From contig JAVYTR010000010.1 in the NCBI GenBank assembly GCA_038728585.1, forward strand, positions 1 to 63,406: a DNA stretch of 63,406 nt. The letters run 5' to 3'. The stretch's first letter is position 1. Every line of letters begins with the position of its first letter. Origin of the DNA: Conexivisphaerales archaeon. Its GTDB lineage: Archaea > Thermoproteota > Nitrososphaeria > Conexivisphaerales > DTJL01. Shown piece by piece: positions 1 to 63,406 of this stretch. The position numbers and the translations under genes were made by a program. The notes under the pieces are model-generated. The model was not told the DNA's origin and did no database searches. It saw only the letters and a list, made by a program, of their open reading frames with translations.

Positions 1-991
1 TATGCTAAAATCAAGGCTACCTGTAATTGCTGTCTGTGCGACAAGGACAGGAGCGGGGAAGAGCACAGTCTCAAGAGCAGTTGCTGCAGCGCTGAAGGAG
101 CTGGGTAAAAGAGTGTCTATAATAAGGCACCCCATGCCTTACGGAAATCTCAAACTGGAGGTTGTACAAAGATTTGCATCGTTTGAGGATATGGACAGAA
201 ATCAATGCACGATCGAAGAAAGGGAGGAATACGAGCCTCATATAGAGATGGGCAACGTAGTATTTGCTGGTGTCGATTACGAAAGGATTCTGAGGGCTGC
301 AGAGAACGAGGCAGATATAATACTCTGGGATGGGGGTAATAACGATTTCCCCTTTTACTGGCCTGACCTCCTGATCGTGGTTGCAGACCCTCACAGGGCT
401 GGTCACGAAATTTCCTACCATCCTGGTGAGATGAACCTGAGAATGGCTGACGTGGTTGTGATAAACAAGGTTGACACAGCCATGCCTGATAAGGTCAGGG
501 AAGTTAGGGAGAACATTAAGAAACTGAATCCAGATGCTGAGATAATAGAAGCGGCCTCTGACTTCTATGTCAGTGATGAATCTCTAATCAAAGGAAAGAG
601 GGTGCTGGTGGTGGAAGATGGCCCCACAGTGACACATGGGGAGATGAAGGAAGGGATAGGAGCCATTTCTGCCAAAAAGTTCGGAGCGTCTGAGCTGATA
701 GACCCAAGACCTTTTGCAAAGGGCTCGATAAAGGAAGTGTACGAAAGATACCCGTCGCTCGGTCCCGTACTTCCAGCCATGGGTTACAGCAGGGAGCAGA
801 TGCTGGACCTTGAGCATACGATAAACAGCATTGACTGTGATACCATAGTCCTTGGAACACCTGTAAACCTTGCCAGGATAATAAGCATAAGTAAGCCTAC
901 AGTCAGGGTCAGGTATGAGATTCACGAAAGAAGCGGTACAAAGTTGAAAGAGATAATTTCCGATTTTCTAAGAACCAAGCCGATGAGTTGA
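1..991 (+). CDS. Cyclic 2,3-diphosphoglycerate synthetase-like GTPase (COG2403), 5'-truncated by window edge
   Basis: The protein has a P-loop (ATRTGAGKS) a few residues after the first visible methionine, then a nucleotide-binding fold with VVINKVD, the typical NKxD base-recognition motif of a GTPase. I recognise the COG2403 family, related to cyclic 2,3-diphosphoglycerate synthetase, whose members run to about 440-460 residues with a roughly 120-residue Rossmann-like domain before the P-loop. Only about 330 residues are present, and the first visible residues (MLKS) match the middle of family members as I remember them. The gene therefore very likely begins left of the window and the ATG at position 2 is internal. 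The family's role in vivo is unproven; cDPG synthesis is known only for methanogen members. Confidence 0.75.
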   Translation, partial: MLKSRLPVIAVCATRTGAGKSTVSRAVAAALKELGKRVSIIRHPMPYGNLKLEVVQRFASFEDMDRNQCTIEEREEYEPHIEMGNVVFAGVDYERILRAAENEADIILWDGGNNDFPFYWPDLLIVVADPHRAGHEISYHPGEMNLRMADVVVINKVDTAMPDKVREVRENIKKLNPDAEIIEAASDFYVSDESLIKGKRVLVVEDGPTVTHGEMKEGIGAISAKKFGASELIDPRPFAKGSIKEVYERYPSLGPVLPAMGYSREQMLDLEHTINSIDCDTIVLGTPVNLARIISISKPTVRVRYEIHERSGTKLKEIISDFLRTKPMS

Positions 992-1040
992 ATGTTATTT
1001 TAGCAAAATTTTATTTGTTTCTGTCTTGTCAGCTGTCCAG

Positions 1041-1433
1041 TTGATGAGACTGAGTGATGCTGCAGTAGGGATTCTTGAACGGAAGAATTTCGGCTTTCTG
1101 GCAACAATCAAGAAAGATGGCTCTCCGATGTAACCCCTGTCTGGGTTGACCACCAGAATGGTATGATTCTCGTCAATTCACGCCAGAGAGGTTAAAGGTG
1201 AGAAATGTGAAGAGGTACCAAGGGTATCGATGATGGTACCTGATTCGCATAACATGTACAGGTATCTGCTTGTAGAAGGGAAGGTCGTCGAAATTACCGA
1301 AAAAGGTGCGCAAGAGCACATAGATAAGCTGGCCTTCAAATATACAGGTGCTTCGAAATTCAGAAAAAGTGGCGAAGACGAAAGGAGGGTAATGCTGAAA
1401 ATACAGCCCCAGAAGGTTATAGAGCACCTGTAA
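1041..1433 (+). pseudogene. Decayed pyridoxamine-5'-phosphate-oxidase-fold (PPOX, F420/FMN-type) protein
   Basis: Reading in three successive frames reconstructs one small flavin/F420-binding split-barrel protein of about 130 residues. The first part (from about 1041/1044) encodes ILERKNFGFLATIKKDGSP and hits a stop at the M-TAA around 1129. One base out of frame the sequence resumes with VTPVWVDHQNGMILVNS, then LKVRNVKR in a further frame, and finally PRVSMMVPD followed by an open frame to 1433 (from 1230: MYRYLLVEGKVVEI through to the end). The order and spacing match Rv1155-like PPOX proteins. At least three single-base frame disruptions are needed, so the gene looks inactivated unless the assembly has errors here. 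Confidence 0.75.
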
Positions 1434-1669
1434 ATGCTCTGGTTATCCTTATCTTTCCTGCCTTCTCTCAGTTCCGCATGGTTCCTGTGTTAATTCTCGT
1501 TAGTCCTTTGACCTCTCCAAGTGTTTGTATTTTTTCATTTATACTAATAACAATCTATCGCTATTTATGATTAACCTGCTGACAAGGTGTCAATCAGACT
1601 TTGCGAGGTTTTCTGGCAAACAGTTATCTTAAAGTATCCCCTGCTTTCTAAGACAGGGCAGAACGTTCT

Positions 1670-3805
1670 TTGCTCAAAATAGATAGGATAAGGTCGTTTT
1701 CTGAAGAGCAGCTCGGTCTTCACAAAGAAACTGATATCGAAACACTTCTGTACAAAAGGATAGATGAAGAGGGGAGCGTAATAGGCGAAGAGCCAAGTCT
1801 TCAGGAAGAGCAGCTCAAAGAGATGTACAGACTGATGGTCTATGCAAGACTCCTCGATGAACAGATGACCAGGCTATCAACTTTCAGAGAGATCGGTACA
1901 TATGCTCCGTTCAGGGGGCAGGAGGCTGCTCAGATAGGATACAGCATGGCCATGGAAGCAAACGACTGGTTAGTGCCTATGTACAGGGATACAGGTGCTC
2001 TGGTTGCAAGAGGTATGCCTGCTGAGCAGCTATTTCTTTACTGGGCTGGAGACGAAAGGGGAATGGCAATACCTGAAGGGCTGAAGATACTTCCGATAGC
2101 CATAGCTGTTGGGACTCAGGTCCCGCAGGCTGCAGGTTTGGCCCTGGCAAACAAGCTGAGGAAGACAGGCTCTGTAGTAATAACCACTACAGGTGACGGG
2201 GGGACTTCTAAGGGAGATTTTCATGAGGGTCTTAACATGGCTGGAAGCTATTCGTTACCTCTTGTCACGATTGTTGAGAACAACCAGTATGCAATATCCA
2301 TGCCCAGGTCCCAGCAGACAGCATCAAAGACGATTGCTCAGAAGGCTGTCGCATACGGTATAGAAGGACTGCTCGTAGATGGAAACGATGCTGTAGCTGT
2401 ATACGAAGCCACAAGATACGCTGTGGAAAAGGCAAGGGAGGGAGAGGGCCCTACGCTCATCGAGCTCTACACCTACAGAATGGGTGTTCACACGACTGCA
2501 GAGCTGGTTTCACACAAGCTTCAGCCTCAGGAAGAGCTAGCAAAGTGGGAGAAGAAGGACCCTATACTTAGGCTCGAGAAATACCTGCTCAGCAGAAGGA
2601 TTATCAATAGTGAATCAGTTCAGGAGGTGAGGGACGAAGCAGCCTCAAGGGTGAAGCAGGCTGTTGAGACATTCAGAAAGATAGAACCTCCAGACCCAAA
2701 GGATATCTTCAGGTACACATATGCAAGGATGACAAAGGATCAAGCACTTCAGATGAAGGAAGCCTTCGGTAGCTCCGATGAGCCTTACCAACAAATTCAG
2801 GAAGAATCTGCAAGCTCTTCGAAGACCAGACAGGGTGTGAACATCAGAAATGCGATAAACATGGCTCTGAGGCAGGAGATGGAGCTGAACGAAAGGATTG
2901 TTATCTTCGGAGAGGATGTAGGAAGGAACGGTGGGGTCTTTCAGGTTACCAAGGGACTTCAGGACGACTTCGGGATGGACAGAGTCTTCGACACACCTCT
3001 TGCAGAGCTTGGAATTGCAGGTCTGTTTCTGGGGCTCTCTGTTGGAGGGCTAATCCCTGTTGCTGAATTTCAGTTCGACGGTTTCACCCCTCCGGCATAC
3101 GACCAGATCTTCAACAACATAGCGAGGTTCAGAAACAGAAGCAGGGGGAGATACAATGTCAGAGGAGTGATAAGGTTTCCATATGGAGGAGGCCTTCATG
3201 CCCCAGAGCTGCATCTCGACTCTCCTGAAACCTACTTTGTACACACGCCCGGTCTGAAGGTTGTAATACCATCGAACCCCTATGATGCCAAAGGCCTGCT
3301 TGCTTCCTCTCTTGCAGAGGAAGACCCGGTTATATTCATGGAGCCAAAGAGGTTCTACGATACCCCAAGAATAGACGTCCCAGAAGAAAGGTATCTCATA
3401 CCTCTTGGCAAGTCAAAATTAGTCAGGAAGGGGGAGGATGTGACACTTGTAACATACGGAGCCATGCTCTATTCCACGATGGAGGCTGCTGATGCAATGT
3501 CAAAGGAGGGAAGGAGCTGTGATGTCATAGACCTTCGAACTCTCTCTCCTTTGGACTTTGACGCAATTAGGGCATCTGTGGAGAAGACTGGAAGACTTGT
3601 GATAGTTCACGAGGCGCCAAAGAACCTAGGCATGGGAGCTGAAATCGCCGCAAGAATAGCCGATGAATCTTTGCTGTACCTGAAGGCGCCTGTCAAGAGA
3701 GTTACCGGCTACGACGTAGTAAACCCACTTTCCCGTCTTCAGAAATACTACATACCTGACTCTGAAAGGATTCTCAAGGCTGTAAGGCAGACTCTTGAAT
3801 TCTAG
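1670..3805 (+). CDS. 2-oxoacid dehydrogenase E1, fused alpha-beta subunits (pyruvate/branched-chain type)
   Basis: This is the thiamine-diphosphate-dependent decarboxylase component of a lipoate-linked 2-oxoacid dehydrogenase complex. Residues about 45-350 are the E1 alpha part, with the TPP/Mg motif GDGGTSKGDFHEG and the closing ENNQYAIS. Residues about 385-711 are the E1 beta transketolase-like part (FGEDVGRNGGVF, DTPLAELGIAG). In most organisms these are two genes; here they are one 711-residue chain joined by a serine-rich linker near residue 375. The start is TTG 1670, with a TATA-like TTATCTTAAAG around 1624-1634. No E2 or E3 lies next to it, but matching E2/E3/lipoylation genes are encoded at 49.5-53.9 kb on the other strand. 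The substrate (pyruvate or 2-oxoisovalerate) cannot be told from sequence. Confidence 0.9.
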   Translation: MLKIDRIRSFSEEQLGLHKETDIETLLYKRIDEEGSVIGEEPSLQEEQLKEMYRLMVYARLLDEQMTRLSTFREIGTYAPFRGQEAAQIGYSMAMEANDWLVPMYRDTGALVARGMPAEQLFLYWAGDERGMAIPEGLKILPIAIAVGTQVPQAAGLALANKLRKTGSVVITTTGDGGTSKGDFHEGLNMAGSYSLPLVTIVENNQYAISMPRSQQTASKTIAQKAVAYGIEGLLVDGNDAVAVYEATRYAVEKAREGEGPTLIELYTYRMGVHTTAELVSHKLQPQEELAKWEKKDPILRLEKYLLSRRIINSESVQEVRDEAASRVKQAVETFRKIEPPDPKDIFRYTYARMTKDQALQMKEAFGSSDEPYQQIQEESASSSKTRQGVNIRNAINMALRQEMELNERIVIFGEDVGRNGGVFQVTKGLQDDFGMDRVFDTPLAELGIAGLFLGLSVGGLIPVAEFQFDGFTPPAYDQIFNNIARFRNRSRGRYNVRGVIRFPYGGGLHAPELHLDSPETYFVHTPGLKVVIPSNPYDAKGLLASSLAEEDPVIFMEPKRFYDTPRIDVPEERYLIPLGKSKLVRKGEDVTLVTYGAMLYSTMEAADAMSKEGRSCDVIDLRTLSPLDFDAIRASVEKTGRLVIVHEAPKNLGMGAEIAARIADESLLYLKAPVKRVTGYDVVNPLSRLQKYYIPDSERILKAVRQTLEF

Positions 3806-3934
3806 AAGAATCAGGCAAGCAGACAAAGAAGAGAATAAAAATAAGAACAAGAAAAAGAAGACTAGCAGACGTACTGTACACAACGATTATATTATTTGAT
3901 GCAGCAACGACTGCTATTCAGGTGAATCTGTGGC

Positions 3935-4243
3935 TTGCCGTTTCCGTTGCTCGTAATACTTGACGTAGTAGCTCTCTCTTTGATAACTGCCCAAGCTCTG
4001 TTCTCATCACAGATGATCAGGCTGATGAAGAAAGGCATGCTGGAGAGAAGCTGGTGGTACCTTTCTACAGGTTCGATAGTGCTAGCAATAGGCATCGCAA
4101 CGTTCATAATCGATGGACTGTATGATACAGGAAGTGCTGCAACGCTCTTCTCAACCTACCTTGGAACCTTCCTTGTCATAGTCGGCAGTTCACTCACCTT
4201 TCTCGGAATCCTTTCGCAGTATCAGTTCTGGAGCTCAACCTGA
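3935..4243 (+). CDS. Small membrane protein, three predicted helices
   Basis: This 102-residue protein is not one I recognise. It has three hydrophobic segments, at about residues 5-25, 43-63 and 73-95, with a short basic loop (MKKGMLERS) after the first. The start is TTG 3935; an in-frame stop at 3923 rules out an earlier start. It stands alone between the E1 gene and the nucleoside phosphorylase on the same strand, and the phosphorylase has its own TATA-like box. Function unknown. Confidence 0.6.
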   Translation: MPFPLLVILDVVALSLITAQALFSSQMIRLMKKGMLERSWWYLSTGSIVLAIGIATFIIDGLYDTGSAATLFSTYLGTFLVIVGSSLTFLGILSQYQFWSST

Positions 4244-4271
4244 TGCACAACCAATCTTAGCCAGCTCAATC

Positions 4272-4277
4272 TTTTTA
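4272..4277 (+). promoter_or_regulatory. TATA-like box of nucleoside phosphorylase
   Basis: The T-rich box TTTTTAGCATA is centred about 27 bases upstream of ATG 4302, the spacing expected for an archaeal leaderless transcript. Confidence 0.5.
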
Positions 4278-4301
4278 GCATAAAGAAGAAGAGGTTAGCC
4301 C

Positions 4302-5018
4302 ATGGCAGAGCCTCAACATATAAAGGCCAAATCAGGAGAAATAGCAAAGAAGGTTGTTGTTTCAGGAGACCCGGCAAGAGTAAAGCAGCTCTCAGAGATG
4401 CTCGACGACAGGAGGCTTGTTAACGAGAACAGGGGCTTCCTGACGTATACAGGGCTGTACAAAGGGGAAAGGCTGACAGTCGCATGCCATGGCGTGGGAG
4501 CTCCTTCAGCGGCTGTAGTGATAGAGGAGCTGATAATGCTAGGAGCCAAAGCGATAGTCAGGCTTGGAAGCTGTGGTGGATTGCTGAAGCAGATGAAGAT
4601 TGGAGATGCTGTTATAGCAACTGGAGCAGCGTACATGGGAGGTACGCTTCATCAATACCTGAAGGGTGAGCATATCTCTCCAGTTCCAGACTTTGAACTT
4701 ACTCGCAACCTTGTTGACACGGCAAAGGAGCTAAGGATAAGTCATTTTGTAGGACCTGTTTTCTCAAGTGATGCATTCCATGCAGAGGACCCAAACTTTG
4801 TAGAGAAATGGACCAGCAGAGGCTACGTAGCAGTTGAAATGGAATGCGCGACTCTCTTTGGCCTGTCGATGCTGAGAAAGGTAAAGTCGGCATCCCTGCT
4901 TCTTGTAAGTGACAACCTGGCTGAGATGCAGCCCATGGTCGATGCAGAAGCACTCAAAAAGCATGTTGAGCTTGCAAGCAAGGTTGTCTTCAATTCCCTG
5001 CTGAACTACCAGCTTTAG
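4302..5018 (+). CDS. Nucleoside phosphorylase (uridine/purine, PNP-UDP family)
   Basis: The enzyme cleaves nucleosides with phosphate to a free base and (deoxy)ribose-1-phosphate, in nucleoside salvage. At 238 residues it has the hexameric PNP/UDP fold size. Visible motifs are SGDPARVKQL (phosphate-binding arginine near the N-terminus), HGVGAPSAA, RLGSCGGL and the nucleoside-binding VEMECATLFGL, followed by a late Asp (SDNLAE) near the catalytic position. It resembles archaeal 5'-methylthioadenosine/purine phosphorylases and bacterial uridine phosphorylase equally well, so the base preference is open. It has its own promoter and no co-transcribed partner. Confidence 0.85.
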   Translation: MAEPQHIKAKSGEIAKKVVVSGDPARVKQLSEMLDDRRLVNENRGFLTYTGLYKGERLTVACHGVGAPSAAVVIEELIMLGAKAIVRLGSCGGLLKQMKIGDAVIATGAAYMGGTLHQYLKGEHISPVPDFELTRNLVDTAKELRISHFVGPVFSSDAFHAEDPNFVEKWTSRGYVAVEMECATLFGLSMLRKVKSASLLLVSDNLAEMQPMVDAEALKKHVELASKVVFNSLLNYQL

Positions 5019-5075
5019 CTCATCCTGCAATAGAGAATCACCATATTGAAATATTCAATTTTACAGGTTCATACC

Positions 5076-6383
5076 ATGGGCCCCAGAGCAAGAGCTAGGG
5101 CTGAATGGGAAAGGCTGAGGACAGTCATGGTGCATACACCAGGGATAGAAATGAGGCTGGGTCTGCTGGCACCATATGCATCACTTTACGAGAGAGCATT
5201 CAGCGGAAGTGATGCTGTGCTTGAACACGAAAGGTTGAAGTATATTTTGGAGAGAGAATTCGGTGTCGAAGTTCTTACCTTCAGGGACTCTCTGCTGAAG
5301 GCAACAAAATCTGACGATAAAAAGAGAAAAGAGCTGATAAACCTTGCAATGAACTACATATCGTTCAGGGGAAGCAGAGAGGAGGCTGTTCATGCAAAGG
5401 AACAGCTGATTAACAATTCTGACTCCTATGACGATGAACATTACTTCGCCATACTTCTCCTAAACCCTCTTATCGACCTCTCGAAGGGCAAAGGGGCGAG
5501 GGCTGTATACGTCGATATAACTGCCAGGCAGCCTCTTTCAAACCTCTACTTCATGAGGGACCAGCAGGCCATAACGGATAAAGGTATATTTGTGGGAAGA
5601 ATGTCAAAGCCGCAAAGAAGAAGGGAATGTACGGTCACATCGTTTGCCTGGAAAGCGATCGGTCTTAACCTTCTGCATGAAACAGCTGAACCTGGCAGGT
5701 TCGAAGGAGGGGACTTCATGCCGATGAAGGATTTTGCCCTTGTGGGGGTTGGCGACAGAACAAACGAGGAAGGTGTAAAGCAGCTTCTGAAGTACGGAGT
5801 GGAGTTTGAAGAAGTGGCAGTTGTGCACCAGCCAAGGCATCCTCTTATGGGTCAGCAGGACAAGATGGTGAGTATGCACCTTGATACTTATTTCAACTGC
5901 ATATCTTCAGGCCTCGTGGTTGGGAATGAGCTTTTGCTGAGAAACGCGCAGGTTGAGGTGTATGAAAGGACAGAGAAGGGAAACTACAAAAGGAAAAAGG
6001 AGCCGAGCATCAGGAACCTCTTTGATTACATAAAATCCAAGAAATTCGATATAATAAGGATAAACACACTTGAGCAGATGTGCTATGCATCTAACTTTCT
6101 TTGCATAAGGGAGAACGTCATTCTGGCTGTGGAGACTGACAGGATAGTCAAGAAGGTGCTGGCCAACCTGAAGGCCATAGCCCAGAGGAACCCTGCAAAG
6201 TATGGAAGGCTGCTGAGTCAGGCAGAAAAGGACTATTCGGACCTGAAGAGTTCGGGAGGATTCTTTCCTCACAAGAAGGAGATCTACGAATATGGTGTCG
6301 ACGCTTACCCCATTACACTGACAAACCTGACCGGAGGATATGGAGGAGCTCACTGCATGACTTGCAATCTGGTCAGGGGGTGA
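5076..6383 (+). CDS. arcA: Arginine deiminase
   Basis: The enzyme hydrolyses L-arginine to citrulline and ammonia. Diagnostic motifs are all present: LYFMRDQ, FEGGDFMP, MHLDTYF (catalytic His and Asp) and the C-terminal nucleophile Cys in GGAHCMTC. The length of 435 residues is normal for ArcA. The frame is open from TTG 5046, but ATG 5076 is preferred because an AT-rich box (ATATTGAAAT, 5044-5053) lies about 27 bases upstream and family members align from about here. No ornithine carbamoyltransferase or carbamate kinase is nearby, so the ATP-yielding deiminase pathway is not shown; it may feed nitrogen recycling. The stop is 1-7 bases before the next start, suggesting co-transcription with the aldo/keto reductase. 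Confidence 0.88.
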   Translation: MGPRARARAEWERLRTVMVHTPGIEMRLGLLAPYASLYERAFSGSDAVLEHERLKYILEREFGVEVLTFRDSLLKATKSDDKKRKELINLAMNYISFRGSREEAVHAKEQLINNSDSYDDEHYFAILLLNPLIDLSKGKGARAVYVDITARQPLSNLYFMRDQQAITDKGIFVGRMSKPQRRRECTVTSFAWKAIGLNLLHETAEPGRFEGGDFMPMKDFALVGVGDRTNEEGVKQLLKYGVEFEEVAVVHQPRHPLMGQQDKMVSMHLDTYFNCISSGLVVGNELLLRNAQVEVYERTEKGNYKRKKEPSIRNLFDYIKSKKFDIIRINTLEQMCYASNFLCIRENVILAVETDRIVKKVLANLKAIAQRNPAKYGRLLSQAEKDYSDLKSSGGFFPHKKEIYEYGVDAYPITLTNLTGGYGGAHCMTCNLVRG

Positions 6384-6384
6384 A

Positions 6385-7218
6385 GTGAATATGGAATACA
6401 GACAGTTTGCAAGGACTGGTGAAAAGGTTTCTGTAATAGGTATGGGAACATACTACGACCCTCTCTGGATAGCAACTGCAGCTATCCTGCGTTACAGAAG
6501 ACATAAGGATAGGTCAATCAAAGCAATACAAACTGGCCTGGAAGCCGGTATAAATTTCATAGATACCGCAGAAATTTACCACACTGAGGAGATGGTAGGA
6601 GAGGCAATAAAGAATGCGAAGAGGGATGAACTCTTCATAGCTACAAAGGTGTCATATCCTTATCACTATTCTTATGAGGGAATTCTGAAGGCATGCGAAG
6701 GAAGCCTCAGAAGGCTTGGTACAAGCTATATAGACCTATACCAGTTTCACATGCCTTTCAGGCTGTCAAGGATAAGGGATATGATGAGGGCCATGGAAAA
6801 GCTAATTGATTCTGGCAAAATCAGGTACATAGGTGTCAGCAATTTCAGTCTTGAACAGATGAAACTAGCTATGGAGGCAGCAAGCAAGCATGAGATAGTA
6901 TCAAATCAGGTGAACTACAGTCTAGCCAACAGGCAGATAGAAGGCAGCCTGCTTCCATTTTGTGAAAGAGAAAGGATAGCAATCGTGGCTTATTATCCTC
7001 TAGGGCACGGTAAGCTGGCAAGAGAATCAAACCTGCTTAAAACCTTCAAGGAGATGTATCCTGAAAAGACATATGCTCAGATCGCACTTAACTGGTTGAT
7101 AAGCAGAAGCGATGTTGTATTCCCTATCCCGAGAGCATCAAACCCGGCACATGTATCCGAGGATTGCGGTGCGGCAGGCTGGAGGATGAATGTGGGTTCA
7201 TATCCTATGGAAAGGTAA
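6385..7218 (+). CDS. Aldo/keto reductase
   Basis: This is an NAD(P)H-dependent carbonyl reductase of TIM-barrel fold. The catalytic tetrad is visible as Asp60, Tyr65, Lys88 and His122 (IDTAEIY, ATKV, YQFH), and the cofactor-binding tail has IPRASNPAHV. The length of 277 residues is typical, although the last dozen residues after GAAGWRM do not resemble the usual family ending. The frame starts at GTG 6385; ATG 6391 is a good alternative because a G-rich stretch at 6376-6380 would be better placed as a ribosome-binding site. It follows arcA with almost no gap, so the two are probably one transcript; the substrate is unknown. Confidence 0.82.
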   Translation: MNMEYRQFARTGEKVSVIGMGTYYDPLWIATAAILRYRRHKDRSIKAIQTGLEAGINFIDTAEIYHTEEMVGEAIKNAKRDELFIATKVSYPYHYSYEGILKACEGSLRRLGTSYIDLYQFHMPFRLSRIRDMMRAMEKLIDSGKIRYIGVSNFSLEQMKLAMEAASKHEIVSNQVNYSLANRQIEGSLLPFCERERIAIVAYYPLGHGKLARESNLLKTFKEMYPEKTYAQIALNWLISRSDVVFPIPRASNPAHVSEDCGAAGWRMNVGSYPMER

Positions 7219-7220
7219 CA

Positions 7221-7229
7221 ATATATAAT
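7221..7229 (+). promoter_or_regulatory. TATA box upstream of gnd operon
   Basis: ATATATAAT lies just after the aldo/keto reductase stop. A transcript starting about 27 bases downstream would have a leader of roughly 50 bases before TTG 7304. Confidence 0.45.
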
Positions 7230-7303
7230 GAGTTTACAGCCGCACCACGAGGCAGGGAGCATAAAATCTTGTCTGCCCTTCGCTCAGCAGAGGGGGCTTC
7301 AGT

Positions 7304-8686
7304 TTGAGCTCTGACCTAGGGATAATAGGATTAGGCACTATGGGAGCTAACCTCGCTCTCAACTTCAATTCAAAGGGGTTCAAGGTTGCTGTTTACAACA
7401 GAACCGCTTCCGTGACAGATGAATTCATTTCAAAGAACAGAAGAGATGGGCTGAAGGGTTTCAAACAGCTTTCGGAATTCTGCTCTGACCTTTCAACCCC
7501 TAGGGTCATACTGATAATGGTCACTGCAGGAAAGCCTGTAGATGCAGTGATAGATTCGCTTCTTCCATATTTATCGGATAAAGATATAGTCATAGATGCA
7601 GGCAATTCTTACTTCAAAGACACGCAGAGAAGGTACAGGCAGCTGAAGGAAAAAGCTGTCAAGTTCGCAGGAATCGGGGTTTCTGGCGGAGAAGAAGGAG
7701 CACTTAAAGGCCCGAGCATCATGGCTGGCTGTGACACAGATGCCTGGCAAGAGATAAGCTACATGCTGAGCAGCATAGCTGCAAGGGATTTTGAGGGTTC
7801 TCCATGCGCTGCCAGACTCGGTTCTGATGGGGCTGGCCACTTTGTCAAAACAATACACAACGGGATAGAGTATGTGATACTGCAGCTGATAGCTGAATCA
7901 TACATGCTTCTAAAATCCTCAGGAATGGACAACCTTGCCATCTCAGATTACTTTGCTCGCATTAACAGCGGCCTTCTTCGCTCTTACCTGCTCGGGATAG
8001 CCTCAGATGTTCTGAAGAAGAAGGAAGATGGTAAATACCTTGTGGACCTGATACTAGACAAAGCTGAGCAGAAGGGAACAGGGATATGGGCAGCTCAATC
8101 TGCGCTCGAGCTGGGTGTACCAGCTTACAGCATAGCTGTTGCACCTATGGTCAGAAGCATGTCCAGCCTGAAGGAGCAGAGGGTCCTTGCTTCTTCAAAG
8201 TTGAGAAGGGAAACAGAAAAGATAGAGGTTGATGCCAGTCAGCTTACTTCAGCCATACTCGCAGCTGAGGTTGCTGCATACTCAGAGGGCTTCAGCATAA
8301 TTTCTTCAGCATCCAAGGAATACAGCTGGATGACAGAGCTGGCAGAGGTGGCAAGAGTATGGCAGGGTGGCTGCATAATAAGGTCTGAGCTCCTCAGACC
8401 GATAAGAAAAGCTTTGAAGTCAGAGCCAGAAATGAACATACTTCTTGACAACCACATCTTCAAAGTCCTAAACGAGGCTCTACCATCCCTCAGGCAGATA
8501 GTTTCTATTGCAGCATCAGCCTCTTTGCCTTTACCCGCATTCTCAGCGACCCTACAATATTTGGAGACATACTTCACAGACCCCCTGCCTACAAACATAG
8601 TTCAGGCGCTTCGAGATTATTTTGGTGCGCATGGCTACAGGCGAACAGACAGGGAAGGCAGTTTCCATACAGACTGGAGGAGCTGA
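7304..8686 (+). CDS. gnd: 6-phosphogluconate dehydrogenase, decarboxylating
   Basis: The enzyme oxidises and decarboxylates 6-phosphogluconate to ribulose-5-phosphate. The N-terminal Rossmann motif is GLGTMGAN (residues 9-16). The substrate signature GVSGGEEGALKGPSIMAG and the catalytic-lysine region HFVKTIHNGIEY follow. The helical C-terminal half has KGTGIWAAQSALELG, and the end FGAHGYRRTDREG is the phosphate-binding tail typical of the full-length (about 470-residue) bacterial/eukaryotic enzyme. At 460 residues it looks intact. Full-length Gnd of this type is uncommon in archaea, which usually lack the oxidative pentose phosphate pathway, so transfer is possible. The next gene starts 6 bases after its stop and is probably its functional partner. 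Start TTG 7304. Confidence 0.92.
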   Translation: MSSDLGIIGLGTMGANLALNFNSKGFKVAVYNRTASVTDEFISKNRRDGLKGFKQLSEFCSDLSTPRVILIMVTAGKPVDAVIDSLLPYLSDKDIVIDAGNSYFKDTQRRYRQLKEKAVKFAGIGVSGGEEGALKGPSIMAGCDTDAWQEISYMLSSIAARDFEGSPCAARLGSDGAGHFVKTIHNGIEYVILQLIAESYMLLKSSGMDNLAISDYFARINSGLLRSYLLGIASDVLKKKEDGKYLVDLILDKAEQKGTGIWAAQSALELGVPAYSIAVAPMVRSMSSLKEQRVLASSKLRRETEKIEVDASQLTSAILAAEVAAYSEGFSIISSASKEYSWMTELAEVARVWQGGCIIRSELLRPIRKALKSEPEMNILLDNHIFKVLNEALPSLRQIVSIAASASLPLPAFSATLQYLETYFTDPLPTNIVQALRDYFGAHGYRRTDREGSFHTDWRS

Positions 8687-8692
8687 AATCGC

Positions 8693-9799
8693 TTGACCTA
8701 TCTGCTTGCAGCTTCAGGCTTGGGGCATTGGGTGAGGCGACTTCAGGCTACTCTCGAAGAAAGGGGTAATCAGATAAAGCTGTACAAGGCAGCTGGAACG
8801 AGAAGCTACGAGGCAAGGAGGGAGGAGCTTGAAAGATACGGCATCCCTAGGGAAAGGTACTTCAGCCTTGCTCCAGAATCTGCCTTGCCAGATGAATTTT
8901 TTGAAGGTGTGGATATAGTTTACATAGCTTCGCCAAACAGCTTTCACAAGAGTCAGACTGAGCAATCGATCAGGAAGAAAAAGGTTACTGTAACTGAAAA
9001 GGCGTTGGCAGTTAACAGAAGTGATTTCGAAGAAATTACATCACTCATCCGGAGAGAAGCAAGGGACAGAGTGACAGTTGGACTCCACTATTTGACTAAA
9101 GCATTGACAACAGAGCTAGGAAGAAGGCTTGATTCGTTGACTGCTAGCTACGGCAAAATACGATCTGTCAGTGCAACATTCTTCGAGGAGACAAGAGAGG
9201 AGGACGCAAGAAGGGAATGGCTCTTCAAGCCGGAGAATGGAGGAATTGCGATGGACTGGATACACCCTATCTCGATAATCAGCCACACGATGAAAGCTGA
9301 AAGGATGGTTCTTCAGCAAGGAAGAGGCTATATACTGCAGCCAATGTACGATAAGGTGTATCCTACAGGTTTCTTGGCCAGATACAAGGTTACAGGGGAA
9401 TACTTTGCTGACGGAAGTGAAGCTGTAATCAGGGTTGGCAAAGGCCTAAACATAGCACATAAGGTAATGAGGCTTCAGCTAGAAGAAGCTATGATCGACC
9501 TGATCTACATAAGCACAGATGAGGAGCTTACAACGGGCAGCAGGGGTGAAATGAAGATAGCAGAAAAGGGAGGAGAGGTGGTGATGGTGCGCCCGAGCGG
9601 CCCCCTATCATACGAGCCTATGCTCGACGATATGCTGAGGATGGTCAGAGGGCAACCCCCTTCTTTAAGCGTAGATGATATAGTCAGGATCTATGACCCC
9701 GAATGGCAGCTTCAGGATGCAATAGCTGTCAACGAAGTAGTAAAAGACAGGGCTGAAATAGAGCATTTTGTGAGCGAAGGCCTTTCACACAGAGTCTGA
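8693..9799 (+). CDS. Gfo/Idh/MocA-fold oxidoreductase, candidate glucose-6-phosphate dehydrogenase analogue
   Basis: I do not recognise this as a named family. The layout is that of Gfo/Idh/MocA and, more loosely, Zwf proteins: an N-terminal nucleotide-binding region, a TEKALAVN motif (Glu102-Lys103) in the place of the EKP motif, and then GLHYLTK (His132, Lys136). The last resembles the RIDHYLGK catalytic segment of classical glucose-6-phosphate dehydrogenase. Later come NGGIAMDWIHP, in the place of the GGYYD.GA.RDM region, and YEPMLDDMLRGQ-like residues with a VRIYDPEW ending. At 368 residues it is shorter than Zwf (about 480). It sits 6 bases after gnd, so an upstream oxidation of glucose-6-phosphate or another sugar phosphate is an attractive inference but unproven. 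Confidence 0.7.
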   Translation: MTYLLAASGLGHWVRRLQATLEERGNQIKLYKAAGTRSYEARREELERYGIPRERYFSLAPESALPDEFFEGVDIVYIASPNSFHKSQTEQSIRKKKVTVTEKALAVNRSDFEEITSLIRREARDRVTVGLHYLTKALTTELGRRLDSLTASYGKIRSVSATFFEETREEDARREWLFKPENGGIAMDWIHPISIISHTMKAERMVLQQGRGYILQPMYDKVYPTGFLARYKVTGEYFADGSEAVIRVGKGLNIAHKVMRLQLEEAMIDLIYISTDEELTTGSRGEMKIAEKGGEVVMVRPSGPLSYEPMLDDMLRMVRGQPPSLSVDDIVRIYDPEWQLQDAIAVNEVVKDRAEIEHFVSEGLSHRV

Positions 9800-9806
9800 G
9801 TTGAGT

Positions 9807-12146
9807 TCAGCCATCAGCTTTGCCAATACCCCATAAATAAGAAGGCAGAAGAGGCATTGACTGTACATCTTTGTCACCTATCATGTCTGATAGCGCATCT
9901 TCCACGGCGTTAGCAACTGCAGGTGTTGCTGCTATAGCTCCTGTTTCTCCGACTCCCTTCAGCCCCAGCAGATTTGCATCAGTACCAGTCTCAGTTCTTT
10001 CCCACACTATCTCTGGCAGAAGGGTTGAATCTGGCAACAGATAGTCCATATAGGAGGAAGTGAGACAGCTGCCATTTTCGTCGTAAGCCATCGCTTCAAG
10101 CAAAGCTTGGCCTGCACCCTGTGCCACACCTCCGTGAACCTGCCCCTCTGCTATAAGCGGATTGAGAACCCTTCCAATGTCATCGACTGCAAAGTATTTC
10201 AGCAATTTTACTGAAAAGGATTCAGGGTCAACCTCCACAGCCGCTATATGGGTTCCGAACGGGAAGGCGTTGGATTTCGGTGCGTAAGCCACATATTCGT
10301 AAAGTGTTGGCTCCATCCCTTCAGGCAGCTGGGAAGGTGTGTACGCAGCCTGTGCGACCTCAGCAAACGAAATCCTCTTGTCCTTCTCAATCTTGCTGAA
10401 TATCCAGCCATCTGAAAATTGCAGCTCTTCTTTTTCATCTGTACCCAGAATCTTAGCAGCTATCCTGTTCATCTTGCTTCTGATCCTCTGAGAGGCCAGC
10501 AGGACAGCACTACCTCCGATTGCAGCAGACCTGCTTCCAGCCGTTATCGTTGCATACGGAAGTGAGGCAGTATCTCCGAAGTTGAAATATACATCATTCA
10601 AGTCAACCCCAAGTACATCGCTAACTATCTGCGCGAAGGGGGTGGCATGACCTTGACCATGAGGCGTTGTACCTGAATTGATTATCACCTTCCCTTCGGG
10701 TGTGACTGTCACAGAAGCGGTTTGCGGATAATCAGGGCTGAATGCACATACCTCCACGTATGTGGCCATCCCTATTCCTATCAACCTTCCCTCTCGTCTG
10801 AGTCTCTCCTTCTCTTTCTTGAGTTCATAATAGTCAGAAAGTTTGAGGGCTCTGAGCAGGTTCTCTGCATAGTTTCCCGAATCATAGGTCAATCTGCCGC
10901 TGGCATTTCTGTAAGGAAACCTGTTGGATGGTATGAAGTTCTTCATCCTCACTTCAACTGGGTCGACCTTTAACTCTCTGCTTATTCTGTTGACAAGCCT
11001 TTCGATGAGGTAGGTAGCCTCAGGCCTCCCTGCTCCTCTGTAGGCATCCTGAGGTACCTTATTGGTCATGGCGCATATCAGCTCCGCCTTCATCTCCTTT
11101 ATGTCATACACACCGGGCACCATCTGAGGAGTAATCCTTGGGGTATAGACTGAGCCATCAGTCACATATGCGCCTGTATCTGATATTATTCTGACGTTGA
11201 GAGCTACTATTCTACCTTCCTTGTCCAGAGCTGCTTCTGCGTACTGAACCTGCCCTCTACCATGTGTAGTCGTCAGAAGATTCTCCCTTCTCGACTCAGA
11301 CCATCTTACAGGCTTCTTAAGCTGAATTGCAGCAAAAGATACTGCAGCTTCCTCAGGATAGATGGAGATCTTGGACCCGAACGCTCCACCTATGTCTGGA
11401 GCTATAATGCGTATGGAAGGAGCAGGCCGCTTGAGCACTTCAGCAAGAGCCCTTCTTGACTCGAACGGGTCCTGGGTTGTGAGGTATACTGTAAGCAAAT
11501 CCTGCCCTTCATCGTATACAGCAACGACTCCTCTACCCTCCAAAGGCGAGGGAGCGACCCTCTGGTTGAGCACCTTTATTTTAACAATCCTTTCTGCGTT
11601 TGAGAATGCCTTCTGGAAGCCGGGGGTCTCAAACCCATACTGGTAGCCTATGTTGTCTGCCACCTCTTCGTTAGCTAAAGGAGAACCCTTCTGTAGAGCT
11701 TTTTCCGGGTCTGTAACAGCTTCAAGCGGTTGGTATTCTACATCTACCAACTCTTTCGCATCTTCAGCAGTATATCTGTCAGAAGCTAGAACGACAGCAA
11801 CTGGTTCTCCTTCATACCTGACGAACTCTTCTGCAAGCACAGTCCTTGTGGTAGGTTTTGCCCTTTTGTCATCCCTTAGCGTAGGCATAAGACCCACTTT
11901 ACCGTTCATGTCCTCTGCGGTCAGAACAGCTACCACACCAGGCAAAGAAAGAGCCCTTTCCGTCTTAATCGAAATAATTTTGGCATGTGGATGGGGGCTC
12001 CTGACAAACGCTGCCCAGAGGCAATCCTTTACCTGTATATCGTCGATAAAGTGGCCCTTCCCTGTTATGAATTTTACGTCCTCTGCTCTTTTTAGTGCTT
12101 TTCCCACCAGCATTTCTTCCCTTTTGGCTACCGCAACTGCTTCCAT
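9807..12146 (-). CDS. Xanthine dehydrogenase/aldehyde oxidase family molybdenum-binding large subunit
   Basis: This is the catalytic large subunit of a molybdenum hydroxylase (aldehyde oxidase, CoxL-like). The N-terminal Ald_Xan domain begins near residue 12 (VGKALKRAEDVKFITGKG). The molybdopterin-binding region has DIGGAFGSK (about 251-259), and the active-site-loop motif is AYRGAGRPEA (368-377). The catalytic Glu is in GVGETG near residue 735. At 779 residues it is full length. The motif AYRGAGR is not the AYRCSFR loop of true CO dehydrogenase, so an aldehyde substrate such as glyceraldehyde is more likely. No FAD (medium) or 2Fe-2S (small) subunit gene lies beside it. Cofactor genes mocA-like, xdhC-like, moaA, moaD and moaE lie within 16 kb. 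Confidence 0.88.
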   Translation of the reverse strand: MEAVAVAKREEMLVGKALKRAEDVKFITGKGHFIDDIQVKDCLWAAFVRSPHPHAKIISIKTERALSLPGVVAVLTAEDMNGKVGLMPTLRDDKRAKPTTRTVLAEEFVRYEGEPVAVVLASDRYTAEDAKELVDVEYQPLEAVTDPEKALQKGSPLANEEVADNIGYQYGFETPGFQKAFSNAERIVKIKVLNQRVAPSPLEGRGVVAVYDEGQDLLTVYLTTQDPFESRRALAEVLKRPAPSIRIIAPDIGGAFGSKISIYPEEAAVSFAAIQLKKPVRWSESRRENLLTTTHGRGQVQYAEAALDKEGRIVALNVRIISDTGAYVTDGSVYTPRITPQMVPGVYDIKEMKAELICAMTNKVPQDAYRGAGRPEATYLIERLVNRISRELKVDPVEVRMKNFIPSNRFPYRNASGRLTYDSGNYAENLLRALKLSDYYELKKEKERLRREGRLIGIGMATYVEVCAFSPDYPQTASVTVTPEGKVIINSGTTPHGQGHATPFAQIVSDVLGVDLNDVYFNFGDTASLPYATITAGSRSAAIGGSAVLLASQRIRSKMNRIAAKILGTDEKEELQFSDGWIFSKIEKDKRISFAEVAQAAYTPSQLPEGMEPTLYEYVAYAPKSNAFPFGTHIAAVEVDPESFSVKLLKYFAVDDIGRVLNPLIAEGQVHGGVAQGAGQALLEAMAYDENGSCLTSSYMDYLLPDSTLLPEIVWERTETGTDANLLGLKGVGETGAIAATPAVANAVEDALSDMIGDKDVQSMPLLPSYLWGIGKADG

Positions 12147-12168
12147 ACAGCTGGGTTATGCATGATGG

Positions 12169-12177
12169 GTTAAAAAA
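12169..12177 (-). promoter_or_regulatory. TATA-like box of molybdenum hydroxylase gene
   Basis: On the minus strand AATTTTTTAA is centred about 26 bases upstream of the ATG at 12146, consistent with a leaderless transcript. Confidence 0.5.
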
Positions 12178-12375
12178 TTCTCAACTCTATCTGCCCGAAA
12201 TATTCTCCAGTTGCTTAGAAGAATGAAAGATATCTATCAGCTTCGAACACTATTTGAGGGAAGCTTAAGGCTTCAGACCACGTTCAAGCATGCTGTATCG
12301 TAAACAGGGTATTCAGGAAGGTTTTGAATTCACACCATCAGGTATGTCAGAATGAACAAACAGTTAGCATGAAAC

Positions 12376-12463
12376 TGCATCCTAGATGCAATGGAATTAT
12401 ATGTTACGTTTCTTTGCAGTCATAGTGCAAACCCATACATATAACGATTCGCAATATTATTGC
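12376..12463. repeat. Cluster of three short inverted repeats built on TGCA/GCAAT
   Basis: Three inverted repeats with perfect 6-base arms lie within 88 bases. They are TGCATC-CTA-GATGCA (12376-12390), TTTGCA with 7 spacer bases then TGCAAA (12413-12431), and GCAATA-T-TATTGC (12451-12463). They could be protein-binding sites or hairpins; no gene starts immediately beside them. Confidence 0.4.
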
Positions 12464-12700
12464 AAAGGGAGCGACTCAACCTCTAGTGGCAAAACAAGCA
12501 CCTGAAATATTACTGGCGTGCGCAAAGATACAGTTCCTCTATTTCTTGCCGGCCTGGCCTCTTGATTCTTGTGAAAGTGCAAAATACTGACCAATGGGAG
12601 TAGAGTAACTCATCTATTCAACGGTATCAGTCTGGGCACCAATCCTATTTACCTTGAAGAAAGGTAAAAAGACTCATTAGCATTACACACAACAGAATCC

Positions 12701-13909
12701 TCAATAATCTCTTTTCCCTTCTTCACTTCCTTTGAACCATTTCCAGAAAAGAGCTATTGACATTACGTAAAGAGCAGATGCGATGTAAAAAGGCAGATTC
12801 AGATACCCTGCCCTCATCATCGCAGCCCCTGGATATGTGCTTATTGCATTTGGCATTCTCCAAAAAGTTGCACTTATCCCTGAGGCCGCTCCCCTCTCTT
12901 CATCTGGAACCATCCCCATGATCAGTGACGAAGATAACGGGTTTGAGACGTTCATCAGAAAGGCCCTGATTACGTAGATTGTTCCAGAAAGAGCGAAGGT
13001 TGATGGCAGAGGGGTTAAGAACATGAAGAGAGTGCTAGCTGTCTCGGTCAGCACTATCGACCTCACCACTCCCAATTTCCTGGCTGCAGCGGGTGCAGCA
13101 AGACTGGCTGCTGCTATGAGCACGTTTGAGACCCCCAGGACAGGTCCGCTTACCGAATCAGGTACTCCATATTTGTAAGCAAACCACTGGCTCATAAGAG
13201 GTACAACGAGACCAGCTCCAAACGCTACAAAGATGTTTACACCTATGTATTTTATCAGGATCTTTCTGGTAGCTGGTGATAATATGCCATATCCTGCTGT
13301 TCTCTTCCAATCCCTTTTCGTCTCGTTCAATCTTACGAGAAGTAGAGTAGAAAGAAAGGTGCTTGCCGCAAGCGATATGTAAAGTATAAGATGAGACGAA
13401 AGCGGGTCTAACCCTATCCTTTCCAGAGGTTCGATAAGGTAGAGCAGGAATCCTCCTGCTCCCCATGCGAGATTACCCGCCAAAGCAGCCAAAGAGAAGA
13501 TCGCTGTTCTGTTCTCAGAGTTGGAGTACTGAGCAAGAAGAGCACCAGTAGATGAAGTGAATGCTGCTTCACTTATCCCGGCCATCGCTCCTGCCAGAAC
13601 AATAATCAGTTCATTGCTGAAAAGAGAGATGAGCAATATACTCACGCCTACAAAGATATTTCCTGCCAGCACAAACCGCTTTCTGCCGTATCTGTCAGAC
13701 ATAACACCCAGCGGCAAGCTGAGTGCTACCGAAGTCAACCCCTCTACAGTAAACACAAGCCCAGAAAAGGTTGCAGGAAGCCCTCTTATGCTCGTCAGGA
13801 AATATGCAAGGTCAGTCAGAACCAGGCCTATGCCTAACTGAGAGAAGACTGTTCCAACAACGAGTATCTTTGCCTGACTTGGCACCTTGCTGAAATCTCT
13901 TAACAACAT
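12701..13909 (-). CDS. MFS transporter, 12 transmembrane segments
   Basis: This is a 402-residue major facilitator protein with about twelve hydrophobic helices. The family motif between helices 2 and 3 is visible as GVMSDRYGRKRF (around residues 58-69), and a partial repeat appears after helix 8 (AAPAAARKLG). The substrate cannot be inferred; the closest impression is of drug or sugar exporters with two six-helix halves. It stands alone on the minus strand between the gene-free region and the mocA-like gene. The start is ATG 13909. Confidence 0.85.
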   Translation of the reverse strand: MLLRDFSKVPSQAKILVVGTVFSQLGIGLVLTDLAYFLTSIRGLPATFSGLVFTVEGLTSVALSLPLGVMSDRYGRKRFVLAGNIFVGVSILLISLFSNELIIVLAGAMAGISEAAFTSSTGALLAQYSNSENRTAIFSLAALAGNLAWGAGGFLLYLIEPLERIGLDPLSSHLILYISLAASTFLSTLLLVRLNETKRDWKRTAGYGILSPATRKILIKYIGVNIFVAFGAGLVVPLMSQWFAYKYGVPDSVSGPVLGVSNVLIAAASLAAPAAARKLGVVRSIVLTETASTLFMFLTPLPSTFALSGTIYVIRAFLMNVSNPLSSSLIMGMVPDEERGAASGISATFWRMPNAISTYPGAAMMRAGYLNLPFYIASALYVMSIALFWKWFKGSEEGKRDY

Positions 13910-14041
13910 ATCTCACCTTACCAGCTTGCTTACAGCTTCATCCTAGTAAGTTCCGTCCTGCAGAAGGTTGATTCGGCATAAGCCTTCCCCGACCTGCTCT
14001 CAGTCCTTCCCCTTTTGAATTTTCCACCAGAATGCTACATC

Positions 14042-14671
14042 TTATCGAATCTTCAATATCTTCCTGTAATCTTCCTCTGTATCCACATCGGTCAGCATTT
14101 CCTGCCTTGCCTTGACCTTTATCACGTCTGTCCTTCCTTCCAGTAATTGCTTTGCACCAATCTCACCCTTTAGCTTCATCACATCTGGGAAGAGCTTCTT
14201 GTCCAAGATGGCAGGGGTGCCTATTACACCACCATAATCTGACACGACCCCAGAAACCTCTTTCCCCTGATAAATCGCAATGAGCTCATTGAGGAATTCT
14301 GCATTTACAAGAGGCTGGTCTGCCAGAACGATGAGGCAGGCATCTGCCCTGAGCTGAAGGGTTTTCCTCACCGCTGCCTGCAGCGATGTGCTGAAGCCTC
14401 TTTCATAGTCTTTGTTGATTATTATCCTACTTCTGCCCGGCTTAAGAGCCAGTTTTATCTTTCTCCACCTGCAGCCTAGCACAGTGAAGACTTCAACAGC
14501 CTTTGAACCGCATGCTTCATCAACGACAGTCTGGAGTATGGTCTTCCCCCTAAAAGCTAAAAGCTGCTTCATCTGCTTTCCAAAACGCTTGGAGCAGCCC
14601 GCAGCAAGGACGAAAGCTATCACCTTCTTGTCTTTGCCAGATGTCATCTGCCTTCGCTGAATCTGAGTCAA
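14042..14671 (-). CDS. MobA/MocA-like nucleotidyltransferase (molybdenum cofactor cytidylyltransferase candidate)
   Basis: The protein has the nucleotidyltransferase A-type fold: the N-terminal loop VLAAGCSKRFGKQMKQL binds the nucleotide, and ADQPLV is the metal-binding stretch. These are typical of MocA, which attaches CMP to molybdopterin for xanthine-dehydrogenase-family enzymes. At 209 residues it is normal in length. ATG 14644 (MTSGKD) is a possible alternative start, since a TATA-like sequence lies close to the annotated one. It is divergent from the XdhC-like gene, and a large molybdenum hydroxylase subunit lies 2 kb away, which together support a cofactor-maturation role. Confidence 0.8.
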   Translation of the reverse strand: MTQIQRRQMTSGKDKKVIAFVLAAGCSKRFGKQMKQLLAFRGKTILQTVVDEACGSKAVEVFTVLGCRWRKIKLALKPGRSRIIINKDYERGFSTSLQAAVRKTLQLRADACLIVLADQPLVNAEFLNELIAIYQGKEVSGVVSDYGGVIGTPAILDKKLFPDVMKLKGEIGAKQLLEGRTDVIKVKARQEMLTDVDTEEDYRKILKIR

Positions 14672-14777
14672 AGAACTCTTCCTTAATACCTTTCAGGAAA
14701 TTCTCCAGTCCATACAATCTGCTCCGTCTTGTAATATTGCCAGAGCATAGTTTGATTTCTGGATTGGGCAATTAGGG

Positions 14778-14785
14778 ATAAATAC
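14778..14785 (+). promoter_or_regulatory. TATA box of xdhC-like gene
   Basis: ATAAATAC is centred 27 bases upstream of ATG 14809, the leaderless spacing. Confidence 0.55.
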
Positions 14786-14808
14786 CAGTGAATTCTCTTC
14801 AATGAATC

Positions 14809-15642
14809 ATGAGGGTCGAAGAATTTTCAAGGATCATAGCGGAGCTTTCATCAAGAAAGAGACCTTTTGCAATAGCCACAGTTGTAAAGGTTGAGGGGTC
14901 GACCCTCGGTAAGCCAGGTTTCAAGATAATCATAGACGAGGACGGCAGGGTGCTTTCAGGTACACTCGGCGGGGTCTGCCCAGAGTCAGCTATAGTCGAG
15001 ACAGCCCTTAAAGCTATGAAAATGGGAGAGCCGAAGGTTGTCAGAGTGTTCCTTGAAGATGTGGGGAGGTCCCTTGACGCTGTTGTCAGAAGCAGTGGAA
15101 ACGATGAAATACATGTTGAAACTAATTGTGGCGGTTCGATGGACGTCTATGTGGAACCGTTTCTACCATCAGAAAGGTTGATCCTGATAGGTCAGGGCGG
15201 TAAAGATGATGTTGAAGATATGCTAGTGAAACTGGGAAAGATGCTTGACTTTGAGGTAATAGTTATCGACCACGCACCGATGCTATCAGAGAAACCAGAC
15301 TTGCTGATCAGCGAACCTGACTATGATCTAAGCAGATTCGAACTTAGCTCTACGGATTCAGTAGTAGTTCTGACAAAGGGTGAAAGGGATGTACCAGTTC
15401 TCAAATCTATCCTCACATCAAAGACGAAACCGAGGTTTGTTGGGCTACTAGCTAGCAGAAAGAGAGTCTCAGAAGATGCAAAAAGACTGGAAGAAGAAGG
15501 CGTATCAAAGCAGGATATAGAAGGGGTTCATGCGCCGGTTGGGGTGGATGTGGGTGCAGTTACCCCGGCTGAGATAGCTGTAAGCATTATGAGCGACGTT
15601 GTGGCTGTAAAAAGGGGAAAACATCTGCCACACAAGGCATAG
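14809..15642 (+). CDS. XdhC/CoxI family molybdenum hydroxylase maturation protein
   Basis: XdhC/CoxI proteins bind the finished molybdenum cofactor and help insert (and sulfurate) it in molybdenum hydroxylases. Here residues about 15-70 form the XdhC_CoxI domain (VKVEGSTLGKPG, GTLGGVCPES), and the C-terminal Rossmann-like domain starts near residue 125 (LILIGQGGKDDVEDML) and ends with the family-typical GVHAPVGVDVGAVTPAEIA. At 277 residues it is intact. Its usual client is an enzyme like the one encoded at 9807-12146. Confidence 0.88.
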   Translation: MRVEEFSRIIAELSSRKRPFAIATVVKVEGSTLGKPGFKIIIDEDGRVLSGTLGGVCPESAIVETALKAMKMGEPKVVRVFLEDVGRSLDAVVRSSGNDEIHVETNCGGSMDVYVEPFLPSERLILIGQGGKDDVEDMLVKLGKMLDFEVIVIDHAPMLSEKPDLLISEPDYDLSRFELSSTDSVVVLTKGERDVPVLKSILTSKTKPRFVGLLASRKRVSEDAKRLEEEGVSKQDIEGVHAPVGVDVGAVTPAEIAVSIMSDVVAVKRGKHLPHKA

Positions 15643-15707
15643 CCCTTCTTATCTTACCCATTCAACCGTGAAAAAAATTTGGTTTCTCTTTCCAGCCTGG
15701 CGAAGTA

Positions 15708-15713
15708 TTTTTT
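15708..15713 (+). terminator. Oligo-T terminator candidate after xdhC-like gene
   Basis: A run of six T lies 65 bases after the XdhC-like stop in T-rich DNA, as in archaeal intrinsic terminators. Confidence 0.35.
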
Positions 15714-15841
15714 CAACTAACCATATTGGTTCTTCTTAAGCGATATTGAAATCACCTTTACAATGTAATATCATTGGCATCACAGTCTGCAGAGGTAAGA
15801 AAGGCTTAATAATGACCATAAAGTGAATTCTTTGATAATAT

Positions 15842-16372
15842 TTGCCTTTTTGTCCTAAGTGTGGTACGCAGGTACAGGAGGGTATCGCTTTCTGTCCGAA
15901 CTGCGGGGCAAGCATCTCCTCAACTCCCAGCTCCTCTCCACCCCCTTACTCTTCACAGCCTTCAATGCCAGTTCAAAGACCGGCAGGGGTAGCGATCATA
16001 GCAATCCTTGTTGCACTGGGTGGAATAGGATTTATTTTTCTTGGAATAGTTGTGGCATTTGCTTCAGGGCTAGTGGCAAGTTTGGCTGCAAACGGTCTGG
16101 TTGCAGGATTCGTAGGACTGCTCGGAGGAGTAATGATAGTTTTAGGCCTGCTCTACCTTGGTCTGGCCTATGGGTTCTGGACTGGTAAGGGTTGGGCCTG
16201 GACCGTTGGGGTAGTCCTTATGATACTTGGAATAATAATAGGAATTGCTGGTTTGCTGGTTTCGCTTGGCTCGTTGGTAGGCATACTGATCGACCTGCTG
16301 ATCCTCTATTATCTCACAAGGCCTCACGTCAAGGCATTCTTTGGCAAAGGAAGCTCAACATCTGTACTGTAG
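15842..16372 (+). CDS. Zinc-ribbon membrane protein
   Basis: The protein opens with a zinc ribbon of two CxxC knuckles (Cys4, Cys7, Cys18, Cys21), followed by a Ser/Pro-rich linker to about residue 45. Four hydrophobic helices then fill residues 48-165 (the first is VAIIAILVALGGIGFIFLG). At 176 residues it resembles the broad zinc-ribbon plus membrane-domain group common in archaea, whose function is unknown. The start is TTG 15842. It is separated from moaA by 68 bases with an oligo-T stretch, so it is probably transcribed on its own. Confidence 0.75.
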   Translation: MPFCPKCGTQVQEGIAFCPNCGASISSTPSSSPPPYSSQPSMPVQRPAGVAIIAILVALGGIGFIFLGIVVAFASGLVASLAANGLVAGFVGLLGGVMIVLGLLYLGLAYGFWTGKGWAWTVGVVLMILGIIIGIAGLLVSLGSLVGILIDLLILYYLTRPHVKAFFGKGSSTSVL

Positions 16373-16382
16373 CATTATCCTC

Positions 16383-16388
16383 TTTTTT
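16383..16388 (+). terminator. Oligo-T terminator candidate after zinc-ribbon gene
   Basis: Six T bases begin 11 bases after the stop codon at 16372. Confidence 0.45.
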
Positions 16389-16440
16389 GTTATACCTTTT
16401 GAACCTAGGCAACTCTTTTAAGGAGCTACCCTGCTGAACT

Positions 16441-17439
16441 TTGCCACACTTGCTTGTAGATAGGATGGGCAGAGTCGCTAAAAAGGTGAGGATATCGCTT
16501 ACGGACAGATGCAACTTTGCCTGTCTGTTCTGCATGCCAAATAAAAAAGAGGTTAAGTGGCTCCCGAGGCAGGAGATACTCAGCTTCGAAGAGATAACAA
16601 GGCTGACGAGAATCCTGGCTACACTGGGCGTAGAGAAGGTCAGGCTGACCGGAGGCGAGCCGTTGCTGAGAAGGGGGGTAGAGGAACTTGTTAGCAAGCT
16701 GAAGAACATACAGGGGATAAAAGAGGTCGACATGACAACAAACGGCTGGTACTTGTCAGATATGGCCCAGGTGCTGAAAAAGGCAGGGCTCGATGGTGTA
16801 ACTGTCAGCCTTCACAGTCTGAAAAGAGAAAGATTCTCAGAAATCTCCGGGATAGATGCTCTTGACAGAGTGCTGCTCGGGATAGAAAAGGCAAGGGAAG
16901 TCGGGCTCAGGCCGCTGAAGATAAACACGGTGGCAATAAGGGGATACAACGAAGATGAAATAATAGAACTTGTCAATTTTGCAAGAGAGAGGGGGATTTC
17001 AATCAGGTTCATAGAATTCATGCCGCTAGACGGGCTTGGCACATGGTCGACCAAGAAGCTTCTCAGCGGGGCTGAGATACTGAATGTGATATCTTCATAT
17101 TACAGGATGCAACCTGTAGGCAGAGAGAAGGGTGCAACCGCTTCTCTCTGGAAGTTTGAAGACGGAAAAGGTGAAGTAGGGTTGATCACCCCGATGACAG
17201 AACCCTTCTGTGATGATTGTGATAGGATAAGGCTTACTGCTGATGGCAAGATTCTTACCTGCCTGTTCGATACAAACTATTACGATGTGAAGAGCCTGTT
17301 GAGGCAGAAAGCTTCCGATGAGGATATCGCAAAATACGTCAGAGAAGTAGTTTACAGAAAGCCAGCAGGAGTAGCCTACATGCCGTGGGTAAAACAGTCT
17401 TGGGAGAAGCCAAGGGCGATGCACGCGATAGGTGGCTGA
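16441..17439 (+). CDS. moaA: GTP 3',8-cyclase (molybdenum cofactor biosynthesis protein A)
   Basis: This is the radical-SAM enzyme that converts GTP to the cyclic intermediate of molybdopterin synthesis. The N-terminal 4Fe-4S cluster motif is CNFACLFC (Cys24, Cys28, Cys31), the SAM-binding LTGGEPLLR follows, and the C-terminal second cluster has CDDCDR with a third Cys in LTCLFD. The protein ends in Gly-Gly, which is needed for catalysis in MoaA. At 332 residues it is full length. Start TTG 16441. The moaD gene follows 2 bases after the stop. Confidence 0.92.
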   Translation: MPHLLVDRMGRVAKKVRISLTDRCNFACLFCMPNKKEVKWLPRQEILSFEEITRLTRILATLGVEKVRLTGGEPLLRRGVEELVSKLKNIQGIKEVDMTTNGWYLSDMAQVLKKAGLDGVTVSLHSLKRERFSEISGIDALDRVLLGIEKAREVGLRPLKINTVAIRGYNEDEIIELVNFARERGISIRFIEFMPLDGLGTWSTKKLLSGAEILNVISSYYRMQPVGREKGATASLWKFEDGKGEVGLITPMTEPFCDDCDRIRLTADGKILTCLFDTNYYDVKSLLRQKASDEDIAKYVREVVYRKPAGVAYMPWVKQSWEKPRAMHAIGG

Positions 17440-17441
17440 GG

Positions 17442-17705
17442 TTGGTAAAAGCCAGGAAGATAAAGGTTAAAGTGCTATTCTGGGCACAGGCCAGGGAAAT
17501 AGCGGGGACAGGTGAAGAGTATTACCAGCTGGGCTATAACAGCAAAATTGAGGAGCTGATAGAAGAGATACTTAAGAAGCATCCTGGCCTAGGCAATATG
17601 AAGACCTCTGTCAGAGTGGCAATAAACGGCGAAATGTCTTCAGGGTCTCCTAAACTTAAAGATGGAGACGTGATAGCTCTTCTTCCTCCCTTTGCAGGGG
17701 GATAA
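17442..17705 (+). CDS. moaD: Molybdopterin synthase sulfur carrier subunit
   Basis: This is the small ubiquitin-like sulfur carrier of molybdopterin synthase. The protein ends in LLPPFAGG, the Gly-Gly tail that is thiocarboxylated. An open frame runs from 17385 inside moaA, but TTG 17442, directly after the moaA stop, gives an 87-residue protein of normal MoaD length whose beta-grasp core starts at KVKVLFWAQAREI. It is co-transcribed with moaA; its partner MoaE is encoded at 27433-27876. Confidence 0.85.
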   Translation: MVKARKIKVKVLFWAQAREIAGTGEEYYQLGYNSKIEELIEEILKKHPGLGNMKTSVRVAINGEMSSGSPKLKDGDVIALLPPFAGG

Positions 17706-17790
17706 TTCCTGAATCTTTCAACTCCATATTTTGAGAGAATTTAATTAACATATCTTCTCGCCGGTCTGGATTTGAGGTAGGCGGTGGCTT

Positions 17791-19221
17791 TTGGAGTACA
17801 AGTGGGTAGCTCTGTCAAATACGACGATAGGAACTCTGATGTCGTCCCTTGACTCCAACATAGTTGTGATAGCTCTGCCTACCATAGACAGAGAACTCCC
17901 GGGAACAAATTTTCTGTACCTTCTCTGGATACTTCTTGGATATCAGCTTGTAACGGCATCTGTTCTGGTAAATTTCGGAAGACTGTCTGACATGTATGGT
18001 AGAGTGAAGCTGTACAACCTGGGGTTTGCAGTCTTCACCGCTTCTTCAGCATTGTGTAGTATTTCTCAAAACGGGCTTGAGCTTGTTGTATTCAGAATGT
18101 TGCAGGGAGTGGGCGCAGCATTTCTCTTCAGCAACAGTGCTGCTATAATCACGGATGCCTTCCCTCCCACTGAAAGGGGGAAAGCACTTGGTATAAATCA
18201 GGTTACAATAGTAGCAGGCAGCATAACGGGTCTGGTCTTCGGGGGCTTCCTGACTTCTGTAGCAGGCTGGAGGTCCATATTCTGGGTTAACGTGCCGATA
18301 GGAATATTCGCAACGGTCTGGTCGCACTTCAAACTTAAAGAATTAGGTCAGATAGGAAAAGAGAAGCAGCTGGATGTAAAAGGTAATATATCATTCGTTG
18401 CTTCAATAGCGCTGATTCTTGCTGCGATAACTTTTCATTCGATAGGCGCGATGAACTTAGAATACTCAACGCTTATGGCTTCGGCAGGTCTGCTCTTTCT
18501 TGCTTTGTTCATACATATAGAGAGAAATTCTAGATACCCTATGTTTAGGCTTTCTCTTTTCAGGAACAGGCAGCTGACAGCTGCAAGCATAGCGATATTC
18601 CTGAATGCTCTGGCCAGGGGTGCCACTACACTTGTTCTCGTCCTTTACCTGCAGGGGCCGAGCATGGGTCTGGACCCTCTGACAGCAGGCCTCTACCTTA
18701 TCCCTACAAGCATATCTCTGGCAGCATTTGGTCCTGTCAGCGGATGGCTTTCAGATAAATACGGTGCTAGAGGGCTTGCAACACTTGGCCTGCTCGTTTC
18801 TTCGATAGGCTTCATAATGCTGGCTCAGCTCGGGCCAACAACAACCCCTGGACAACTCCTCATCCCTCTGGTGTTAGTGGGTGCTGGGATGGGGCTATTC
18901 GCATCGCCGAACAGGGCCTCGATGATGAATGCAGTTGCTCCCGAGGTAAGGGGAATAACAGCTGGGATGGGAACTACCTTGGTGAACGTTGGCTCCACAT
19001 TCAGCCTTGGAATAGCCTTCAGTTTTGTCACAGCATCGGTTCCTTCACAAGACCTGCAGAAGATCTTCCTTGGAACAGGCGGTGTGCATGATGCTCCATG
19101 GCTGGCTTCTTTCATTCAGTCTGTTCACTTGGTGTTCTACGTCTCGACGCTCTTCTTGCTTGCTGCGATAATACCATCATTAATGAGAGGGGGAAAGAAG
19201 AGCTCAGGTGCTGCAACATAA
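17791..19221 (+). CDS. MFS drug:proton antiporter, DHA2-type with 14 helices
   Basis: This 476-residue major facilitator has about fourteen hydrophobic helices, the mark of the DHA2 (EmrB/QacA) subfamily. Motif A is present as GRLSDMYGRVK after helix 2, and a proline/glycine-rich motif C-like segment lies in helix 5 (INQVTIVAGSITGLVFGGFL). Helix 1 has the DSNIVVIALPTI start typical of the group. Substrates of such exporters are usually toxic organic compounds, but none can be assigned here. The start is TTG 17791. Its stop is 91 bases before the end of the oppositely transcribed peptide ABC operon. Confidence 0.88.
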   Translation: MEYKWVALSNTTIGTLMSSLDSNIVVIALPTIDRELPGTNFLYLLWILLGYQLVTASVLVNFGRLSDMYGRVKLYNLGFAVFTASSALCSISQNGLELVVFRMLQGVGAAFLFSNSAAIITDAFPPTERGKALGINQVTIVAGSITGLVFGGFLTSVAGWRSIFWVNVPIGIFATVWSHFKLKELGQIGKEKQLDVKGNISFVASIALILAAITFHSIGAMNLEYSTLMASAGLLFLALFIHIERNSRYPMFRLSLFRNRQLTAASIAIFLNALARGATTLVLVLYLQGPSMGLDPLTAGLYLIPTSISLAAFGPVSGWLSDKYGARGLATLGLLVSSIGFIMLAQLGPTTTPGQLLIPLVLVGAGMGLFASPNRASMMNAVAPEVRGITAGMGTTLVNVGSTFSLGIAFSFVTASVPSQDLQKIFLGTGGVHDAPWLASFIQSVHLVFYVSTLFLLAAIIPSLMRGGKKSSGAAT

Positions 19222-19312
19222 ATCAGAGCAAAAAAGCTGATACAGATATAGCATCTGTCAATGCTGAAAAATTATCCCAACCCTGTCAGATGAGCTACAC
19301 TGAACCTTTCTT

Positions 19313-20614
19313 TCAGGTTCTTGCCTTCTGGGCGGGGGTAATTTCCGGGGAATAGAGCAGACACGATACCCTCTTCCCATTTCCTGCGTCATACATCCCA
19401 GGGGTGATATAGCTAGATAATGTTATGAGAACTCCTTGCTCTGTCTCCTTGATGTTTGAGACTGATGTAAGACTTCTCAGATAACTCCTTTCTCTGCTTA
19501 TCACATCAGTCAAGTCGTTTGACCTTGCGTTCTTGACCAGCAGGCTGGAATCGTCCAACCTTTCTACAGTTGCGGATCCTTGGAAGAGGCTATAGTATTT
19601 CCCTTGCAGCAGATAATCCAAGTCAGTCGCAACCTCCTCTGCACTCCAGCCGCAGACTTCGAACGCTACCTGGCACCTGGGATGGAACCTGCAACCCCTA
19701 GGCGGTGAAACAAGATTCGGAGGGTCTCCCTTAAGAACTATTCTTTGTGCCATTCTGGCCCTGCCAGGCACCGCTGAGATCAGCGCCTGTGTGTATGGAT
19801 GAGTAGGACTGAGAATAACATCCCTTTTTATACCGCTCTCCATCACCTTCCCTGCATAAATCACATTGACATATTCAGCCATGTATGCTATGACTGCTAT
19901 GTTATGAGTTATGAGCAGCATGCTCATGTTGAATTCACTTCTTATCTTCTTCAGCAGGGAAAGTATCTGGGCCTGCACGGAAACGTCGAGCGCTGAAGTG
20001 GGCTCATCGAGCACAAGAAACTTCGGAAGAGTAGAGATGCTTCTTGCTATAGCGACCCTCTGCCTCTGCCCTCCAGAAAGTTCGTGCGGATACCTCAGCG
20101 CAAAATCAGGAGGTAAACCTACCCTATCAAGAAGAGACAGAACAGTCTCCTTCGCCTCCTTTGAGTCCTGATAACCTGTAGCGAGAATTGGTTCCAGTAT
20201 GATATCCTGCACCCTCATCCTAGGGTCTAGAGAAGAATACGGGTCCTGGAAGACTATACCCATCTTCCTCCTCATCTCCTTTGCCTGTCTTCCTTTCTTA
20301 TCATAGATGGAATATTCAGCTTCTATCCTTTTACACTTCTCAAGTTGCCCCCTTACCAAGCAATCATCATATTCAGCCAGAACATCGTCAGGTATGTCAA
20401 ACAGCACCTGTCCAGAGGTTGGTTTGAGCAGAGCTACGAGGAGCCTGCCTATCGTGCTCTTGCCAGACCCGCTCTCGCCTACAACCCCAACCACAGAGCC
20501 TTCCCTGACTTCCAAGTTTACATCATCGACTGCCCTGAGCAGTCCTCCAGACCCGACTACACCTGTACCTTTTAGCTGAAAGTACTTTGATAGTCTTCTT
20601 GCAGCTATGATCAT
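19313..20614 (-). CDS. Oligopeptide ABC transporter ATP-binding protein (DppF/OppF type)
   Basis: This is the second ATPase of the peptide importer. It has Walker A GESGSGKST, a Q-loop in FQDPYSSLD, the signature LSGGQRQR and Walker B FLVLDEPTSALD, then the oligopeptide C-terminal extension with a Cys-containing GCRFHPRC motif that can bind a Fe-S cluster in this family. Between Walker A and the Q-loop there is an extra helical stretch (about residues 75-115). The C-terminus runs about 75 residues beyond the usual end. At 433 residues it is longer than the typical 320-330. It is last in the operon, 3 bases after dppD, with an AGGAGA ribosome-binding site before ATG 20614. Confidence 0.9.
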   Translation of the reverse strand: MIIAARRLSKYFQLKGTGVVGSGGLLRAVDDVNLEVREGSVVGVVGESGSGKSTIGRLLVALLKPTSGQVLFDIPDDVLAEYDDCLVRGQLEKCKRIEAEYSIYDKKGRQAKEMRRKMGIVFQDPYSSLDPRMRVQDIILEPILATGYQDSKEAKETVLSLLDRVGLPPDFALRYPHELSGGQRQRVAIARSISTLPKFLVLDEPTSALDVSVQAQILSLLKKIRSEFNMSMLLITHNIAVIAYMAEYVNVIYAGKVMESGIKRDVILSPTHPYTQALISAVPGRARMAQRIVLKGDPPNLVSPPRGCRFHPRCQVAFEVCGWSAEEVATDLDYLLQGKYYSLFQGSATVERLDDSSLLVKNARSNDLTDVISRERSYLRSLTSVSNIKETEQGVLITLSSYITPGMYDAGNGKRVSCLLYSPEITPAQKART

Positions 20615-20617
20615 GAA

Positions 20618-21982
20618 TCATCTCTTCTCCTGATATACATAACAGGCGACAAAATGTTCTTTACGAACCTCAATCATCTCAGGAACCCTCTCCCTGCATA
20701 TACTCATCACATAAGGGCATCTGGGGTTGAACATGCATCCAGTTGGAGGGAACCTCATATCCGGCACTGCTCCACCTATCTCCTGTATCTCCTTCTCCTC
20801 CAGCGTTGGAATAGCAGCTATCAGCAGCTTTGTGTATGGGTGAAGAGGATTTTCAAATATCTCCTTTGTAGGGGCGACCTCAACTATTCTTCCTCCATAC
20901 ATTATTCCTATCCTGTCGCAGACCTCTGAGAGGACCGATAGATCATGGGATATGAAGATGAAAGAGGTGTTGAACTTATTCTTGAGATGCCTTACGAACT
21001 CAAGTATCTGGGCCTGCACTGTGACATCAAGCGCTGATGTTGGCTCGTCCATGATGACAATCTCAGGATTGTTTGCCAATGCAATCGCTATGACTATCCT
21101 CTGCCTCATTCCACCGGAGAGCTCGTGCGGATACATTCTGATGACCTTCTCCGCATTGGGAACCTCGAGCGTAGACAGAAGTTCCAGTGCCTTTCTGTAG
21201 CCCTCCCTGACCAAAACACGTCTTGCAAAACGCCCGAGCAGAGGTATACCTGAGACCCATCTGCCCAGCTTACCGTTTTCCTTAACATGGTTCAGAACCA
21301 ACTTTTCGAACCAGGTCAATTTCTCCGAATGAAGAGAGAGGATCATCTTCTCCTTCCTTGCCTCCGGAAGGTCTTTTCTTCTCCATATGTTCAATACCTG
21401 TTCGTCTAACCCCTCCAGGCCCTTGTCAGCCACAAGCTTCTCCACTTTTTTCTCATCTTCTCCTGCACTCCTCAAAACTTTCAGTACCTCCTCCAAGTCT
21501 GACCTTGTAGCCTTCGCTCTTGCCAGCTTTCTCAAAGCAAGGGTTCTGGATTGATGGACAATCATCGTCTCGGCTATCTGGTAGCCGACTTCGATCACTG
21601 GGTTGAGGCTTGTCATCGGGTCCTGAAATACCATCGAAACCTTCTTTCCCCTGACTTCAGAAAGCTGGTTGTTAAGTCTCTTCATTATTATCTCGTTCTT
21701 CCTTGGGTTGAATTTTCCGTTCATGCCTGATGCGTAGTCCCTCAAAGGAGCGACTATGTCTTTGCCATCCAGGATGACATTTCCTGATGTTATCGCTGCA
21801 TTCCTGGGCAGCAGCCCCATTATCGTGAGGCCTAGAGTGCTCTTTCCCGAGCCGCTTTCTCCCGCTATTCCAAATACCTCTCCCTTTCTCAACTCCAGCT
21901 GTACACCATTCAGAGCTTTGTAGATTCCTCTTCTGGTGTAGAATTGAAGTCTGACTTCGCTCACTTTCAGTAGTTCTTGCAA
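20618..21982 (-). CDS. Oligopeptide ABC transporter ATP-binding protein (DppD/OppD type) with helical insertion
   Basis: This is the first ATPase of the importer: Walker A GESGSGKST, Q-loop FQDPMTSLN, signature LSGGMRQR, Walker B IVIMDEPTSALD and the oligopeptide C-terminal GCMFNPRC motif. Between the Q-loop and the signature (about residues 150-285) lies an insertion of roughly 130 mostly charged, helical residues, so the protein is 454 rather than about 330 residues. It starts at TTG 21982, just downstream of a GGAGGAGGGG ribosome-binding site that overlaps the end of dppC. Confidence 0.9.
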   Translation of the reverse strand: MQELLKVSEVRLQFYTRRGIYKALNGVQLELRKGEVFGIAGESGSGKSTLGLTIMGLLPRNAAITSGNVILDGKDIVAPLRDYASGMNGKFNPRKNEIIMKRLNNQLSEVRGKKVSMVFQDPMTSLNPVIEVGYQIAETMIVHQSRTLALRKLARAKATRSDLEEVLKVLRSAGEDEKKVEKLVADKGLEGLDEQVLNIWRRKDLPEARKEKMILSLHSEKLTWFEKLVLNHVKENGKLGRWVSGIPLLGRFARRVLVREGYRKALELLSTLEVPNAEKVIRMYPHELSGGMRQRIVIAIALANNPEIVIMDEPTSALDVTVQAQILEFVRHLKNKFNTSFIFISHDLSVLSEVCDRIGIMYGGRIVEVAPTKEIFENPLHPYTKLLIAAIPTLEEKEIQEIGGAVPDMRFPPTGCMFNPRCPYVMSICRERVPEMIEVRKEHFVACYVYQEKR

Positions 21983-21983
21983 A

Positions 21984-22880
21984 TCAACCCCTCCTCCTCG
22001 GGTCTATCACATCCCTCAGTCCATCGCCGAGAAGATTGACTGCTAGGGCAAAGATGGTTATGAAAAGCCCAGGAAAGATCAGAGCCCATGGAGCTGTCTG
22101 AACATAGTTCAGGCCCAGACTTGTCAGATAGCCTAGCTCAGGTATGTTTGCATTAGGTATGAACCCTATGAATGCTAGAGTGGAGAATATTACCATTATT
22201 GAGCCCAGGTCCAAAGATATCTGGATGAAGATGGGAGGAAGAACGTTCGGAAGTATATGCCTGAACATTATCGAACCTCTTCCTGCTCCTGCAGCCTTGG
22301 CAGCCTCGATGTATGTGAACTCCTTCGTTGATAGAGTCTGACTTCTTGCATACCTGGCATAGAGAGGCCACCATGTTATTGCAAGCGCTATCGACATATG
22401 CCATAGACTTCTTCCGAGTATAAAGCCAACCGCAAGTGCCAGGATCAGAAACGGTATGCTGAAGACTATATCTGTAATTCTCATTACCACTTCATCCACC
22501 ATCCCTCCACCCCAGGCTGAAACTATTCCTACTATCGTCCCTATGATAGCCCCCACAGCAACTACAAAGACAGAATAAGCAAGGTCAATCCTTATCGCCT
22601 TCAGTATGCTGCTTAGAAGGTCTATTCCGGGATATGTTGTACCAAGAGGGTGCTGGAATGATGGAGGCAATGGTACAGGGTCGATGAAGTTAGGCACCAG
22701 GGTATCAGGCTGGTGTATACCTAATAATCCCGGTGCGAACTGAACTATTATGGCATCTATGACAAAGAAGAGAACTATAATCAACCCTGCAACGGCGGAT
22801 TTATTGGCCATGAATACAGATAAAGAAAGCCTGAGGTTATCCCACCTTCCTGCTGTAGTAGTTTCCTTTTGCATTTTCAC
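21984..22880 (-). CDS. Oligopeptide ABC transporter permease (DppC type)
   Basis: This is the second inner-membrane permease of the importer. Six hydrophobic helices are visible, the first at residues 27-50, and the BPD coupling motif appears as EAAKAAGAGRGSIMFRHILP (EAA loop). At 298 residues it is a normal DppC. The frame starts at GTG 22880; ATG 22874 (MQKETT) has the better distance from the strong GGAGGGG ribosome-binding site. Confidence 0.9.
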   Translation of the reverse strand: MKMQKETTTAGRWDNLRLSLSVFMANKSAVAGLIIVLFFVIDAIIVQFAPGLLGIHQPDTLVPNFIDPVPLPPSFQHPLGTTYPGIDLLSSILKAIRIDLAYSVFVVAVGAIIGTIVGIVSAWGGGMVDEVVMRITDIVFSIPFLILALAVGFILGRSLWHMSIALAITWWPLYARYARSQTLSTKEFTYIEAAKAAGAGRGSIMFRHILPNVLPPIFIQISLDLGSIMVIFSTLAFIGFIPNANIPELGYLTSLGLNYVQTAPWALIFPGLFITIFALAVNLLGDGLRDVIDPRRRG

Positions 22881-22885
22881 CCCTC

Positions 22886-23941
22886 CTAATACCTTATTCT
22901 CGGGTCTACGAAGGCATATGCTATGTCAAGTATCAGATTGGCTGAGACAAGTATCAGTCCGAAGAGGAGGGTTGAAGCCATGATGCCTCCGACGTCGTTG
23001 TTGAGCAGAGCCTGAGTTGTCCAGTAACCAATCCCTGGATAGCTGAATATGGTTTCAACAACTACAGCTCCCCCAAGGAGCGTTGCGACTGTTATCCCGA
23101 AGAGAGTCAGCAGAGGAAGAAGTGCGTTTCTTCTGGCGTGAAGGTTGTAAACGAGCTTCGCAGGTATTCCTTTTGACCATGCAAGCCTTATGTAATCCTG
23201 TTCAAGGACCTCAAGCATAGAAGCTCTGAGGATTCTTATTATGCTTGCTACTGTTGCAAGAGCTAGAGTGAGAGAAGGAAGTAGAAGATGCAAGAAAGAG
23301 TCCCAAGCCACCTGCCAGTCTCCGTGCAGGATAGCATCTATAAGTATGACATGAGTCGGGTAAGATATGCCACCATGATACCAGGCTACGTTAGAGACAA
23401 GCAAGGGGTTTACCACACCTGCAAATGGAAGTATTCTGAAATAAACACCCAGAGCTATAATCAGCGCGACAGCTATGAGATAGATGGGCATCGCATAAAG
23501 CGAAAAAGAGCCAACCCTCACTACCTGGTCAGCTGCAGAGTCCCTGTTCACTGCTGAATAGACGCCTAATGGGACACCTATCACCCAGATCAGGACTGAT
23601 GCCACGGCTGCAATCATTGCAGTGTTTGGTAGAAACAGCTCTATCGCTGTGATGACGCTTCCGCTGAACACAGGAGTATTGGTATACCCCCAGTTCCCCT
23701 GCAGAACCTGGTAAAGCCAGTAAAAATACTGAATGTAAAGAGGCTGGTTAAGATGAAACTCTTCTGTCAGCTTCTGGATAAGAAGTGCTCTTGCCTCTCC
23801 TGTTAGTCTTGGGTTTATGTATTCTGCCAGCACAAGGTTGTTCCCGCCTGCATGACTGAGCACAAAGACTATGAACGTAAGGCCTATCAACGTCGGTATA
23901 AAGAGCAGAAGCCTCCTCGCCACGTAGACCCAGAGCTTCAT
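22886..23941 (-). CDS. Oligopeptide ABC transporter permease (DppB type)
   Basis: The first permease gene of the operon encodes 351 residues. It has an N-terminal helix (LLLFIPTLIGLTFIVFVL), a long extracytoplasmic loop and five more helices, with the EAA-like coupling loop YIRLAWSKGIPAKLVYNLHA near residue 240. It is 5 bases from dppC and about 70 from the binding protein gene. Confidence 0.9.
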   Translation of the reverse strand: MKLWVYVARRLLLFIPTLIGLTFIVFVLSHAGGNNLVLAEYINPRLTGEARALLIQKLTEEFHLNQPLYIQYFYWLYQVLQGNWGYTNTPVFSGSVITAIELFLPNTAMIAAVASVLIWVIGVPLGVYSAVNRDSAADQVVRVGSFSLYAMPIYLIAVALIIALGVYFRILPFAGVVNPLLVSNVAWYHGGISYPTHVILIDAILHGDWQVAWDSFLHLLLPSLTLALATVASIIRILRASMLEVLEQDYIRLAWSKGIPAKLVYNLHARRNALLPLLTLFGITVATLLGGAVVVETIFSYPGIGYWTTQALLNNDVGGIMASTLLFGLILVSANLILDIAYAFVDPRIRY

Positions 23942-24010
23942 CTTGCCTAGCCTCCTATCATCTGATTAATCATAAAAATAGAAGATAAAAATATCATGGT
24001 GTAGATCTAG

Positions 24011-26632
24011 CTATCCCTTTACCCACCAGTAGAAGAGAGAATCTGCTGCGCCGCCTATCATCGGGTTTTCTTCGTAAGATATCTGGCCCTGATAGCCGTT
24101 CATATACGGCTTAACCACCCAGAAGGCGTTCGGCTGAATTGTGTATACATACATGTAGAGGTTTATAGCTATCTGTTCAGCCTGCTTATATAGCTGAGCT
24201 GCCAACGTCGAGTTTGCAGTTGTGTCTGCCTGTTCTATCAGCTGGTTCATCTGTGCAAACATCTGTGCCTGGTCAGGGTGACCTGTTGCGTTGAAGTATT
24301 CTGTTGAGAAGCCGTCTGGAGCTGGGTATGTACCACCTTGCTTGTACATAGCATCGACGAAGTCGGCTGGATACGGGTAATCAGCTATCCAGCCGAGGTA
24401 GTATATCGGCATCGGGTTAGAGCCAGGTACCTCGTAGGCGATTATTGTAGAGAACGGTACATACACTGGCGTCATCTGAATGTTCGGGTCGATCTGGTTC
24501 ATTGCTGCAGCCCACATCTGGGCAGCTGCGTAGTCGACTGTGTCACCACTAGATACCGCCACGGGGATGTTGATCGATATGTTGTACTCGCCTGACTGCT
24601 CAAGCAGCTGCTTGGCATAGGTGAGGTTGAATGTTGGAACGTTCTGAAGCTGGCTTGAAGGAACGTAATAGGGAAGTCCCTGTATTATCACTCCAGCATA
24701 GTTCTGACCAAAGTTGACGTGGTACTTTTGGTTCCCGACAATGTTGTCTATATAGTTTGTGTAGTTGAATGCGTATGCAAATGCCTTTCTGACATTCAGG
24801 TTGGCAAAGTAGTCTGGAGGGATGTTGTACTGTGGGCCGAAGTCTGTCTTCATCTGGCTTACTGATATGTTGAGAGTGAAGACGAAGAAGAAGTCTGACA
24901 GAGATGGAAATGAGTACAGGCTTGCCTGCCCCTGTCCTTCAAGGTTGGTCAGCAGCGGGAAGTAGTTCGTGGGGAGAGGTGGGGATGCGCCTCCCAGGAT
25001 ATCTGCTTGACCGCTCGCAAATAGGTTGTAGGTTGTCTCTGGGTCCTTGACCCATTGTATTACAACGGTATCTGTTGGCTTCGGAACTCCGGGTACGCCT
25101 GGAAAGCCTGGGTTGGGAACCAAAGTTATCGACTGGCCTGGTACGTAGCTCTGTATCATGTACGGACCAGATGTGACAGGGTCATTCTGGACCTTTGTAT
25201 TGTAGCTTCCTTCGTTACCCTGATTCTGATAGTTGTAGAAGCCTGCAGGTGTAAACGTTATGCCTGCTCCGACCTGCTCTAACCATGCAGCATCAACTAT
25301 TCCGGCGCCAAGAGGGTCGGCTATTGCTGTGAAGAAGAGTTGTGGTGGCAGTGGACGGACCAAATGGAAGGTAACCGTCTGGCTTGAATTGCTGTATGTG
25401 ACTGCACTCATTATGGCGTTGAAGTCTGCTGTATCGTTGGCTGCGGTCATTATCGGAACACCTATGGTGGCTCCAGGAACAAGATACTGTGCAAGTATCC
25501 AGTCAGGGGTACCTGGTGCTCCCCCAACGAACAGCATGTCTCTTATCATGCTATACCAGACATCATACGCTGTTAGCGGGTCGCCATTAGAGAAGGCTAG
25601 TCCTGACCTTATAGTGAATGTGTATTGTGTGTAGTTAGAGTTTATACCTCCGTTCTGAACCGATGGTACCTGACTGGCAACCATCGGTATAAACGAAGTG
25701 GTGGATGAGCCGTTGTATACCAGCAGTGTTGCGAAGATGTTAGAGATGACTTCAAAACCCACGCTTTCATAGTCGACCTGTGGGTCGAATGAATATGGGC
25801 CGCCTGCAACGTTCTCTGCCACGTTTATTACGTTCGGGTTAGGTACATTTCCTGAGTACTCAAACAGCTTGAAGGAAAGTGTTGAGCTGCTTACTGCTAT
25901 CGTCTGGTAGACTGTGTAGCTGTAGGTCTGCATACTTGAAGCATTCTGAGTGTAAAGAGTCAGGCTTACGGGATAAAGGCCAGGTGAAGCATAGGTGACG
26001 TTCACAGGATTCTTCTCAGGCTCAAAGGTTGTCGAATTAGCAGTTACAGTCTGGGTTAAACCGTTGCCGAAGTTCCAGACATACTTGATTATGCTCATGT
26101 TGTTTCCAGTAGGTGCTTCAAGGAAGCCTCCGTACAGGTAAACTGGCTGATTCACCTGCACAAACGGTGCACCCGGATTTCTTGTCTGGTTGAATGTTAT
26201 TACAGGGATCGATATGAGAGGAGCGAGTGAAGGATCTACCTGAGGTGTCACCTGAATGAGCCTTGTTGAATTATACGTCGAAGTCACCACTTTTCCGTTA
26301 AGCACTTCGGAAGCAGCTACAAGATATCTGCCGGGGTATTGATACGAATAGGTTGTAGTTGAGTTGGTCAGCGCAAAATGTCCATCGCCAAAAGTGACAT
26401 TAGCTTCACCTTTCGATACTAGGCCTGAGACGGAGAAAGAAATAGACGAGCCCTGAAGGGCCACAAGTGAAGTTGGAGCCAGGGTTATCGGTTGTGCAGT
26501 AACCTGACTCGGCTTAAGGGTGACATAGTAGACTGCTGCTGCAATTGCTACGACCACTATCACTATGATGATTGCTACTGCCAGTGTCGAGATAGCTTTT
26601 CGGTTTGTGATTTTTCTCCATGTCGAAGTCAT
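24011..26632 (-). CDS. Peptide-binding protein (SBP family 5) with N-terminal PKD-like domains and class III signal
   Basis: This is the solute-binding protein of the peptide importer, exported and membrane-anchored. The N-terminus has the pilin-type pattern Lys12-Ala13 followed by Ile and a hydrophobic stretch to about residue 38, as in archaeal sugar- and peptide-binding proteins processed by class III signal peptidase. Two immunoglobulin-like PKD regions follow, at about residues 45-130 (FGDGHFAL, TYSYQYPG) and about 175-245 (WNFGNG, TYASPGLYPVSLTLY). The SBP_bac_5 module occupies about residues 290-870. At 873 residues it is far longer than a plain DppA (about 540). It is the first gene of the operon. 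Confidence 0.88.
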   Translation of the reverse strand: MTSTWRKITNRKAISTLAVAIIIVIVVVAIAAAVYYVTLKPSQVTAQPITLAPTSLVALQGSSISFSVSGLVSKGEANVTFGDGHFALTNSTTTYSYQYPGRYLVAASEVLNGKVVTSTYNSTRLIQVTPQVDPSLAPLISIPVITFNQTRNPGAPFVQVNQPVYLYGGFLEAPTGNNMSIIKYVWNFGNGLTQTVTANSTTFEPEKNPVNVTYASPGLYPVSLTLYTQNASSMQTYSYTVYQTIAVSSSTLSFKLFEYSGNVPNPNVINVAENVAGGPYSFDPQVDYESVGFEVISNIFATLLVYNGSSTTSFIPMVASQVPSVQNGGINSNYTQYTFTIRSGLAFSNGDPLTAYDVWYSMIRDMLFVGGAPGTPDWILAQYLVPGATIGVPIMTAANDTADFNAIMSAVTYSNSSQTVTFHLVRPLPPQLFFTAIADPLGAGIVDAAWLEQVGAGITFTPAGFYNYQNQGNEGSYNTKVQNDPVTSGPYMIQSYVPGQSITLVPNPGFPGVPGVPKPTDTVVIQWVKDPETTYNLFASGQADILGGASPPLPTNYFPLLTNLEGQGQASLYSFPSLSDFFFVFTLNISVSQMKTDFGPQYNIPPDYFANLNVRKAFAYAFNYTNYIDNIVGNQKYHVNFGQNYAGVIIQGLPYYVPSSQLQNVPTFNLTYAKQLLEQSGEYNISINIPVAVSSGDTVDYAAAQMWAAAMNQIDPNIQMTPVYVPFSTIIAYEVPGSNPMPIYYLGWIADYPYPADFVDAMYKQGGTYPAPDGFSTEYFNATGHPDQAQMFAQMNQLIEQADTTANSTLAAQLYKQAEQIAINLYMYVYTIQPNAFWVVKPYMNGYQGQISYEENPMIGGAADSLFYWWVKG

Positions 26633-26662
26633 GTATTCGACTTAACAAGTGCTAGGTGAAAC

Positions 26663-26671
26663 ATATTTATG
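26663..26671 (-). promoter_or_regulatory. TATA-like box upstream of peptide ABC operon
   Basis: CATAAATAT on the minus strand is centred about 35 bases before ATG 26632, giving a short leader of about 8-10 bases. Confidence 0.45.
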
Positions 26672-27178
26672 CGTTGCTAATTAGAGTATTTATATCCAGA
26701 AAATGTGTCTTTCGAGCTGGAAGTCATAATAAATCGCCGATTTAGTATCAGAAATCATCTTTTCCAAGCCAGCTGTACTGCATTATCTCTTTGCCACATT
26801 GGCTTCGGCTCTGTCAGAGTTTCGTATCTCTGAAACGTACTTGCCGTATAGGATATCGCATTCACATTCTACCCGATCAGATGAATAACATAACAGAATG
26901 AAAAAGCTGCAATACAATAACTCTTACAGAGAATCATATCTCAAAAAGAAACGGTATGTTAATAGCCTGACATGGCTTTTTGCTTAGAAGTTAGATGCTT
27001 GCCTGGCATTTACCTGAAAACACTTCTTGACCATGAAAATCCTTCTCTTTTCAGAACACGATAATCTCATGATAGCTTTACCCATCCCTCAGAATGCAAA
27101 TCCCAAAGAGAATTTAAGATATGCTCTTTCAAAGAAGTGTTTGTTATAAGCGATATCATCACCATGCAGAAAGGGAAA

Positions 27179-27185
27179 GTTTAAG
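27179..27185 (+). promoter_or_regulatory. TATA-like box of the 35-residue gene
   Basis: GTTTAAG, preceded by purine-rich GGGAAA, is centred about 29 bases upstream of ATG 27211. Confidence 0.5.
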
Positions 27186-27210
27186 AGGGTGGGCTTGACA
27201 CATAAAATTC

Positions 27211-27318
27211 ATGTGCGACTGCTACGACTGGGAGATGCTGACAGAGGAAGAGCTGGAAGAAAAGAAAGAAGAAGTGAAGCCAAAGATCGTAGAGCCTATA
27301 AAAGTAAGAAGGAAGTAG
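27211..27318 (+). CDS. Small 35-residue protein with N-terminal CxC motif
   Basis: This open frame encodes 35 residues: it opens with Met-Cys-Asp-Cys-Tyr-Asp-Trp-Glu, continues with a highly charged glutamate/lysine helix (EELEEKKEEVKPK) and ends in basic residues. I do not recognise a family. Support for a real gene is the TATA-like box 29 bases upstream, the ATG at the expected leaderless start, and an oligo-T run 12 bases after the stop. Two cysteines spaced by one residue could bind metal, but one pair alone would need a partner. Confidence 0.55.
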   Translation: MCDCYDWEMLTEEELEEKKEEVKPKIVEPIKVRRK

Positions 27319-27330
27319 ACATCAAGATAA

Positions 27331-27336
27331 TTTTTT
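27331..27336 (+). terminator. Oligo-T terminator candidate after 35-residue gene
   Basis: Six T bases followed by CTTT start 12 bases after the stop at 27318. Confidence 0.45.
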
Positions 27337-27400
27337 CTTTCATACCTCTATCTATAGGGATAGACTGACCCGGCAGGAAAGATTCTCTGCATGCGATAGG

Positions 27401-27408
27401 TATATATC
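27401..27408 (+). promoter_or_regulatory. TATA box of moaE
   Basis: TATATATC is centred about 28 bases upstream of ATG 27433. Confidence 0.55.
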
Positions 27409-27432
27409 AAATACTGAATTCACGTCAACCTT

Positions 27433-27876
27433 ATGGACGAAGTAGATATTGTTACTGGAGAGATAGAGATAAACAGGTTAATTGATTCGATCAAAGACCC
27501 CGAATGCGGTGGGCTCGTGGTCTTTCTGGGGACTGTGAGAAACCACAGCGAAGCCGGCAGAGTGAAGGAGCTTGAGTACGAAGCATATGAAGAAATGGCA
27601 AAGAAGAAGATGTCAGAGATATCCAACCAAGCTAAAGAGAAATGGCCCGTGAAAAAGGTTGCCATATTGCACAGGAAGGGAAGGTTGAAGATAGGAGACA
27701 TTAGCGTTGCGGTTGGTGTCTCTTCTCCGCACAGAAAGGAGGCGTTTGAAGCCTGTCGCTACATAATAGATTCTGTGAAGGGCGAAGTTCCAATCTGGAA
27801 GAAGGAGAGGCTTGCAGACGGAGGAGAGAGATGGGTAGAAGAAGAAGCAGCAAATAGAAAGACAAAAGGTGAATGA
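27433..27876 (+). CDS. moaE: Molybdopterin synthase catalytic subunit
   Basis: MoaE, with MoaD, converts cyclic pyranopterin monophosphate to molybdopterin. The motifs are GGLVVFLGTVRNHSEAGRV near residues 25-45, LEYEAYEEMA, and the active-site stretch SSPHRKEAFEACRYIID followed by KGEVPIWKKE, with its catalytic lysines. The length of 147 residues is typical. Its promoter is its own, so it is expressed apart from moaA-moaD. Confidence 0.92.
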   Translation: MDEVDIVTGEIEINRLIDSIKDPECGGLVVFLGTVRNHSEAGRVKELEYEAYEEMAKKKMSEISNQAKEKWPVKKVAILHRKGRLKIGDISVAVGVSSPHRKEAFEACRYIIDSVKGEVPIWKKERLADGGERWVEEEAANRKTKGE

Positions 27877-27886
27877 ATAACGAAAC

Positions 27887-27893
27887 GTTTAAG
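27887..27893 (+). promoter_or_regulatory. TATA-like box of CoA-transferase gene
   Basis: GTTTAAG is centred 27 bases upstream of GTG 27917, favouring that start over ATG 27920. Confidence 0.5.
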
Positions 27894-27916
27894 CAGAAAA
27901 CAGGTCCAGCCTGTCT

Positions 27917-29116
27917 GTGATGAATAACAGCTCATTTCTCAGCAATGTTAAGGTCCTTGACTTCTCGAGAGCGCTGGCTGGACCTTTCTGCACGATGATG
28001 CTTTCAGATATGGGGGCAGATATCATAAAGGTTGAGCCTCCGCCAAAAGGAGATGAAGCAAGGCTCTGGGGCCCTCCGTTTGTAAACGGAGAAAGTGCAT
28101 ATTTTCTCAGCATCAACAGGGGTAAGAAGAGTATAGTTGTAGACCTGACAAAGGACCAGGGGAAGGAGATTGTCAAGAAGCTTGTGCAGAAAAGTGATGT
28201 GATAGTCGAGAACTTCAGACCTGGTACCACCTCCAAACTCGGGATAGATTATGAGACTGTTTCAAAGCTGAACCCTAAGATAGTATACTGCAGCATATCG
28301 GGCTTCGGACAGACGGGTCCATATAGAGGACTTCCTGGTTATGACATAATTGCCTTTGCTTTGAGCGGCATGATGTCGATAACGGGGGAAGAGGGAAGGC
28401 CTCCTGTCAAGGTAGGGGTTCCGGTTGCAGATATAGGAGCAGGAATGTATGCAGCGTTTGCCATAGTATCAGCTCTCTTCAGACGTGAAAGGCTGGGAAT
28501 AGGAGAATACATAGATGTCAGCCTTTTGGAAGGACAGATATCTTGGCTGACATATCAAGCTGAATCTTTCTTTCTGACAGGCCAGGAACCCAAAAGACTC
28601 GGCTCAGCACACATGACCATAGCTCCCTATCAGGCATTCAAAGCCAAAGATGGTTATTTCATAGTTGCAGCAGGAAACGATGAACACTGGAGAAGACTCT
28701 GTGACGCTCTTTCTGCTGAACATCTTAAGCAAGATACAAGGTTCGCAACAAACCCAGACAGAGTCAGGAACAGAGAAGAACTGGAGAAGCTGCTGAACGA
28801 AATATTCGAGAAGGATAATGCAGATAGTTGGATTGAAAAGATATCAGCAAACGGTGTGCCATGCTGCAGGATCAACAGCTTGTCAGCTGTTTTTTCCGAC
28901 GAGCACGTCAGGCAAAGGAACGTTGTAAGGGAGGTGGAGCATCCAAGGGCTGGCAGGATCAAGGTTGTAGGGATGCCGTACAGGTTCAAGAATTACCAGC
29001 AGGAAAAGGTCGCCCCTCCGCCAACATTGGGCGAGGATACATTCACAATCTTAAAGTCTTTGGGATATTCTGACAAAGAAATACAAGCACTTTACGGTAA
29101 CGGAACGGTTGCTTGA
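27917..29116 (+). CDS. Class III CoA-transferase (CaiB/BaiF family)
   Basis: This family moves CoA between carboxylic acids, through a covalent intermediate on an Asp. Here the N-terminus has KVLDFSRALAGPFCTMMLSD, then INRGKKSIVVDLT. The catalytic Asp lies in PGYDIIAFALSGMMSITG, and the C-terminal lobe holds VSLLEGQI and PYQAFKAKDGYF. The 399-residue length is typical. It is alone on this strand; the aminotransferase and aldehyde dehydrogenase that follow are on the opposite strand. The substrate is unknown; such enzymes act on formate/oxalate, carnitine, aromatic or branched acids. Confidence 0.87.
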   Translation: MMNNSSFLSNVKVLDFSRALAGPFCTMMLSDMGADIIKVEPPPKGDEARLWGPPFVNGESAYFLSINRGKKSIVVDLTKDQGKEIVKKLVQKSDVIVENFRPGTTSKLGIDYETVSKLNPKIVYCSISGFGQTGPYRGLPGYDIIAFALSGMMSITGEEGRPPVKVGVPVADIGAGMYAAFAIVSALFRRERLGIGEYIDVSLLEGQISWLTYQAESFFLTGQEPKRLGSAHMTIAPYQAFKAKDGYFIVAAGNDEHWRRLCDALSAEHLKQDTRFATNPDRVRNREELEKLLNEIFEKDNADSWIEKISANGVPCCRINSLSAVFSDEHVRQRNVVREVEHPRAGRIKVVGMPYRFKNYQQEKVAPPPTLGEDTFTILKSLGYSDKEIQALYGNGTVA

Positions 29117-29392
29117 ATTATGTGCAGAGAACCAAATTGCTGACAGCTTGCTATGTTATCAATCTATCAAGCTGATTTGTAGCTCCACAATCTCTGCATA
29201 TGATTTGAACGAAGAGGTTCATTGGCAAGATAGCTGATATTTATCTCAGCAAAATGTCTGTATTCATGTTACCTGCAGCTAATATCTCACAATCACCTGG
29301 ATTGGGTCAAAGAAAGATGACAGATTGTAAGGTTAAAGGTGCTTGAAGCATGCTAAAGCATAGTTACCCTAATCAATTTAACCAGCTTTGCC

Positions 29393-30745
29393 CTACAACG
29401 CTTCAGCATCTGAGATGGCCAGAGCTTTGTCCAAAGCCTCAAGACCAGTATCCAATTGTTCAACTTCTGCTATCAAAGGTGGTGCGAGGACCAGATGACT
29501 GACCCAGCCCATCGCATATACTCCATCGTTCATCATTGCCTTTGTTATCCTGTCTATCATCAGCTGCTTGCCTTCATATTTATCCCTCATCGAGTTGAAA
29601 GGCTCCTTCGTAGTTCTTGACTTGACGAGCTCCACTGCCCAGAACAGACCAAGCCCTCTGACATCGCCAACAGACCTGTGCTTCTGCTTTATTTCATCGA
29701 GCCTCTTCTTCATGTATTCTCCTTTCTGCTTCACCTTTTCAAGTATGTTCTGTCTCCTGTATTCTTGTATGACTGCTGGAACTGGAGCCAAGGTCATCGG
29801 ATGTGCTTCATAGGTATGACCATGGGCAAAGTAGTTTTCTTCAAAATATTCTGCTATCTCCCTGCCTGTGGCAGTTACGCCCAAAGGCACATACGCGCTT
29901 GTAACTCCTTTTGCTGTCGTTATGATATCTGGCTTCACCTTCCAGTGGTTGACTGCAAACCATTCTCCAGTCCTCCCCCAGCCACTCATTACTTCATCTG
30001 CTATGAGCAATACGTCATGCTTGTCCGTTATCTCCCTGAGCCTTGGCAAGTAATCGTCAGGAGGGACCAAAACACCGTTCGTTCCGACCACAGGTTCAAT
30101 CAGCACAGCTGCGACGTTGTTTTCATGTTCAATCATGTACTCCACATAATCCGCACAGGCGACTCCACATTCAGGGTATTCGAGGTTGAACGGGCACCTG
30201 TAGCAATAGGCATCCGGTGCGAAAATAACCCCGTCAATCTTTCCAGCAGGTTCTGCATACCATCTTCTGAAATCACCCGTAGCTGCTATCGAACCTGCTG
30301 TTGAACCATGATAGCTTGTATATCTTGAGATTATCTTATACTTCTTTGTATAGAATCTGGCTATCTTTATAGCCGCTTCGTTCGCCTCTGTCCCAGATGT
30401 AGAAAAGAACAGCTTGTCCAGTCCTTTTGGCAGTACTTCAAGCAGAGCTTTCGTAGCTTTCGCTCTTATGTCGCAGGTGAACGAAGGCGCCACGTAAGTT
30501 AACTGAGAAGCTTGCTCGACTATTGCTTTGATGATGTTTCGATTCTTGTGTCCAAGATTTGAGCAGATGAGCTGAGATGAAAAATCTAGGTACCTTCTGT
30601 TTGTCGAGTCGTAGAAATAACACCCTTCAGCATCAACAACATGGATAGGTTCCCATCCCTTCTGCTTTCTCCATGTACCATATGTGTGTCTTCTGGTTAT
30701 CTCAACCACGTCATCAGTACTGTTTTTCTCCTTCTGCACACTCAT
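29393..30745 (-). CDS. Class III (omega) aminotransferase
   Basis: This is a pyridoxal-phosphate enzyme that moves an amino group from an omega- or beta-amino acid or amine to a 2-oxoacid. The phosphate-binding STSGTEANEAAIKIAR region, ISRYTSYHGST, the ADEVMSGWGRTG (aspartate that binds the pyridine ring) and the Schiff-base lysine in TTAKGVTSAY are all present. The sequence resembles taurine/beta-alanine:pyruvate aminotransferases. The frame is open from TTG 30757; ATG 30745 is preferred. An aldehyde dehydrogenase gene lies 145 bases upstream on the same strand, as in omega-amino-acid degradation. Confidence 0.85.
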   Translation of the reverse strand: MSVQKEKNSTDDVVEITRRHTYGTWRKQKGWEPIHVVDAEGCYFYDSTNRRYLDFSSQLICSNLGHKNRNIIKAIVEQASQLTYVAPSFTCDIRAKATKALLEVLPKGLDKLFFSTSGTEANEAAIKIARFYTKKYKIISRYTSYHGSTAGSIAATGDFRRWYAEPAGKIDGVIFAPDAYCYRCPFNLEYPECGVACADYVEYMIEHENNVAAVLIEPVVGTNGVLVPPDDYLPRLREITDKHDVLLIADEVMSGWGRTGEWFAVNHWKVKPDIITTAKGVTSAYVPLGVTATGREIAEYFEENYFAHGHTYEAHPMTLAPVPAVIQEYRRQNILEKVKQKGEYMKKRLDEIKQKHRSVGDVRGLGLFWAVELVKSRTTKEPFNSMRDKYEGKQLMIDRITKAMMNDGVYAMGWVSHLVLAPPLIAEVEQLDTGLEALDKALAISDAEAL

Positions 30746-30893
30746 CCTTTCACGCAAAGGAATTTAAACATGTTTCATATGGTTTCTTGCGATGGATGGA
30801 AGAAGCAGACAGATTGTAAGCTATTTGCCTGAACATCAGCAGATGTCAGTTGCCTGAAGGGAATCTTTGACTACCATTGCTCTTGCTGTTATT

Positions 30894-30900
30894 AAAAAAA
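30894..30900 (-). terminator. Oligo-T terminator candidate after aldehyde dehydrogenase
   Basis: Read on the minus strand, seven T bases lie directly after the aldehyde dehydrogenase stop, before the aminotransferase promoter region. Confidence 0.5.
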
Positions 30901-30901
30901 T

Positions 30902-32392
30902 TCAGATGAACTTCGCTTCCCTTTTCCTGCCAGTGTAGTCAATGTAGACCACTATTTCTTCTGTGTAAAATTCAACAGCCCTTCTGCCTTGCTCTCTTTG
31001 ACCCAAACCAGACTCCTTTATTCCTCCAAAAGGCGCCTGTGCTTCACCTCCTAGCGTGGGGCTGTTCACGTGTAGCATACCTGCTTCAGCCTTCTCGATG
31101 TACTTCATCGCATTCTGCATATTATTCGTGTAGATGGACCCAGATAGTCCAAAGCTTGACCTGTTTGCCAACTCAATAGCTTCATCTATACCATCGGCTT
31201 CACTTATTGAAAGCACAGGCCCAAATATCTCCTGTTGGAATATCTTCATCTCCGGTCTGACCATATCAAAGACGGTGGGCTGGATAAAATAGCCTTTGTC
31301 GTATCCATCTCCAGTCAGCCTGTTACCTCCAGTCAAAAGCCGTGCTCCTTCTTCCTTCGCGTTCTCTATATGGAAAAGCACTTTCTTCATCTGGTCCTCG
31401 CTTGAAAGAGGTCCCATATCAATGCCCTCTATCATTCCGTTTCCTACCTTAATTCTTGAGGCCTTTTTGAGAATCTCTTCTACCAGCTCTTTCTTCGCCT
31501 CCTTTACAACTATCACCCTGCTAGTTGCTGTGCACCTCTGACCCGTGCTTCCAAACGCTCCTTGAACTATCCCTTCTGCAGCAAGGGCCATGTCAGCGGT
31601 TGAATCAACGATGACAGCATTTTTTCCACCCATTTCACACTGGACTTTCTTCAGAGTCTTCGACGCATTTTCATATATCCACCTGCCAGTCTCAGTCGAG
31701 CCTGTGAAAGAAACAGCCTTCACATCTGGATTTGTTGTGAGCTCTTTACCCACAGTCCCCCCGGGGCCCGTAACCATGTTGAGTACACCTTCGGGCAGGC
31801 CTGCTTCCTCAAACAGCTTGACCAGGCTTATCGCTGTCAGAGGGGTGGTTGATGCTGGCTTGAATACTACAGCATTCCCTGATACCAAGGCTGGGGCTAT
31901 CTTCCATACAGGTATCGATAACGGAAAGTTCCACGGGGTTATTACAGCTACTACACCAAGCGGCCTTCTGTATGTAAAAATGAAGTTCTTGGCGAGTTCA
32001 GATGGTATAACGTCGCCAATCAACCTTCTCCCTTCACCTGCCATGAATTCGAGCACGTTCAGGCTTCTCTTGACTTCGCCCCTTGCATCTGCCAGGGTCT
32101 TCCCTTCTTCTGTTGTTATCGTTCTAGCAAAATCTTCAGCCCTTTCCTTCATCATCTCCCAAGCTCTGAAAAGCACTTCTCCCCTCTTTGGCGGAGGTAG
32201 CTCCCTCCAGGACTGAAAACCTTCCTTTGCAGCATCAATTGCCATCTTCGCATCTTCTGCACCAGACTGCTGAAAGATGCCAAGGTTGTGCGAAATGTCT
32301 GCAGGGTTATGGAGCTCATAAGTCTGCCTTGTTGAAGCTTCCACCCACCTGCCTGCTATATAATTATAGTAAACACCTTTGAGTTCCTGCAT
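30902..32392 (-). CDS. NAD(P)-dependent aldehyde dehydrogenase
   Basis: The enzyme oxidises an aldehyde to the acid. It has the family fold with VITPWNFPLSIPVWK at the cofactor site, the general-base Glu in CEMGGKNA, the nucleophile Cys in GSTGQRCTATSR (about residue 297) and the ending FGGIKESGLGQREQG. At 496 residues it is normal. It lies among non-phosphorylated Entner-Doudoroff genes, so glyceraldehyde is a candidate. It also sits beside an omega-aminotransferase, so a semialdehyde such as succinate, malonate or 2-oxoglutarate semialdehyde is equally possible. A TATA-like box lies 26 bases upstream of ATG 32392. Confidence 0.88.
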   Translation of the reverse strand: MQELKGVYYNYIAGRWVEASTRQTYELHNPADISHNLGIFQQSGAEDAKMAIDAAKEGFQSWRELPPPKRGEVLFRAWEMMKERAEDFARTITTEEGKTLADARGEVKRSLNVLEFMAGEGRRLIGDVIPSELAKNFIFTYRRPLGVVAVITPWNFPLSIPVWKIAPALVSGNAVVFKPASTTPLTAISLVKLFEEAGLPEGVLNMVTGPGGTVGKELTTNPDVKAVSFTGSTETGRWIYENASKTLKKVQCEMGGKNAVIVDSTADMALAAEGIVQGAFGSTGQRCTATSRVIVVKEAKKELVEEILKKASRIKVGNGMIEGIDMGPLSSEDQMKKVLFHIENAKEEGARLLTGGNRLTGDGYDKGYFIQPTVFDMVRPEMKIFQQEIFGPVLSISEADGIDEAIELANRSSFGLSGSIYTNNMQNAMKYIEKAEAGMLHVNSPTLGGEAQAPFGGIKESGLGQREQGRRAVEFYTEEIVVYIDYTGRKREAKFI

Positions 32393-32414
32393 GTCCTCTT
32401 GTAGAGACGAACCT

Positions 32415-32422
32415 CTTTATTT
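32415..32422 (-). promoter_or_regulatory. TATA-like box of aldehyde dehydrogenase
   Basis: AAATAAAG on the minus strand is centred about 26 bases before ATG 32392. Confidence 0.5.
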
Positions 32423-32442
32423 CCTTTTGTAGTTTGCAGGAG

Positions 32443-33372
32443 CTAGTGCAGAGAAGAAAGCAGCTCCTCGATCTTTCTGAGGCGGAATTCTTCACTATCG
32501 CTTTCGTCAAAGTAAGGATAGAGGACAGGCAGGCTAACCCCAGAATTTCTCATGTCATCTATAAACTTCTGTAGCTCAGTAGGTTGAGGATTTACAGGGC
32601 ATATGTGAAGCATGAAAGAAGGTAGGTCTGACCTGGCTAATTTCGTTGCTTTGCCAAGCCTTTCTATATCTCTATCCAGTCCCTGTATAACGAAGAGTTG
32701 ATGATATTGCGGTATCATGTTGTAAGCAGTGAACTCCTTTACCATGTTGCTGACTGCTCTATCATCTTCTGCTGAATAAAAGACTTTGATATAACATGCC
32801 AGACCTGCATCTCCAATACCTTCCAGCCTTTTTGATATCCTTCCTGCATAGTCGCTCGAGCAGAAGTTCAGCAAAGGAGTGTAATTTCTCTCTACAGCCT
32901 TTTTGGCAATGCCAGTCTTCAGAGCAGCCACAAATATCTCAGGCAGGTCATCTGTTAACTTGTCTTTCAGCACTGCTAATCTGTTGAAAAGTTCGCTTAT
33001 TGCGCTACTCGCCTTATCTTTTGGTCTACCAACTCCTACCCCTAAAATTAGCCTGTTGCTGCTCAGTCGTTGTATTGTGCTAACTCTCCTGGCAAGCTGA
33101 TTTACATCATGCTCCAATAGCCGAATTACACCAGGTCCTACTCTGACTGTGGATGTGGAAGATAGGAGCCAGATCGATAACTCAACAGGGTCCATTTGAG
33201 CCATTATATCAGGCAAGAAGACATGGGTGTAACGCTTATACTTTGAATCGCAATATTCCACAATTTTCTTCATTTCAAAATGTGAGAAGACAGTGGGCCT
33301 GAGCGCTATACCAAGTCTTTGCTTTTCCTTCTCTTTTCCTTCTTCTTTTTCTTTCTCTGCGCCAAGATTCAT
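32443..33372 (-). CDS. Divergent LLM-type (luciferase-like, F420/FMN) oxidoreductase
   Basis: The overall fold is that of luciferase-like monooxygenases and F420-dependent TIM-barrel enzymes: VRVGPGVIRLLEHDVNQLARRVSTIQRLSSNRLILGVGVGRP (residues about 76-116) is the typical helix-strand stretch. The length of 309 residues is a bit short of the usual 330-340. It begins with an unusual highly charged segment (Glu/Lys-rich, residues 6-17) before the first strand (LGIALRP). The usual cofactor-binding details are not obvious. It is divergent from the glycerate kinase gene; the two may be regulated together. Substrate unknown. Confidence 0.6.
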   Translation of the reverse strand: MNLGAEKEKEEGKEKEKQRLGIALRPTVFSHFEMKKIVEYCDSKYKRYTHVFLPDIMAQMDPVELSIWLLSSTSTVRVGPGVIRLLEHDVNQLARRVSTIQRLSSNRLILGVGVGRPKDKASSAISELFNRLAVLKDKLTDDLPEIFVAALKTGIAKKAVERNYTPLLNFCSSDYAGRISKRLEGIGDAGLACYIKVFYSAEDDRAVSNMVKEFTAYNMIPQYHQLFVIQGLDRDIERLGKATKLARSDLPSFMLHICPVNPQPTELQKFIDDMRNSGVSLPVLYPYFDESDSEEFRLRKIEELLSSLH

Positions 33373-33453
33373 ATACCAGCATCAGGCTGAGGGGTATATC
33401 AATCCAACCAAAGTTCAATCAACAGCAAGTCAATCAAGGAGCTCCCTATCAGC

Positions 33454-33462
33454 ATTTATACA
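33454..33462 (+). promoter_or_regulatory. TATA box of glycerate kinase gene
   Basis: CATTTATAC is centred about 29 bases upstream of TTG 33487. Confidence 0.5.
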
Positions 33463-33486
33463 GGGGTTCAAAAACGGCGTAACCAG

Positions 33487-34854
33487 TTGAAGACTGTCAG
33501 GATATTGGACATGCAATCCGGTGATTCTTCCTTCTTCACTGAGCTTGTACTGCAGGTGCTTCGCGACACCGACCCTGTCAAACTGGTTAGGAGCTCGGTA
33601 AAGAGACGAGGCGATTTGCTTGAGGTCAAAGATATTCTGAAAGGAGAGATTTTGACCTACAGGCTAAGTAGATTTCGGAGAGTGGTGATACTTGGAGGCG
33701 GGAAGGCCTCTGGCAAGATGGCCAAGGCTCTTGAAGAAATTCTCGGCAAATACCTGCAAGCAGGGGTAGTGAACATACTGCCTCAGCAGAAATTCAGCTC
33801 TTCAAGGCTGAGATTCTTTCACTCAGGCCATCCATATACAACTGCAGGGACAATAAAAGGGATGAGAGAGATGTTGAAATTGGCAGGAAACCCCACGAAG
33901 GAGGACCTCTTCATCATAGCAATATCCGGAGGAGGCTCAGCCATGATGGAGCTTCCCGCAGATGGTATTACGTTACGGGATTCAGTCAAACTGACAAAGC
34001 TGCTTTTGGAGTCTGGAGCAGACATCCATGAGATAAACAGTGTAAGAAAGCATATTTCTCAAGTGAAAGGAGGTCTCCTCGCCAAGAGACTCTACCCTGC
34101 CACAATCATCTCACTTATAATTTCTGATGTGGTTGGCAATCAGCTAGATGCAATTGCATCTGGCCCCACAGCTCCAGATAACTCCACTTTTGACGATGCT
34201 AAAAACTGCCTTGTCAGGCATGGTATATGGAATATCATTCCAAGTTCTGTAAGGGAAAGGATAGAGAAAGGTGTCAGGGGACAGTTAGAAGAAAATCCAA
34301 AGCACGGAGACATCTGGTTTGAAAATGTAAAGAATGTCGTGATAGGCAGTAACAGTCTTGCCTTGAATTCTGCCAGAAAATTTCTTCTTAGACATGGTTT
34401 CCAAGTGAATGTAATCACGGACAGGTTGACAGGCGAAGCTGGAGTCGAAGGAAGTCGTTTTGCACTGCTGTTGAAAGCAACGAAGGTATCTGATTCAAAA
34501 AGGATAGCTATGATAGCTGGCGGGGAAACAACCGTAACAATAAAAGGAAAGCATGGTAAAGGCGGAAGGAACCAGGAATTCGTTCTAGCATCATCTATCA
34601 ATCTTGAAGGCTCTTCAGGCCTTTCAGTCATTTCCTTTGCAACTGATGGCGTTGACGGACCCACAGAAGCTGCAGGTGCTCTGGCAGATAGCTTAACGGT
34701 TAGAAAGGCGAGAGAGATGGGGATAGATGCAAGAACCTATCTGCTGATGCACGATTCATTCAGTTTCTTCAAGAAAGTGGGAGGACTTATCATAACGGGT
34801 CCAACCGGGACAAACGTCAACGACGTGGCAATAGGAGTGAAGGTATCAGACTAA
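33487..34854 (+). CDS. Glycerate 2-kinase (MOFRL/DUF4147 family)
   Basis: The enzyme phosphorylates D-glycerate to 2-phosphoglycerate in the non-phosphorylated Entner-Doudoroff route. Diagnostic stretches are GGGKASGKMAKALEE near residue 70, SGGGSAMMELPADG, NSVRKHISQVKGG, then the C-terminal MOFRL domain with GGETTVTIKGKHGKGGRNQE and SFATDGVDGPTEAAG. At 455 residues it is full length. The genes for gluconate dehydratase, pyruvate kinase, enolase and the KDG-aldolase-type lyase are all within the next 6 kb, which supports the assignment. Start TTG 33487. Confidence 0.9.
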   Translation: MKTVRILDMQSGDSSFFTELVLQVLRDTDPVKLVRSSVKRRGDLLEVKDILKGEILTYRLSRFRRVVILGGGKASGKMAKALEEILGKYLQAGVVNILPQQKFSSSRLRFFHSGHPYTTAGTIKGMREMLKLAGNPTKEDLFIIAISGGGSAMMELPADGITLRDSVKLTKLLLESGADIHEINSVRKHISQVKGGLLAKRLYPATIISLIISDVVGNQLDAIASGPTAPDNSTFDDAKNCLVRHGIWNIIPSSVRERIEKGVRGQLEENPKHGDIWFENVKNVVIGSNSLALNSARKFLLRHGFQVNVITDRLTGEAGVEGSRFALLLKATKVSDSKRIAMIAGGETTVTIKGKHGKGGRNQEFVLASSINLEGSSGLSVISFATDGVDGPTEAAGALADSLTVRKAREMGIDARTYLLMHDSFSFFKKVGGLIITGPTGTNVNDVAIGVKVSD

Positions 34855-34880
34855 GGAATATCCTTCAATACTGTGGAATC

Positions 34881-36323
34881 TTACTGCAATGTTGCTCTTC
34901 TGGGTCTGAAGACGAACAGCCCTCCCTCTCCCATCGCTTCCTTCCCAACCGCTACGCAGAGCTGCTCTCTGCCTAACTCAAATCTTTCAGCAACCTGAGA
35001 TGCCATCTCATCTACCTTGTTTGAAAGGCCCGTAAGGTAGGTTGGAATGACCCCCCACAGGATGCTAAGTACTCTCATTCTCTTTTGAGAAGACGTTGGT
35101 ACAATCACCTCTGCCTGGGGCTTGTGCCTAGTCACCTGACAGACGAACTCTGGAGAATCAGAGAGGGAGACTATAACCTTCGATGAAGTTTCTTCGCTTA
35201 TTCTCACGGCTGCTTCAGTCAGAGAAGACAGAACATCACCGTTGACAGCATCGAACCTCGCTAGCTTCTTTATCATTCTTGCTTCGGTCACTCTCGCAAC
35301 TTTGTCAAGGACTTCAACACATTCAACCGGATACTTGCCGACAGCAGTTTCTTCTGACAGCATCAGTGCATCTGTACCGTCAATTATGGCATTCGCTATA
35401 TCGGTGACTTCTGCTCTCGTCGGGGTTGGATTAATTACCATGGATTCAAGAATCTGGGTGGCAGTAATCGTTGGCTTTGCGTACAGCAAAGACAAGTTTA
35501 TAATCTGTTTCTGTATCATAGGTACATTTTCTATAGGATTTTCAACACCTAGGTCTCCCCTAGCTACCATCACACAGTCAGATTGTTTGATTATGTTCGT
35601 CAAGTCTTTCAAAGCTTCCTTCTTTTCTATTTTGGCAACTAGTAGAGGCTTCTCTTCTTTGCCAATTCTTTCTATCTCCCTCCTTGCCTCAACCATGTCT
35701 TGGGCACTTCTAACAAAAGATACAGCCACAAGGTCGACGCCGTTGTCAATTCCAAACTTCATCAGTTTCCTATCCTTCTCCGTCAACCCTGAATAACTCA
35801 GCTCAGCTATGTTGACCCCCTTTCCTGAAACCAGCTGTCCTCCCTGAATGCATACACATTCTACTGCATCTTCATGCTTTTTTACAACCTTGAGCCTTAT
35901 TGTTCCATCAGCAAGAGATATCGTAACCCCATCTCTTACCGCTTCGCTGAATCTTTCCATGTTTATCGGAATCTCTTTCTCTGAACCTGAATACATGTCT
36001 TCTTCGACCAGCTTTACAGAATCTCCCTTCCTCAGCTGCATCACTCCTTCCCTTAACAATCCCACCCTGACCTTTGGACCCGGCAGGTCCTGCATTATCG
36101 CAACAGGTCTCTCCAGCTCTTCAGCTATCCTTCTTATCATACTGATCCTTCTACCGTGTTCTTCAGGAGTGCCATGAGAGAAATTCAGCCTGAAGCAGTC
36201 TGCTCCTTTGATGATGAGAGACCTGACCATATCTTCTGAATCAGTTGCAGGTCCCAGAGTGCAGACAATCTTCGTCTTCCTGCTGGGAACCTTCAGGAAC
36301 TTACCTCTACTATAGGCTTTCAA
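34881..36323 (-). CDS. pyk: Pyruvate kinase
   Basis: This enzyme makes pyruvate and ATP from phosphoenolpyruvate. Motifs: KTKIVCTLGPAT, RLNFSHGTPEEH, the catalytic-site stretch LLVAKIEKKEAL, MVARGDLGVE with ligands for Mg, and the signature EVTDIANAIIDGTDALMLSEETAVGKYP (split here for length). The 480-residue protein has the usual A, B and C domains. Start TTG 36323, 45 bases downstream of the gluconate dehydratase stop on the same strand, so the pair is probably one operon. Confidence 0.94.
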   Translation of the reverse strand: MKAYSRGKFLKVPSRKTKIVCTLGPATDSEDMVRSLIIKGADCFRLNFSHGTPEEHGRRISMIRRIAEELERPVAIMQDLPGPKVRVGLLREGVMQLRKGDSVKLVEEDMYSGSEKEIPINMERFSEAVRDGVTISLADGTIRLKVVKKHEDAVECVCIQGGQLVSGKGVNIAELSYSGLTEKDRKLMKFGIDNGVDLVAVSFVRSAQDMVEARREIERIGKEEKPLLVAKIEKKEALKDLTNIIKQSDCVMVARGDLGVENPIENVPMIQKQIINLSLLYAKPTITATQILESMVINPTPTRAEVTDIANAIIDGTDALMLSEETAVGKYPVECVEVLDKVARVTEARMIKKLARFDAVNGDVLSSLTEAAVRISEETSSKVIVSLSDSPEFVCQVTRHKPQAEVIVPTSSQKRMRVLSILWGVIPTYLTGLSNKVDEMASQVAERFELGREQLCVAVGKEAMGEGGLFVFRPRRATLQ

Positions 36324-36368
36324 GCCTGGAACACCTTCAATTCAGCCCTCGAGCTGTTTCTATCGTTT

Positions 36369-37550
36369 CTAAAGGTCTTTCCAAGTTCCCTTTACTACCC
36401 ATACAGGTTCATCTGGGTTGAAATATTCCTGGCCATCTACTCTGTGGCTTTCGAGAACCTTCTCATCAACTTCCACCCCGAGGCCGGGCCTGTCTGGTAT
36501 CGCCGAATAACCAGAAATAACATGGGGTGAGCTCTTCACCAGAGCCCTCTTCCATGAGGGGAAACAGTCAAAGAAAGATTCCTGAATTAGGAAGTTGCTG
36601 ATGCTGGCATCGACCTGTATGGTGGCTGCATTCTGTATCGGTCCAAATGCGTTGTGGAAAGCCATTCTCACGTCAAACGCTTCAGCAATTTTGCTCACCC
36701 TAACAGCCCTGGTTATACCCCCTATGTTTGCAAGGTCAACTTGAAGGTAATCTACCAGATTATCTCTCAACATCAGGAGCACCTGGCCTATATTTATCAG
36801 CCTCTCCCCGAGTGCAACCTTCAACTTCACTCTGCTTCTGTATTTTCTGAGCCCTTCTATATCTTCAGGATGAACAGGTTCCTCCATGAACAGAGGTGAG
36901 AATTGTTCGAACTTCTCAGCTATTCTTATTGCAGCGTCGGAACCGAACCTGCCATGGTGCTCTATCAGAAGCTGAACCTTCCCGTCAGTAGCATCTCTGA
37001 CAGCCTTGACCCTGCTATAGGCATCTTCAAGCTGCTTCTGGTCTATGTCATCATAGGCTGCACCAAAAGGGTCGAATTTGAGAGCACCGTAACCTTTCTC
37101 ATTCCACCTTCTGGCCGCAACTGCAAACTGTTCAGGTTTGACACAATCAGCATACCATCCATTCAGATACAGCCTTACTCTATCTCTCAACTTTCCTCCG
37201 AGCAACCTGTAAACCGGTTCTCCAAAATGCTTACCGATCAGGTCCCAGCAGGCAATGTCAAATGCGCTTAGAGCAGTTGTCGATTCGAAAGAAACAGGCA
37301 GATAGAAATCGTGTTTCGCCCATTCATTCATGTTCTTCTCAGTTTCAAACGGGTCCTTCCCTTTGTATACTCGTGCAACTTCTTTCAAAGATTGTATCAC
37401 CGGTTGAACTCTGAGGGTAGGGACAGCCTCTCCATATCCCTGCAATCCATCTGACGTGGTAAGCCTGAGAATTATTGAATTCGCAGCCCATGTGGCCGAA
37501 CCAGTTGCCTGGCTCCCGAGTTGAAATATTTCTACATCGGTTATCTTCAT
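36369..37550 (-). CDS. gnaD: Gluconate dehydratase (enolase superfamily, mandelate racemase-like)
   Basis: The enzyme dehydrates D-gluconate (and in Sulfolobus also D-galactonate) to 2-keto-3-deoxy-gluconate. It is similar along its length to the Sulfolobus gnaD product as I remember it: GSATWAANSII near the N-terminus, YGEAVPTLRV, SFESTTALSAFDIACWDL, GYGALKFDPFGAAYD, LIEHHGRF, MEEPVHPED, ALGERL, AFHNAFGPIQNA and the end EPVWVVKGTW. At 393 residues it is the same length. A TATA-like box lies 27 bases upstream of ATG 37550. It is upstream of pyk in the same operon. Confidence 0.92.
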   Translation of the reverse strand: MKITDVEIFQLGSQATGSATWAANSIILRLTTSDGLQGYGEAVPTLRVQPVIQSLKEVARVYKGKDPFETEKNMNEWAKHDFYLPVSFESTTALSAFDIACWDLIGKHFGEPVYRLLGGKLRDRVRLYLNGWYADCVKPEQFAVAARRWNEKGYGALKFDPFGAAYDDIDQKQLEDAYSRVKAVRDATDGKVQLLIEHHGRFGSDAAIRIAEKFEQFSPLFMEEPVHPEDIEGLRKYRSRVKLKVALGERLINIGQVLLMLRDNLVDYLQVDLANIGGITRAVRVSKIAEAFDVRMAFHNAFGPIQNAATIQVDASISNFLIQESFFDCFPSWKRALVKSSPHVISGYSAIPDRPGLGVEVDEKVLESHRVDGQEYFNPDEPVWVVKGTWKDL

Positions 37551-37571
37551 AATTGGCAGGGGTCAGGCTGT

Positions 37572-37580
37572 GCTTAAAAC
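37572..37580 (-). promoter_or_regulatory. TATA-like box of gnaD-pyk operon
   Basis: GTTTTAAGC on the minus strand is centred 26-27 bases upstream of ATG 37550. Confidence 0.55.
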
Positions 37581-37764
37581 ACTTTTCTGTCAGATGTAAA
37601 AATGAAAGATTAGCTTACATCACTCAGCTGGAAAGACAGAAACGAATTTTGCAGTAATCGTTCTTGCCACCCATGCAGTAAGCCATGCGAATCTTTCTCT
37701 AACCTCTTTCAAAACTAGCCTTCTGGAAATCTTCTTAAGCAGTATGGTTCAAACAGCTGGCTGG

Positions 37765-39060
37765 TTGGTCGGTTTACATTTGAACCCTTTTGAAATAATA
37801 GCAGTCAAAAGCAGAGAGATACTTGATTCACGTGGAAATCCTACCGTTGAAACGGTTATTCGTTCAGCATCTGGAGCTTCGGGCACAGCTAAGGTCCCTT
37901 CTGGTGCTTCGACAGGCAAGCATGAAGCGATTGAGCTGAGGGATAACGATATGTCAAGGTACGGTGGCAAAGGAGTGCTGAAGGCTGTTTCAAACGTAGT
38001 GGATATAATTGCGCCTCAAATAATCGGCAAAAACTGCAATGAGCAGGAAAAAATTGACAACCTGATGATAGAGCTGGACTCGACACAGAACAAGTCCAGA
38101 CTTGGGGCTAATGCCATCCTATCTGTCTCCATGGCCTGCTGCTCATGCGCTTCATCTGTAGAAGGCAGGCCTCTGTACAGGTATCTCTCCGATTCAGACT
38201 CGTTTATTCTTCCTGTTCCGATGATGAACGTAATAAATGGAGGAAAACATGCTGGTAATAAGCTGAGCATTCAGGAGTTCATAATCGAACCCTACGGACT
38301 GAGCAGCTTCAGAGAGGCTGTCAGAGTAGGAAGCGAAGTGTATCACAAGCTGAAGGATGTACTCAAAGAAAAGTATGGACCATCTTCCACAAACGTGGGA
38401 GACGAAGGAGGCTACGCCCCTCCGCTTGAGATGACCGAGGATGCATTGGATTCGTTGATGCTTGCCATCAAAAAAGCTGGCTACTCAGAATCTGAGATAG
38501 CCTTGGGTATAGATGCCGCAGCAAGCAATTTCTACGATGAGAAGAGCAGAGTCTACAGGATAGATGGCAGAAGCTTACATCCAGAATCTCTGCTGGATTT
38601 CTATCTGAAGCTGGTAGATAGATATCCTATCAAGACTATAGAGGACCCATTTCATGAAGAAGCGTTTGATGATTTTTCTGCAATGACTTCAAAGATAGGA
38701 AAGAAGGTAATGATCATAGGCGATGACATCTATGTCACAAACAAGTCAAGGATAGAAAAGGGGATCAACCGCAAGTCAACAAACAGCGTACTTATCAAAC
38801 TTAACCAGATAGGAAGTGTCACAGAGACAAAAGAGGCTATCTCACTCTGCAGGGAAAACGGTCTGAGTTTTGTAATATCTCACCGTTCTGGAGAGACTGA
38901 AGACACGTTCATTGCCCATCTCGCTGTTGCCTCTGGTAGCGACTTCATAAAAGCGGGAGCCCCTGCAAGGGGTGAGAGAATAGCAAAGTACAACGAGCTT
39001 CTTAGAATAGAAGAGGAACTGGGCTCAAAAGGCAGATACAGAAAGCTCACACTAGTTTAG
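37765..39060 (+). CDS. eno: Enolase (phosphopyruvate hydratase)
   Basis: The enzyme makes phosphoenolpyruvate from 2-phosphoglycerate. Motifs: SREILDSRGNPTVET, PSGASTGKHEAIELRD, NVGDEGGYAPP, EDPFHEEAFDDF with a Mg-binding acidic residue, the catalytic lysine in VLIKLNQIGSV, ISHRSGETEDTFIAHLAVA, and AGAPARGERIAKYNELLRIEEEL. The frame is open from ATG 37744, but a TATA-like CTTAAG at 37734-37739 fits a leaderless TTG 37765; TTG 37780 is another option. It overlaps the 3' end of the convergent aldolase gene by 4 bases. Confidence 0.93.
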   Translation: MVGLHLNPFEIIAVKSREILDSRGNPTVETVIRSASGASGTAKVPSGASTGKHEAIELRDNDMSRYGGKGVLKAVSNVVDIIAPQIIGKNCNEQEKIDNLMIELDSTQNKSRLGANAILSVSMACCSCASSVEGRPLYRYLSDSDSFILPVPMMNVINGGKHAGNKLSIQEFIIEPYGLSSFREAVRVGSEVYHKLKDVLKEKYGPSSTNVGDEGGYAPPLEMTEDALDSLMLAIKKAGYSESEIALGIDAAASNFYDEKSRVYRIDGRSLHPESLLDFYLKLVDRYPIKTIEDPFHEEAFDDFSAMTSKIGKKVMIIGDDIYVTNKSRIEKGINRKSTNSVLIKLNQIGSVTETKEAISLCRENGLSFVISHRSGETEDTFIAHLAVASGSDFIKAGAPARGERIAKYNELLRIEEELGSKGRYRKLTLV

Positions 39061-39998
39061 TCAAGTCGAAACTTTTGTCTCCTCTCTCTTATTATCCCAG
39101 AAAGCAGCTTTTCAACCTCCCTCTCCTGGCTCGGTTCTAGACGTTCAAGAGGCCGCTTAACCTGCCCGACTGGTAATCCAAGTAATTTCATCGCGTATTT
39201 CAGCCCAGCAGGGAAGTAGCCGACAGATACTGCCTCAATTACAGGCAGCAGCTTCATCTGTTGCTGAACTGCTTCGCCCAACTTCCCAGACAAATACAGG
39301 TCGTAGATGCTTGAAGCCACATCTGGCATTACATTTGCACTGCTCATTATTGCTCCTGCTCCTCCATGGAGCAGACAAGCAAGAGCCAGAGCATCTGATC
39401 CAGTAAATATCTGGATTTTGTCACCAGATTTCGAGATGAACTCAAGGAGCCTGAACAGGTTATTCTCTGTGTACTTCATTCCTTTTATCAAACCTTGCTC
39501 AGCAAGAAGGTCTACCGTGTCAGGCTCAACAAAATTGTGTGTCCATTCAGGTATGTTGTAGACCATCAGGGGTAGATTGAAAGAGTCAGCCAGAATCGCA
39601 TAAAAATCGATTATTCCCTTTTGCCCAACCTGATAATAATACGGGGGTGTCGCCATAACTGCATCTGCACCCATATCCTCTATGCTCTTTCCGAAGCTGA
39701 CTATATCATCGACGCATGTTCCTGAGATTCCTATAACCACTGGCACTCTGTCGTTTGCTGCATCTATCACTGCTTCAGAAAGTCTCATCCTTTCCATTGC
39801 TGAAAGGACGGCAAACTCCCCGCTGGTCCCCAGAGCAAATATACCGTCTATTCCTGACTCGATGAGATGGTCCACCAATGACTTTGTGGTGGCTATATCA
39901 ACTACTCCGTTCTCGTCTAACGGGGTGGGAATAGGAGCCCATATTCCCTTTAATTCTCTTTTCTTTGTCAGTGTCAAACCAAGCCTCCATTTTTTCAT
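39057..39998 (-). CDS. 2-keto-3-deoxygluconate aldolase candidate (DHDPS/NAL family)
   Basis: This is a class I aldolase of the DapA/NanA superfamily. The Schiff-base lysine is in IKGMKYTENN, the catalytic Tyr is in VYNIPEW, and the loop GTSGEF takes the position of GTTGE. It has 313 residues, slightly longer than DapA (about 295), with a charged C-terminal extension. The location beside eno, gnaD, pyk and glycerate kinase makes 2-keto-3-deoxygluconate cleavage (to pyruvate and glyceraldehyde) the most likely role, but related lyases such as dihydrodipicolinate synthase cannot be excluded. Internal starts such as TTG 39977 are possible. Confidence 0.82.
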   Translation of the reverse strand: MKKWRLGLTLTKKRELKGIWAPIPTPLDENGVVDIATTKSLVDHLIESGIDGIFALGTSGEFAVLSAMERMRLSEAVIDAANDRVPVVIGISGTCVDDIVSFGKSIEDMGADAVMATPPYYYQVGQKGIIDFYAILADSFNLPLMVYNIPEWTHNFVEPDTVDLLAEQGLIKGMKYTENNLFRLLEFISKSGDKIQIFTGSDALALACLLHGGAGAIMSSANVMPDVASSIYDLYLSGKLGEAVQQQMKLLPVIEAVSVGYFPAGLKYAMKLLGLPVGQVKRPLERLEPSQEREVEKLLSGIIRERRQKFRLD

Positions 39999-40025
39999 GG
40001 TTGGCAGGCAGAGCTAATTAGCTGC

Positions 40026-40697
40026 TCACCTTTCAAGCAGCGCTATAGCCCTTGCTGGTGCTCCATCCGTTCCCTGAAGGAAGAGAGGCATGCAGATCAG
40101 CAGAGCATTCTTTCCTACAAGTTTGGAAAGGTTTGAGTTGAGTGATTCTATTATCGGAATGTTATTGCCGAGCAGTGTCTTGTGTGTTTCGCCAGTTTTT
40201 GAACCAAACCTTTCTATACTGAGACAGTCAATACCTACCGCCTTTATGCCTTTGGACACCAGCATCTCTGCTCCATCCGTTGAAAGATAGGTGAACCTCG
40301 ACCTAGACCAATCTTCGTCCCAAAATTTACTTACTCCTGTATAAAGAAGAATTATAGCATCTTTTCTTATCTTCTCTTGATATCTTTCTAGGTCAGTCGA
40401 GTCTATAGCTGAGCCGTGTTCCTTGTTGGAGAAGTCAAGTGTCACTGCTTTGCCACACAATCTCTCTACCGGTATCTGGTCGGCTGTTGCAGAATTATCG
40501 ATGAAGTGGTAAGGAGCATCAATATGCGTGCCATTATGCACGCCCATCTCAACCTTGCTCAGGTTCACCTTGTCTACCTGTATAGTCTTTACCCTGGTTA
40601 TCCTCGGGACTGGGTCTCCTATGTATACAGTCATCCCTTCATGGATACGATGCGATAACTCAACAACATTTGCGTTTTCGAAAAGATCAGTAAACAT
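40026..40697 (-). CDS. Cyclase family hydrolase (kynurenine formamidase-like)
   Basis: This is a metal-dependent hydrolase of the cyclase/KynB family. The metal motif HxGTHxDxPxHF is present as HNGTHIDAPYHF, and the later segment GIKAVGIDCLSIERFGS with HKTLLGNNIPIIESL matches the family. The frame is open from 40730, but that would place the start inside the TATA box. ATG 40697 lies 27 bases after TATATA and is the likely leaderless start, giving 223 residues. The substrate is unknown; the family includes formamidases and isatin and polyketide-type hydrolases. Confidence 0.83.
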   Translation of the reverse strand: MFTDLFENANVVELSHRIHEGMTVYIGDPVPRITRVKTIQVDKVNLSKVEMGVHNGTHIDAPYHFIDNSATADQIPVERLCGKAVTLDFSNKEHGSAIDSTDLERYQEKIRKDAIILLYTGVSKFWDEDWSRSRFTYLSTDGAEMLVSKGIKAVGIDCLSIERFGSKTGETHKTLLGNNIPIIESLNSNLSKLVGKNALLICMPLFLQGTDGAPARAIALLER

Positions 40698-40720
40698 ATT
40701 GTCTGCCCCTGATACCTTGT

Positions 40721-40729
40721 TTATATACA
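40721..40729 (-). promoter_or_regulatory. TATA box of cyclase gene
   Basis: TATATAAA-type box (TGTATATAA on the minus strand) centred 27 bases before ATG 40697; it decides the start of that gene. Confidence 0.6.
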
Positions 40730-40764
40730 TTGCAAACCCTTTTGAGCTGCATGTCGCGAAAACG

Positions 40765-40772
40765 ATTTATAC
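40765..40772 (+). promoter_or_regulatory. TATA box of tRNA-Glu gene
   Basis: TTTATACG, preceded by purine-rich CGAAAACG, is centred about 28 bases before the first base of the tRNA at 40797. Confidence 0.55.
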
Positions 40773-40811
40773 GCTAAAGAAAGGGCTCAGCTCTGTGCTC
40801 CGGTAGTATAG

Positions 40812-40834
40812 AGAGGAGTTAATCCTTCGTACAG
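40812..40834 (+). other. tRNA intron 1, 23 bases, in the D-loop
   Basis: Removing these 23 bases restores the D-loop AGCCCGGTCAA. A bulge-helix-bulge forms: GTAT (40806-40809) pairs with GTAC (40829-40832), with three-base bulges AG^A and AG^C at the splice sites. CCGG (40800-40803) also pairs with CCGG (40836-40839). Confidence 0.85.
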
Positions 40835-40859
40835 CCCGGTCAAGTATATCGGCCTTTCG

Positions 40860-40874
40860 ACCTATCTGGAAGAT
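40860..40874 (+). other. tRNA intron 2, 15 bases, at canonical 37/38 position
   Basis: The 15-base intron follows G37 and precedes A38. CTTT (40854-40857) pairs with GAAG (40869-40872), giving bulges CG^A and AT^A around a 4-pair helix stacked on the anticodon stem: a standard archaeal splicing motif. Confidence 0.85.
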
Positions 40875-40880
40875 AGTCGA

Positions 40881-40911
<31 letters not shown>

Positions 40912-41363
40912 AAATCAAGATGCTCAGTGTACAAATCGGAAGTTGTTAGCAAGAGTAATGGAACTAAAAAGAAAGAACAGCCGAGCGAGCGGGTAGCATT
41001 GTCATCCGCAATCCACAGAAAGAGGTATCAAGACCATGAATTATCATGATGAAGATCCTGACTATTTAAGCAGCGACCATTGCACAATCGCAGACCACAT
41101 AGCCAAGTAGCAGGACCCTGAACAAGAATGAGCTCAAATACGTAATTCACCGGAATGTGGGAGACAAAGCACAGGGGAGCTATGGATGGGTTATAGCAAA
41201 CGATGCGGATGAAGGTCTACAAAAGGTACGTCAAATTTTGCTGGTTAGTGAGAGGTGGAATCGAGAAAAACTTGACATCTTTGCAATGAAGAGGTTAACT
41301 CTTTTGGCTCGTCCTTCCGGTTGAAGAAATCGCGTGGGTCAGATTTGGGCTTCTCGTCGAATA

Positions 41364-41396
41364 ACATACACTTGTATGTAACATACACCTGTATGT
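41364..41396. promoter_or_regulatory. Tandem palindromic operator-like sites
   Basis: ACATACACTTGTATGT (41364-41379) and ACATACACCTGTATGT (41381-41396) are two copies of one 16-base palindrome (arms ACATAC/GTATGT), spaced 17 bases apart. An A/T-rich box (AAATTATATTA, 41397-41407) follows at once. This looks like a binding site for a dimeric repressor of TetR-like or similar type overlapping a promoter. No intact gene follows. Confidence 0.65.
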
Positions 41397-42252
41397 AAAT
41401 TATATTACGAACAAACCAAGACACTAATTAGCTGGGCAGAAGTCCTGTCAGCAAGAAGATGAATCTTAGAGCGGTTGACATGCAATGAACGCGCAAAATA
41501 AGTCGGAACTACAAGAAACAGATTTTATTTTGCAATTTAAGAGGTCGAGGCCTGATTCAAACTCAACTGATTTCCTTCTAAGAAGTAAAATGACCGAAGC
41601 CAGCAGATAAATGTTCTTTGTCTTAACGAGCTGATGGACTTCTGTCAGTGATGCCTGTCCACAAACACTGACTTTTTCACCTAAACTATTCATACCAGTA
41701 GTGCCTAGCTCGATACCTTGAAGGTCTGTAAATCTTCGCTTCAAGAGGCTCTGTCATTAAATCGCTCAACCCGAGCCAGCTGTGAATCAATGTTGTTCTC
41801 ACACCATCATCGTATCCCTTATTGGCCTATTCACACTCTGATTATCTTTCGTTTAGGGCCTTGGGATGATATATTTGTCATCAATTAAACTGTGAAGACT
41901 AAATATATGACGTTGTTTTTGTTTATAATGGAATTCAGTGCTAGCATGTAGTCTTGCAGTACTCCCTCGAAATAATTACTGATAGGTGGTACTTGGTGTG
42001 CAGATGTAACTCGTCTAATAATAAGTTCTTCTTCCCTTTCTCTGCATCCAGTTCTTTGCTTCCCGGCAGGGATGACCATTATTGAATATCTGCTCATCAT
42101 TTCTATCGTTACAAGCGGCCCAATAGTCCTTTTCTCATGCTTCACCCTTGCGAATACTTTTCTTTCCTCTCTGACCTAGCTATTTCCTCGATGTCTTGTC
42201 TAAATGAATCCAGTCGTTCATTCCCTTCATTACTTTTTGGCTGGCTAAACGC

Positions 42253-42353
42253 TCAGCTGACCAAATCATACCATAGCACAAAAGAGTGGAAGTACCAATC
42301 CGGCATCACATCCAGCGACTGAGTGCAAGTCCTGTGCATGCTTGGTCAGCTGA
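42253..42353. repeat. 12-base inverted repeat with 77-base spacer
   Basis: TCAGCTGACCAA at 42253-42264 is the exact reverse complement of TTGGTCAGCTGA at 42342-42353. Each arm also contains the palindrome TCAGCTGA. The right copy is part of a 12-base palindrome, GGTCAGCTGACC (42344-42355). Confidence 0.5.
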
Positions 42354-42469
42354 CCCCAAAAAGGAATAGCATTATACAGAGTTACGACGAACTTGCATAT
42401 GATTACATAGCATGAATGCATGGCATAGCTTATACATACAGATAAGAGATTGCTATCAGCAGGCGAATG

Positions 42470-44308
42470 CTATGTCAAGGCTTCTTTCACAACTTCAGAT
42501 ATGTCCCTAACTGCGTGCTGTTCGCCTTTTCCTAATGTGGTAACCGCGTCAAAGATCATCGCATTACAGAAGGGACACATTGTTACGATATTCTCACTCT
42601 TGGTTTCAGCAAGCTGTTCAAACCTCTCGTGGCTTATTCTCTTTCTCTCCTTGACTTCATACCAGTAATTTGACCCTCCAGCTCCACAACAAAAAGTATT
42701 CTCCCCGTGCAGCTTTGCCTCTTTTACCACTCCTACTTTATCAAGAACCTTTCTCTGTGGAGCAACGATGCCGTTGTACCTCGACAGGTAGCAGGGGTCA
42801 TGGATAACGTAACTCTCTTCTCCTTTGGATAAATTCAATCTGCCTGCTTCAACTAGCTTCTCTATCAGCTGAGCATGATGTACAACCTCTATATTTTTCA
42901 TCTCTTGGTCAAGGTTTGCATATTCATTTTTGAAAGTGTTAAGTCCATGGGGACATATCAGAAGTATCCTCTTTACGTTATATTTCTTGAACCTCTCTAT
43001 ATTCGACAAAGCCAGCTCCTGAAATTTGCTTTCTTCTCCAAGTCTTCTTGCAGGGTCACCACAGCAGGTTTCTTCATCTCCAAGGATAGCTATCCTTTCT
43101 ATCATACCTGCCTTCTTGAGGACCTCGACAAAATCTGAAATGTACTTCCTCATTCTGGCATCAAAACTGCCCATGCATCCGACCCAGAAAAGGTAATCGA
43201 ACTGCTTCCCCTCCGATGCATACTGAATCCCGAGCTGCTTCAACCATTCGTTCCTTGTTTGGTTGGGCGTGCTGAAAGTGTTTCCGTATTCTCCGAGACT
43301 GAGCAGAAGGGATGATTTCTTTCTATCAAGTTTACCCTGCTCTACCAGTTTCCTCCTCATATCGACTATGATGGGCAGGTGCTTAACGTCAACCGGGCAG
43401 CTGTAGACACAAGCAGCACAGGAGGTGCAGGACCAGAGCTCCTCTTCACCTATTATCGATTGAAGAGAGATGTTGCTTCCATTCGACTTGGCCATGGCAA
43501 GCTTTCTAACAAGTACCCTGGGTGAAAGAGGTCTTGAAACTCTTGTGGCTGGACATGCCGCCTCGCATGCACCTATCTCAACACATGCATCAAGGCTGTT
43601 CAGTTCAAAATCCTGAAAATCGCTGAAATTTTCAGCCCCAAGCCTTATGCTCGATGGGTCAACCTTCCCCTCGATGACTTCTTTCATGTTAAAAGGAGTT
43701 GTTATATCGGAAATCTTCATTCTTACGTTGTTGTAGGTGTTGATGGCAGGCTTGACGTAAAGTATTGCAACCAGCAGAGTCCGCGGGATGAAAGCTATAC
43801 TTGCATAGTAGAAGAACTGCTGACCAGGCACTGCTGAAAGGTCAAGGTCCAAAGTGGTCAGAAGTATGACTACTATAAGCAGAAACTGGAATAAGAAAGA
43901 ACTGCTCTTGAATCTATCGTCAATCCTGAGTTCTTCGCCCAGCTGCCTGTGCACTCTTCTGCTTGAAACAAGTATCTGCACTCTCCAGACTACGGCAGCA
44001 AGCAGCCCTATGCTCAGAACAATAGAAATTGCTATCACAGTATACTGAGCAATTTTGGAAAGAGAAATGAGCGGATAAAGCACTATGAACAGTATTGATA
44101 ACCCAACACCTCCGAAAATTGAAAGGTGTAGGAATGCAACTGTTCCCTTTCTTAGCCTTCTGAATTCGTCAGAGAGCAGTTCCGTGATTCTTTCCAGAGA
44201 TAGAGGGGCTTTAACTCTACGTGCCTCCCTAAACAATGCTACAAGAAAGTAGAGCACAACAACTATATCCAAAGCATAAAACGAGAGAAACAAAGCCAGG
44301 TCTGACAA
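42470..44308 (-). CDS. Membrane-bound (Fe-S) heterodisulfide-reductase-like protein (HdrD/GlpC type)
   Basis: This 612-residue protein joins a membrane domain to an electron-transfer head. About five hydrophobic helices occupy residues 5-25, 60-80, 88-110, 138-155 and 165-185. A ferredoxin-like domain follows: the first cluster motif is CVEIGACEAACP (Cys242, Cys248, Cys252; the position of the expected second cysteine is Ile245) and the second is the complete CTSCAACVYSCP (294-304). Two CCG domains follow, one with WVGCMG and TCCGDPARRLGEE (about 378-424) and one with HDPCYLSRYNG and FCCGAGGSNYW. Such proteins pass electrons between a soluble flavoprotein and membrane quinones. It is divergent from a disulfide-reductase flavoprotein. 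Confidence 0.83.
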   Translation of the reverse strand: MSDLALFLSFYALDIVVVLYFLVALFREARRVKAPLSLERITELLSDEFRRLRKGTVAFLHLSIFGGVGLSILFIVLYPLISLSKIAQYTVIAISIVLSIGLLAAVVWRVQILVSSRRVHRQLGEELRIDDRFKSSSFLFQFLLIVVILLTTLDLDLSAVPGQQFFYYASIAFIPRTLLVAILYVKPAINTYNNVRMKISDITTPFNMKEVIEGKVDPSSIRLGAENFSDFQDFELNSLDACVEIGACEAACPATRVSRPLSPRVLVRKLAMAKSNGSNISLQSIIGEEELWSCTSCAACVYSCPVDVKHLPIIVDMRRKLVEQGKLDRKKSSLLLSLGEYGNTFSTPNQTRNEWLKQLGIQYASEGKQFDYLFWVGCMGSFDARMRKYISDFVEVLKKAGMIERIAILGDEETCCGDPARRLGEESKFQELALSNIERFKKYNVKRILLICPHGLNTFKNEYANLDQEMKNIEVVHHAQLIEKLVEAGRLNLSKGEESYVIHDPCYLSRYNGIVAPQRKVLDKVGVVKEAKLHGENTFCCGAGGSNYWYEVKERKRISHERFEQLAETKSENIVTMCPFCNAMIFDAVTTLGKGEQHAVRDISEVVKEALT

Positions 44309-44332
44309 ATCGCTTGCAGCCAGCGCACGTAG

Positions 44333-44341
44333 GTATTTTTA
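44333..44341 (-). promoter_or_regulatory. TATA-like box of HdrD-like gene
   Basis: TAAAAATAC on the minus strand is centred about 28 bases before TTG 44308. Confidence 0.5.
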
Positions 44342-44363
44342 CTTTTTAGCTGCCAACCGAACG

Positions 44364-44372
44364 TTTATTTAA
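44364..44372 (+). promoter_or_regulatory. TATA box of disulfide-reductase flavoprotein gene
   Basis: TTTATTTAA is centred about 28 bases upstream of ATG 44396; the two TATA boxes of this divergent pair are only about 32 bases apart. Confidence 0.55.
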
Positions 44373-44395
44373 TTATCAATTCGTAATATGAAACG

Positions 44396-45835
44396 ATGAA
44401 GACTTACGACCTTATAGTCATAGGTACCGGTTCTGCGATGAATGTTGTTGATGCGATGCTGAGGTCAAGACCAGATATGAAGATAGCTGTAATAGATAAG
44501 GATGAACCAGGAGGTATCTGCCTCACCAGAGGCTGCATCCCTTCGAAGATACTGCTTTACCCCGCTGAACTTGTCAGGCTGATAGAGAAGGGCAGAGAGT
44601 TGGGGGTTTCCTGCGATTCTGTCAGGGTTGATTTTGCTGGAATAATGGACAGGATGAGGTCCTTGATAGGAAAAGACATTTCCCAGATAAAATATGCGCT
44701 TGAGAATTCTGAAAACATAGACTACTACCATGACGTCGCAGAATTCGTTTCACCCTATACTCTTCGTGTAGGTTCCGAACAAATCACTTCAAACATGATA
44801 TTTCTGTGCACTGGTTCAAAGACCATAATCCCTGATATCGAAGGAATTGATGATGTTGGCTACCTGACAAGCGACACGATACTCAGCCTGAGAGAGCTTC
44901 CGGATAGCATAGCAATTGTGGGAGGAGGCTACATAGCTGCAGAGTATGGTCATTTTCTATCAGCAATGGGTTCTCAAGTGACAATAATCGGCAGAAATAA
45001 ACAGTTCCTTCCCGAAGAGGAACCTGAAGTGTCAAGAGTTGTAAAGCAGGAGCTGGGTAGGCATATCACTATTCTGACTGGTCAAGAAGTTGTAAAAGCT
45101 GAAAGAAAGGCTGGAAAGAAGGTTCTTACAGCTGTTGACAGGCTTAGCAATAAGAAAATCACTTTGGAAGCAGATGAAATAATGATAGCAGCAGGCAGAG
45201 GCCCCCTGAACGACATACTACATCCGGAAAGATCAAACATTCAGACTACTCCAGATGGCTGGATAAAGGTGAACGAATACCTTGAAACCAGTCAGCCTGG
45301 GATATGGGCCATGGGTGATGCAGACGGAAAGCACCTCTTCAAACATGTAGCTAACTATGAGTCAGAAGTTCTCTACTACAACGCTGTACTTAAGAAAAGG
45401 GTGAAGGTTGACTACTCTGCTGTTCCGCATGCAGTCTTCACACATCCTGAAGTGGCTGCTGTAGGGATGGGAGAAAGAGAAGCAATAAGGAAGTACGGAA
45501 AGGATTCTATCCTGATCGGCTATTACAGGTATCAGGATACCGCGAAGGGAGAGGCCATGGCTGCGAAAGACTATTTCGTAAAGATCCTAGTCAGGTCTGA
45601 AGACTATACGATTCTGGGTGCGCATATAGTTGGCCCCGATGCATCCATACTCATCCATGACATAATTGTAGCAATGTATTCTCACGAGCGGAGCTTATCT
45701 CCTATCATGAGCTCCATGTTCATTCATCCTGCACTGAACGAAGTTGTCCAGAGAGCTGCAGGTAACCTGCTAAGCGTTGATGAGTATCATAGGATTCTGC
45801 AGGAAAGTGGGTTAGAATTAGAGAGCATCATCTGA
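44396..45835 (+). CDS. Pyridine nucleotide-disulfide oxidoreductase (dihydrolipoamide dehydrogenase/mycothione reductase-like)
   Basis: This is a homodimeric FAD flavoprotein with a redox-active disulfide. The FAD motif is IGTGSAMNVVDAM (from residue 9, atypical because the third glycine position is changed), the disulfide is GGICLTRGCIPSK (Cys42, Cys47), the NAD-binding motif is IVGGGYIAAEYG and the C-terminal catalytic base lies in IHPALNEVVQRA (the usual HPT.SE stretch). At 479 residues it is intact. Its N-terminus resembles mycothione reductase more than the classical Lpd encoded at 50273-51688. Its partner and low-molecular-weight substrate are unknown. Confidence 0.85.
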   Translation: MKTYDLIVIGTGSAMNVVDAMLRSRPDMKIAVIDKDEPGGICLTRGCIPSKILLYPAELVRLIEKGRELGVSCDSVRVDFAGIMDRMRSLIGKDISQIKYALENSENIDYYHDVAEFVSPYTLRVGSEQITSNMIFLCTGSKTIIPDIEGIDDVGYLTSDTILSLRELPDSIAIVGGGYIAAEYGHFLSAMGSQVTIIGRNKQFLPEEEPEVSRVVKQELGRHITILTGQEVVKAERKAGKKVLTAVDRLSNKKITLEADEIMIAAGRGPLNDILHPERSNIQTTPDGWIKVNEYLETSQPGIWAMGDADGKHLFKHVANYESEVLYYNAVLKKRVKVDYSAVPHAVFTHPEVAAVGMGEREAIRKYGKDSILIGYYRYQDTAKGEAMAAKDYFVKILVRSEDYTILGAHIVGPDASILIHDIIVAMYSHERSLSPIMSSMFIHPALNEVVQRAAGNLLSVDEYHRILQESGLELESII

Positions 45836-46292
45836 CAATCAGAACGGAACAGGGTGCGTGGTTCGCAACACCGCTCGAGACGCTGCCCATAAGCAGCCTC
45901 TTGAAACCGCTCATTCCCCTGGTTCCAACAACTATCAGGTCTGCCTTTTCTCTCTCAGAATACTCCACTATAGCCTGCACTATCGACCTGACGTTGCTTA
46001 ACACTTGGCTTCCAGCATCAACCCCTTCCTTCTTCGCAATCTCTACAGCTCTAGCTATCACCTCTCTGGCCCTCTCTGTTGAGTCAGTATACACTCTGTC
46101 AAGGACTGGCCCAGGTACATTACCTTCGAGCACGATGTATTCTGGAATCGTAAGCACAGTAACCATGGTCAGCTTTGCTCCAAACTTGTTTGCAAGCTTC
46201 GCAGCCGTTCTTGCAGCCCTTTCGGAATATTCGGATCCATCAACCGCTGCTACTATATTCACAAACGCACTTCCCGAATTCTCTGCTGTCAT
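45828..46292 (-). CDS. Universal stress protein (UspA family)
   Basis: The protein is one Usp domain of 154 residues. The opening NIVAAVDGSEYSERAARTAA and the ATP-binding motif GTRGMSGFKRLLMGSVSSGV (G-2x-G-9x-G-S/T) are both present. It overlaps the 3' end of the convergent flavoprotein gene by 8 bases. A TATA-like box (GTATAACA on the minus strand) lies about 24 bases upstream. Confidence 0.9.
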   Translation of the reverse strand: MTAENSGSAFVNIVAAVDGSEYSERAARTAAKLANKFGAKLTMVTVLTIPEYIVLEGNVPGPVLDRVYTDSTERAREVIARAVEIAKKEGVDAGSQVLSNVRSIVQAIVEYSEREKADLIVVGTRGMSGFKRLLMGSVSSGVANHAPCSVLIVR

Positions 46293-46337
46293 TCCAGCAA
46301 CTGTGTAAAAATGTTATACATCATAAATCTTTTGCAA

Positions 46338-46589
46338 TCACTTTAACGAATACTTCTCTGTAAACTCCTGCACCTTCTTTGTTATCTCCTCCCATGGCCA
46401 TTTTGCTACACTCATCCTGCAGAGGTCAACCTTCCATTCCCCCTTTCTCTTCTGCCATCTGTAAAGTCTCAAGTCCTTACCTCCTTGTCCCTCAACCACA
46501 ACAAGCGCTATAAGCAGGTTTTCACTTCTGTAAATGTCATATCCATCGATCACCTTGAACTGTTCTGATACCGGATATTGCGAAGACAT
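46338..46589 (-). CDS. Small tryptophan-rich protein, unknown
   Basis: The 83-residue protein is not one I recognise. It has alternating hydrophobic strands (LLIALVVVEGQG), then RLYRWQKRKGEWKVDLC and a final amphipathic helix (WPWEEITKKVQEFTEKY). A TATA-like box is centred about 29 bases upstream of ATG 46589, supporting it as a real gene. Confidence 0.6.
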   Translation of the reverse strand: MSSQYPVSEQFKVIDGYDIYRSENLLIALVVVEGQGGKDLRLYRWQKRKGEWKVDLCRMSVAKWPWEEITKKVQEFTEKYSLK

Positions 46590-46657
46590 AGCTCTCTACG
46601 TGGCTCAATTGCCGGTTAATAGGTTTACTGTGCATAAAGAGCATTTTACTGAGTTAG

Positions 46658-46664
46658 GTTTTTA
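46658..46664 (+). promoter_or_regulatory. TATA-like box of peroxiredoxin gene
   Basis: GTTTTTA is centred about 29 bases upstream of ATG 46690. Confidence 0.5.
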
Positions 46665-46689
46665 GGCTTGTTCATCTGCTGATGATGCA

Positions 46690-47157
46690 ATGCTTAAACC
46701 TGGAGATAAAGCCCCTGATTTCAATGCCTTATCAGATTCTGGTGAAAGCGTTTCGCTATCTGAATATTTGAAGAAGGGACCTGTTATTCTGTACTTCTAT
46801 CCCAAGGATAATAGTCCAGGCTGCACTACTGAAGCAATATCCTTCAGAGAAAGTTGGAACAGGATAAGGGACTTAGGTGCTGATGTGATAGGTGTCAGTT
46901 CAGATGACGTTGAATCACACAGAGGATTCAAGAGCAGCTGCAACCTTCCTTTCACCCTCCTCTCCGACGTGGGTTCGAAGATCAGAAAGCTGTACGGGGT
47001 GACTGGCTTGCTCATCCCGCCTCGTGTTACGTTCGTAATCGACAATAATGGCATAATCAGAGATGTGTACAGTTCTCAACTCATGGTAAAGAGTCATGTG
47101 AAGAGGGCAGTCGAGGTACTTACAGCTCTCAAAAGTGAGAAGGAACCCTCCGTCTAG
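46690..47157 (+). CDS. Peroxiredoxin, BCP/PrxQ type
   Basis: The enzyme is a thiol peroxidase that reduces hydrogen peroxide and alkyl hydroperoxides. The peroxidatic cysteine is Cys45 in the motif YPKDNSPGCTTEA, within the expected thioredoxin fold. The usual BCP resolving cysteine five residues later is replaced by Ile50; Cys84 (in FKSSCNLPF) may act as resolving residue instead, as in other BCP proteins. The length of 155 residues is normal. Confidence 0.9.
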   Translation: MLKPGDKAPDFNALSDSGESVSLSEYLKKGPVILYFYPKDNSPGCTTEAISFRESWNRIRDLGADVIGVSSDDVESHRGFKSSCNLPFTLLSDVGSKIRKLYGVTGLLIPPRVTFVIDNNGIIRDVYSSQLMVKSHVKRAVEVLTALKSEKEPSV

Positions 47158-47186
47158 CATGAAGCTACCATGGAGGGGTAAAGGTC

Positions 47187-48029
47187 TTGCCTATCAGAAG
47201 AATTACTGAAAACATAGACACTCATCTTCACCTTTCTACAAGGAAGGATGATAAGCTTCTACCTTTTGCAAAGAGAAACGGGCTTCATTATGACCTCCAA
47301 GAGCTATCTTCCATCATGGAAAGGAACAATACATCAGCCGGCCTGCTCCTCAGCCCTCCTGTCAGCTTCTGGAGGCCCTGCCCTAACGAAGAGATACTGG
47401 AACTGGCTCAAGCCAGCAAAGGTCTTCTCCATCCGGTATTAACTGTCGAAGGAAGAGAGGCATCTGTTTTATCTGCTTTAAAGCTGGCAGAAGATCATAA
47501 GAAAGAAGTGAAGGGTTTCAAGATACTTCTCGGCTATGAAAGGATATTTCCGACTGACAACATCTTCAAACCCCTGTATGACTACTGTGAAGAAAGGAAC
47601 CTGCCTGTTCTCTTTCATACAGGTGATACTGCAGACAGCCGTGGCAGCTTGCTTCATTCCCATCCGCTCAACCTGGACGCGCTTGCAAATTCAAGACCAA
47701 ACCTAAAGATTGTGGCTTGTCATTTTGGCAATCCATGGCTGATGGATACTGCAGAGCTTCTTTACAAGCACGAGAATCTGTATGCGGATATCTCTGGCCT
47801 CTTCACAGGCGGCGAAGGAGAATACTCTTCAAAATATCTTCAATTCCTAGCCAAGACAATCTCGAACGCCATCTATTATATAGGAAACTGTGACAAAATA
47901 CTGTTCGGGAGCGACTATCCAATCTCCCTGCCAGGAAGGGTTCTGCAGCTAGTCATGAACCTAGAAATCTCTTCAAGAGATGCCAGAAAGATTCTTTTCA
48001 AAAACTCAAAAATACTGTTCAGGATATGA
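47187..48029 (+). CDS. Amidohydrolase family protein
   Basis: This is a metal-dependent hydrolase of the amidohydrolase-2 type. The N-terminal metal motif is IDTHLHLS, then LFHTGDTA and ACHFGNPWL supply histidines, and the closing FGSDYPISLPG has the metal-binding Asp. At 280 residues it is complete, with start TTG 47187. The following acetyltransferase gene overlaps its stop by 4 bases (ATGA), so both are on one transcript. The substrate is unknown. Confidence 0.82.
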   Translation: MPIRRITENIDTHLHLSTRKDDKLLPFAKRNGLHYDLQELSSIMERNNTSAGLLLSPPVSFWRPCPNEEILELAQASKGLLHPVLTVEGREASVLSALKLAEDHKKEVKGFKILLGYERIFPTDNIFKPLYDYCEERNLPVLFHTGDTADSRGSLLHSHPLNLDALANSRPNLKIVACHFGNPWLMDTAELLYKHENLYADISGLFTGGEGEYSSKYLQFLAKTISNAIYYIGNCDKILFGSDYPISLPGRVLQLVMNLEISSRDARKILFKNSKILFRI

Positions 48030-48514
48030 GCGTCAACCCATACACGGAAATAGTTCTGACGCCTTTCCAGGAAAGAAAGAAGCTAGAGGTCATTCTACAA
48101 GAATCCTTCGAAGGATGGTACCTTAGGCATGCATCTTCCAAGCTCTATCAGCTTCAACTTGTCTTTTCAGCTCTGCTGAACGGACTGCCTGTGGGATTAG
48201 CTATGCTCGACGAACCCAGCCCGACATCAACCTATCTCTTCTACATAGCTGTAAGGCGAGATTACAGGAGGATGGGAATAGCCTCAAAGCTTGTGGACCA
48301 CTGCATATCCTACTCTATCTCTGTCGGAAAGAAGGAGATTTTTGCAGCTGTAGAAGAATCTAACAAGCCATCGCTGAACCTGTTCACATCCAAGGGATTC
48401 AAAAGGATAGGTTTTCGCGAGATGAGCAAGAGATTCGGTCTTACAGAAGCCATAACTATGTACAGAAGAATGGTTGTTGTGCCTGGAGAGAGTCTACTTA
48501 TGCTGAAGCTCTGA
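48026..48514 (+). CDS. GNAT family N-acetyltransferase
   Basis: The protein has the GNAT acetyl-CoA-binding motif A (YIAVRRDYRRMGIASKLVDHC) around residues 72-92 and motif B (NLFTSKGFKRIGFREM). The length of 162 residues is normal. It is translationally coupled to the amidohydrolase. The acyl acceptor is unknown. Confidence 0.83.
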   Translation: MSVNPYTEIVLTPFQERKKLEVILQESFEGWYLRHASSKLYQLQLVFSALLNGLPVGLAMLDEPSPTSTYLFYIAVRRDYRRMGIASKLVDHCISYSISVGKKEIFAAVEESNKPSLNLFTSKGFKRIGFREMSKRFGLTEAITMYRRMVVVPGESLLMLKL

Positions 48515-49588
48515 CCTGCCCTTCAGCTGAGCTATCGTATCAGCATATACTCTGAATGCTGGCTTCTCGTTCAGCAACTCATCAAAGATTCCGAAGTGAT
48601 TCTCCTGAGGCGGGAAGGACCTCCAGCTCGTATCTGCATACCTCCATATCCCGATAGCGGAGACATGCATACTTTCAAAGGCATTGAGACAGGAGCTGAG
48701 GATGTACTTTGCCTGCTTATCCGCAGTGTAGCCGAGCCAGCCGGGTCCGCTCGGGTAGCCTGTTTCTGAAATGATTACATTCTTTCCAACCAGTCTGGCC
48801 ATATCATCTGCCTTTCTGATTGCAGATGCGTCGACAGGTTCCGCTTCCTTATAATTAGGGTAGTAATCGAACCCCAGATGGTCGCAGAGAGATGAATATT
48901 CCTTCAGCTCGACTTCGCTTATCCCCCTGTCTGCCTCCAGGTTAATGATCGTAACAGCATTACCATCTTCTTCGTGCACGGAATCGTTCAGCATCTTGAG
49001 CAATTCATACCTGAACCTTTTCTCCAGCCATGCGGCGCCTTTTCTCCATCCTCCAGCTATGTGCATCTCCCACCAGTTAGGTTCGTTTTCTATCTGCCAG
49101 ACTCTCACATTCTGTTTGTAGTGCCTCACCAATTCCCTGGCATGCTGGCCTGCCTGTTCGATGTATTTGCTTGGCTCCCTATCTACATCAATCCCTTCAG
49201 GCAGCATCCTGCTGTAACCGCACGCTATGACTGGCACTATCGCCTTACCTCTTTCAGTCAGCACCCTGACAAGCAAATCCATTGGGAAGTTGCCTGAGCC
49301 TGTAAAGTACCTCCATGGAAACCAGCAACGGGCGAAGTCGATAGAAGCCTTCTCCATCGCATTTGCCAGAGCTAGGCATTCTTGTTCGGCTGTTGAACTA
49401 TGTCTACCAAGAGCTCTAGCTATAGCTTCCTCAACCTTTCCTACCCTCTCTCCATCTGCAAGTTCCAGTTTCAGAAGATGGGGTATTATTATTGACCTTG
49501 GCTCCTTCATCCCTGAATATCTCCACGGGTCGTCAAGGTTCAGGCCAAACCTGAACCTTTCGAGAATGAGTTTTTCACTCATCCACAT
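48494..49588 (-). CDS. Glycoside hydrolase, clan GH-A-like TIM barrel
   Basis: A single TIM barrel of 364 residues carries two glutamates in the places expected of a retaining glycosidase: WQIENEPNWWEMH (acid/base Glu169 after strand 4) and IISETGYPSG (nucleophile Glu275 after strand 7). The family is not obvious; the context is similar to GH113, GH53 or GH17 proteins. No signal peptide is visible, so it would act inside the cell. It overlaps the lipB start by 14 bases and is the last gene of the lipoate/E2/E3 operon, which is unusual. The 3' end overlaps the convergent acetyltransferase gene by 21 bases. Confidence 0.72.
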   Translation of the reverse strand: MWMSEKLILERFRFGLNLDDPWRYSGMKEPRSIIIPHLLKLELADGERVGKVEEAIARALGRHSSTAEQECLALANAMEKASIDFARCWFPWRYFTGSGNFPMDLLVRVLTERGKAIVPVIACGYSRMLPEGIDVDREPSKYIEQAGQHARELVRHYKQNVRVWQIENEPNWWEMHIAGGWRKGAAWLEKRFRYELLKMLNDSVHEEDGNAVTIINLEADRGISEVELKEYSSLCDHLGFDYYPNYKEAEPVDASAIRKADDMARLVGKNVIISETGYPSGPGWLGYTADKQAKYILSSCLNAFESMHVSAIGIWRYADTSWRSFPPQENHFGIFDELLNEKPAFRVYADTIAQLKGRSELQHK

Positions 49589-50276
49589 TTATCTTCAATC
49601 TCTCGAAAGCCAAGAAGGCAGGTTCAGCTCTGGAAATTTCGATTTCTGCATCAAAAACTGTTCCGAATTCCTCAATAACTCTTTTCTTGACTTCCTGCAT
49701 GTCTGTTTTCTTTCCAAGAATCCTTTCCATCGATGTAAGCATCTCTGAAGGCAAACCGCATGGGTTAATCAGCCCGAAGTATGAGAGGTCGGTATTCACA
49801 TTCAATGCAAAACCATGGTATGTGACCCAGTTGCTGACAGCAATACCAATAGAAGCAAGCTTCTTCTTGTTACCATTTATACTGACCCAGACTCCTCTGT
49901 GACCTTCTTTTCTCTCGGCAACTATTCCAAAATGTTTCACAGAACGAATCAACACCTCCTCTATTCCGTTCACCAGCCTCTTGACATCATGGTCTCTCAG
50001 ATGGAAGATTGGGTACCCTACAAGCTGACCAGGCCCATGGTATGTGGCATCCCCTCCCCTTTCTACCTGATAAACGGGTATGGGCTGTTCTCTGAAGTTC
50101 TGGGTGGTTGTGCTTCTGCCCAGTGTTATAACGTGCGGGTGCTCAAGTAGCAGCAATATCTCTCTGTCGATGTTTTCGTTCATAGTTAGCGATTTGACGA
50201 GGCCTCTTTGCATCTCAAGAGCCTTTCCATAATCAATCATTCCCAAGTCAAATACTTCGACCTTCAAGCTCCTCAC
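49575..50276 (-). CDS. lipB: Lipoyl(octanoyl) transferase
   Basis: The enzyme moves octanoyl from acyl carrier protein (or CoA) to the lipoyl domains. The family stretches are LLLEHPHVITLGRST, RGGDATYHGPGQLVGYPI and KLASIGIAVSNWVTYHG, with the catalytic Lys (KLASIG) and Cys (NPCGL). At 233 residues it is full length. The start overlaps the lpd stop by 4 bases (ATGA), so translation is coupled. Confidence 0.92.
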   Translation of the reverse strand: MRSLKVEVFDLGMIDYGKALEMQRGLVKSLTMNENIDREILLLLEHPHVITLGRSTTTQNFREQPIPVYQVERGGDATYHGPGQLVGYPIFHLRDHDVKRLVNGIEEVLIRSVKHFGIVAERKEGHRGVWVSINGNKKKLASIGIAVSNWVTYHGFALNVNTDLSYFGLINPCGLPSEMLTSMERILGKKTDMQEVKKRVIEEFGTVFDAEIEISRAEPAFLAFERLKINVDE

Positions 50277-51688
50277 TTCCTGAATGCAAGTCTGAGCTGG
50301 TGGATCGGGTGCCCTGCAGCAGCTTCAGCAGCCTCCATTAATGCCTCTGGGAAAGTGGGATGCGGATGCATAGTCAAAGCTATGTCTTCGAGCGTAGCGC
50401 CCATCTCTATAGCTAAAGCTGCCTCTGAAATCATGTCAGATGCAGATGCACCTATTATCTGAACACCAATCACCCTTTTGCTTCCTTCCTCCCATACTAT
50501 CTTCACGAATCCATCAGTTTCCCCTGCAGTCAGCGCCCTTCCAAGCGCAGCAAACGGGAATCTGGTGGATTTCGCATCTATTCCTGAAGCTCTTGCAGCA
50601 ATCTCCGTCAACCCTGCCGAAGCTATCTCAGGATCTGTGAATATTGCATCAGGTACAGTCTTCCAGAGCGCTTCAGATGGTATGCCAGCAGCAACTTCAG
50701 CAGCAACTATTCCTTCCTTTGACGCTTTATGTGCAAGCATCGGTGGGCCTCTTACATCGCCTATCGCAAATATCCCATCTACATTTGTCATCATTCTGCT
50801 GTCCGTTTTGATGAACCCTCTATTGTCAACCTCCACACCCAGCCTCTCCAGTCCTATTCCATCGCTCCTTGGTTTTCTTCCTACACTCAGGAGCACTTTG
50901 TCAGCTTGTAGGGTGACTCTTTCCTTGCCTGTGTCAACCTGCGCCGTAGCAGAATCAGCACTAACCTTCAACTCGGTAACCTTGGAGCTCAAGTGTATTG
51001 TAATGTTTCTCTTTTCACAGAGTCTCTGCAGAGTTCTTGCCACATCAGTATCATAACCAGGAATCAGCTGGTCCATCAGCTCAACAACAGTCACCCTGCT
51101 GCCAAGTTTTGAGTAAAGGCATGCTATCTCCATCCCTACAACTCCTCCTCCTATCACCAGCAGATGCTCAGGAAGGCTCTTCAGCTGGAGAGCCTCCTTT
51201 GAACCTATCACAACGCTACCATCAAATTTTACGTTTGGAAGTTCAGAAGGGTTTGAACCCGTGGCTATAACAGCCTTGTCAAAAGTTATCTGTTTTGGTG
51301 ATGAAGAACTATCTTCTTTAATCAGAACTGTCTTCCTGTCTGAGAAGACTGCTTCTCCTTTCAGAAGAGTTATGCCGTTACCCCTGCAGAGCTGTTCAAC
51401 TCCAGAGGTCAGGCTGTTTACAACCTGCTCCCTCCACTGCTGAAGCAGGGAGAAATCGACGTTTATGTCATCTACCTTTATCCCGAACCTTGAACCGTTT
51501 AGCACCTTATCATACAGCTTCGCAACGTTGATCAGCGTCTTTGACGGTATGCATGCATAGTTGAGGCATTCGCCTCCTATCCTGTCTCTCTCGACAATAG
51601 CAGTCTTCAGGCCCAGCTGTGCTGCCCTTATGGCGCATACATACCCTCCAGGCCCTCCACCAATGACAAGAAGTTCGAATTCGCTCAA
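50273..51688 (-). CDS. lpd: Dihydrolipoamide dehydrogenase (E3)
   Basis: This is the FAD/NAD flavoprotein that reoxidises dihydrolipoamide of the 2-oxoacid dehydrogenase complex. Motifs: GGGPGGYVCAIRAAQLG, the redox disulfide GGECLNYACIPSK (the usual GGTCLN.GCIPSK), NAD-binding VIGGGVVGMEIA, and the catalytic base in MHPHPTFPEALMEA. At 471 residues it is complete. The gene overlaps E2 and lipB by 4 bases on either side, forming a tight operon. Confidence 0.94.
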   Translation of the reverse strand: MSEFELLVIGGGPGGYVCAIRAAQLGLKTAIVERDRIGGECLNYACIPSKTLINVAKLYDKVLNGSRFGIKVDDINVDFSLLQQWREQVVNSLTSGVEQLCRGNGITLLKGEAVFSDRKTVLIKEDSSSSPKQITFDKAVIATGSNPSELPNVKFDGSVVIGSKEALQLKSLPEHLLVIGGGVVGMEIACLYSKLGSRVTVVELMDQLIPGYDTDVARTLQRLCEKRNITIHLSSKVTELKVSADSATAQVDTGKERVTLQADKVLLSVGRKPRSDGIGLERLGVEVDNRGFIKTDSRMMTNVDGIFAIGDVRGPPMLAHKASKEGIVAAEVAAGIPSEALWKTVPDAIFTDPEIASAGLTEIAARASGIDAKSTRFPFAALGRALTAGETDGFVKIVWEEGSKRVIGVQIIGASASDMISEAALAIEMGATLEDIALTMHPHPTFPEALMEAAEAAAGHPIHQLRLAFRK

Positions 51689-52875
51689 AGGACTTCAGCC
51701 AGCAGCTTCTTGGAGTCCTGGAGTATATCGATTACTCTAGCTAGAAAGCGGGCTGCGTAGGCACCGTCTATTATTCTGTGGTCGAACGTTAAAGAGAGAT
51801 AGGTCATGTCTCTGATCTCAACCATTCCATTTCTGACTGCTGGTCTCTTCGCAATTTTATGAAGGCCAAGAATCGCAACTTCAGGGTAATTTATCACGGG
51901 CGTCGCCAAGAGGCCTCCTATTGAACCCACGTTCGTAATGCTGAACGTCCCGCCCTTCACTTCATCAAGCGCCAGCCTACCAGCTCTAGCTTTTGCAGAC
52001 AGCTCTTCTATTTCAGCAGCAAGCTGGTATATATCTTTCCTGTCTGCGTCCTTAATGACAGGCACAACAAGTCCCTGCTCTGTATCTGTTGCTATCCCTA
52101 TGTTGTAGTACTTCTTCAGCACTATATTCTCTTCGTCCACAGATGCGTTCATGAAAGGAAACTCTTTCAGCGCTGGTATCAGCGCCTTTATTATGAAAGG
52201 TAGGTAAGTCAGTTTAACCCCTCTCTTCTCCGCGCTTCCCTTGAACGCTTCCCTTAGAGAAACGAGCTCAGTGACATCTACTTCGTCAACATGAGTGACA
52301 GGAACAGTGCTTTCCCTAGCTTTAACCATATGCTCAGCTATCATCCTTCTCACCCCTCTAAGAGGTATCAGCTCCTCTCTTGCACCCTGCGCAGTTCTGA
52401 ACTGTTTTACATCAGCCTCCGTTACCCTTCCGCCAGGGCCTGAACCTCTTACCGTAGCCAGATCAACACCCAGCTCCTTTGCGAGCTTTCTCACAGCTGG
52501 GGTGGCAAGCACAGACTCTGCTCTAACCGTCTTTTCTGCTGCCTGGCTGGAAACACTTGCAGTCACAGTTGGAGCAGTCTCTTTAGCTTCCTCTCTTTTC
52601 TCAGGCTGTACGCTCTGGGAAACTGCTAGCTGCGATGAATCACCTTCTATCTCTATCAGTACGTCGCCAACCTTTACCCTGTCCCCTTCTTTCACAAGCA
52701 CGTTCACAACTTTTCCTGCGTAAGGGGATGGTATCTGGACGTTCACCTTATCTGTCATCACTTCCACGAGAGGCTGGTCGACCCTAACTTCCTGGCCTAT
52801 TGAAACGAGAACCTTTACAATCTCTCCCTCGCTCACTCCTTCTCCTATATCAGGAAGCCTAAACTGAAGAGCCAA
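51685..52875 (-). CDS. Dihydrolipoamide acyltransferase (E2) of the 2-oxoacid dehydrogenase complex
   Basis: The E2 core moves the acyl group from lipoate to CoA. Domains in order: one lipoyl domain (residues 1-78) with its lysine in MTDKVNVQIPSP; a Ser/Ala/Glu-rich linker; a peripheral subunit-binding domain (ATPAVRKLAKELGVDL ending GRVTEADV, about 125-160); and the catalytic domain, which ends in the HRIIDGAYAARF motif with the catalytic His and Asp. At 396 residues it is normal. The start is TTG 52875. A single lipoyl domain is usual for archaea. Confidence 0.94.
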   Translation of the reverse strand: MALQFRLPDIGEGVSEGEIVKVLVSIGQEVRVDQPLVEVMTDKVNVQIPSPYAGKVVNVLVKEGDRVKVGDVLIEIEGDSSQLAVSQSVQPEKREEAKETAPTVTASVSSQAAEKTVRAESVLATPAVRKLAKELGVDLATVRGSGPGGRVTEADVKQFRTAQGAREELIPLRGVRRMIAEHMVKARESTVPVTHVDEVDVTELVSLREAFKGSAEKRGVKLTYLPFIIKALIPALKEFPFMNASVDEENIVLKKYYNIGIATDTEQGLVVPVIKDADRKDIYQLAAEIEELSAKARAGRLALDEVKGGTFSITNVGSIGGLLATPVINYPEVAILGLHKIAKRPAVRNGMVEIRDMTYLSLTFDHRIIDGAYAARFLARVIDILQDSKKLLAEVL

Positions 52876-52936
52876 GCAATCAGCACCACCTGAACTTCAA
52901 AATATGGATGTACAAATACGTTGCTGATTTAGCCAT

Positions 52937-53890
52937 TCATCTCTGAAGCTGCTCAGTCATGCTTCTCTGTCTGGCAATGCCCTTCATGAAGAATTCTCCA
53001 GCCCTGTAGCTGCTTCTTACCAAGGGTCCTGAGGCAACATACTTGAAGCCCATACTCAATCCCAGCTCCCTAAAGCGTCTGAACCTCTCCGGCTTAACAT
53101 ACTCTTTTACTTCAAGGTGCTGCTTTGATGGTCTCAGATACTGTCCTATTGTCAGGAAATCCACCTGTGCATCCCTCAAGTGCATCATTGCAAGCTGCAC
53201 CTCTTCATCGCTCTCTCCCAGGCCTAGCATTATCGATGACTTTGTGTATATTGATGGATCAAGTTTCTTGACATTCTTCAATACCGATAGAGATTGCCAG
53301 TATCCAGCTCTGGGGTCTCTGACCGTCGGAGTAAGAGATAGAGTTGTTTCTATGTTGTGCGAAATCACATCAGGCCTTGCATCAACAACAACCTTCAGAG
53401 CGTCGACATCGTTCTGAAAATCAGGTATTAGAACTTCGATCATCAGCTGGGGGCAGCTTTCTCTGACCTTTCTTATTGTCCTTGCGAAATGAGACGCACC
53501 GCCATCAGGCAGGTCATCCCTGTCGACCGAAGTTAGAACAACGTAGCTCAGGTCCATCTTAGATAATGCATAGGCTACATGCTCAGGCTCAAACTCATCA
53601 ACGATTCCGTTGGGTCTTCCAGGCTTCACCATGCAAAACCTGCAAGCTCTGCTGCAGACATCACCTAGAAGCATCAGCGTTGCTGTGCCATGGTTCCAGC
53701 AGTCGAATATGTTAGGGCAATGAGCTTCCTGACACACTGTATGCAGGTTCAGTCTCTCAAACATTAAACCCAACTCTTCAAATTTATCGTTCCTTCTGGA
53801 TACAATCTTCAGCCATTCAGGTCTGGCTTCGGCAACAGCCATGGAGCGGTTGCAGCAAACGCATGGCTTTAGAGTTATCGCTTGTTGCAT
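52937..53890 (-). CDS. lipA: Lipoyl synthase
   Basis: The radical-SAM enzyme inserts sulfur into octanoyl groups. The auxiliary 4Fe-4S motif is CQEAHCPNIFDCW, the radical-SAM cluster is CSRACRFC, and the C-terminal serine ligand lies in VRSSYRAGEFF. The length of 317 residues is normal. Start ATG 53890, but ATG 53842 (MAVAEARP) is also possible: a TATA-like box lies only about 14 bases upstream of the first ATG. It is the first gene of the lipoate operon. Confidence 0.93.
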   Translation of the reverse strand: MQQAITLKPCVCCNRSMAVAEARPEWLKIVSRRNDKFEELGLMFERLNLHTVCQEAHCPNIFDCWNHGTATLMLLGDVCSRACRFCMVKPGRPNGIVDEFEPEHVAYALSKMDLSYVVLTSVDRDDLPDGGASHFARTIRKVRESCPQLMIEVLIPDFQNDVDALKVVVDARPDVISHNIETTLSLTPTVRDPRAGYWQSLSVLKNVKKLDPSIYTKSSIMLGLGESDEEVQLAMMHLRDAQVDFLTIGQYLRPSKQHLEVKEYVKPERFRRFRELGLSMGFKYVASGPLVRSSYRAGEFFMKGIARQRSMTEQLQR

Positions 53891-54012
53891 TCTGAAAGTG
53901 ATTTATGTACCTCAAACACCCCAATATCAGGCCAGCAGATATGGCTGCCATGCCTTGAACCGAAGCTATATTTCACAAACATCCTCCGAAGAAAAGTATA
54001 AAACATGAAGCC

Positions 54013-54531
54013 ATGGCCTCACCTGAAGAGTTGAGCGAAGTTCCGTTACCTGCGAAGAAGGTATCAGAGTCTGCCATAGTTCTGTATAGGCTGATGATGC
54101 CAAACGACGCGAATCCTTCTGGAAACGTCTTTGGCGGTACCATACTGAAACTGATGGACGAAGTTGCGAGCATAGTCGCATTCCGCCATTGCAGGAAGAA
54201 TGTTGTTACAGCCTCGATAGACAGGATGAGCTTCTTCGCCCCAGTCTACGTCGGAAATCTCATAGCTTTGAAGGCATCAGTGAATTATGTTGGTACCACT
54301 TCGATGGAGATAGGGGTAAGAATCGAAGCTGAGGACTTGAAGACTGGCAAAGTGGTGCATACAGGGTCAAGCTATCTGACTTACGTAGCGCTCGACGAAA
54401 ACGGTAAGCCCACACCGATCCCGAAGATAATCCCAGAAACGGATGAAGAAAGAAGAAGATACAACCAGGCAATAGCTAGGAGGAAACTGAGAGAAGCAGA
54501 ATTGCAGGCACTCAAGGCTGGGGAGAAATAA
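54013..54531 (+). CDS. Acyl-CoA thioesterase (hotdog fold)
   Basis: The protein hydrolyses acyl-CoA thioesters. The hotdog family signature is MMPNDANPSGNVFGGTILKLMDEVASIVA, with Asn, Gly-Gly and the catalytic Asp, followed by SIDRMSFFAPVYVGNLIALKA. The 172-residue protein resembles BFIT/YciA-type thioesterases with a charged C-terminal tail (about 40 residues). The start is ATG 54013; a TATA-like AGTATAAAA at 53994-54002 is closer than usual, so an internal start such as TTG 54031 is possible. Confidence 0.85.
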   Translation: MASPEELSEVPLPAKKVSESAIVLYRLMMPNDANPSGNVFGGTILKLMDEVASIVAFRHCRKNVVTASIDRMSFFAPVYVGNLIALKASVNYVGTTSMEIGVRIEAEDLKTGKVVHTGSSYLTYVALDENGKPTPIPKIIPETDEERRRYNQAIARRKLREAELQALKAGEK

Positions 54532-54614
54532 TTTCAGCGAACGACATGAAACCAAACACCGCTTTCTGCCAAGCTCAGTCTCCTTTTCGTATGCAGGTTG
54601 AATGCTGAAAGTTT

Positions 54615-55001
54615 TCAGGTGTTTTCTTTTTCATTTGCAGCTGCTCTTCCACTCAGCATAATAAGCGACCCTGCCAGAACAAACACCTGAATTATGTCGC
54701 CTACAAGAAATGTCAGCCCAGCTAGAAGATTTCCCTGGGCAAAGAACTGGTAATGTTCAGGCTGTGATAATGATAGAACAAGAACCAGTATTGCAAGAAT
54801 AGAGGTCAGTATGTAAAACCTCTTTCTCTTCAGTGCCACTCCAACCCCAGCCACAAGATATATGAGCCATCCTGCCAAAAGAGAATAAAATAGAAAAGCA
54901 GGAACAAGCCTGTAAACCTGCACAAGCAGTACAGGACCCAGCGCTATAGTTGCGTACACTGAAGCATCAGCAATTATCTTTACTTTTTGCAACTCGACCA
55001 T
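54615..55001 (-). CDS. Small membrane protein, four helices
   Basis: This 128-residue hydrophobic protein is not one I recognise. Four helices are visible (about residues 15-35, 37-55, 62-80 and 92-118). It is divergent from the membrane-anchored winged-helix gene, a layout typical of a regulator and its target. Confidence 0.6.
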   Translation of the reverse strand: MVELQKVKIIADASVYATIALGPVLLVQVYRLVPAFLFYSLLAGWLIYLVAGVGVALKRKRFYILTSILAILVLVLSLSQPEHYQFFAQGNLLAGLTFLVGDIIQVFVLAGSLIMLSGRAAANEKENT

Positions 55002-55075
55002 CAGGCATTAAGGAAGAAATTAAAAACCCTCTGGAAAACTTTAAGCTTACCAACTTCCACTTATTGACGATAAGT

Positions 55076-55504
55076 TTGGACGAGAGACAGACGATAGAAT
55101 ACCAGCTCAGGGGAAAGACACTGAAGGTCTACCTATATCTTCTGAAACAAAAGAGGGAAGTAGGTGTGAGGGAGGTGCAAAGAGAGCTAGGCTTTTCAAG
55201 TCCCAGTGTTTCCTTTCATCATCTTGAAAAGCTGGTGGAGCTCGGGCTTGCTGTAAAAAAGGAGAACGGAGAGTACGAGCTGGTCAAAAGCGTCGATGTT
55301 GGGGTGTTGCAGGCCTTCACGAATATTGCAGGATTTACATTGCCCAGGTTAAGTTTTTACGCAGTCTTCTTCTCAGTTATAGCCTTCTCCTACCTGGCTC
55401 TCAGCCAGAACTACCTTGACCCGATTGCGCTCGTTGGCTGCTTCGGCTCTGCAATCGGCTTCTGGTACGAAACAGTAAGGACCTGGAGGAGAAGGCCGTT
55501 CTGA
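55076..55504 (+). CDS. Membrane-anchored winged-helix transcription regulator
   Basis: The N-terminal 85 residues form an ArsR-like winged helix (TLKVYLYLLKQKREVGVREVQ, then SSPSVSFHHLEKLVELGLAVKKENGEYEL), followed by two hydrophobic helices (LSFYAVFFSVIAFSYLAL and IALVGCFGSAIGFWY). It would bind DNA while sitting in the membrane. The frame is open from 54950, but that would run back over the divergent gene; TTG 55076 gives a 142-residue protein starting at MDERQTIEY. A TATA-like CTTTAAG lies about 36 bases upstream. Confidence 0.72.
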   Translation: MDERQTIEYQLRGKTLKVYLYLLKQKREVGVREVQRELGFSSPSVSFHHLEKLVELGLAVKKENGEYELVKSVDVGVLQAFTNIAGFTLPRLSFYAVFFSVIAFSYLALSQNYLDPIALVGCFGSAIGFWYETVRTWRRRPF

Positions 55505-55528
55505 TGATTAGAATTATATCTGTCTGAG

Positions 55529-55831
55529 GTGATGGATACCATGTTGAGCAGCTACAAGGAGTTGGCAAAAGGCGCGGTACCTGCCATCATTCTAGCGGTC
55601 ACAATTGTCCTTGCATTTCATTTCTACTATCCCATCCATCTTGAGCTGAGCAAATATCCTAACCTTGTTTCCAACCAGACAAATGTTGCAATTCAGCAGA
55701 AACCAGCAACATCCTCTCTCTCAGGTTCAGGAGTAAGAAGTAACAGCATTATCCTCTATACTGCAAGCTTTTTCATCGCCCTCTTTCTTTCGTTTGCAGC
55801 GTATTTCCTTGTCAGGAAGAACTACTCCTAA
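55529..55831 (+). CDS. Small membrane protein, two helices
   Basis: The 100-residue protein has two hydrophobic helices (about 18-37 and 72-94) around a Ser/Gln-rich outer loop. It begins 24 bases after the winged-helix gene on the same strand, probably in one transcript. Its 3' end overlaps the convergent membrane protein gene by 20 bases. Function unknown. Confidence 0.6.
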   Translation: MMDTMLSSYKELAKGAVPAIILAVTIVLAFHFYYPIHLELSKYPNLVSNQTNVAIQQKPATSSLSGSGVRSNSIILYTASFFIALFLSFAAYFLVRKNYS

Positions 55832-56372
55832 CTGCATGAGCAAAATGATCTGAAGAAGCTAAAATAAACGTTACAAATATTATCAAAGAAAAGAGCAGCA
55901 CTGCTACAACAGGGTTGTTCATGGTCAAGGTTCCAGCTGTCGTAGAGATGGTAAGGAATGACACTGTTGCCGCAACTACAACTGCTGTTATTGAACTGAT
56001 TGCAATATATCTCCCTATACCTTCGAATTCCCTTGCCTGCACGTCAGTCAGGTAAGCAATACCCTTTGTCAGGGAGATAAGGCCAAGCTCTACAAGAGCT
56101 GATGCCATGCACAGCGTCGTAAAAAGAGAAATTGAGTACAGAGAGTATGGTCTTGAAGCGAAAGCCAGGGAACCAATCGCTCCAAGTAAGAACCAAGAGA
56201 AACCTGAAACTCCGGAGTTCTTCATTCTGATGGCAGCAAAGTATACAAATGCTGAAACAGCTGCAGCAAGCAGTCCGATCTGGTTCTTTTCATAAATCAG
56301 AATCAACGAAGCTACAGAAAGCAGAAAGAAATAGCTTGACAGTGTTAGCCATTTCAACATACTGATTTTCAA
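55812..56372 (-). CDS. Membrane protein, about six helices
   Basis: The 186-residue hydrophobic protein is not one I recognise. It overlaps the DUF58 stop by 4 bases (ATGA), so it is the last gene of the DUF4129-MoxR-DUF58 operon and may belong to the same membrane system. Confidence 0.65.
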   Translation of the reverse strand: MKISMLKWLTLSSYFFLLSVASLILIYEKNQIGLLAAAVSAFVYFAAIRMKNSGVSGFSWFLLGAIGSLAFASRPYSLYSISLFTTLCMASALVELGLISLTKGIAYLTDVQAREFEGIGRYIAISSITAVVVAATVSFLTISTTAGTLTMNNPVVAVLLFSLIIFVTFILASSDHFAHAVRSSSS

Positions 56373-57643
56373 GTTACCGCCAGCCTACCCTCTCTGCTCG
56401 CGCCTCTGATCGAATGTGAGAGCTGGGTAGAAGTGTTCCAGTCAACCACCACTGCAAACCTTCTTACCCTGCCAATCATCATCCTTCTCTTAGCTACGAA
56501 CAATTTTGCAGCAACTCTATCTTCAAGGTAGTTGGAATTGCCAGTCTTGCTGGACCAGATGTCAGGTGAAACGACAATCGTATTGAAGCTGTCTTGGTGC
56601 AGATTAGATGCAGCCCTGAGAATCTCCTCATCAACAAGGGGGGTGATTATGGCTACGTCGTTCACCCTGGGGAAGAGAAGCCTGAGGTAACTGCTCACCT
56701 TGCTCACCTGCCATCTTCTGCCTGGCCTAAAGTCGGACAGAGCTGCAAGTATCTTTCTGAGCTGCTTGTAGCCATAAGCAGGCGGGACCTTTTCCAGCAG
56801 GTCTCCCATGATCATGAGGCCAACACTATTCCTTCGCATGAGAGAAGTGTAGGCCAAGGTTGCTGCTGCGCTTGAACAATACCTGAACTGCTCTTCTTCA
56901 TCCCCAGCTGCAAGCAGCCCGAACCTGGAATCCAGAACTATCATCACTTCTCCTGCCAGCTCAGAAGTATACTGATTTGTGTAAAGTGCTACATGCCTTG
57001 CCGAAGCTTTCCAATTGACCCTCTTCAACCTGTCTCCAGGCAGGTAGTTTCTGACGGAATAGAATTCCTCTCCTTCCCCCTGTTTCCTCGACCTGTTCTC
57101 ACCAGGCTGGTTACGGAGAGACAGCATAACCATGCTGTTTCTGGTTGTCTCAACGTATGGATAGGCCCTTATTTCTTCCTCTCTTTCTGCCTCTACCGAT
57201 TTTCTCATACAGAAGATCTGAAGAGGGTCCATCGCTTCAACCTTGAGGTCAGAAAAGATGTATCTTCCTGGCAGTGAAGGGCTGACTGAGTAAGTGAAGA
57301 TTTTTGTTTCGTCTTTTTTCAGGCTGACAAGTATCACATTCGAACCATCAACAAGCTTCATATTTCTTGGAAGTTCATCAGTAACTCTTAGAATTGCTAG
57401 CTCTTCTCCTCTGTTGGCTATTGTGATTTGTACTTTCAAGGTGTCACCTTGCAACAGCACACTTTTTTCTATTTCGCGAATCGTTTCTACTCCAAGATGG
57501 GGTGGAGTTATGACCCTTGCCATGAGTATGAAGACGATTGCCGGAATGGAGACCACGCTGATTGCAGGAAAGTAGAAGAATAGACCAAGAGCTATTGAGA
57601 GTATTGCTACAGCTAAAATGTAATAGCCTCTAGCTGTCAGCAG
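56369..57643 (-). CDS. DUF58 domain protein, probably starting at CTG
   Basis: DUF58 proteins accompany MoxR ATPases and have a von Willebrand-like fold. The signature is EFYSVRNYLPGDRLKRVNWK (around the middle of the protein), followed by MIVLDSRFGLL. The first standard start is GTG 57556, but the same frame is open upstream through a second hydrophobic half (GYYILAVAILSIALGLFFYF) that family members have. No ATG, GTG or TTG is available there, so CTG 57643 or 57640, right after the MoxR stop, is the likely start, giving about 424 residues with two N-terminal helices. Confidence 0.75.
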   Translation of the reverse strand: MLTARGYYILAVAILSIALGLFFYFPAISVVSIPAIVFILMARVITPPHLGVETIREIEKSVLLQGDTLKVQITIANRGEELAILRVTDELPRNMKLVDGSNVILVSLKKDETKIFTYSVSPSLPGRYIFSDLKVEAMDPLQIFCMRKSVEAEREEEIRAYPYVETTRNSMVMLSLRNQPGENRSRKQGEGEEFYSVRNYLPGDRLKRVNWKASARHVALYTNQYTSELAGEVMIVLDSRFGLLAAGDEEEQFRYCSSAAATLAYTSLMRRNSVGLMIMGDLLEKVPPAYGYKQLRKILAALSDFRPGRRWQVSKVSSYLRLLFPRVNDVAIITPLVDEEILRAASNLHQDSFNTIVVSPDIWSSKTGNSNYLEDRVAAKLFVAKRRMMIGRVRRFAVVVDWNTSTQLSHSIRGASREGRLAVT

Positions 57644-57645
57644 GC

Positions 57646-58602
57646 TCAGCTCACCTTTGGAACGGGTACCTCCTGCAGTATCTCCCTTACCACAGAAATG
57701 CTCTTACCTCCTCTGAGCATCTGCTCAGGCTTCAGGATTATTCTGTGAGAAAGAGCCTCAGCAGCTATCTGTTTGATATCATCAGGGATTACATATTCCC
57801 TTCCATGCATCCATGCTGAAGCCTTGGATAACTTGAGAAGTGCTAGCGTTCCCCTAGGGCTTGCGCCTATCTCCACGTCTTTGTGTGACCTTGTCTTTCT
57901 TACTATCTCAACCATATAATTCAGAAGAGAATCATCAACATGCACCTCTTCCACTTGCTTTCTCATCTCTTCTATCTCATCAGGTCCAACAACAACGTCA
58001 AGTTCAACGTCATCGTACTTCCTTTCGTTTCTCTTGCTAGCTATGGTAAACTCTTCCTGGGCAGTCGGGTAACCTACTGAAATCTTTGCAAGAAATCTGT
58101 CAACCTGTGCTTCGGGGAGAGGATAAGTACCTTCATACTCTATCGGGTTCTGTGTAGCTATTACCATGAATGGTCTTGGCAGTTGATATGTAGTATCTTC
58201 TATCGTAACCTGTCTCTCCTGCATAGCCTCAAGGAGTGCTGACTGGGTTCTTGGGGGTGCTCTGTTGACTTCGTCAGCAAGAACTATGTTCGCAAAGAGA
58301 GGTCCTTTTCTTAGAATGAACCTTGATTCGTTCCTGTCAAATACGAATGAGCCAGTTATGTCTGCAGGAAGCAGGTCTGACGTGAACTGAATTCGTTTGA
58401 ATTGAAGACCAAGAGTCCTGGCGAAAGATTTCGCTATGAGAGTCTTCCCCAATCCCGGATAATCTTCAATCAGGACATGGCCTTCGGACAAGAGACACAT
58501 CAGCAGCTTTGCAATGACATCTTCCTTTCCAACTATTGCTCTGCCCATCTGGTCTAGTATCAGCCTGACGGGCTTGTTGACAGGTTCAGCTATATCGTTC
58601 AT
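57646..58602 (-). CDS. MoxR-family AAA+ ATPase
   Basis: These ATPases act as chaperones in the assembly or activation of partner proteins. Walker A is EDYPGLGKTLIAKSF near residue 42, Walker B is VLADEVNRAPPRTQSALLEAMQERQVT and the sensor has ATQNPIEYEGTYPLPEAQVDRF. The length of 318 residues is normal. It overlaps the 155-residue gene by 17 bases and the DUF58 gene directly abuts its stop. Confidence 0.92.
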   Translation of the reverse strand: MNDIAEPVNKPVRLILDQMGRAIVGKEDVIAKLLMCLLSEGHVLIEDYPGLGKTLIAKSFARTLGLQFKRIQFTSDLLPADITGSFVFDRNESRFILRKGPLFANIVLADEVNRAPPRTQSALLEAMQERQVTIEDTTYQLPRPFMVIATQNPIEYEGTYPLPEAQVDRFLAKISVGYPTAQEEFTIASKRNERKYDDVELDVVVGPDEIEEMRKQVEEVHVDDSLLNYMVEIVRKTRSHKDVEIGASPRGTLALLKLSKASAWMHGREYVIPDDIKQIAAEALSHRIILKPEQMLRGGKSISVVREILQEVPVPKVS

Positions 58603-59053
58603 TTGCCATCTTGTCCAGTAAATCTTCGAGGGCTGTTAAGTAAAGCTTCCTGTCGACTTCATTCTTGCTGCGACGTAACATCTTCATGCCATGCGGCTTC
58701 TCTTCAGGCATAATCCTCCTGAAATCCTCGTCGCTGCTGAAGCTGTCGCCTTTACCCGCTTCATCCGCCAGCTGAGTGAGACTGTCGATTATGTACTTTC
58801 TGGCATCACTATCGCCCTTTGCGGCTCTATCTACTATCTCGCGCATTTCGTCAGGTCTTGGAGAACTGGCAACTTCTTTTATCGCCGCTTGCTTTGGTTT
58901 CAGGTGCAGAGTGATCGCTATTGCAGATACGAGTACAAAGTAGATGCTGAGCATTGTGGCCAGGTCGTTTTCACCCCAGAAGATGTTTATCATAACCATA
59001 GCAACTGAGGCAACAGCTAGGAAAATTACTGACCTAAGCAATCTGTCCATCAA
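58586..59053 (-). CDS. Membrane protein with C-terminal cytoplasmic domain
   Basis: Two hydrophobic helices (about residues 8-26 and 32-50) are followed by a charged helical domain (about 60-155). I do not recognise a family. It sits between the DUF4129 and MoxR genes, overlapping both by a few bases, so it is part of the same system. Confidence 0.65.
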   Translation of the reverse strand: MMDRLLRSVIFLAVASVAMVMINIFWGENDLATMLSIYFVLVSAIAITLHLKPKQAAIKEVASSPRPDEMREIVDRAAKGDSDARKYIIDSLTQLADEAGKGDSFSSDEDFRRIMPEEKPHGMKMLRRSKNEVDRKLYLTALEDLLDKMANERYS

Positions 59054-59892
59054 GCATCACTGCTTTTATCGGCTATCAGTTCCAGCTTCTCTTCTATCCT
59101 TTTGGTTGAAGTGGTAACTTCGCTGACCTGCTCTTCATCTATTACACGATTGCTGTACCTAGCCCTTTCGAATGCCGAAGTCAATATCTGGGCTTCAGGA
59201 TATATATCTGGCATGCTGTTTCTTATACCAGCTAGGTATTCCCTTGGTGTAAGGATTTCGACTGCCCTTATCCCCAACTTGTGCGAAGCTGAAACAAGTC
59301 TGCCATAGCAGATGTAAATCTGCCTTCTCAATTCATCCTTTTCCTCATGAATCAGTTGAAAAATATCTTCAGGCATATAGTCATCTATTTCGTTTCTCTT
59401 TCTGAAACGCTCTGGCATCGCTTTCGTCAGGATCTTCTCCCCTCTCATGTATATGGCAGTAAAGATGGCTAATGCTATAACTGCTGGAATGATGAAGTAT
59501 TCGATTGAAGAGAGGTTAACCATTACCGAAGGGAAATGCAGAAGATAGGTCAGTATGCTCCAGGCTAGAACACCAACAAATGTGAGAGAAAGCAACAAAA
59601 GCATTTCTTTCAGGCTCGTAGTGAACCTGTCCCTTAGCCAGACCATCAGAAAAGAAGCAAGCAGTAGGAAAGCTGCAATCATCAAGATTGCCAAAGATGG
59701 GTTCGATCCTTGCTGACTCTGGCCTGGCTCGATTATTATGGAGCCACCTCCCTGCTGGGGCGGCAGAGGCGTACCAGAGTAACTTAGGTAATGAATCAAA
59801 GCTGCATTCTGTATGAACGCAAGTACAGAGAAAGAGACGACTAGAATCATTCCTGATGCTGACAGAAGCACTGTCCTCCTTGCTCTCAACAC
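59050..59892 (-). CDS. DUF4129-domain membrane protein
   Basis: The protein has about four hydrophobic helices (one near the N-terminus, others at about 67-85, 95-118 and 130-148), with a Pro/Gln-rich outer loop between the first two. The C-terminal 100 residues contain the DUF4129 pattern (YGRLVSASHKLGIRAVEILTPREYLAGIRN, then LTSAFERARYSNRVI). DUF4129 proteins co-occur with MoxR and DUF58, often with a transglutaminase, absent here. Start GTG 59892; a TATA-like box lies about 26 bases upstream. Confidence 0.78.
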   Translation of the reverse strand: MLRARRTVLLSASGMILVVSFSVLAFIQNAALIHYLSYSGTPLPPQQGGGSIIIEPGQSQQGSNPSLAILMIAAFLLLASFLMVWLRDRFTTSLKEMLLLLSLTFVGVLAWSILTYLLHFPSVMVNLSSIEYFIIPAVIALAIFTAIYMRGEKILTKAMPERFRKRNEIDDYMPEDIFQLIHEEKDELRRQIYICYGRLVSASHKLGIRAVEILTPREYLAGIRNSMPDIYPEAQILTSAFERARYSNRVIDEEQVSEVTTSTKRIEEKLELIADKSSDA

Positions 59893-59912
59893 TTTACCAT
59901 GCTATTCAGGCC

Positions 59913-59922
59913 TATTTTTATC
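59913..59922 (-). promoter_or_regulatory. TATA-like box of DUF4129-MoxR-DUF58 operon
   Basis: GATAAAAATA on the minus strand is centred about 26 bases upstream of GTG 59892. Confidence 0.55.
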
Positions 59923-60047
59923 TTGGCTATAATTTCGCCTGCACATTCGCTATATTTAAATACAGGCCTTAAAACGAATTCGAAGAAAACCTTTTGTTTT
60001 TTTCAGCCTCGGTTTCTACATCTCAAGCTTTGCATGAGGTGTGCTAA

Positions 60048-60992
60048 ATGCATGCAAATAACAGCGAAAAGACAAACGAAATTGTCATTCAGGTAGAAGG
60101 CCTCAGGAAGTATTATGGAAAGGTAAAAGCGGTCGATGGGATCGATTTTCACGTCAAAAGAGGAGAAGTATTCAGCCTGCTTGGGCCGAACGGCGCAGGT
60201 AAAACAACCACTGTAGAAATTCTTGAAGGCTTGAGGAAGGCAGACGAAGGAAGAATTTCGGTGCTTGGGCTCGATCCATGGAGGGATGGTTACGAGCTCC
60301 ACAAGAGAATTGGGGTTATTCCGCAGGGGTTCAGATTCTTCGAGAAATCGACGCCACGTGAGGCAATAGATTACTACGCAGAGCTGTTTGAGAGAAAGGT
60401 TGATGCAAAGCATCTACTCAAGCTTGTAGACCTTGAGGACGCTGCAGATGAATACTTCGAACACCTTTCAGGAGGCCAGAAGCAGAAGGTAGGGTTGGCT
60501 CTAGCCATGGTAAACGAGGCAGAAATTCTTTTTCTCGATGAGCCTACTACTGGCCTTGACCCTCAGGCTCGAAGGTCTATATGGAAGGTGATAGAAAGTC
60601 TTAAGCTTCAGGGTAGGACAGTTCTCCTGACTACTCACTACCTGGATGAAGCGGAAAAGCTGTCTGACAGGGTGGCGATAATGAACCATGGCAGCATAAT
60701 AGCTTCTGACTCACCGAACAAGCTGGTTGCAAAGTATGGAGACTCAAAGAAGCTTTTGCTCGAAGCAGACGAAAGGACATATCAGATTCTGAAGAACAAT
60801 ATAGACCTGCCATTGAGTCTTCAGAACGGAACGATTGAGGTGACCCTTTTTAAGAATCAGGACTTGCTCAGAGTGATTAACGTTGTAGAATCATCGGGCC
60901 TGCCTCTTTCCGGCCTGAGCCTGAAGAAAGACACGCTCGAAGATGTATTCATAGCACTTGTCGGAAGAATGAAGGAGGGCGAGCTCGACTGA
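60048..60992 (+). CDS. ABC transporter ATP-binding protein (ABC-2 exporter)
   Basis: This is the ATPase of an ABC-2 type exporter: Walker A GPNGAGKTTTVEIL, signature LSGGQKQKVGLAL, Walker B ILFLDEPTTGLDP and the switch His in LLTTHYLDEAEKL. At 314 residues it has the drug-exporter C-terminal extension. The permease gene follows with its stop/start overlap. The substrate is unknown. Confidence 0.92.
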   Translation: MHANNSEKTNEIVIQVEGLRKYYGKVKAVDGIDFHVKRGEVFSLLGPNGAGKTTTVEILEGLRKADEGRISVLGLDPWRDGYELHKRIGVIPQGFRFFEKSTPREAIDYYAELFERKVDAKHLLKLVDLEDAADEYFEHLSGGQKQKVGLALAMVNEAEILFLDEPTTGLDPQARRSIWKVIESLKLQGRTVLLTTHYLDEAEKLSDRVAIMNHGSIIASDSPNKLVAKYGDSKKLLLEADERTYQILKNNIDLPLSLQNGTIEVTLFKNQDLLRVINVVESSGLPLSGLSLKKDTLEDVFIALVGRMKEGELD

Positions 60993-62080
60993 AGCTGAGA
61001 AGAATATTTGCAGATTTTGCTGTCTTTCGCAGGGAATATCTTAGAAACAAGGAAGGGTTCTTCTTCGCTCTGGTCTTCCCTGTCATACTTATACTTCTGT
61101 TCGGCGCGATCTTCTCGAACAGCGGCCACAATTCTATAACTGTTTATGCACTGAATCAAGATGATGGACCTCTCGGTTCTAACTTTTTGCAGACCCTGAA
61201 CCAGACCGGTGCAGTCAAGGTATTGCTTGCACCATCAAACTCTACCTTTCCGGATTATCTTCTGAAACACTCATATTCGCAGGGGATACTGATTCCTGCC
61301 ACTTTTTCTTCAGATGTTCTTGCTGGGAAAAGAGCCAACATAACCCTCTATAGCAATCCAGCAGATACTTCAACCCAGATAGTTTCTGGAGTAGTCAACG
61401 CTGTTGTCGAAGGATTCAACCTTCACCTGGCTAATGCAACAAGTACAATATCTGTAAGCCAGAAGAGTGTGAACGAATCTTCTCCCAGCTACATCGACTT
61501 TCTCATACCAGGTCTCATCGGCTTCACAATTCTTACCAGTCCGATGTTCTCAATGGTCAATCTGTCAGCAGAGTACAAAAAATCGAAATTCTTCAAGCAG
61601 CTATCGCTGACTCCTTTAACCAAGGGAGAGTGGCTCACATCAAAGATACTCTGGTATGTCATGCTTTCGCTAATTGCGTTTGTTCTGATGACCGCAACAG
61701 GCACATTTCTCTTTGGTGCCAGAGTCCAGATAACATTATGGGTTGTACCTTTCATAATTCTCGGTTCTCTGCTTTTTGTTTCTCTTGGCATGCTTGTTGG
61801 CACAATCACCAAGAGTATAGAATCTGCTGGGGTGATAGGAAACATAATAACTTTCCCTATGATGTTTCTTTCTGGTACTTTCTTTCCGTTGAGCATAATG
61901 CCTGACTGGCTAGCCAGGATTGCGCACATCTTTCCACTCTACTATATAATCGATGGTCTAACTTCAACGATGGTCTACGACAACCTTACATCCACAGTCT
62001 TCGACCTTGCAGTTGTGGGGCTTCTCTGCCTGATAATTTCCTTTGCCGCTGTTCGTGTCTTCAAGTGGAGAGAAGAATAA
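60989..62080 (+). CDS. ABC-2 type permease, probably starting at CTG
   Basis: The frame is open from the ATPase stop. The first ATG/GTG/TTG (TTG 61187) would remove the N-terminal helix that ABC-2 permeases need (FFFALVFPVILILLFGAIF). Upstream the frame reads LKLRRIFADFAVFRREYLRNKEG with no standard start; CTG 60989 forms a CTGA overlap with the ATPase stop codon. The mature layout then has an N-terminal helix, a large outer domain of about 120 residues and five more helices. It would be about 363 residues. Confidence 0.8.
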   Translation: MKLRRIFADFAVFRREYLRNKEGFFFALVFPVILILLFGAIFSNSGHNSITVYALNQDDGPLGSNFLQTLNQTGAVKVLLAPSNSTFPDYLLKHSYSQGILIPATFSSDVLAGKRANITLYSNPADTSTQIVSGVVNAVVEGFNLHLANATSTISVSQKSVNESSPSYIDFLIPGLIGFTILTSPMFSMVNLSAEYKKSKFFKQLSLTPLTKGEWLTSKILWYVMLSLIAFVLMTATGTFLFGARVQITLWVVPFIILGSLLFVSLGMLVGTITKSIESAGVIGNIITFPMMFLSGTFFPLSIMPDWLARIAHIFPLYYIIDGLTSTMVYDNLTSTVFDLAVVGLLCLIISFAAVRVFKWREE

Positions 62081-62237
62081 TAGCTACCCATATTCAGATG
62101 AATCAGCTTTTGGTAAGCATATCTCAAATATCTGAAGCTACGAAGCAGACCTTTCAACATCTTGGCAAAAATAAAATCGATACGCAGAACTGCAAGTGCA
62201 AAGTAGCAAGATGGTTAGGTAGCCTAATGCTCTTTCA

Positions 62238-63074
62238 TCATGACAGCTTTGCCATTATGTCCTCTCTCTTGAATAGCTTCACTCCGATGTAAAACATAGC
62301 AACATCAACGCACACAAAGAACAAGGTAAGCGATAAAAGTGCTTCAGGTCCTAAAATTACAGTAATCCAAGCTTCGCTGAAGATACCGATAAGAATTGGT
62401 ATTATCAGTATAGCGTTTATCTGTTGAGCCTCTCTGAAACCTTTGACCTTTGCTGATATAGTAACGGTCAATCCTACACTCGCAAGGCTGACTGCAGGGG
62501 CAAGCATGAATATCAGAATCAGCCAAGATATGTCAGGCAGAATAGGCTTTCCAAATATGCCTAGAGCCAGTACATCTACAACTGCAGCATAGACAAGAAA
62601 AGAGCCGAGTGTTGCGAACATGGCTGCAGAAAAAGAGACAAGCATCTTACCTAAGAACATCGAGTGGTCAGAGATAGGAGTAGCTAGCAGCGATTCTATA
62701 GTCTTCCTCTCCTTTTCCCCTGCAAAACTGTCAGATGCTATTACGCTCGAAGCTATCAGAGGGATAACGAGGAAGAATGGAGCAAAGAAGAAAACTGATA
62801 CCATGTAAAACGCAAGCTGACCGGGCGATAAGGATTCAAGCCTCTGCTTCGCATAGTCAGGCAGTGTGTTGAACAGGTTCTGCAGGGGGCCAAGTGAGCT
62901 CACATTCAAAGGAAAGATGTAGATAATCAAAGGTAGGGCCATTGAGAAGAAAACTGGGACTACTATCACGGGGATTAACACCTGCCAGTTCCTTGATATC
63001 TCCATCCAGTCCTTTTTGAATATCAAGTAGGTGTTGTACAGAGATAGCAGATGAACGGTATCTTCTCCTTTCAT
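62238..63074 (-). CDS. ABC-2 type permease (NatB/CcmB-like)
   Basis: The 278-residue protein has about six hydrophobic helices and the ABC-2 motif DSFAGEKERKTIESLLATPIS. It overlaps the ATPase gene upstream by 4 bases (ATGA). It belongs to a second exporter, convergent with the first. The substrate is unknown. Confidence 0.85.
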   Translation of the reverse strand: MKGEDTVHLLSLYNTYLIFKKDWMEISRNWQVLIPVIVVPVFFSMALPLIIYIFPLNVSSLGPLQNLFNTLPDYAKQRLESLSPGQLAFYMVSVFFFAPFFLVIPLIASSVIASDSFAGEKERKTIESLLATPISDHSMFLGKMLVSFSAAMFATLGSFLVYAAVVDVLALGIFGKPILPDISWLILIFMLAPAVSLASVGLTVTISAKVKGFREAQQINAILIIPILIGIFSEAWITVILGPEALLSLTLFFVCVDVAMFYIGVKLFKREDIMAKLS

Positions 63075-63406
63075 AATATCTGCCTCCCAACCACCTTCAT
63101 GTATACTTCTTCTAGGCTCTTGGTTGAAGGTCTGACAGAAATTACGTCAACCTTGGCAGCCACAAGTCTTCTGACTATCTCCGGAACATCTGTATCGATG
63201 TTGCTTACCTCTAGCTTCAGCGATTCGTATCCATCTAATTCGTTAAGCTCCTTGACTACAGCCAAACCATCCAGTAGGCCTTTTAGATTACCATCAAAGC
63301 CCCTTATCTTTATCTCCACATACCTTTCATCTTCTCCCAGCTCAAGAAGCTGGGAAGGTGTTCCAAACGCAGCAGACCTTCCGTTAACCATTATCATTAC
63401 CCGGTC
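63071..63406 (-). CDS. ABC transporter ATP-binding protein, C-terminal part only
   Basis: The first visible residues, Asp-Arg-Val then MIMVNGR, are the usual end of the nucleotide-binding core (after the switch His), and the rest is the C-terminal extension ending LEEVYMKVVG. The N-terminal two-thirds, including the Walker motifs, lie outside the window on the right. It encodes the ATPase partner of the permease at 62238-63074. Confidence 0.85.
   Translation of the reverse strand, partial: DRVMIMVNGRSAAFGTPSQLLELGEDERYVEIKIRGFDGNLKGLLDGLAVVKELNELDGYESLKLEVSNIDTDVPEIVRRLVAAKVDVISVRPSTKSLEEVYMKVVGRQIL

Follow-up and report, generated by a model that had tools for sequence, protein, structure and literature searches.

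The window, by which we mean the whole 63,406-nucleotide stretch of Conexivisphaerales DNA analysed here, includes a 1.5-kb intergenic region in which two palindromes stand in tandem. The first, ACATACACTTGTATGT, occupies positions 41364–41379, and the second, ACATACACCTGTATGT, lies 17 bases from it at 41381–41396. Both consist of 7-bp arms around a 2-bp centre, and the junction between them forms a third palindrome, TGTATGTAACATACA. A tandem-palindrome scan of the whole window gave the top score, 24 out of 24, at 41364–41396 only, and 100 first-order Markov shuffles of the window all stayed below 21. The pair is real and far above chance; the two copies of ACATAC-4-GTATGT, 17 bases apart, described in an earlier note on this DNA are both present without a mismatch. 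Read on the minus strand, the order of features is a TATA-like box, a palindrome, a second palindrome, an ATG and a protein remnant. The remnant was recognised with a profile built from alignment A1, which comprises 17 relatives and 359 model positions. The features are as follows.

41397..41407, minus strand: TATA-like box (TAATATAATTT), read from the sequence, directly abutting operator unit 1
41381..41396, no strand assigned: operator unit 1, TATA-proximal, perfect palindrome ACATACA-cc-TGTATGT, from the sequence and the tandem-palindrome scan
41364..41379, no strand assigned: operator unit 2, perfect palindrome ACATACA-ct-TGTATGT, from the sequence and the tandem-palindrome scan
41365..41367, minus strand: ATG of the decayed ATPase gene, placed by the A1 profile match, which runs from 41367 at model position 1
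41275..41367, minus strand: ATPase N-terminal remnant MLFDEKPKSDPRDFFNRKDEPKELTSSLQRC, A1 profile, model positions 1–31 of 359
41245..41274, minus strand: tail of the open frame beyond the remnant, with no recognisable ATPase sequence and a stop codon at 41245–41247

Other features were noted around the pair. A tRNA gene with intron sequence lies at 40797–40912 on the plus strand, directly downstream of the dead ATPase gene; ARAGORN, with introns allowed, calls it tRNA-Asp, and by eye it resembles a tRNA-Glu with two introns. The same intergenic region holds a perfect 12-bp inverted repeat, TCAGCTGACCAA/TTGGTCAGCTGA, at 42253–42264 and 42342–42353, its arms 77 bases apart. A transposase remnant suspected by eye in the rest of the region was dropped, Pfam giving no match.

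The ATG lies inside operator unit 2, among its last bases in the minus-strand reading, and is in frame with a 31-residue remnant starting MLFDEKPKSDPRDFFNRKDEPKEL. This remnant matched the A1 profile with an E value of 8.7e-5 in a whole-genome search, and a profile of the N-terminal part placed it above every other open frame of the window (E 3.8e-8; next frame, 0.87). It carries the N-terminal motif MLFDxxPKxxxxDLFDRExEL right at the start codon, and its sequence identifies it as the N-terminus of an archaeal subfamily of PF01637 AAA+ ATPases, the family of PDB 2fna. Beyond model position 31, no match was obtained in any frame at the locus. Every frame there lacks the P-loop or Walker A motif (GxxRxGKT/S) along with the remainder of the ATPase domain, the sensor regions and the C-terminal winged helix, a PF21100-like domain present in 17 of 17 living subfamily members. 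Walker A and the rest of the domain being missing and the gene decayed, the locus is therefore counted as a remnant and not as a member of the subfamily; that only 31 residues of the protein survive counts against the reading as a dead subfamily gene, since they reach neither its ATPase motifs nor its winged helix. No intact subfamily member was found elsewhere in the genome at E ≤ 1e-25, only partial, weak A1 matches.

These observations change the direction in which the locus is read. The A/T-rich box pointed out in the earlier note is real and lies at 41397–41407, but it is the TATA box of a minus-strand gene and does not serve a start at 41425–41435; the promoter, taken there to face the plus strand, points left, towards the ATG and the ATPase remnant. 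A TetR-like regulator had been proposed, and what we find instead is an AAA+ ATPase with a winged helix of its own. The alternative that a "regulator locus has decayed" fits, an ATPase N-terminal remnant lying behind the ATG. A cooperatively binding dimeric repressor had also been suggested: the site does have the look of an operator occupied by two dimers, with binding, repression, the number of dimers and the signal all being inferred.

A TetR-like or other trans-acting repressor, controlling a small plus-strand gene or RNA such as the 41-codon frame at 41485–41610, would nevertheless agree with the geometry of the palindromes, which is compatible with TetR-type operators. Tandem CATAC..GTATG pairs also occur in many bacteria: the pattern CATACNNNNGTATGN{1,6}CATACNNNNGTATG was found in 29 stretches among genome contigs, 28 of them bacterial, judging from titles only. 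We consider this explanation very unlikely. Pfam returned no match for ten frame fragments of the intergenic region, the 41-codon frame included, and no Rfam family reached its gathering score at 40000–43500. At the DNA level, the 1.5-kb intergenic region matched nothing in the other 40 of the 41 genomes searched. No further exact copy of the palindrome exists in the genome (1.93 Mb, 27 contigs), so the suggested second copy near a TetR-like regulator did not materialise. Moreover, the start of a minus-strand ATPase gene already accounts jointly for both palindromes, the A/T box and the reading frame.

We then asked how general this arrangement is. Of 150 genomes of the class, 30 contained PF01637 matches at E ≤ 1e-10, 48 in all, and a tandem-palindrome score of 18 was reached at 34 of 45 gene starts, 3 loci without ends having been skipped. 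In the phylum, the A1 profile detected a subfamily member at E ≤ 1e-25 in 136 out of 398 genomes. The gene set combined 30 loci, the class members and 115 further genes, which were chosen from about 160 listed, most copies that had internal stops or lay at a contig edge being left out. We required the match to begin at model position 6 or earlier and at least 100 bases to be available upstream, and 160 distinct genes passed this filter. A score of at least 18 was found at 133 of these 160 genes; among the controls, it was reached at 19 of the 286 starts of neighbouring genes and in 7 of the 800 shuffled sequences. For a score of at least 20, the corresponding figures were 106, 8 and 1. Several of the best-scoring controls among the 286 are these operators read in the opposite orientation (L144, L121) or come from further PF01637 loci, and the control count is therefore too high, if anything. 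Two imperfect units are still visible by eye in most of the 27 genes below the threshold. A sister subfamily in the same phylum (VEFxDRe type) showed tandem palindromes at none of 29 starts, one of its 30 genes lacking upstream sequence.

The anatomy of the living genes matches that of the window site, in which two palindromic units lie between the TATA box and the start codon and the second reaches the start codon. In the subfamily genes, the end of the second unit falls at most a few bases from the start codon. A/T content across the 160 living relatives is highest at positions −41 to −38 relative to the start codon, which is where the window has its TATA-like box. The period among the 133 operators was 19 in 91 cases, 18 in 21, 20 in 10 and 17 in 8; the window period of 17 is thus a minority value (8/133), the usual though not universal period being 18–19. 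The window also differs in its half-site, CATACA or ACATAC depending on the register, in which base 2 is A or C; this base is T in 67 of 75 relatives. These differences count against it, but on the evidence as a whole it is very probable that the window palindromes are the orphan promoter–operator of a dead PF01637 AAA+ ATPase gene on the minus strand.

Of 266 units, 158 have a core that reads GGG on the coding strand and 8 have CCC; the window units have no GGG core, a further point against. This G-run, seen for example at L023, L056, L126 and L132, introduces an asymmetry into an otherwise symmetric site, which a symmetric dimer does not explain. The same strand bias would suit RNA hairpins in the 5′-terminal part of the ATPase mRNA, acting on translation and not on transcription, and in many units 5–6 bp hairpins with a GGGG loop are possible. 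Several units, however, would have no loop or almost none (L024, GTTACCTAGGTAAC; L007, ACTAATCATGATTAGT). An archaeal promoter with a TATA box at about −40 is expected to start transcription at about −14, which would leave unit 1 untranscribed. We regard hairpins as quite unlikely for these reasons, and also on account of the co-variation between half-site and protein described below, which indicates DNA binding.

If the ATPases read their own operators, half-sites should change together with the residues that contact them. For 132 genes with a score of at least 18 and a period of 16–20, we asked, for every one of the 359 protein columns, how well identity there went with half-site similarity once overall identity was held fixed, using 8,617 pairs below 75% identity. 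The six columns that best tracked the half-site were 289, 322, 315, 326, 320 and 321, all in the C-terminal winged helix. Columns 320–326 correspond to residues 310–316 of the L022 model (mean pLDDT 89.4), where the third helix of the winged helix spans residues 311–323, so that these columns lie at its start. Among 75 proteins below 60% identity, column 321 was the best for half-site base 1 (z 15.2; next column, 6.2), although the proteins are related and not independent and the z-scores exaggerate certainty; the best columns for bases 3, 4 and 5 were 320, 322 and 326, respectively.

In the full set, Asp321 goes with C at 55 of 57 occurrences, whereas Asn321 and Lys321 go with G (22/25 and 16/18, together 38/43). 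Likewise, Ser322 is found with C (46/51) and Lys322 with G (15/19), Asp320 with G (13/13) and Thr320 with A (12/12), and Arg326 with C (40/45) and Asn326 with T (26/36). Under stricter cut-offs, which left 33 and 20 proteins, the link between base 1 and column 321 alone was clearly at the top, the other links being lost in the noise of so small a sample. In a leave-one-out prediction over 33 proteins, base 1 was correctly given by column 321 in a fraction of 0.76, compared with 0.42 for the nearest relative. Shared ancestry inflates scores of this kind, but it should not single out the recognition helix from among 350 other columns. Co-variation with the recognition helix of a winged helix suggests that DNA is bound.

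The operators appear to be largely specific to each gene. One of them, CTTCTRGGGGTAGAAG, was searched in 22 chosen genomes and occurred in 20 exact copies in 12 of them, all at starts of subfamily genes; one locus per genome was read, and 3 of the 12 genes were broken. With one mismatch, 13 copies were retrieved, 11 at subfamily starts and 2 elsewhere, and with two mismatches the pattern was about as frequent as the reversed control. Half-sites differed in 73 of the 76 pairs of genes from the same genome. The remaining 3 pairs have all six half-site bases in common, but their units are of unequal length (15 or 16 bp). Across the 76 within-genome pairs, there was no sign that paralogs avoid shared addresses beyond what divergence brings.

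The window palindrome itself was not found, with up to three mismatches, in the other 60 of the 61 genomes searched, and no living gene carrying it was detected in its own genome, in the 60 other genomes or in the 29 contig stretches. The earlier note had proposed the search for other copies as a test; no copy turned up elsewhere in the genome or in the 60 others, while the arrangement is conserved in the subfamily. Such a test is misleading here because the palindrome sequence is largely gene-specific and it is the arrangement that is conserved. A profile scan of all 29 stretches gave a weak AAA similarity at L082 (Methanocella) only. This locus was tried as an archaeal owner of the window palindrome and rejected, the frame downstream resembling by eye a VCP-type ATPase and not PF01637. 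Its array of CATAC-type palindromes (5579–5612) lies between that frame and one resembling an ArsR-type regulator, and it has no relation to the PF01637 subfamily.

The sole strong PF01637 gene of the genome is on contig C6 and belongs to a different subfamily from the remnant. This gene (L007, from 42368) encodes an intact ATPase of 454 codons counted from the ATG, preceded by a TATA box, ACTAATCCAAATTAGT and ACTAATCATGATTAGT, with the ATG within the second unit. It thus has the same anatomy as the window site but a different palindrome. The L007 half-site was also seen on contig C2 of genome G001, where the gene has an internal stop.

Both units of the window operator are perfect and the coding part is ruined, as would be expected if another protein of the cell had taken over the operator and kept it in use after the death of the ATPase. 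We hold this to be unlikely: the genome has no other copy of the palindrome and no intact subfamily member, its sole strong PF01637 gene has a palindrome of its own, and a recent death of the gene accounts equally well for perfect units. The window operator, as the relic of a dead gene, may have no present function in its genome. The turnover of these ATPase genes seems to be fast, and operators are still recognisable at the broken or truncated ATPase genes L155, L157, L158, L161, L163, L166 and L172. Such frequent broken copies, together with the patchy distribution (136/398 genomes) and the tRNA gene adjoining the remnant, could also be seen as the mark of a mobile element, the palindromes being its end or an integration site of the ATPase gene without a regulatory role. 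This is the least probable of the explanations that we considered, given the fixed place of the units, from the TATA box to the start codon, in 160 genes, and the confinement of exact copies of the one operator tested to gene starts.

The best reading of the sequence evidence is that each ATPase would bind its own promoter through a private operator and probably repress it. The ancestral gene of the window would have belonged to the subfamily whose proteins start with MLFDxRPKxxRxDLFDREkEL and end in a winged helix, and whose living members appear to share one cassette: a TATA box, a tandem pair of palindromes spaced by about 19 bp and, directly after them, the start codon. Two ATPase dimers, if this is the number, would sit on the two palindromes by means of the third helix of their winged helices. 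Bound between the TATA box and the start codon, they would deny the transcription machinery access to their own promoter, and their release might depend on whether the AAA+ part has ATP or a ligand bound. Autorepression is likelier than activation because dimers in that position would block initiation.

We also favour, if by a narrow measure, a broader proposal in which the members of this PF01637 subfamily are self-addressed switches, each with a near-private palindrome pair at its own start codon. The recognition code, in which columns 321, 320, 322 and 326 would specify bases 1, 3, 4 and 5, would have let protein–operator pairs diversify into many different addresses throughout the phylum. 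Each ATPase could then be a sensor controlling nothing but its own amount, with a burst of release on a signal to the ATPase core, and the window would be a fossil of such a switch. The one operator that was searched genome-wide had no exact copy away from its own gene, so the ATPase might have no further specific DNA target.

Neither the ATPase family nor its fold or winged helix is new. The remnant corresponds to the N-terminus of the 2fna-type subfamily of archaeal AAA+ ATPases (PF01637, ATPase_2), which, with PDB 2qen, are the closest known proteins. We take 2fna to be SSO1545. The protein of L124, from relative G470, aligns with the 2fna chain from end to end with no difference in the alignment as printed, and the start of its gene carries CTTCTGGGGGTAGAAG twice. 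In contrast to these ATPases, the window gene is dead, and no other operator found resembles its own in sequence. Autoregulated bacterial and archaeal repressors with tandem operators are familiar from TetR and the phage repressors. The likeness lies in dimeric palindromes between promoter and start codon and in a recognition helix that matches the half-site. Here, in contrast, DNA would be read by a winged helix at the C-terminus of an AAA+ ATPase, and the site is near-private to each gene, possibly with several differing pairs per genome. An AAA+ core followed by a winged helix is also the general plan of Orc1/Cdc6 and of MalT/STAND-type ATPases. A passage of PMC4599002 places SSO1545 beside Cdc6/Orc1, and the structure paper of 2fna (Xu et al. 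2009) is cited in a portion of PMC5760070. In the literature searched, which did not include the 2fna structure paper, the Hyperthermus butylicus genome paper or most subscription journals, we found no account of this operator class or of autoregulation, and a prior mention is possible.

PF01637 ATPases form a large archaeal group, with up to nine strong matches in single genomes, to which no role is assigned and of which one has a solved structure. A gene-specific operator readable from sequence, combined with a recognition code, opens a direct test of which DNA is bound, through which residues and with what effect. Orphan palindrome pairs in archaeal intergenic DNA could likewise be used to spot dead members of the group.

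Tandem palindromes were also seen in another archaeal phylum, that of L082, where 12 of 27 PF01637 genes reached a score of 18, mostly with a period of 15. These 27 come from 30 loci, L311 (internal stop), L321 (contig edge) and L327 (N-terminus absent) having been left out; this count, which has no controls of its own, is suggestive only as to the trait outside the phylum. Examples with tandem palindromes at the start codon and a period of 15 are L315, L319, L322, L324 and L328.
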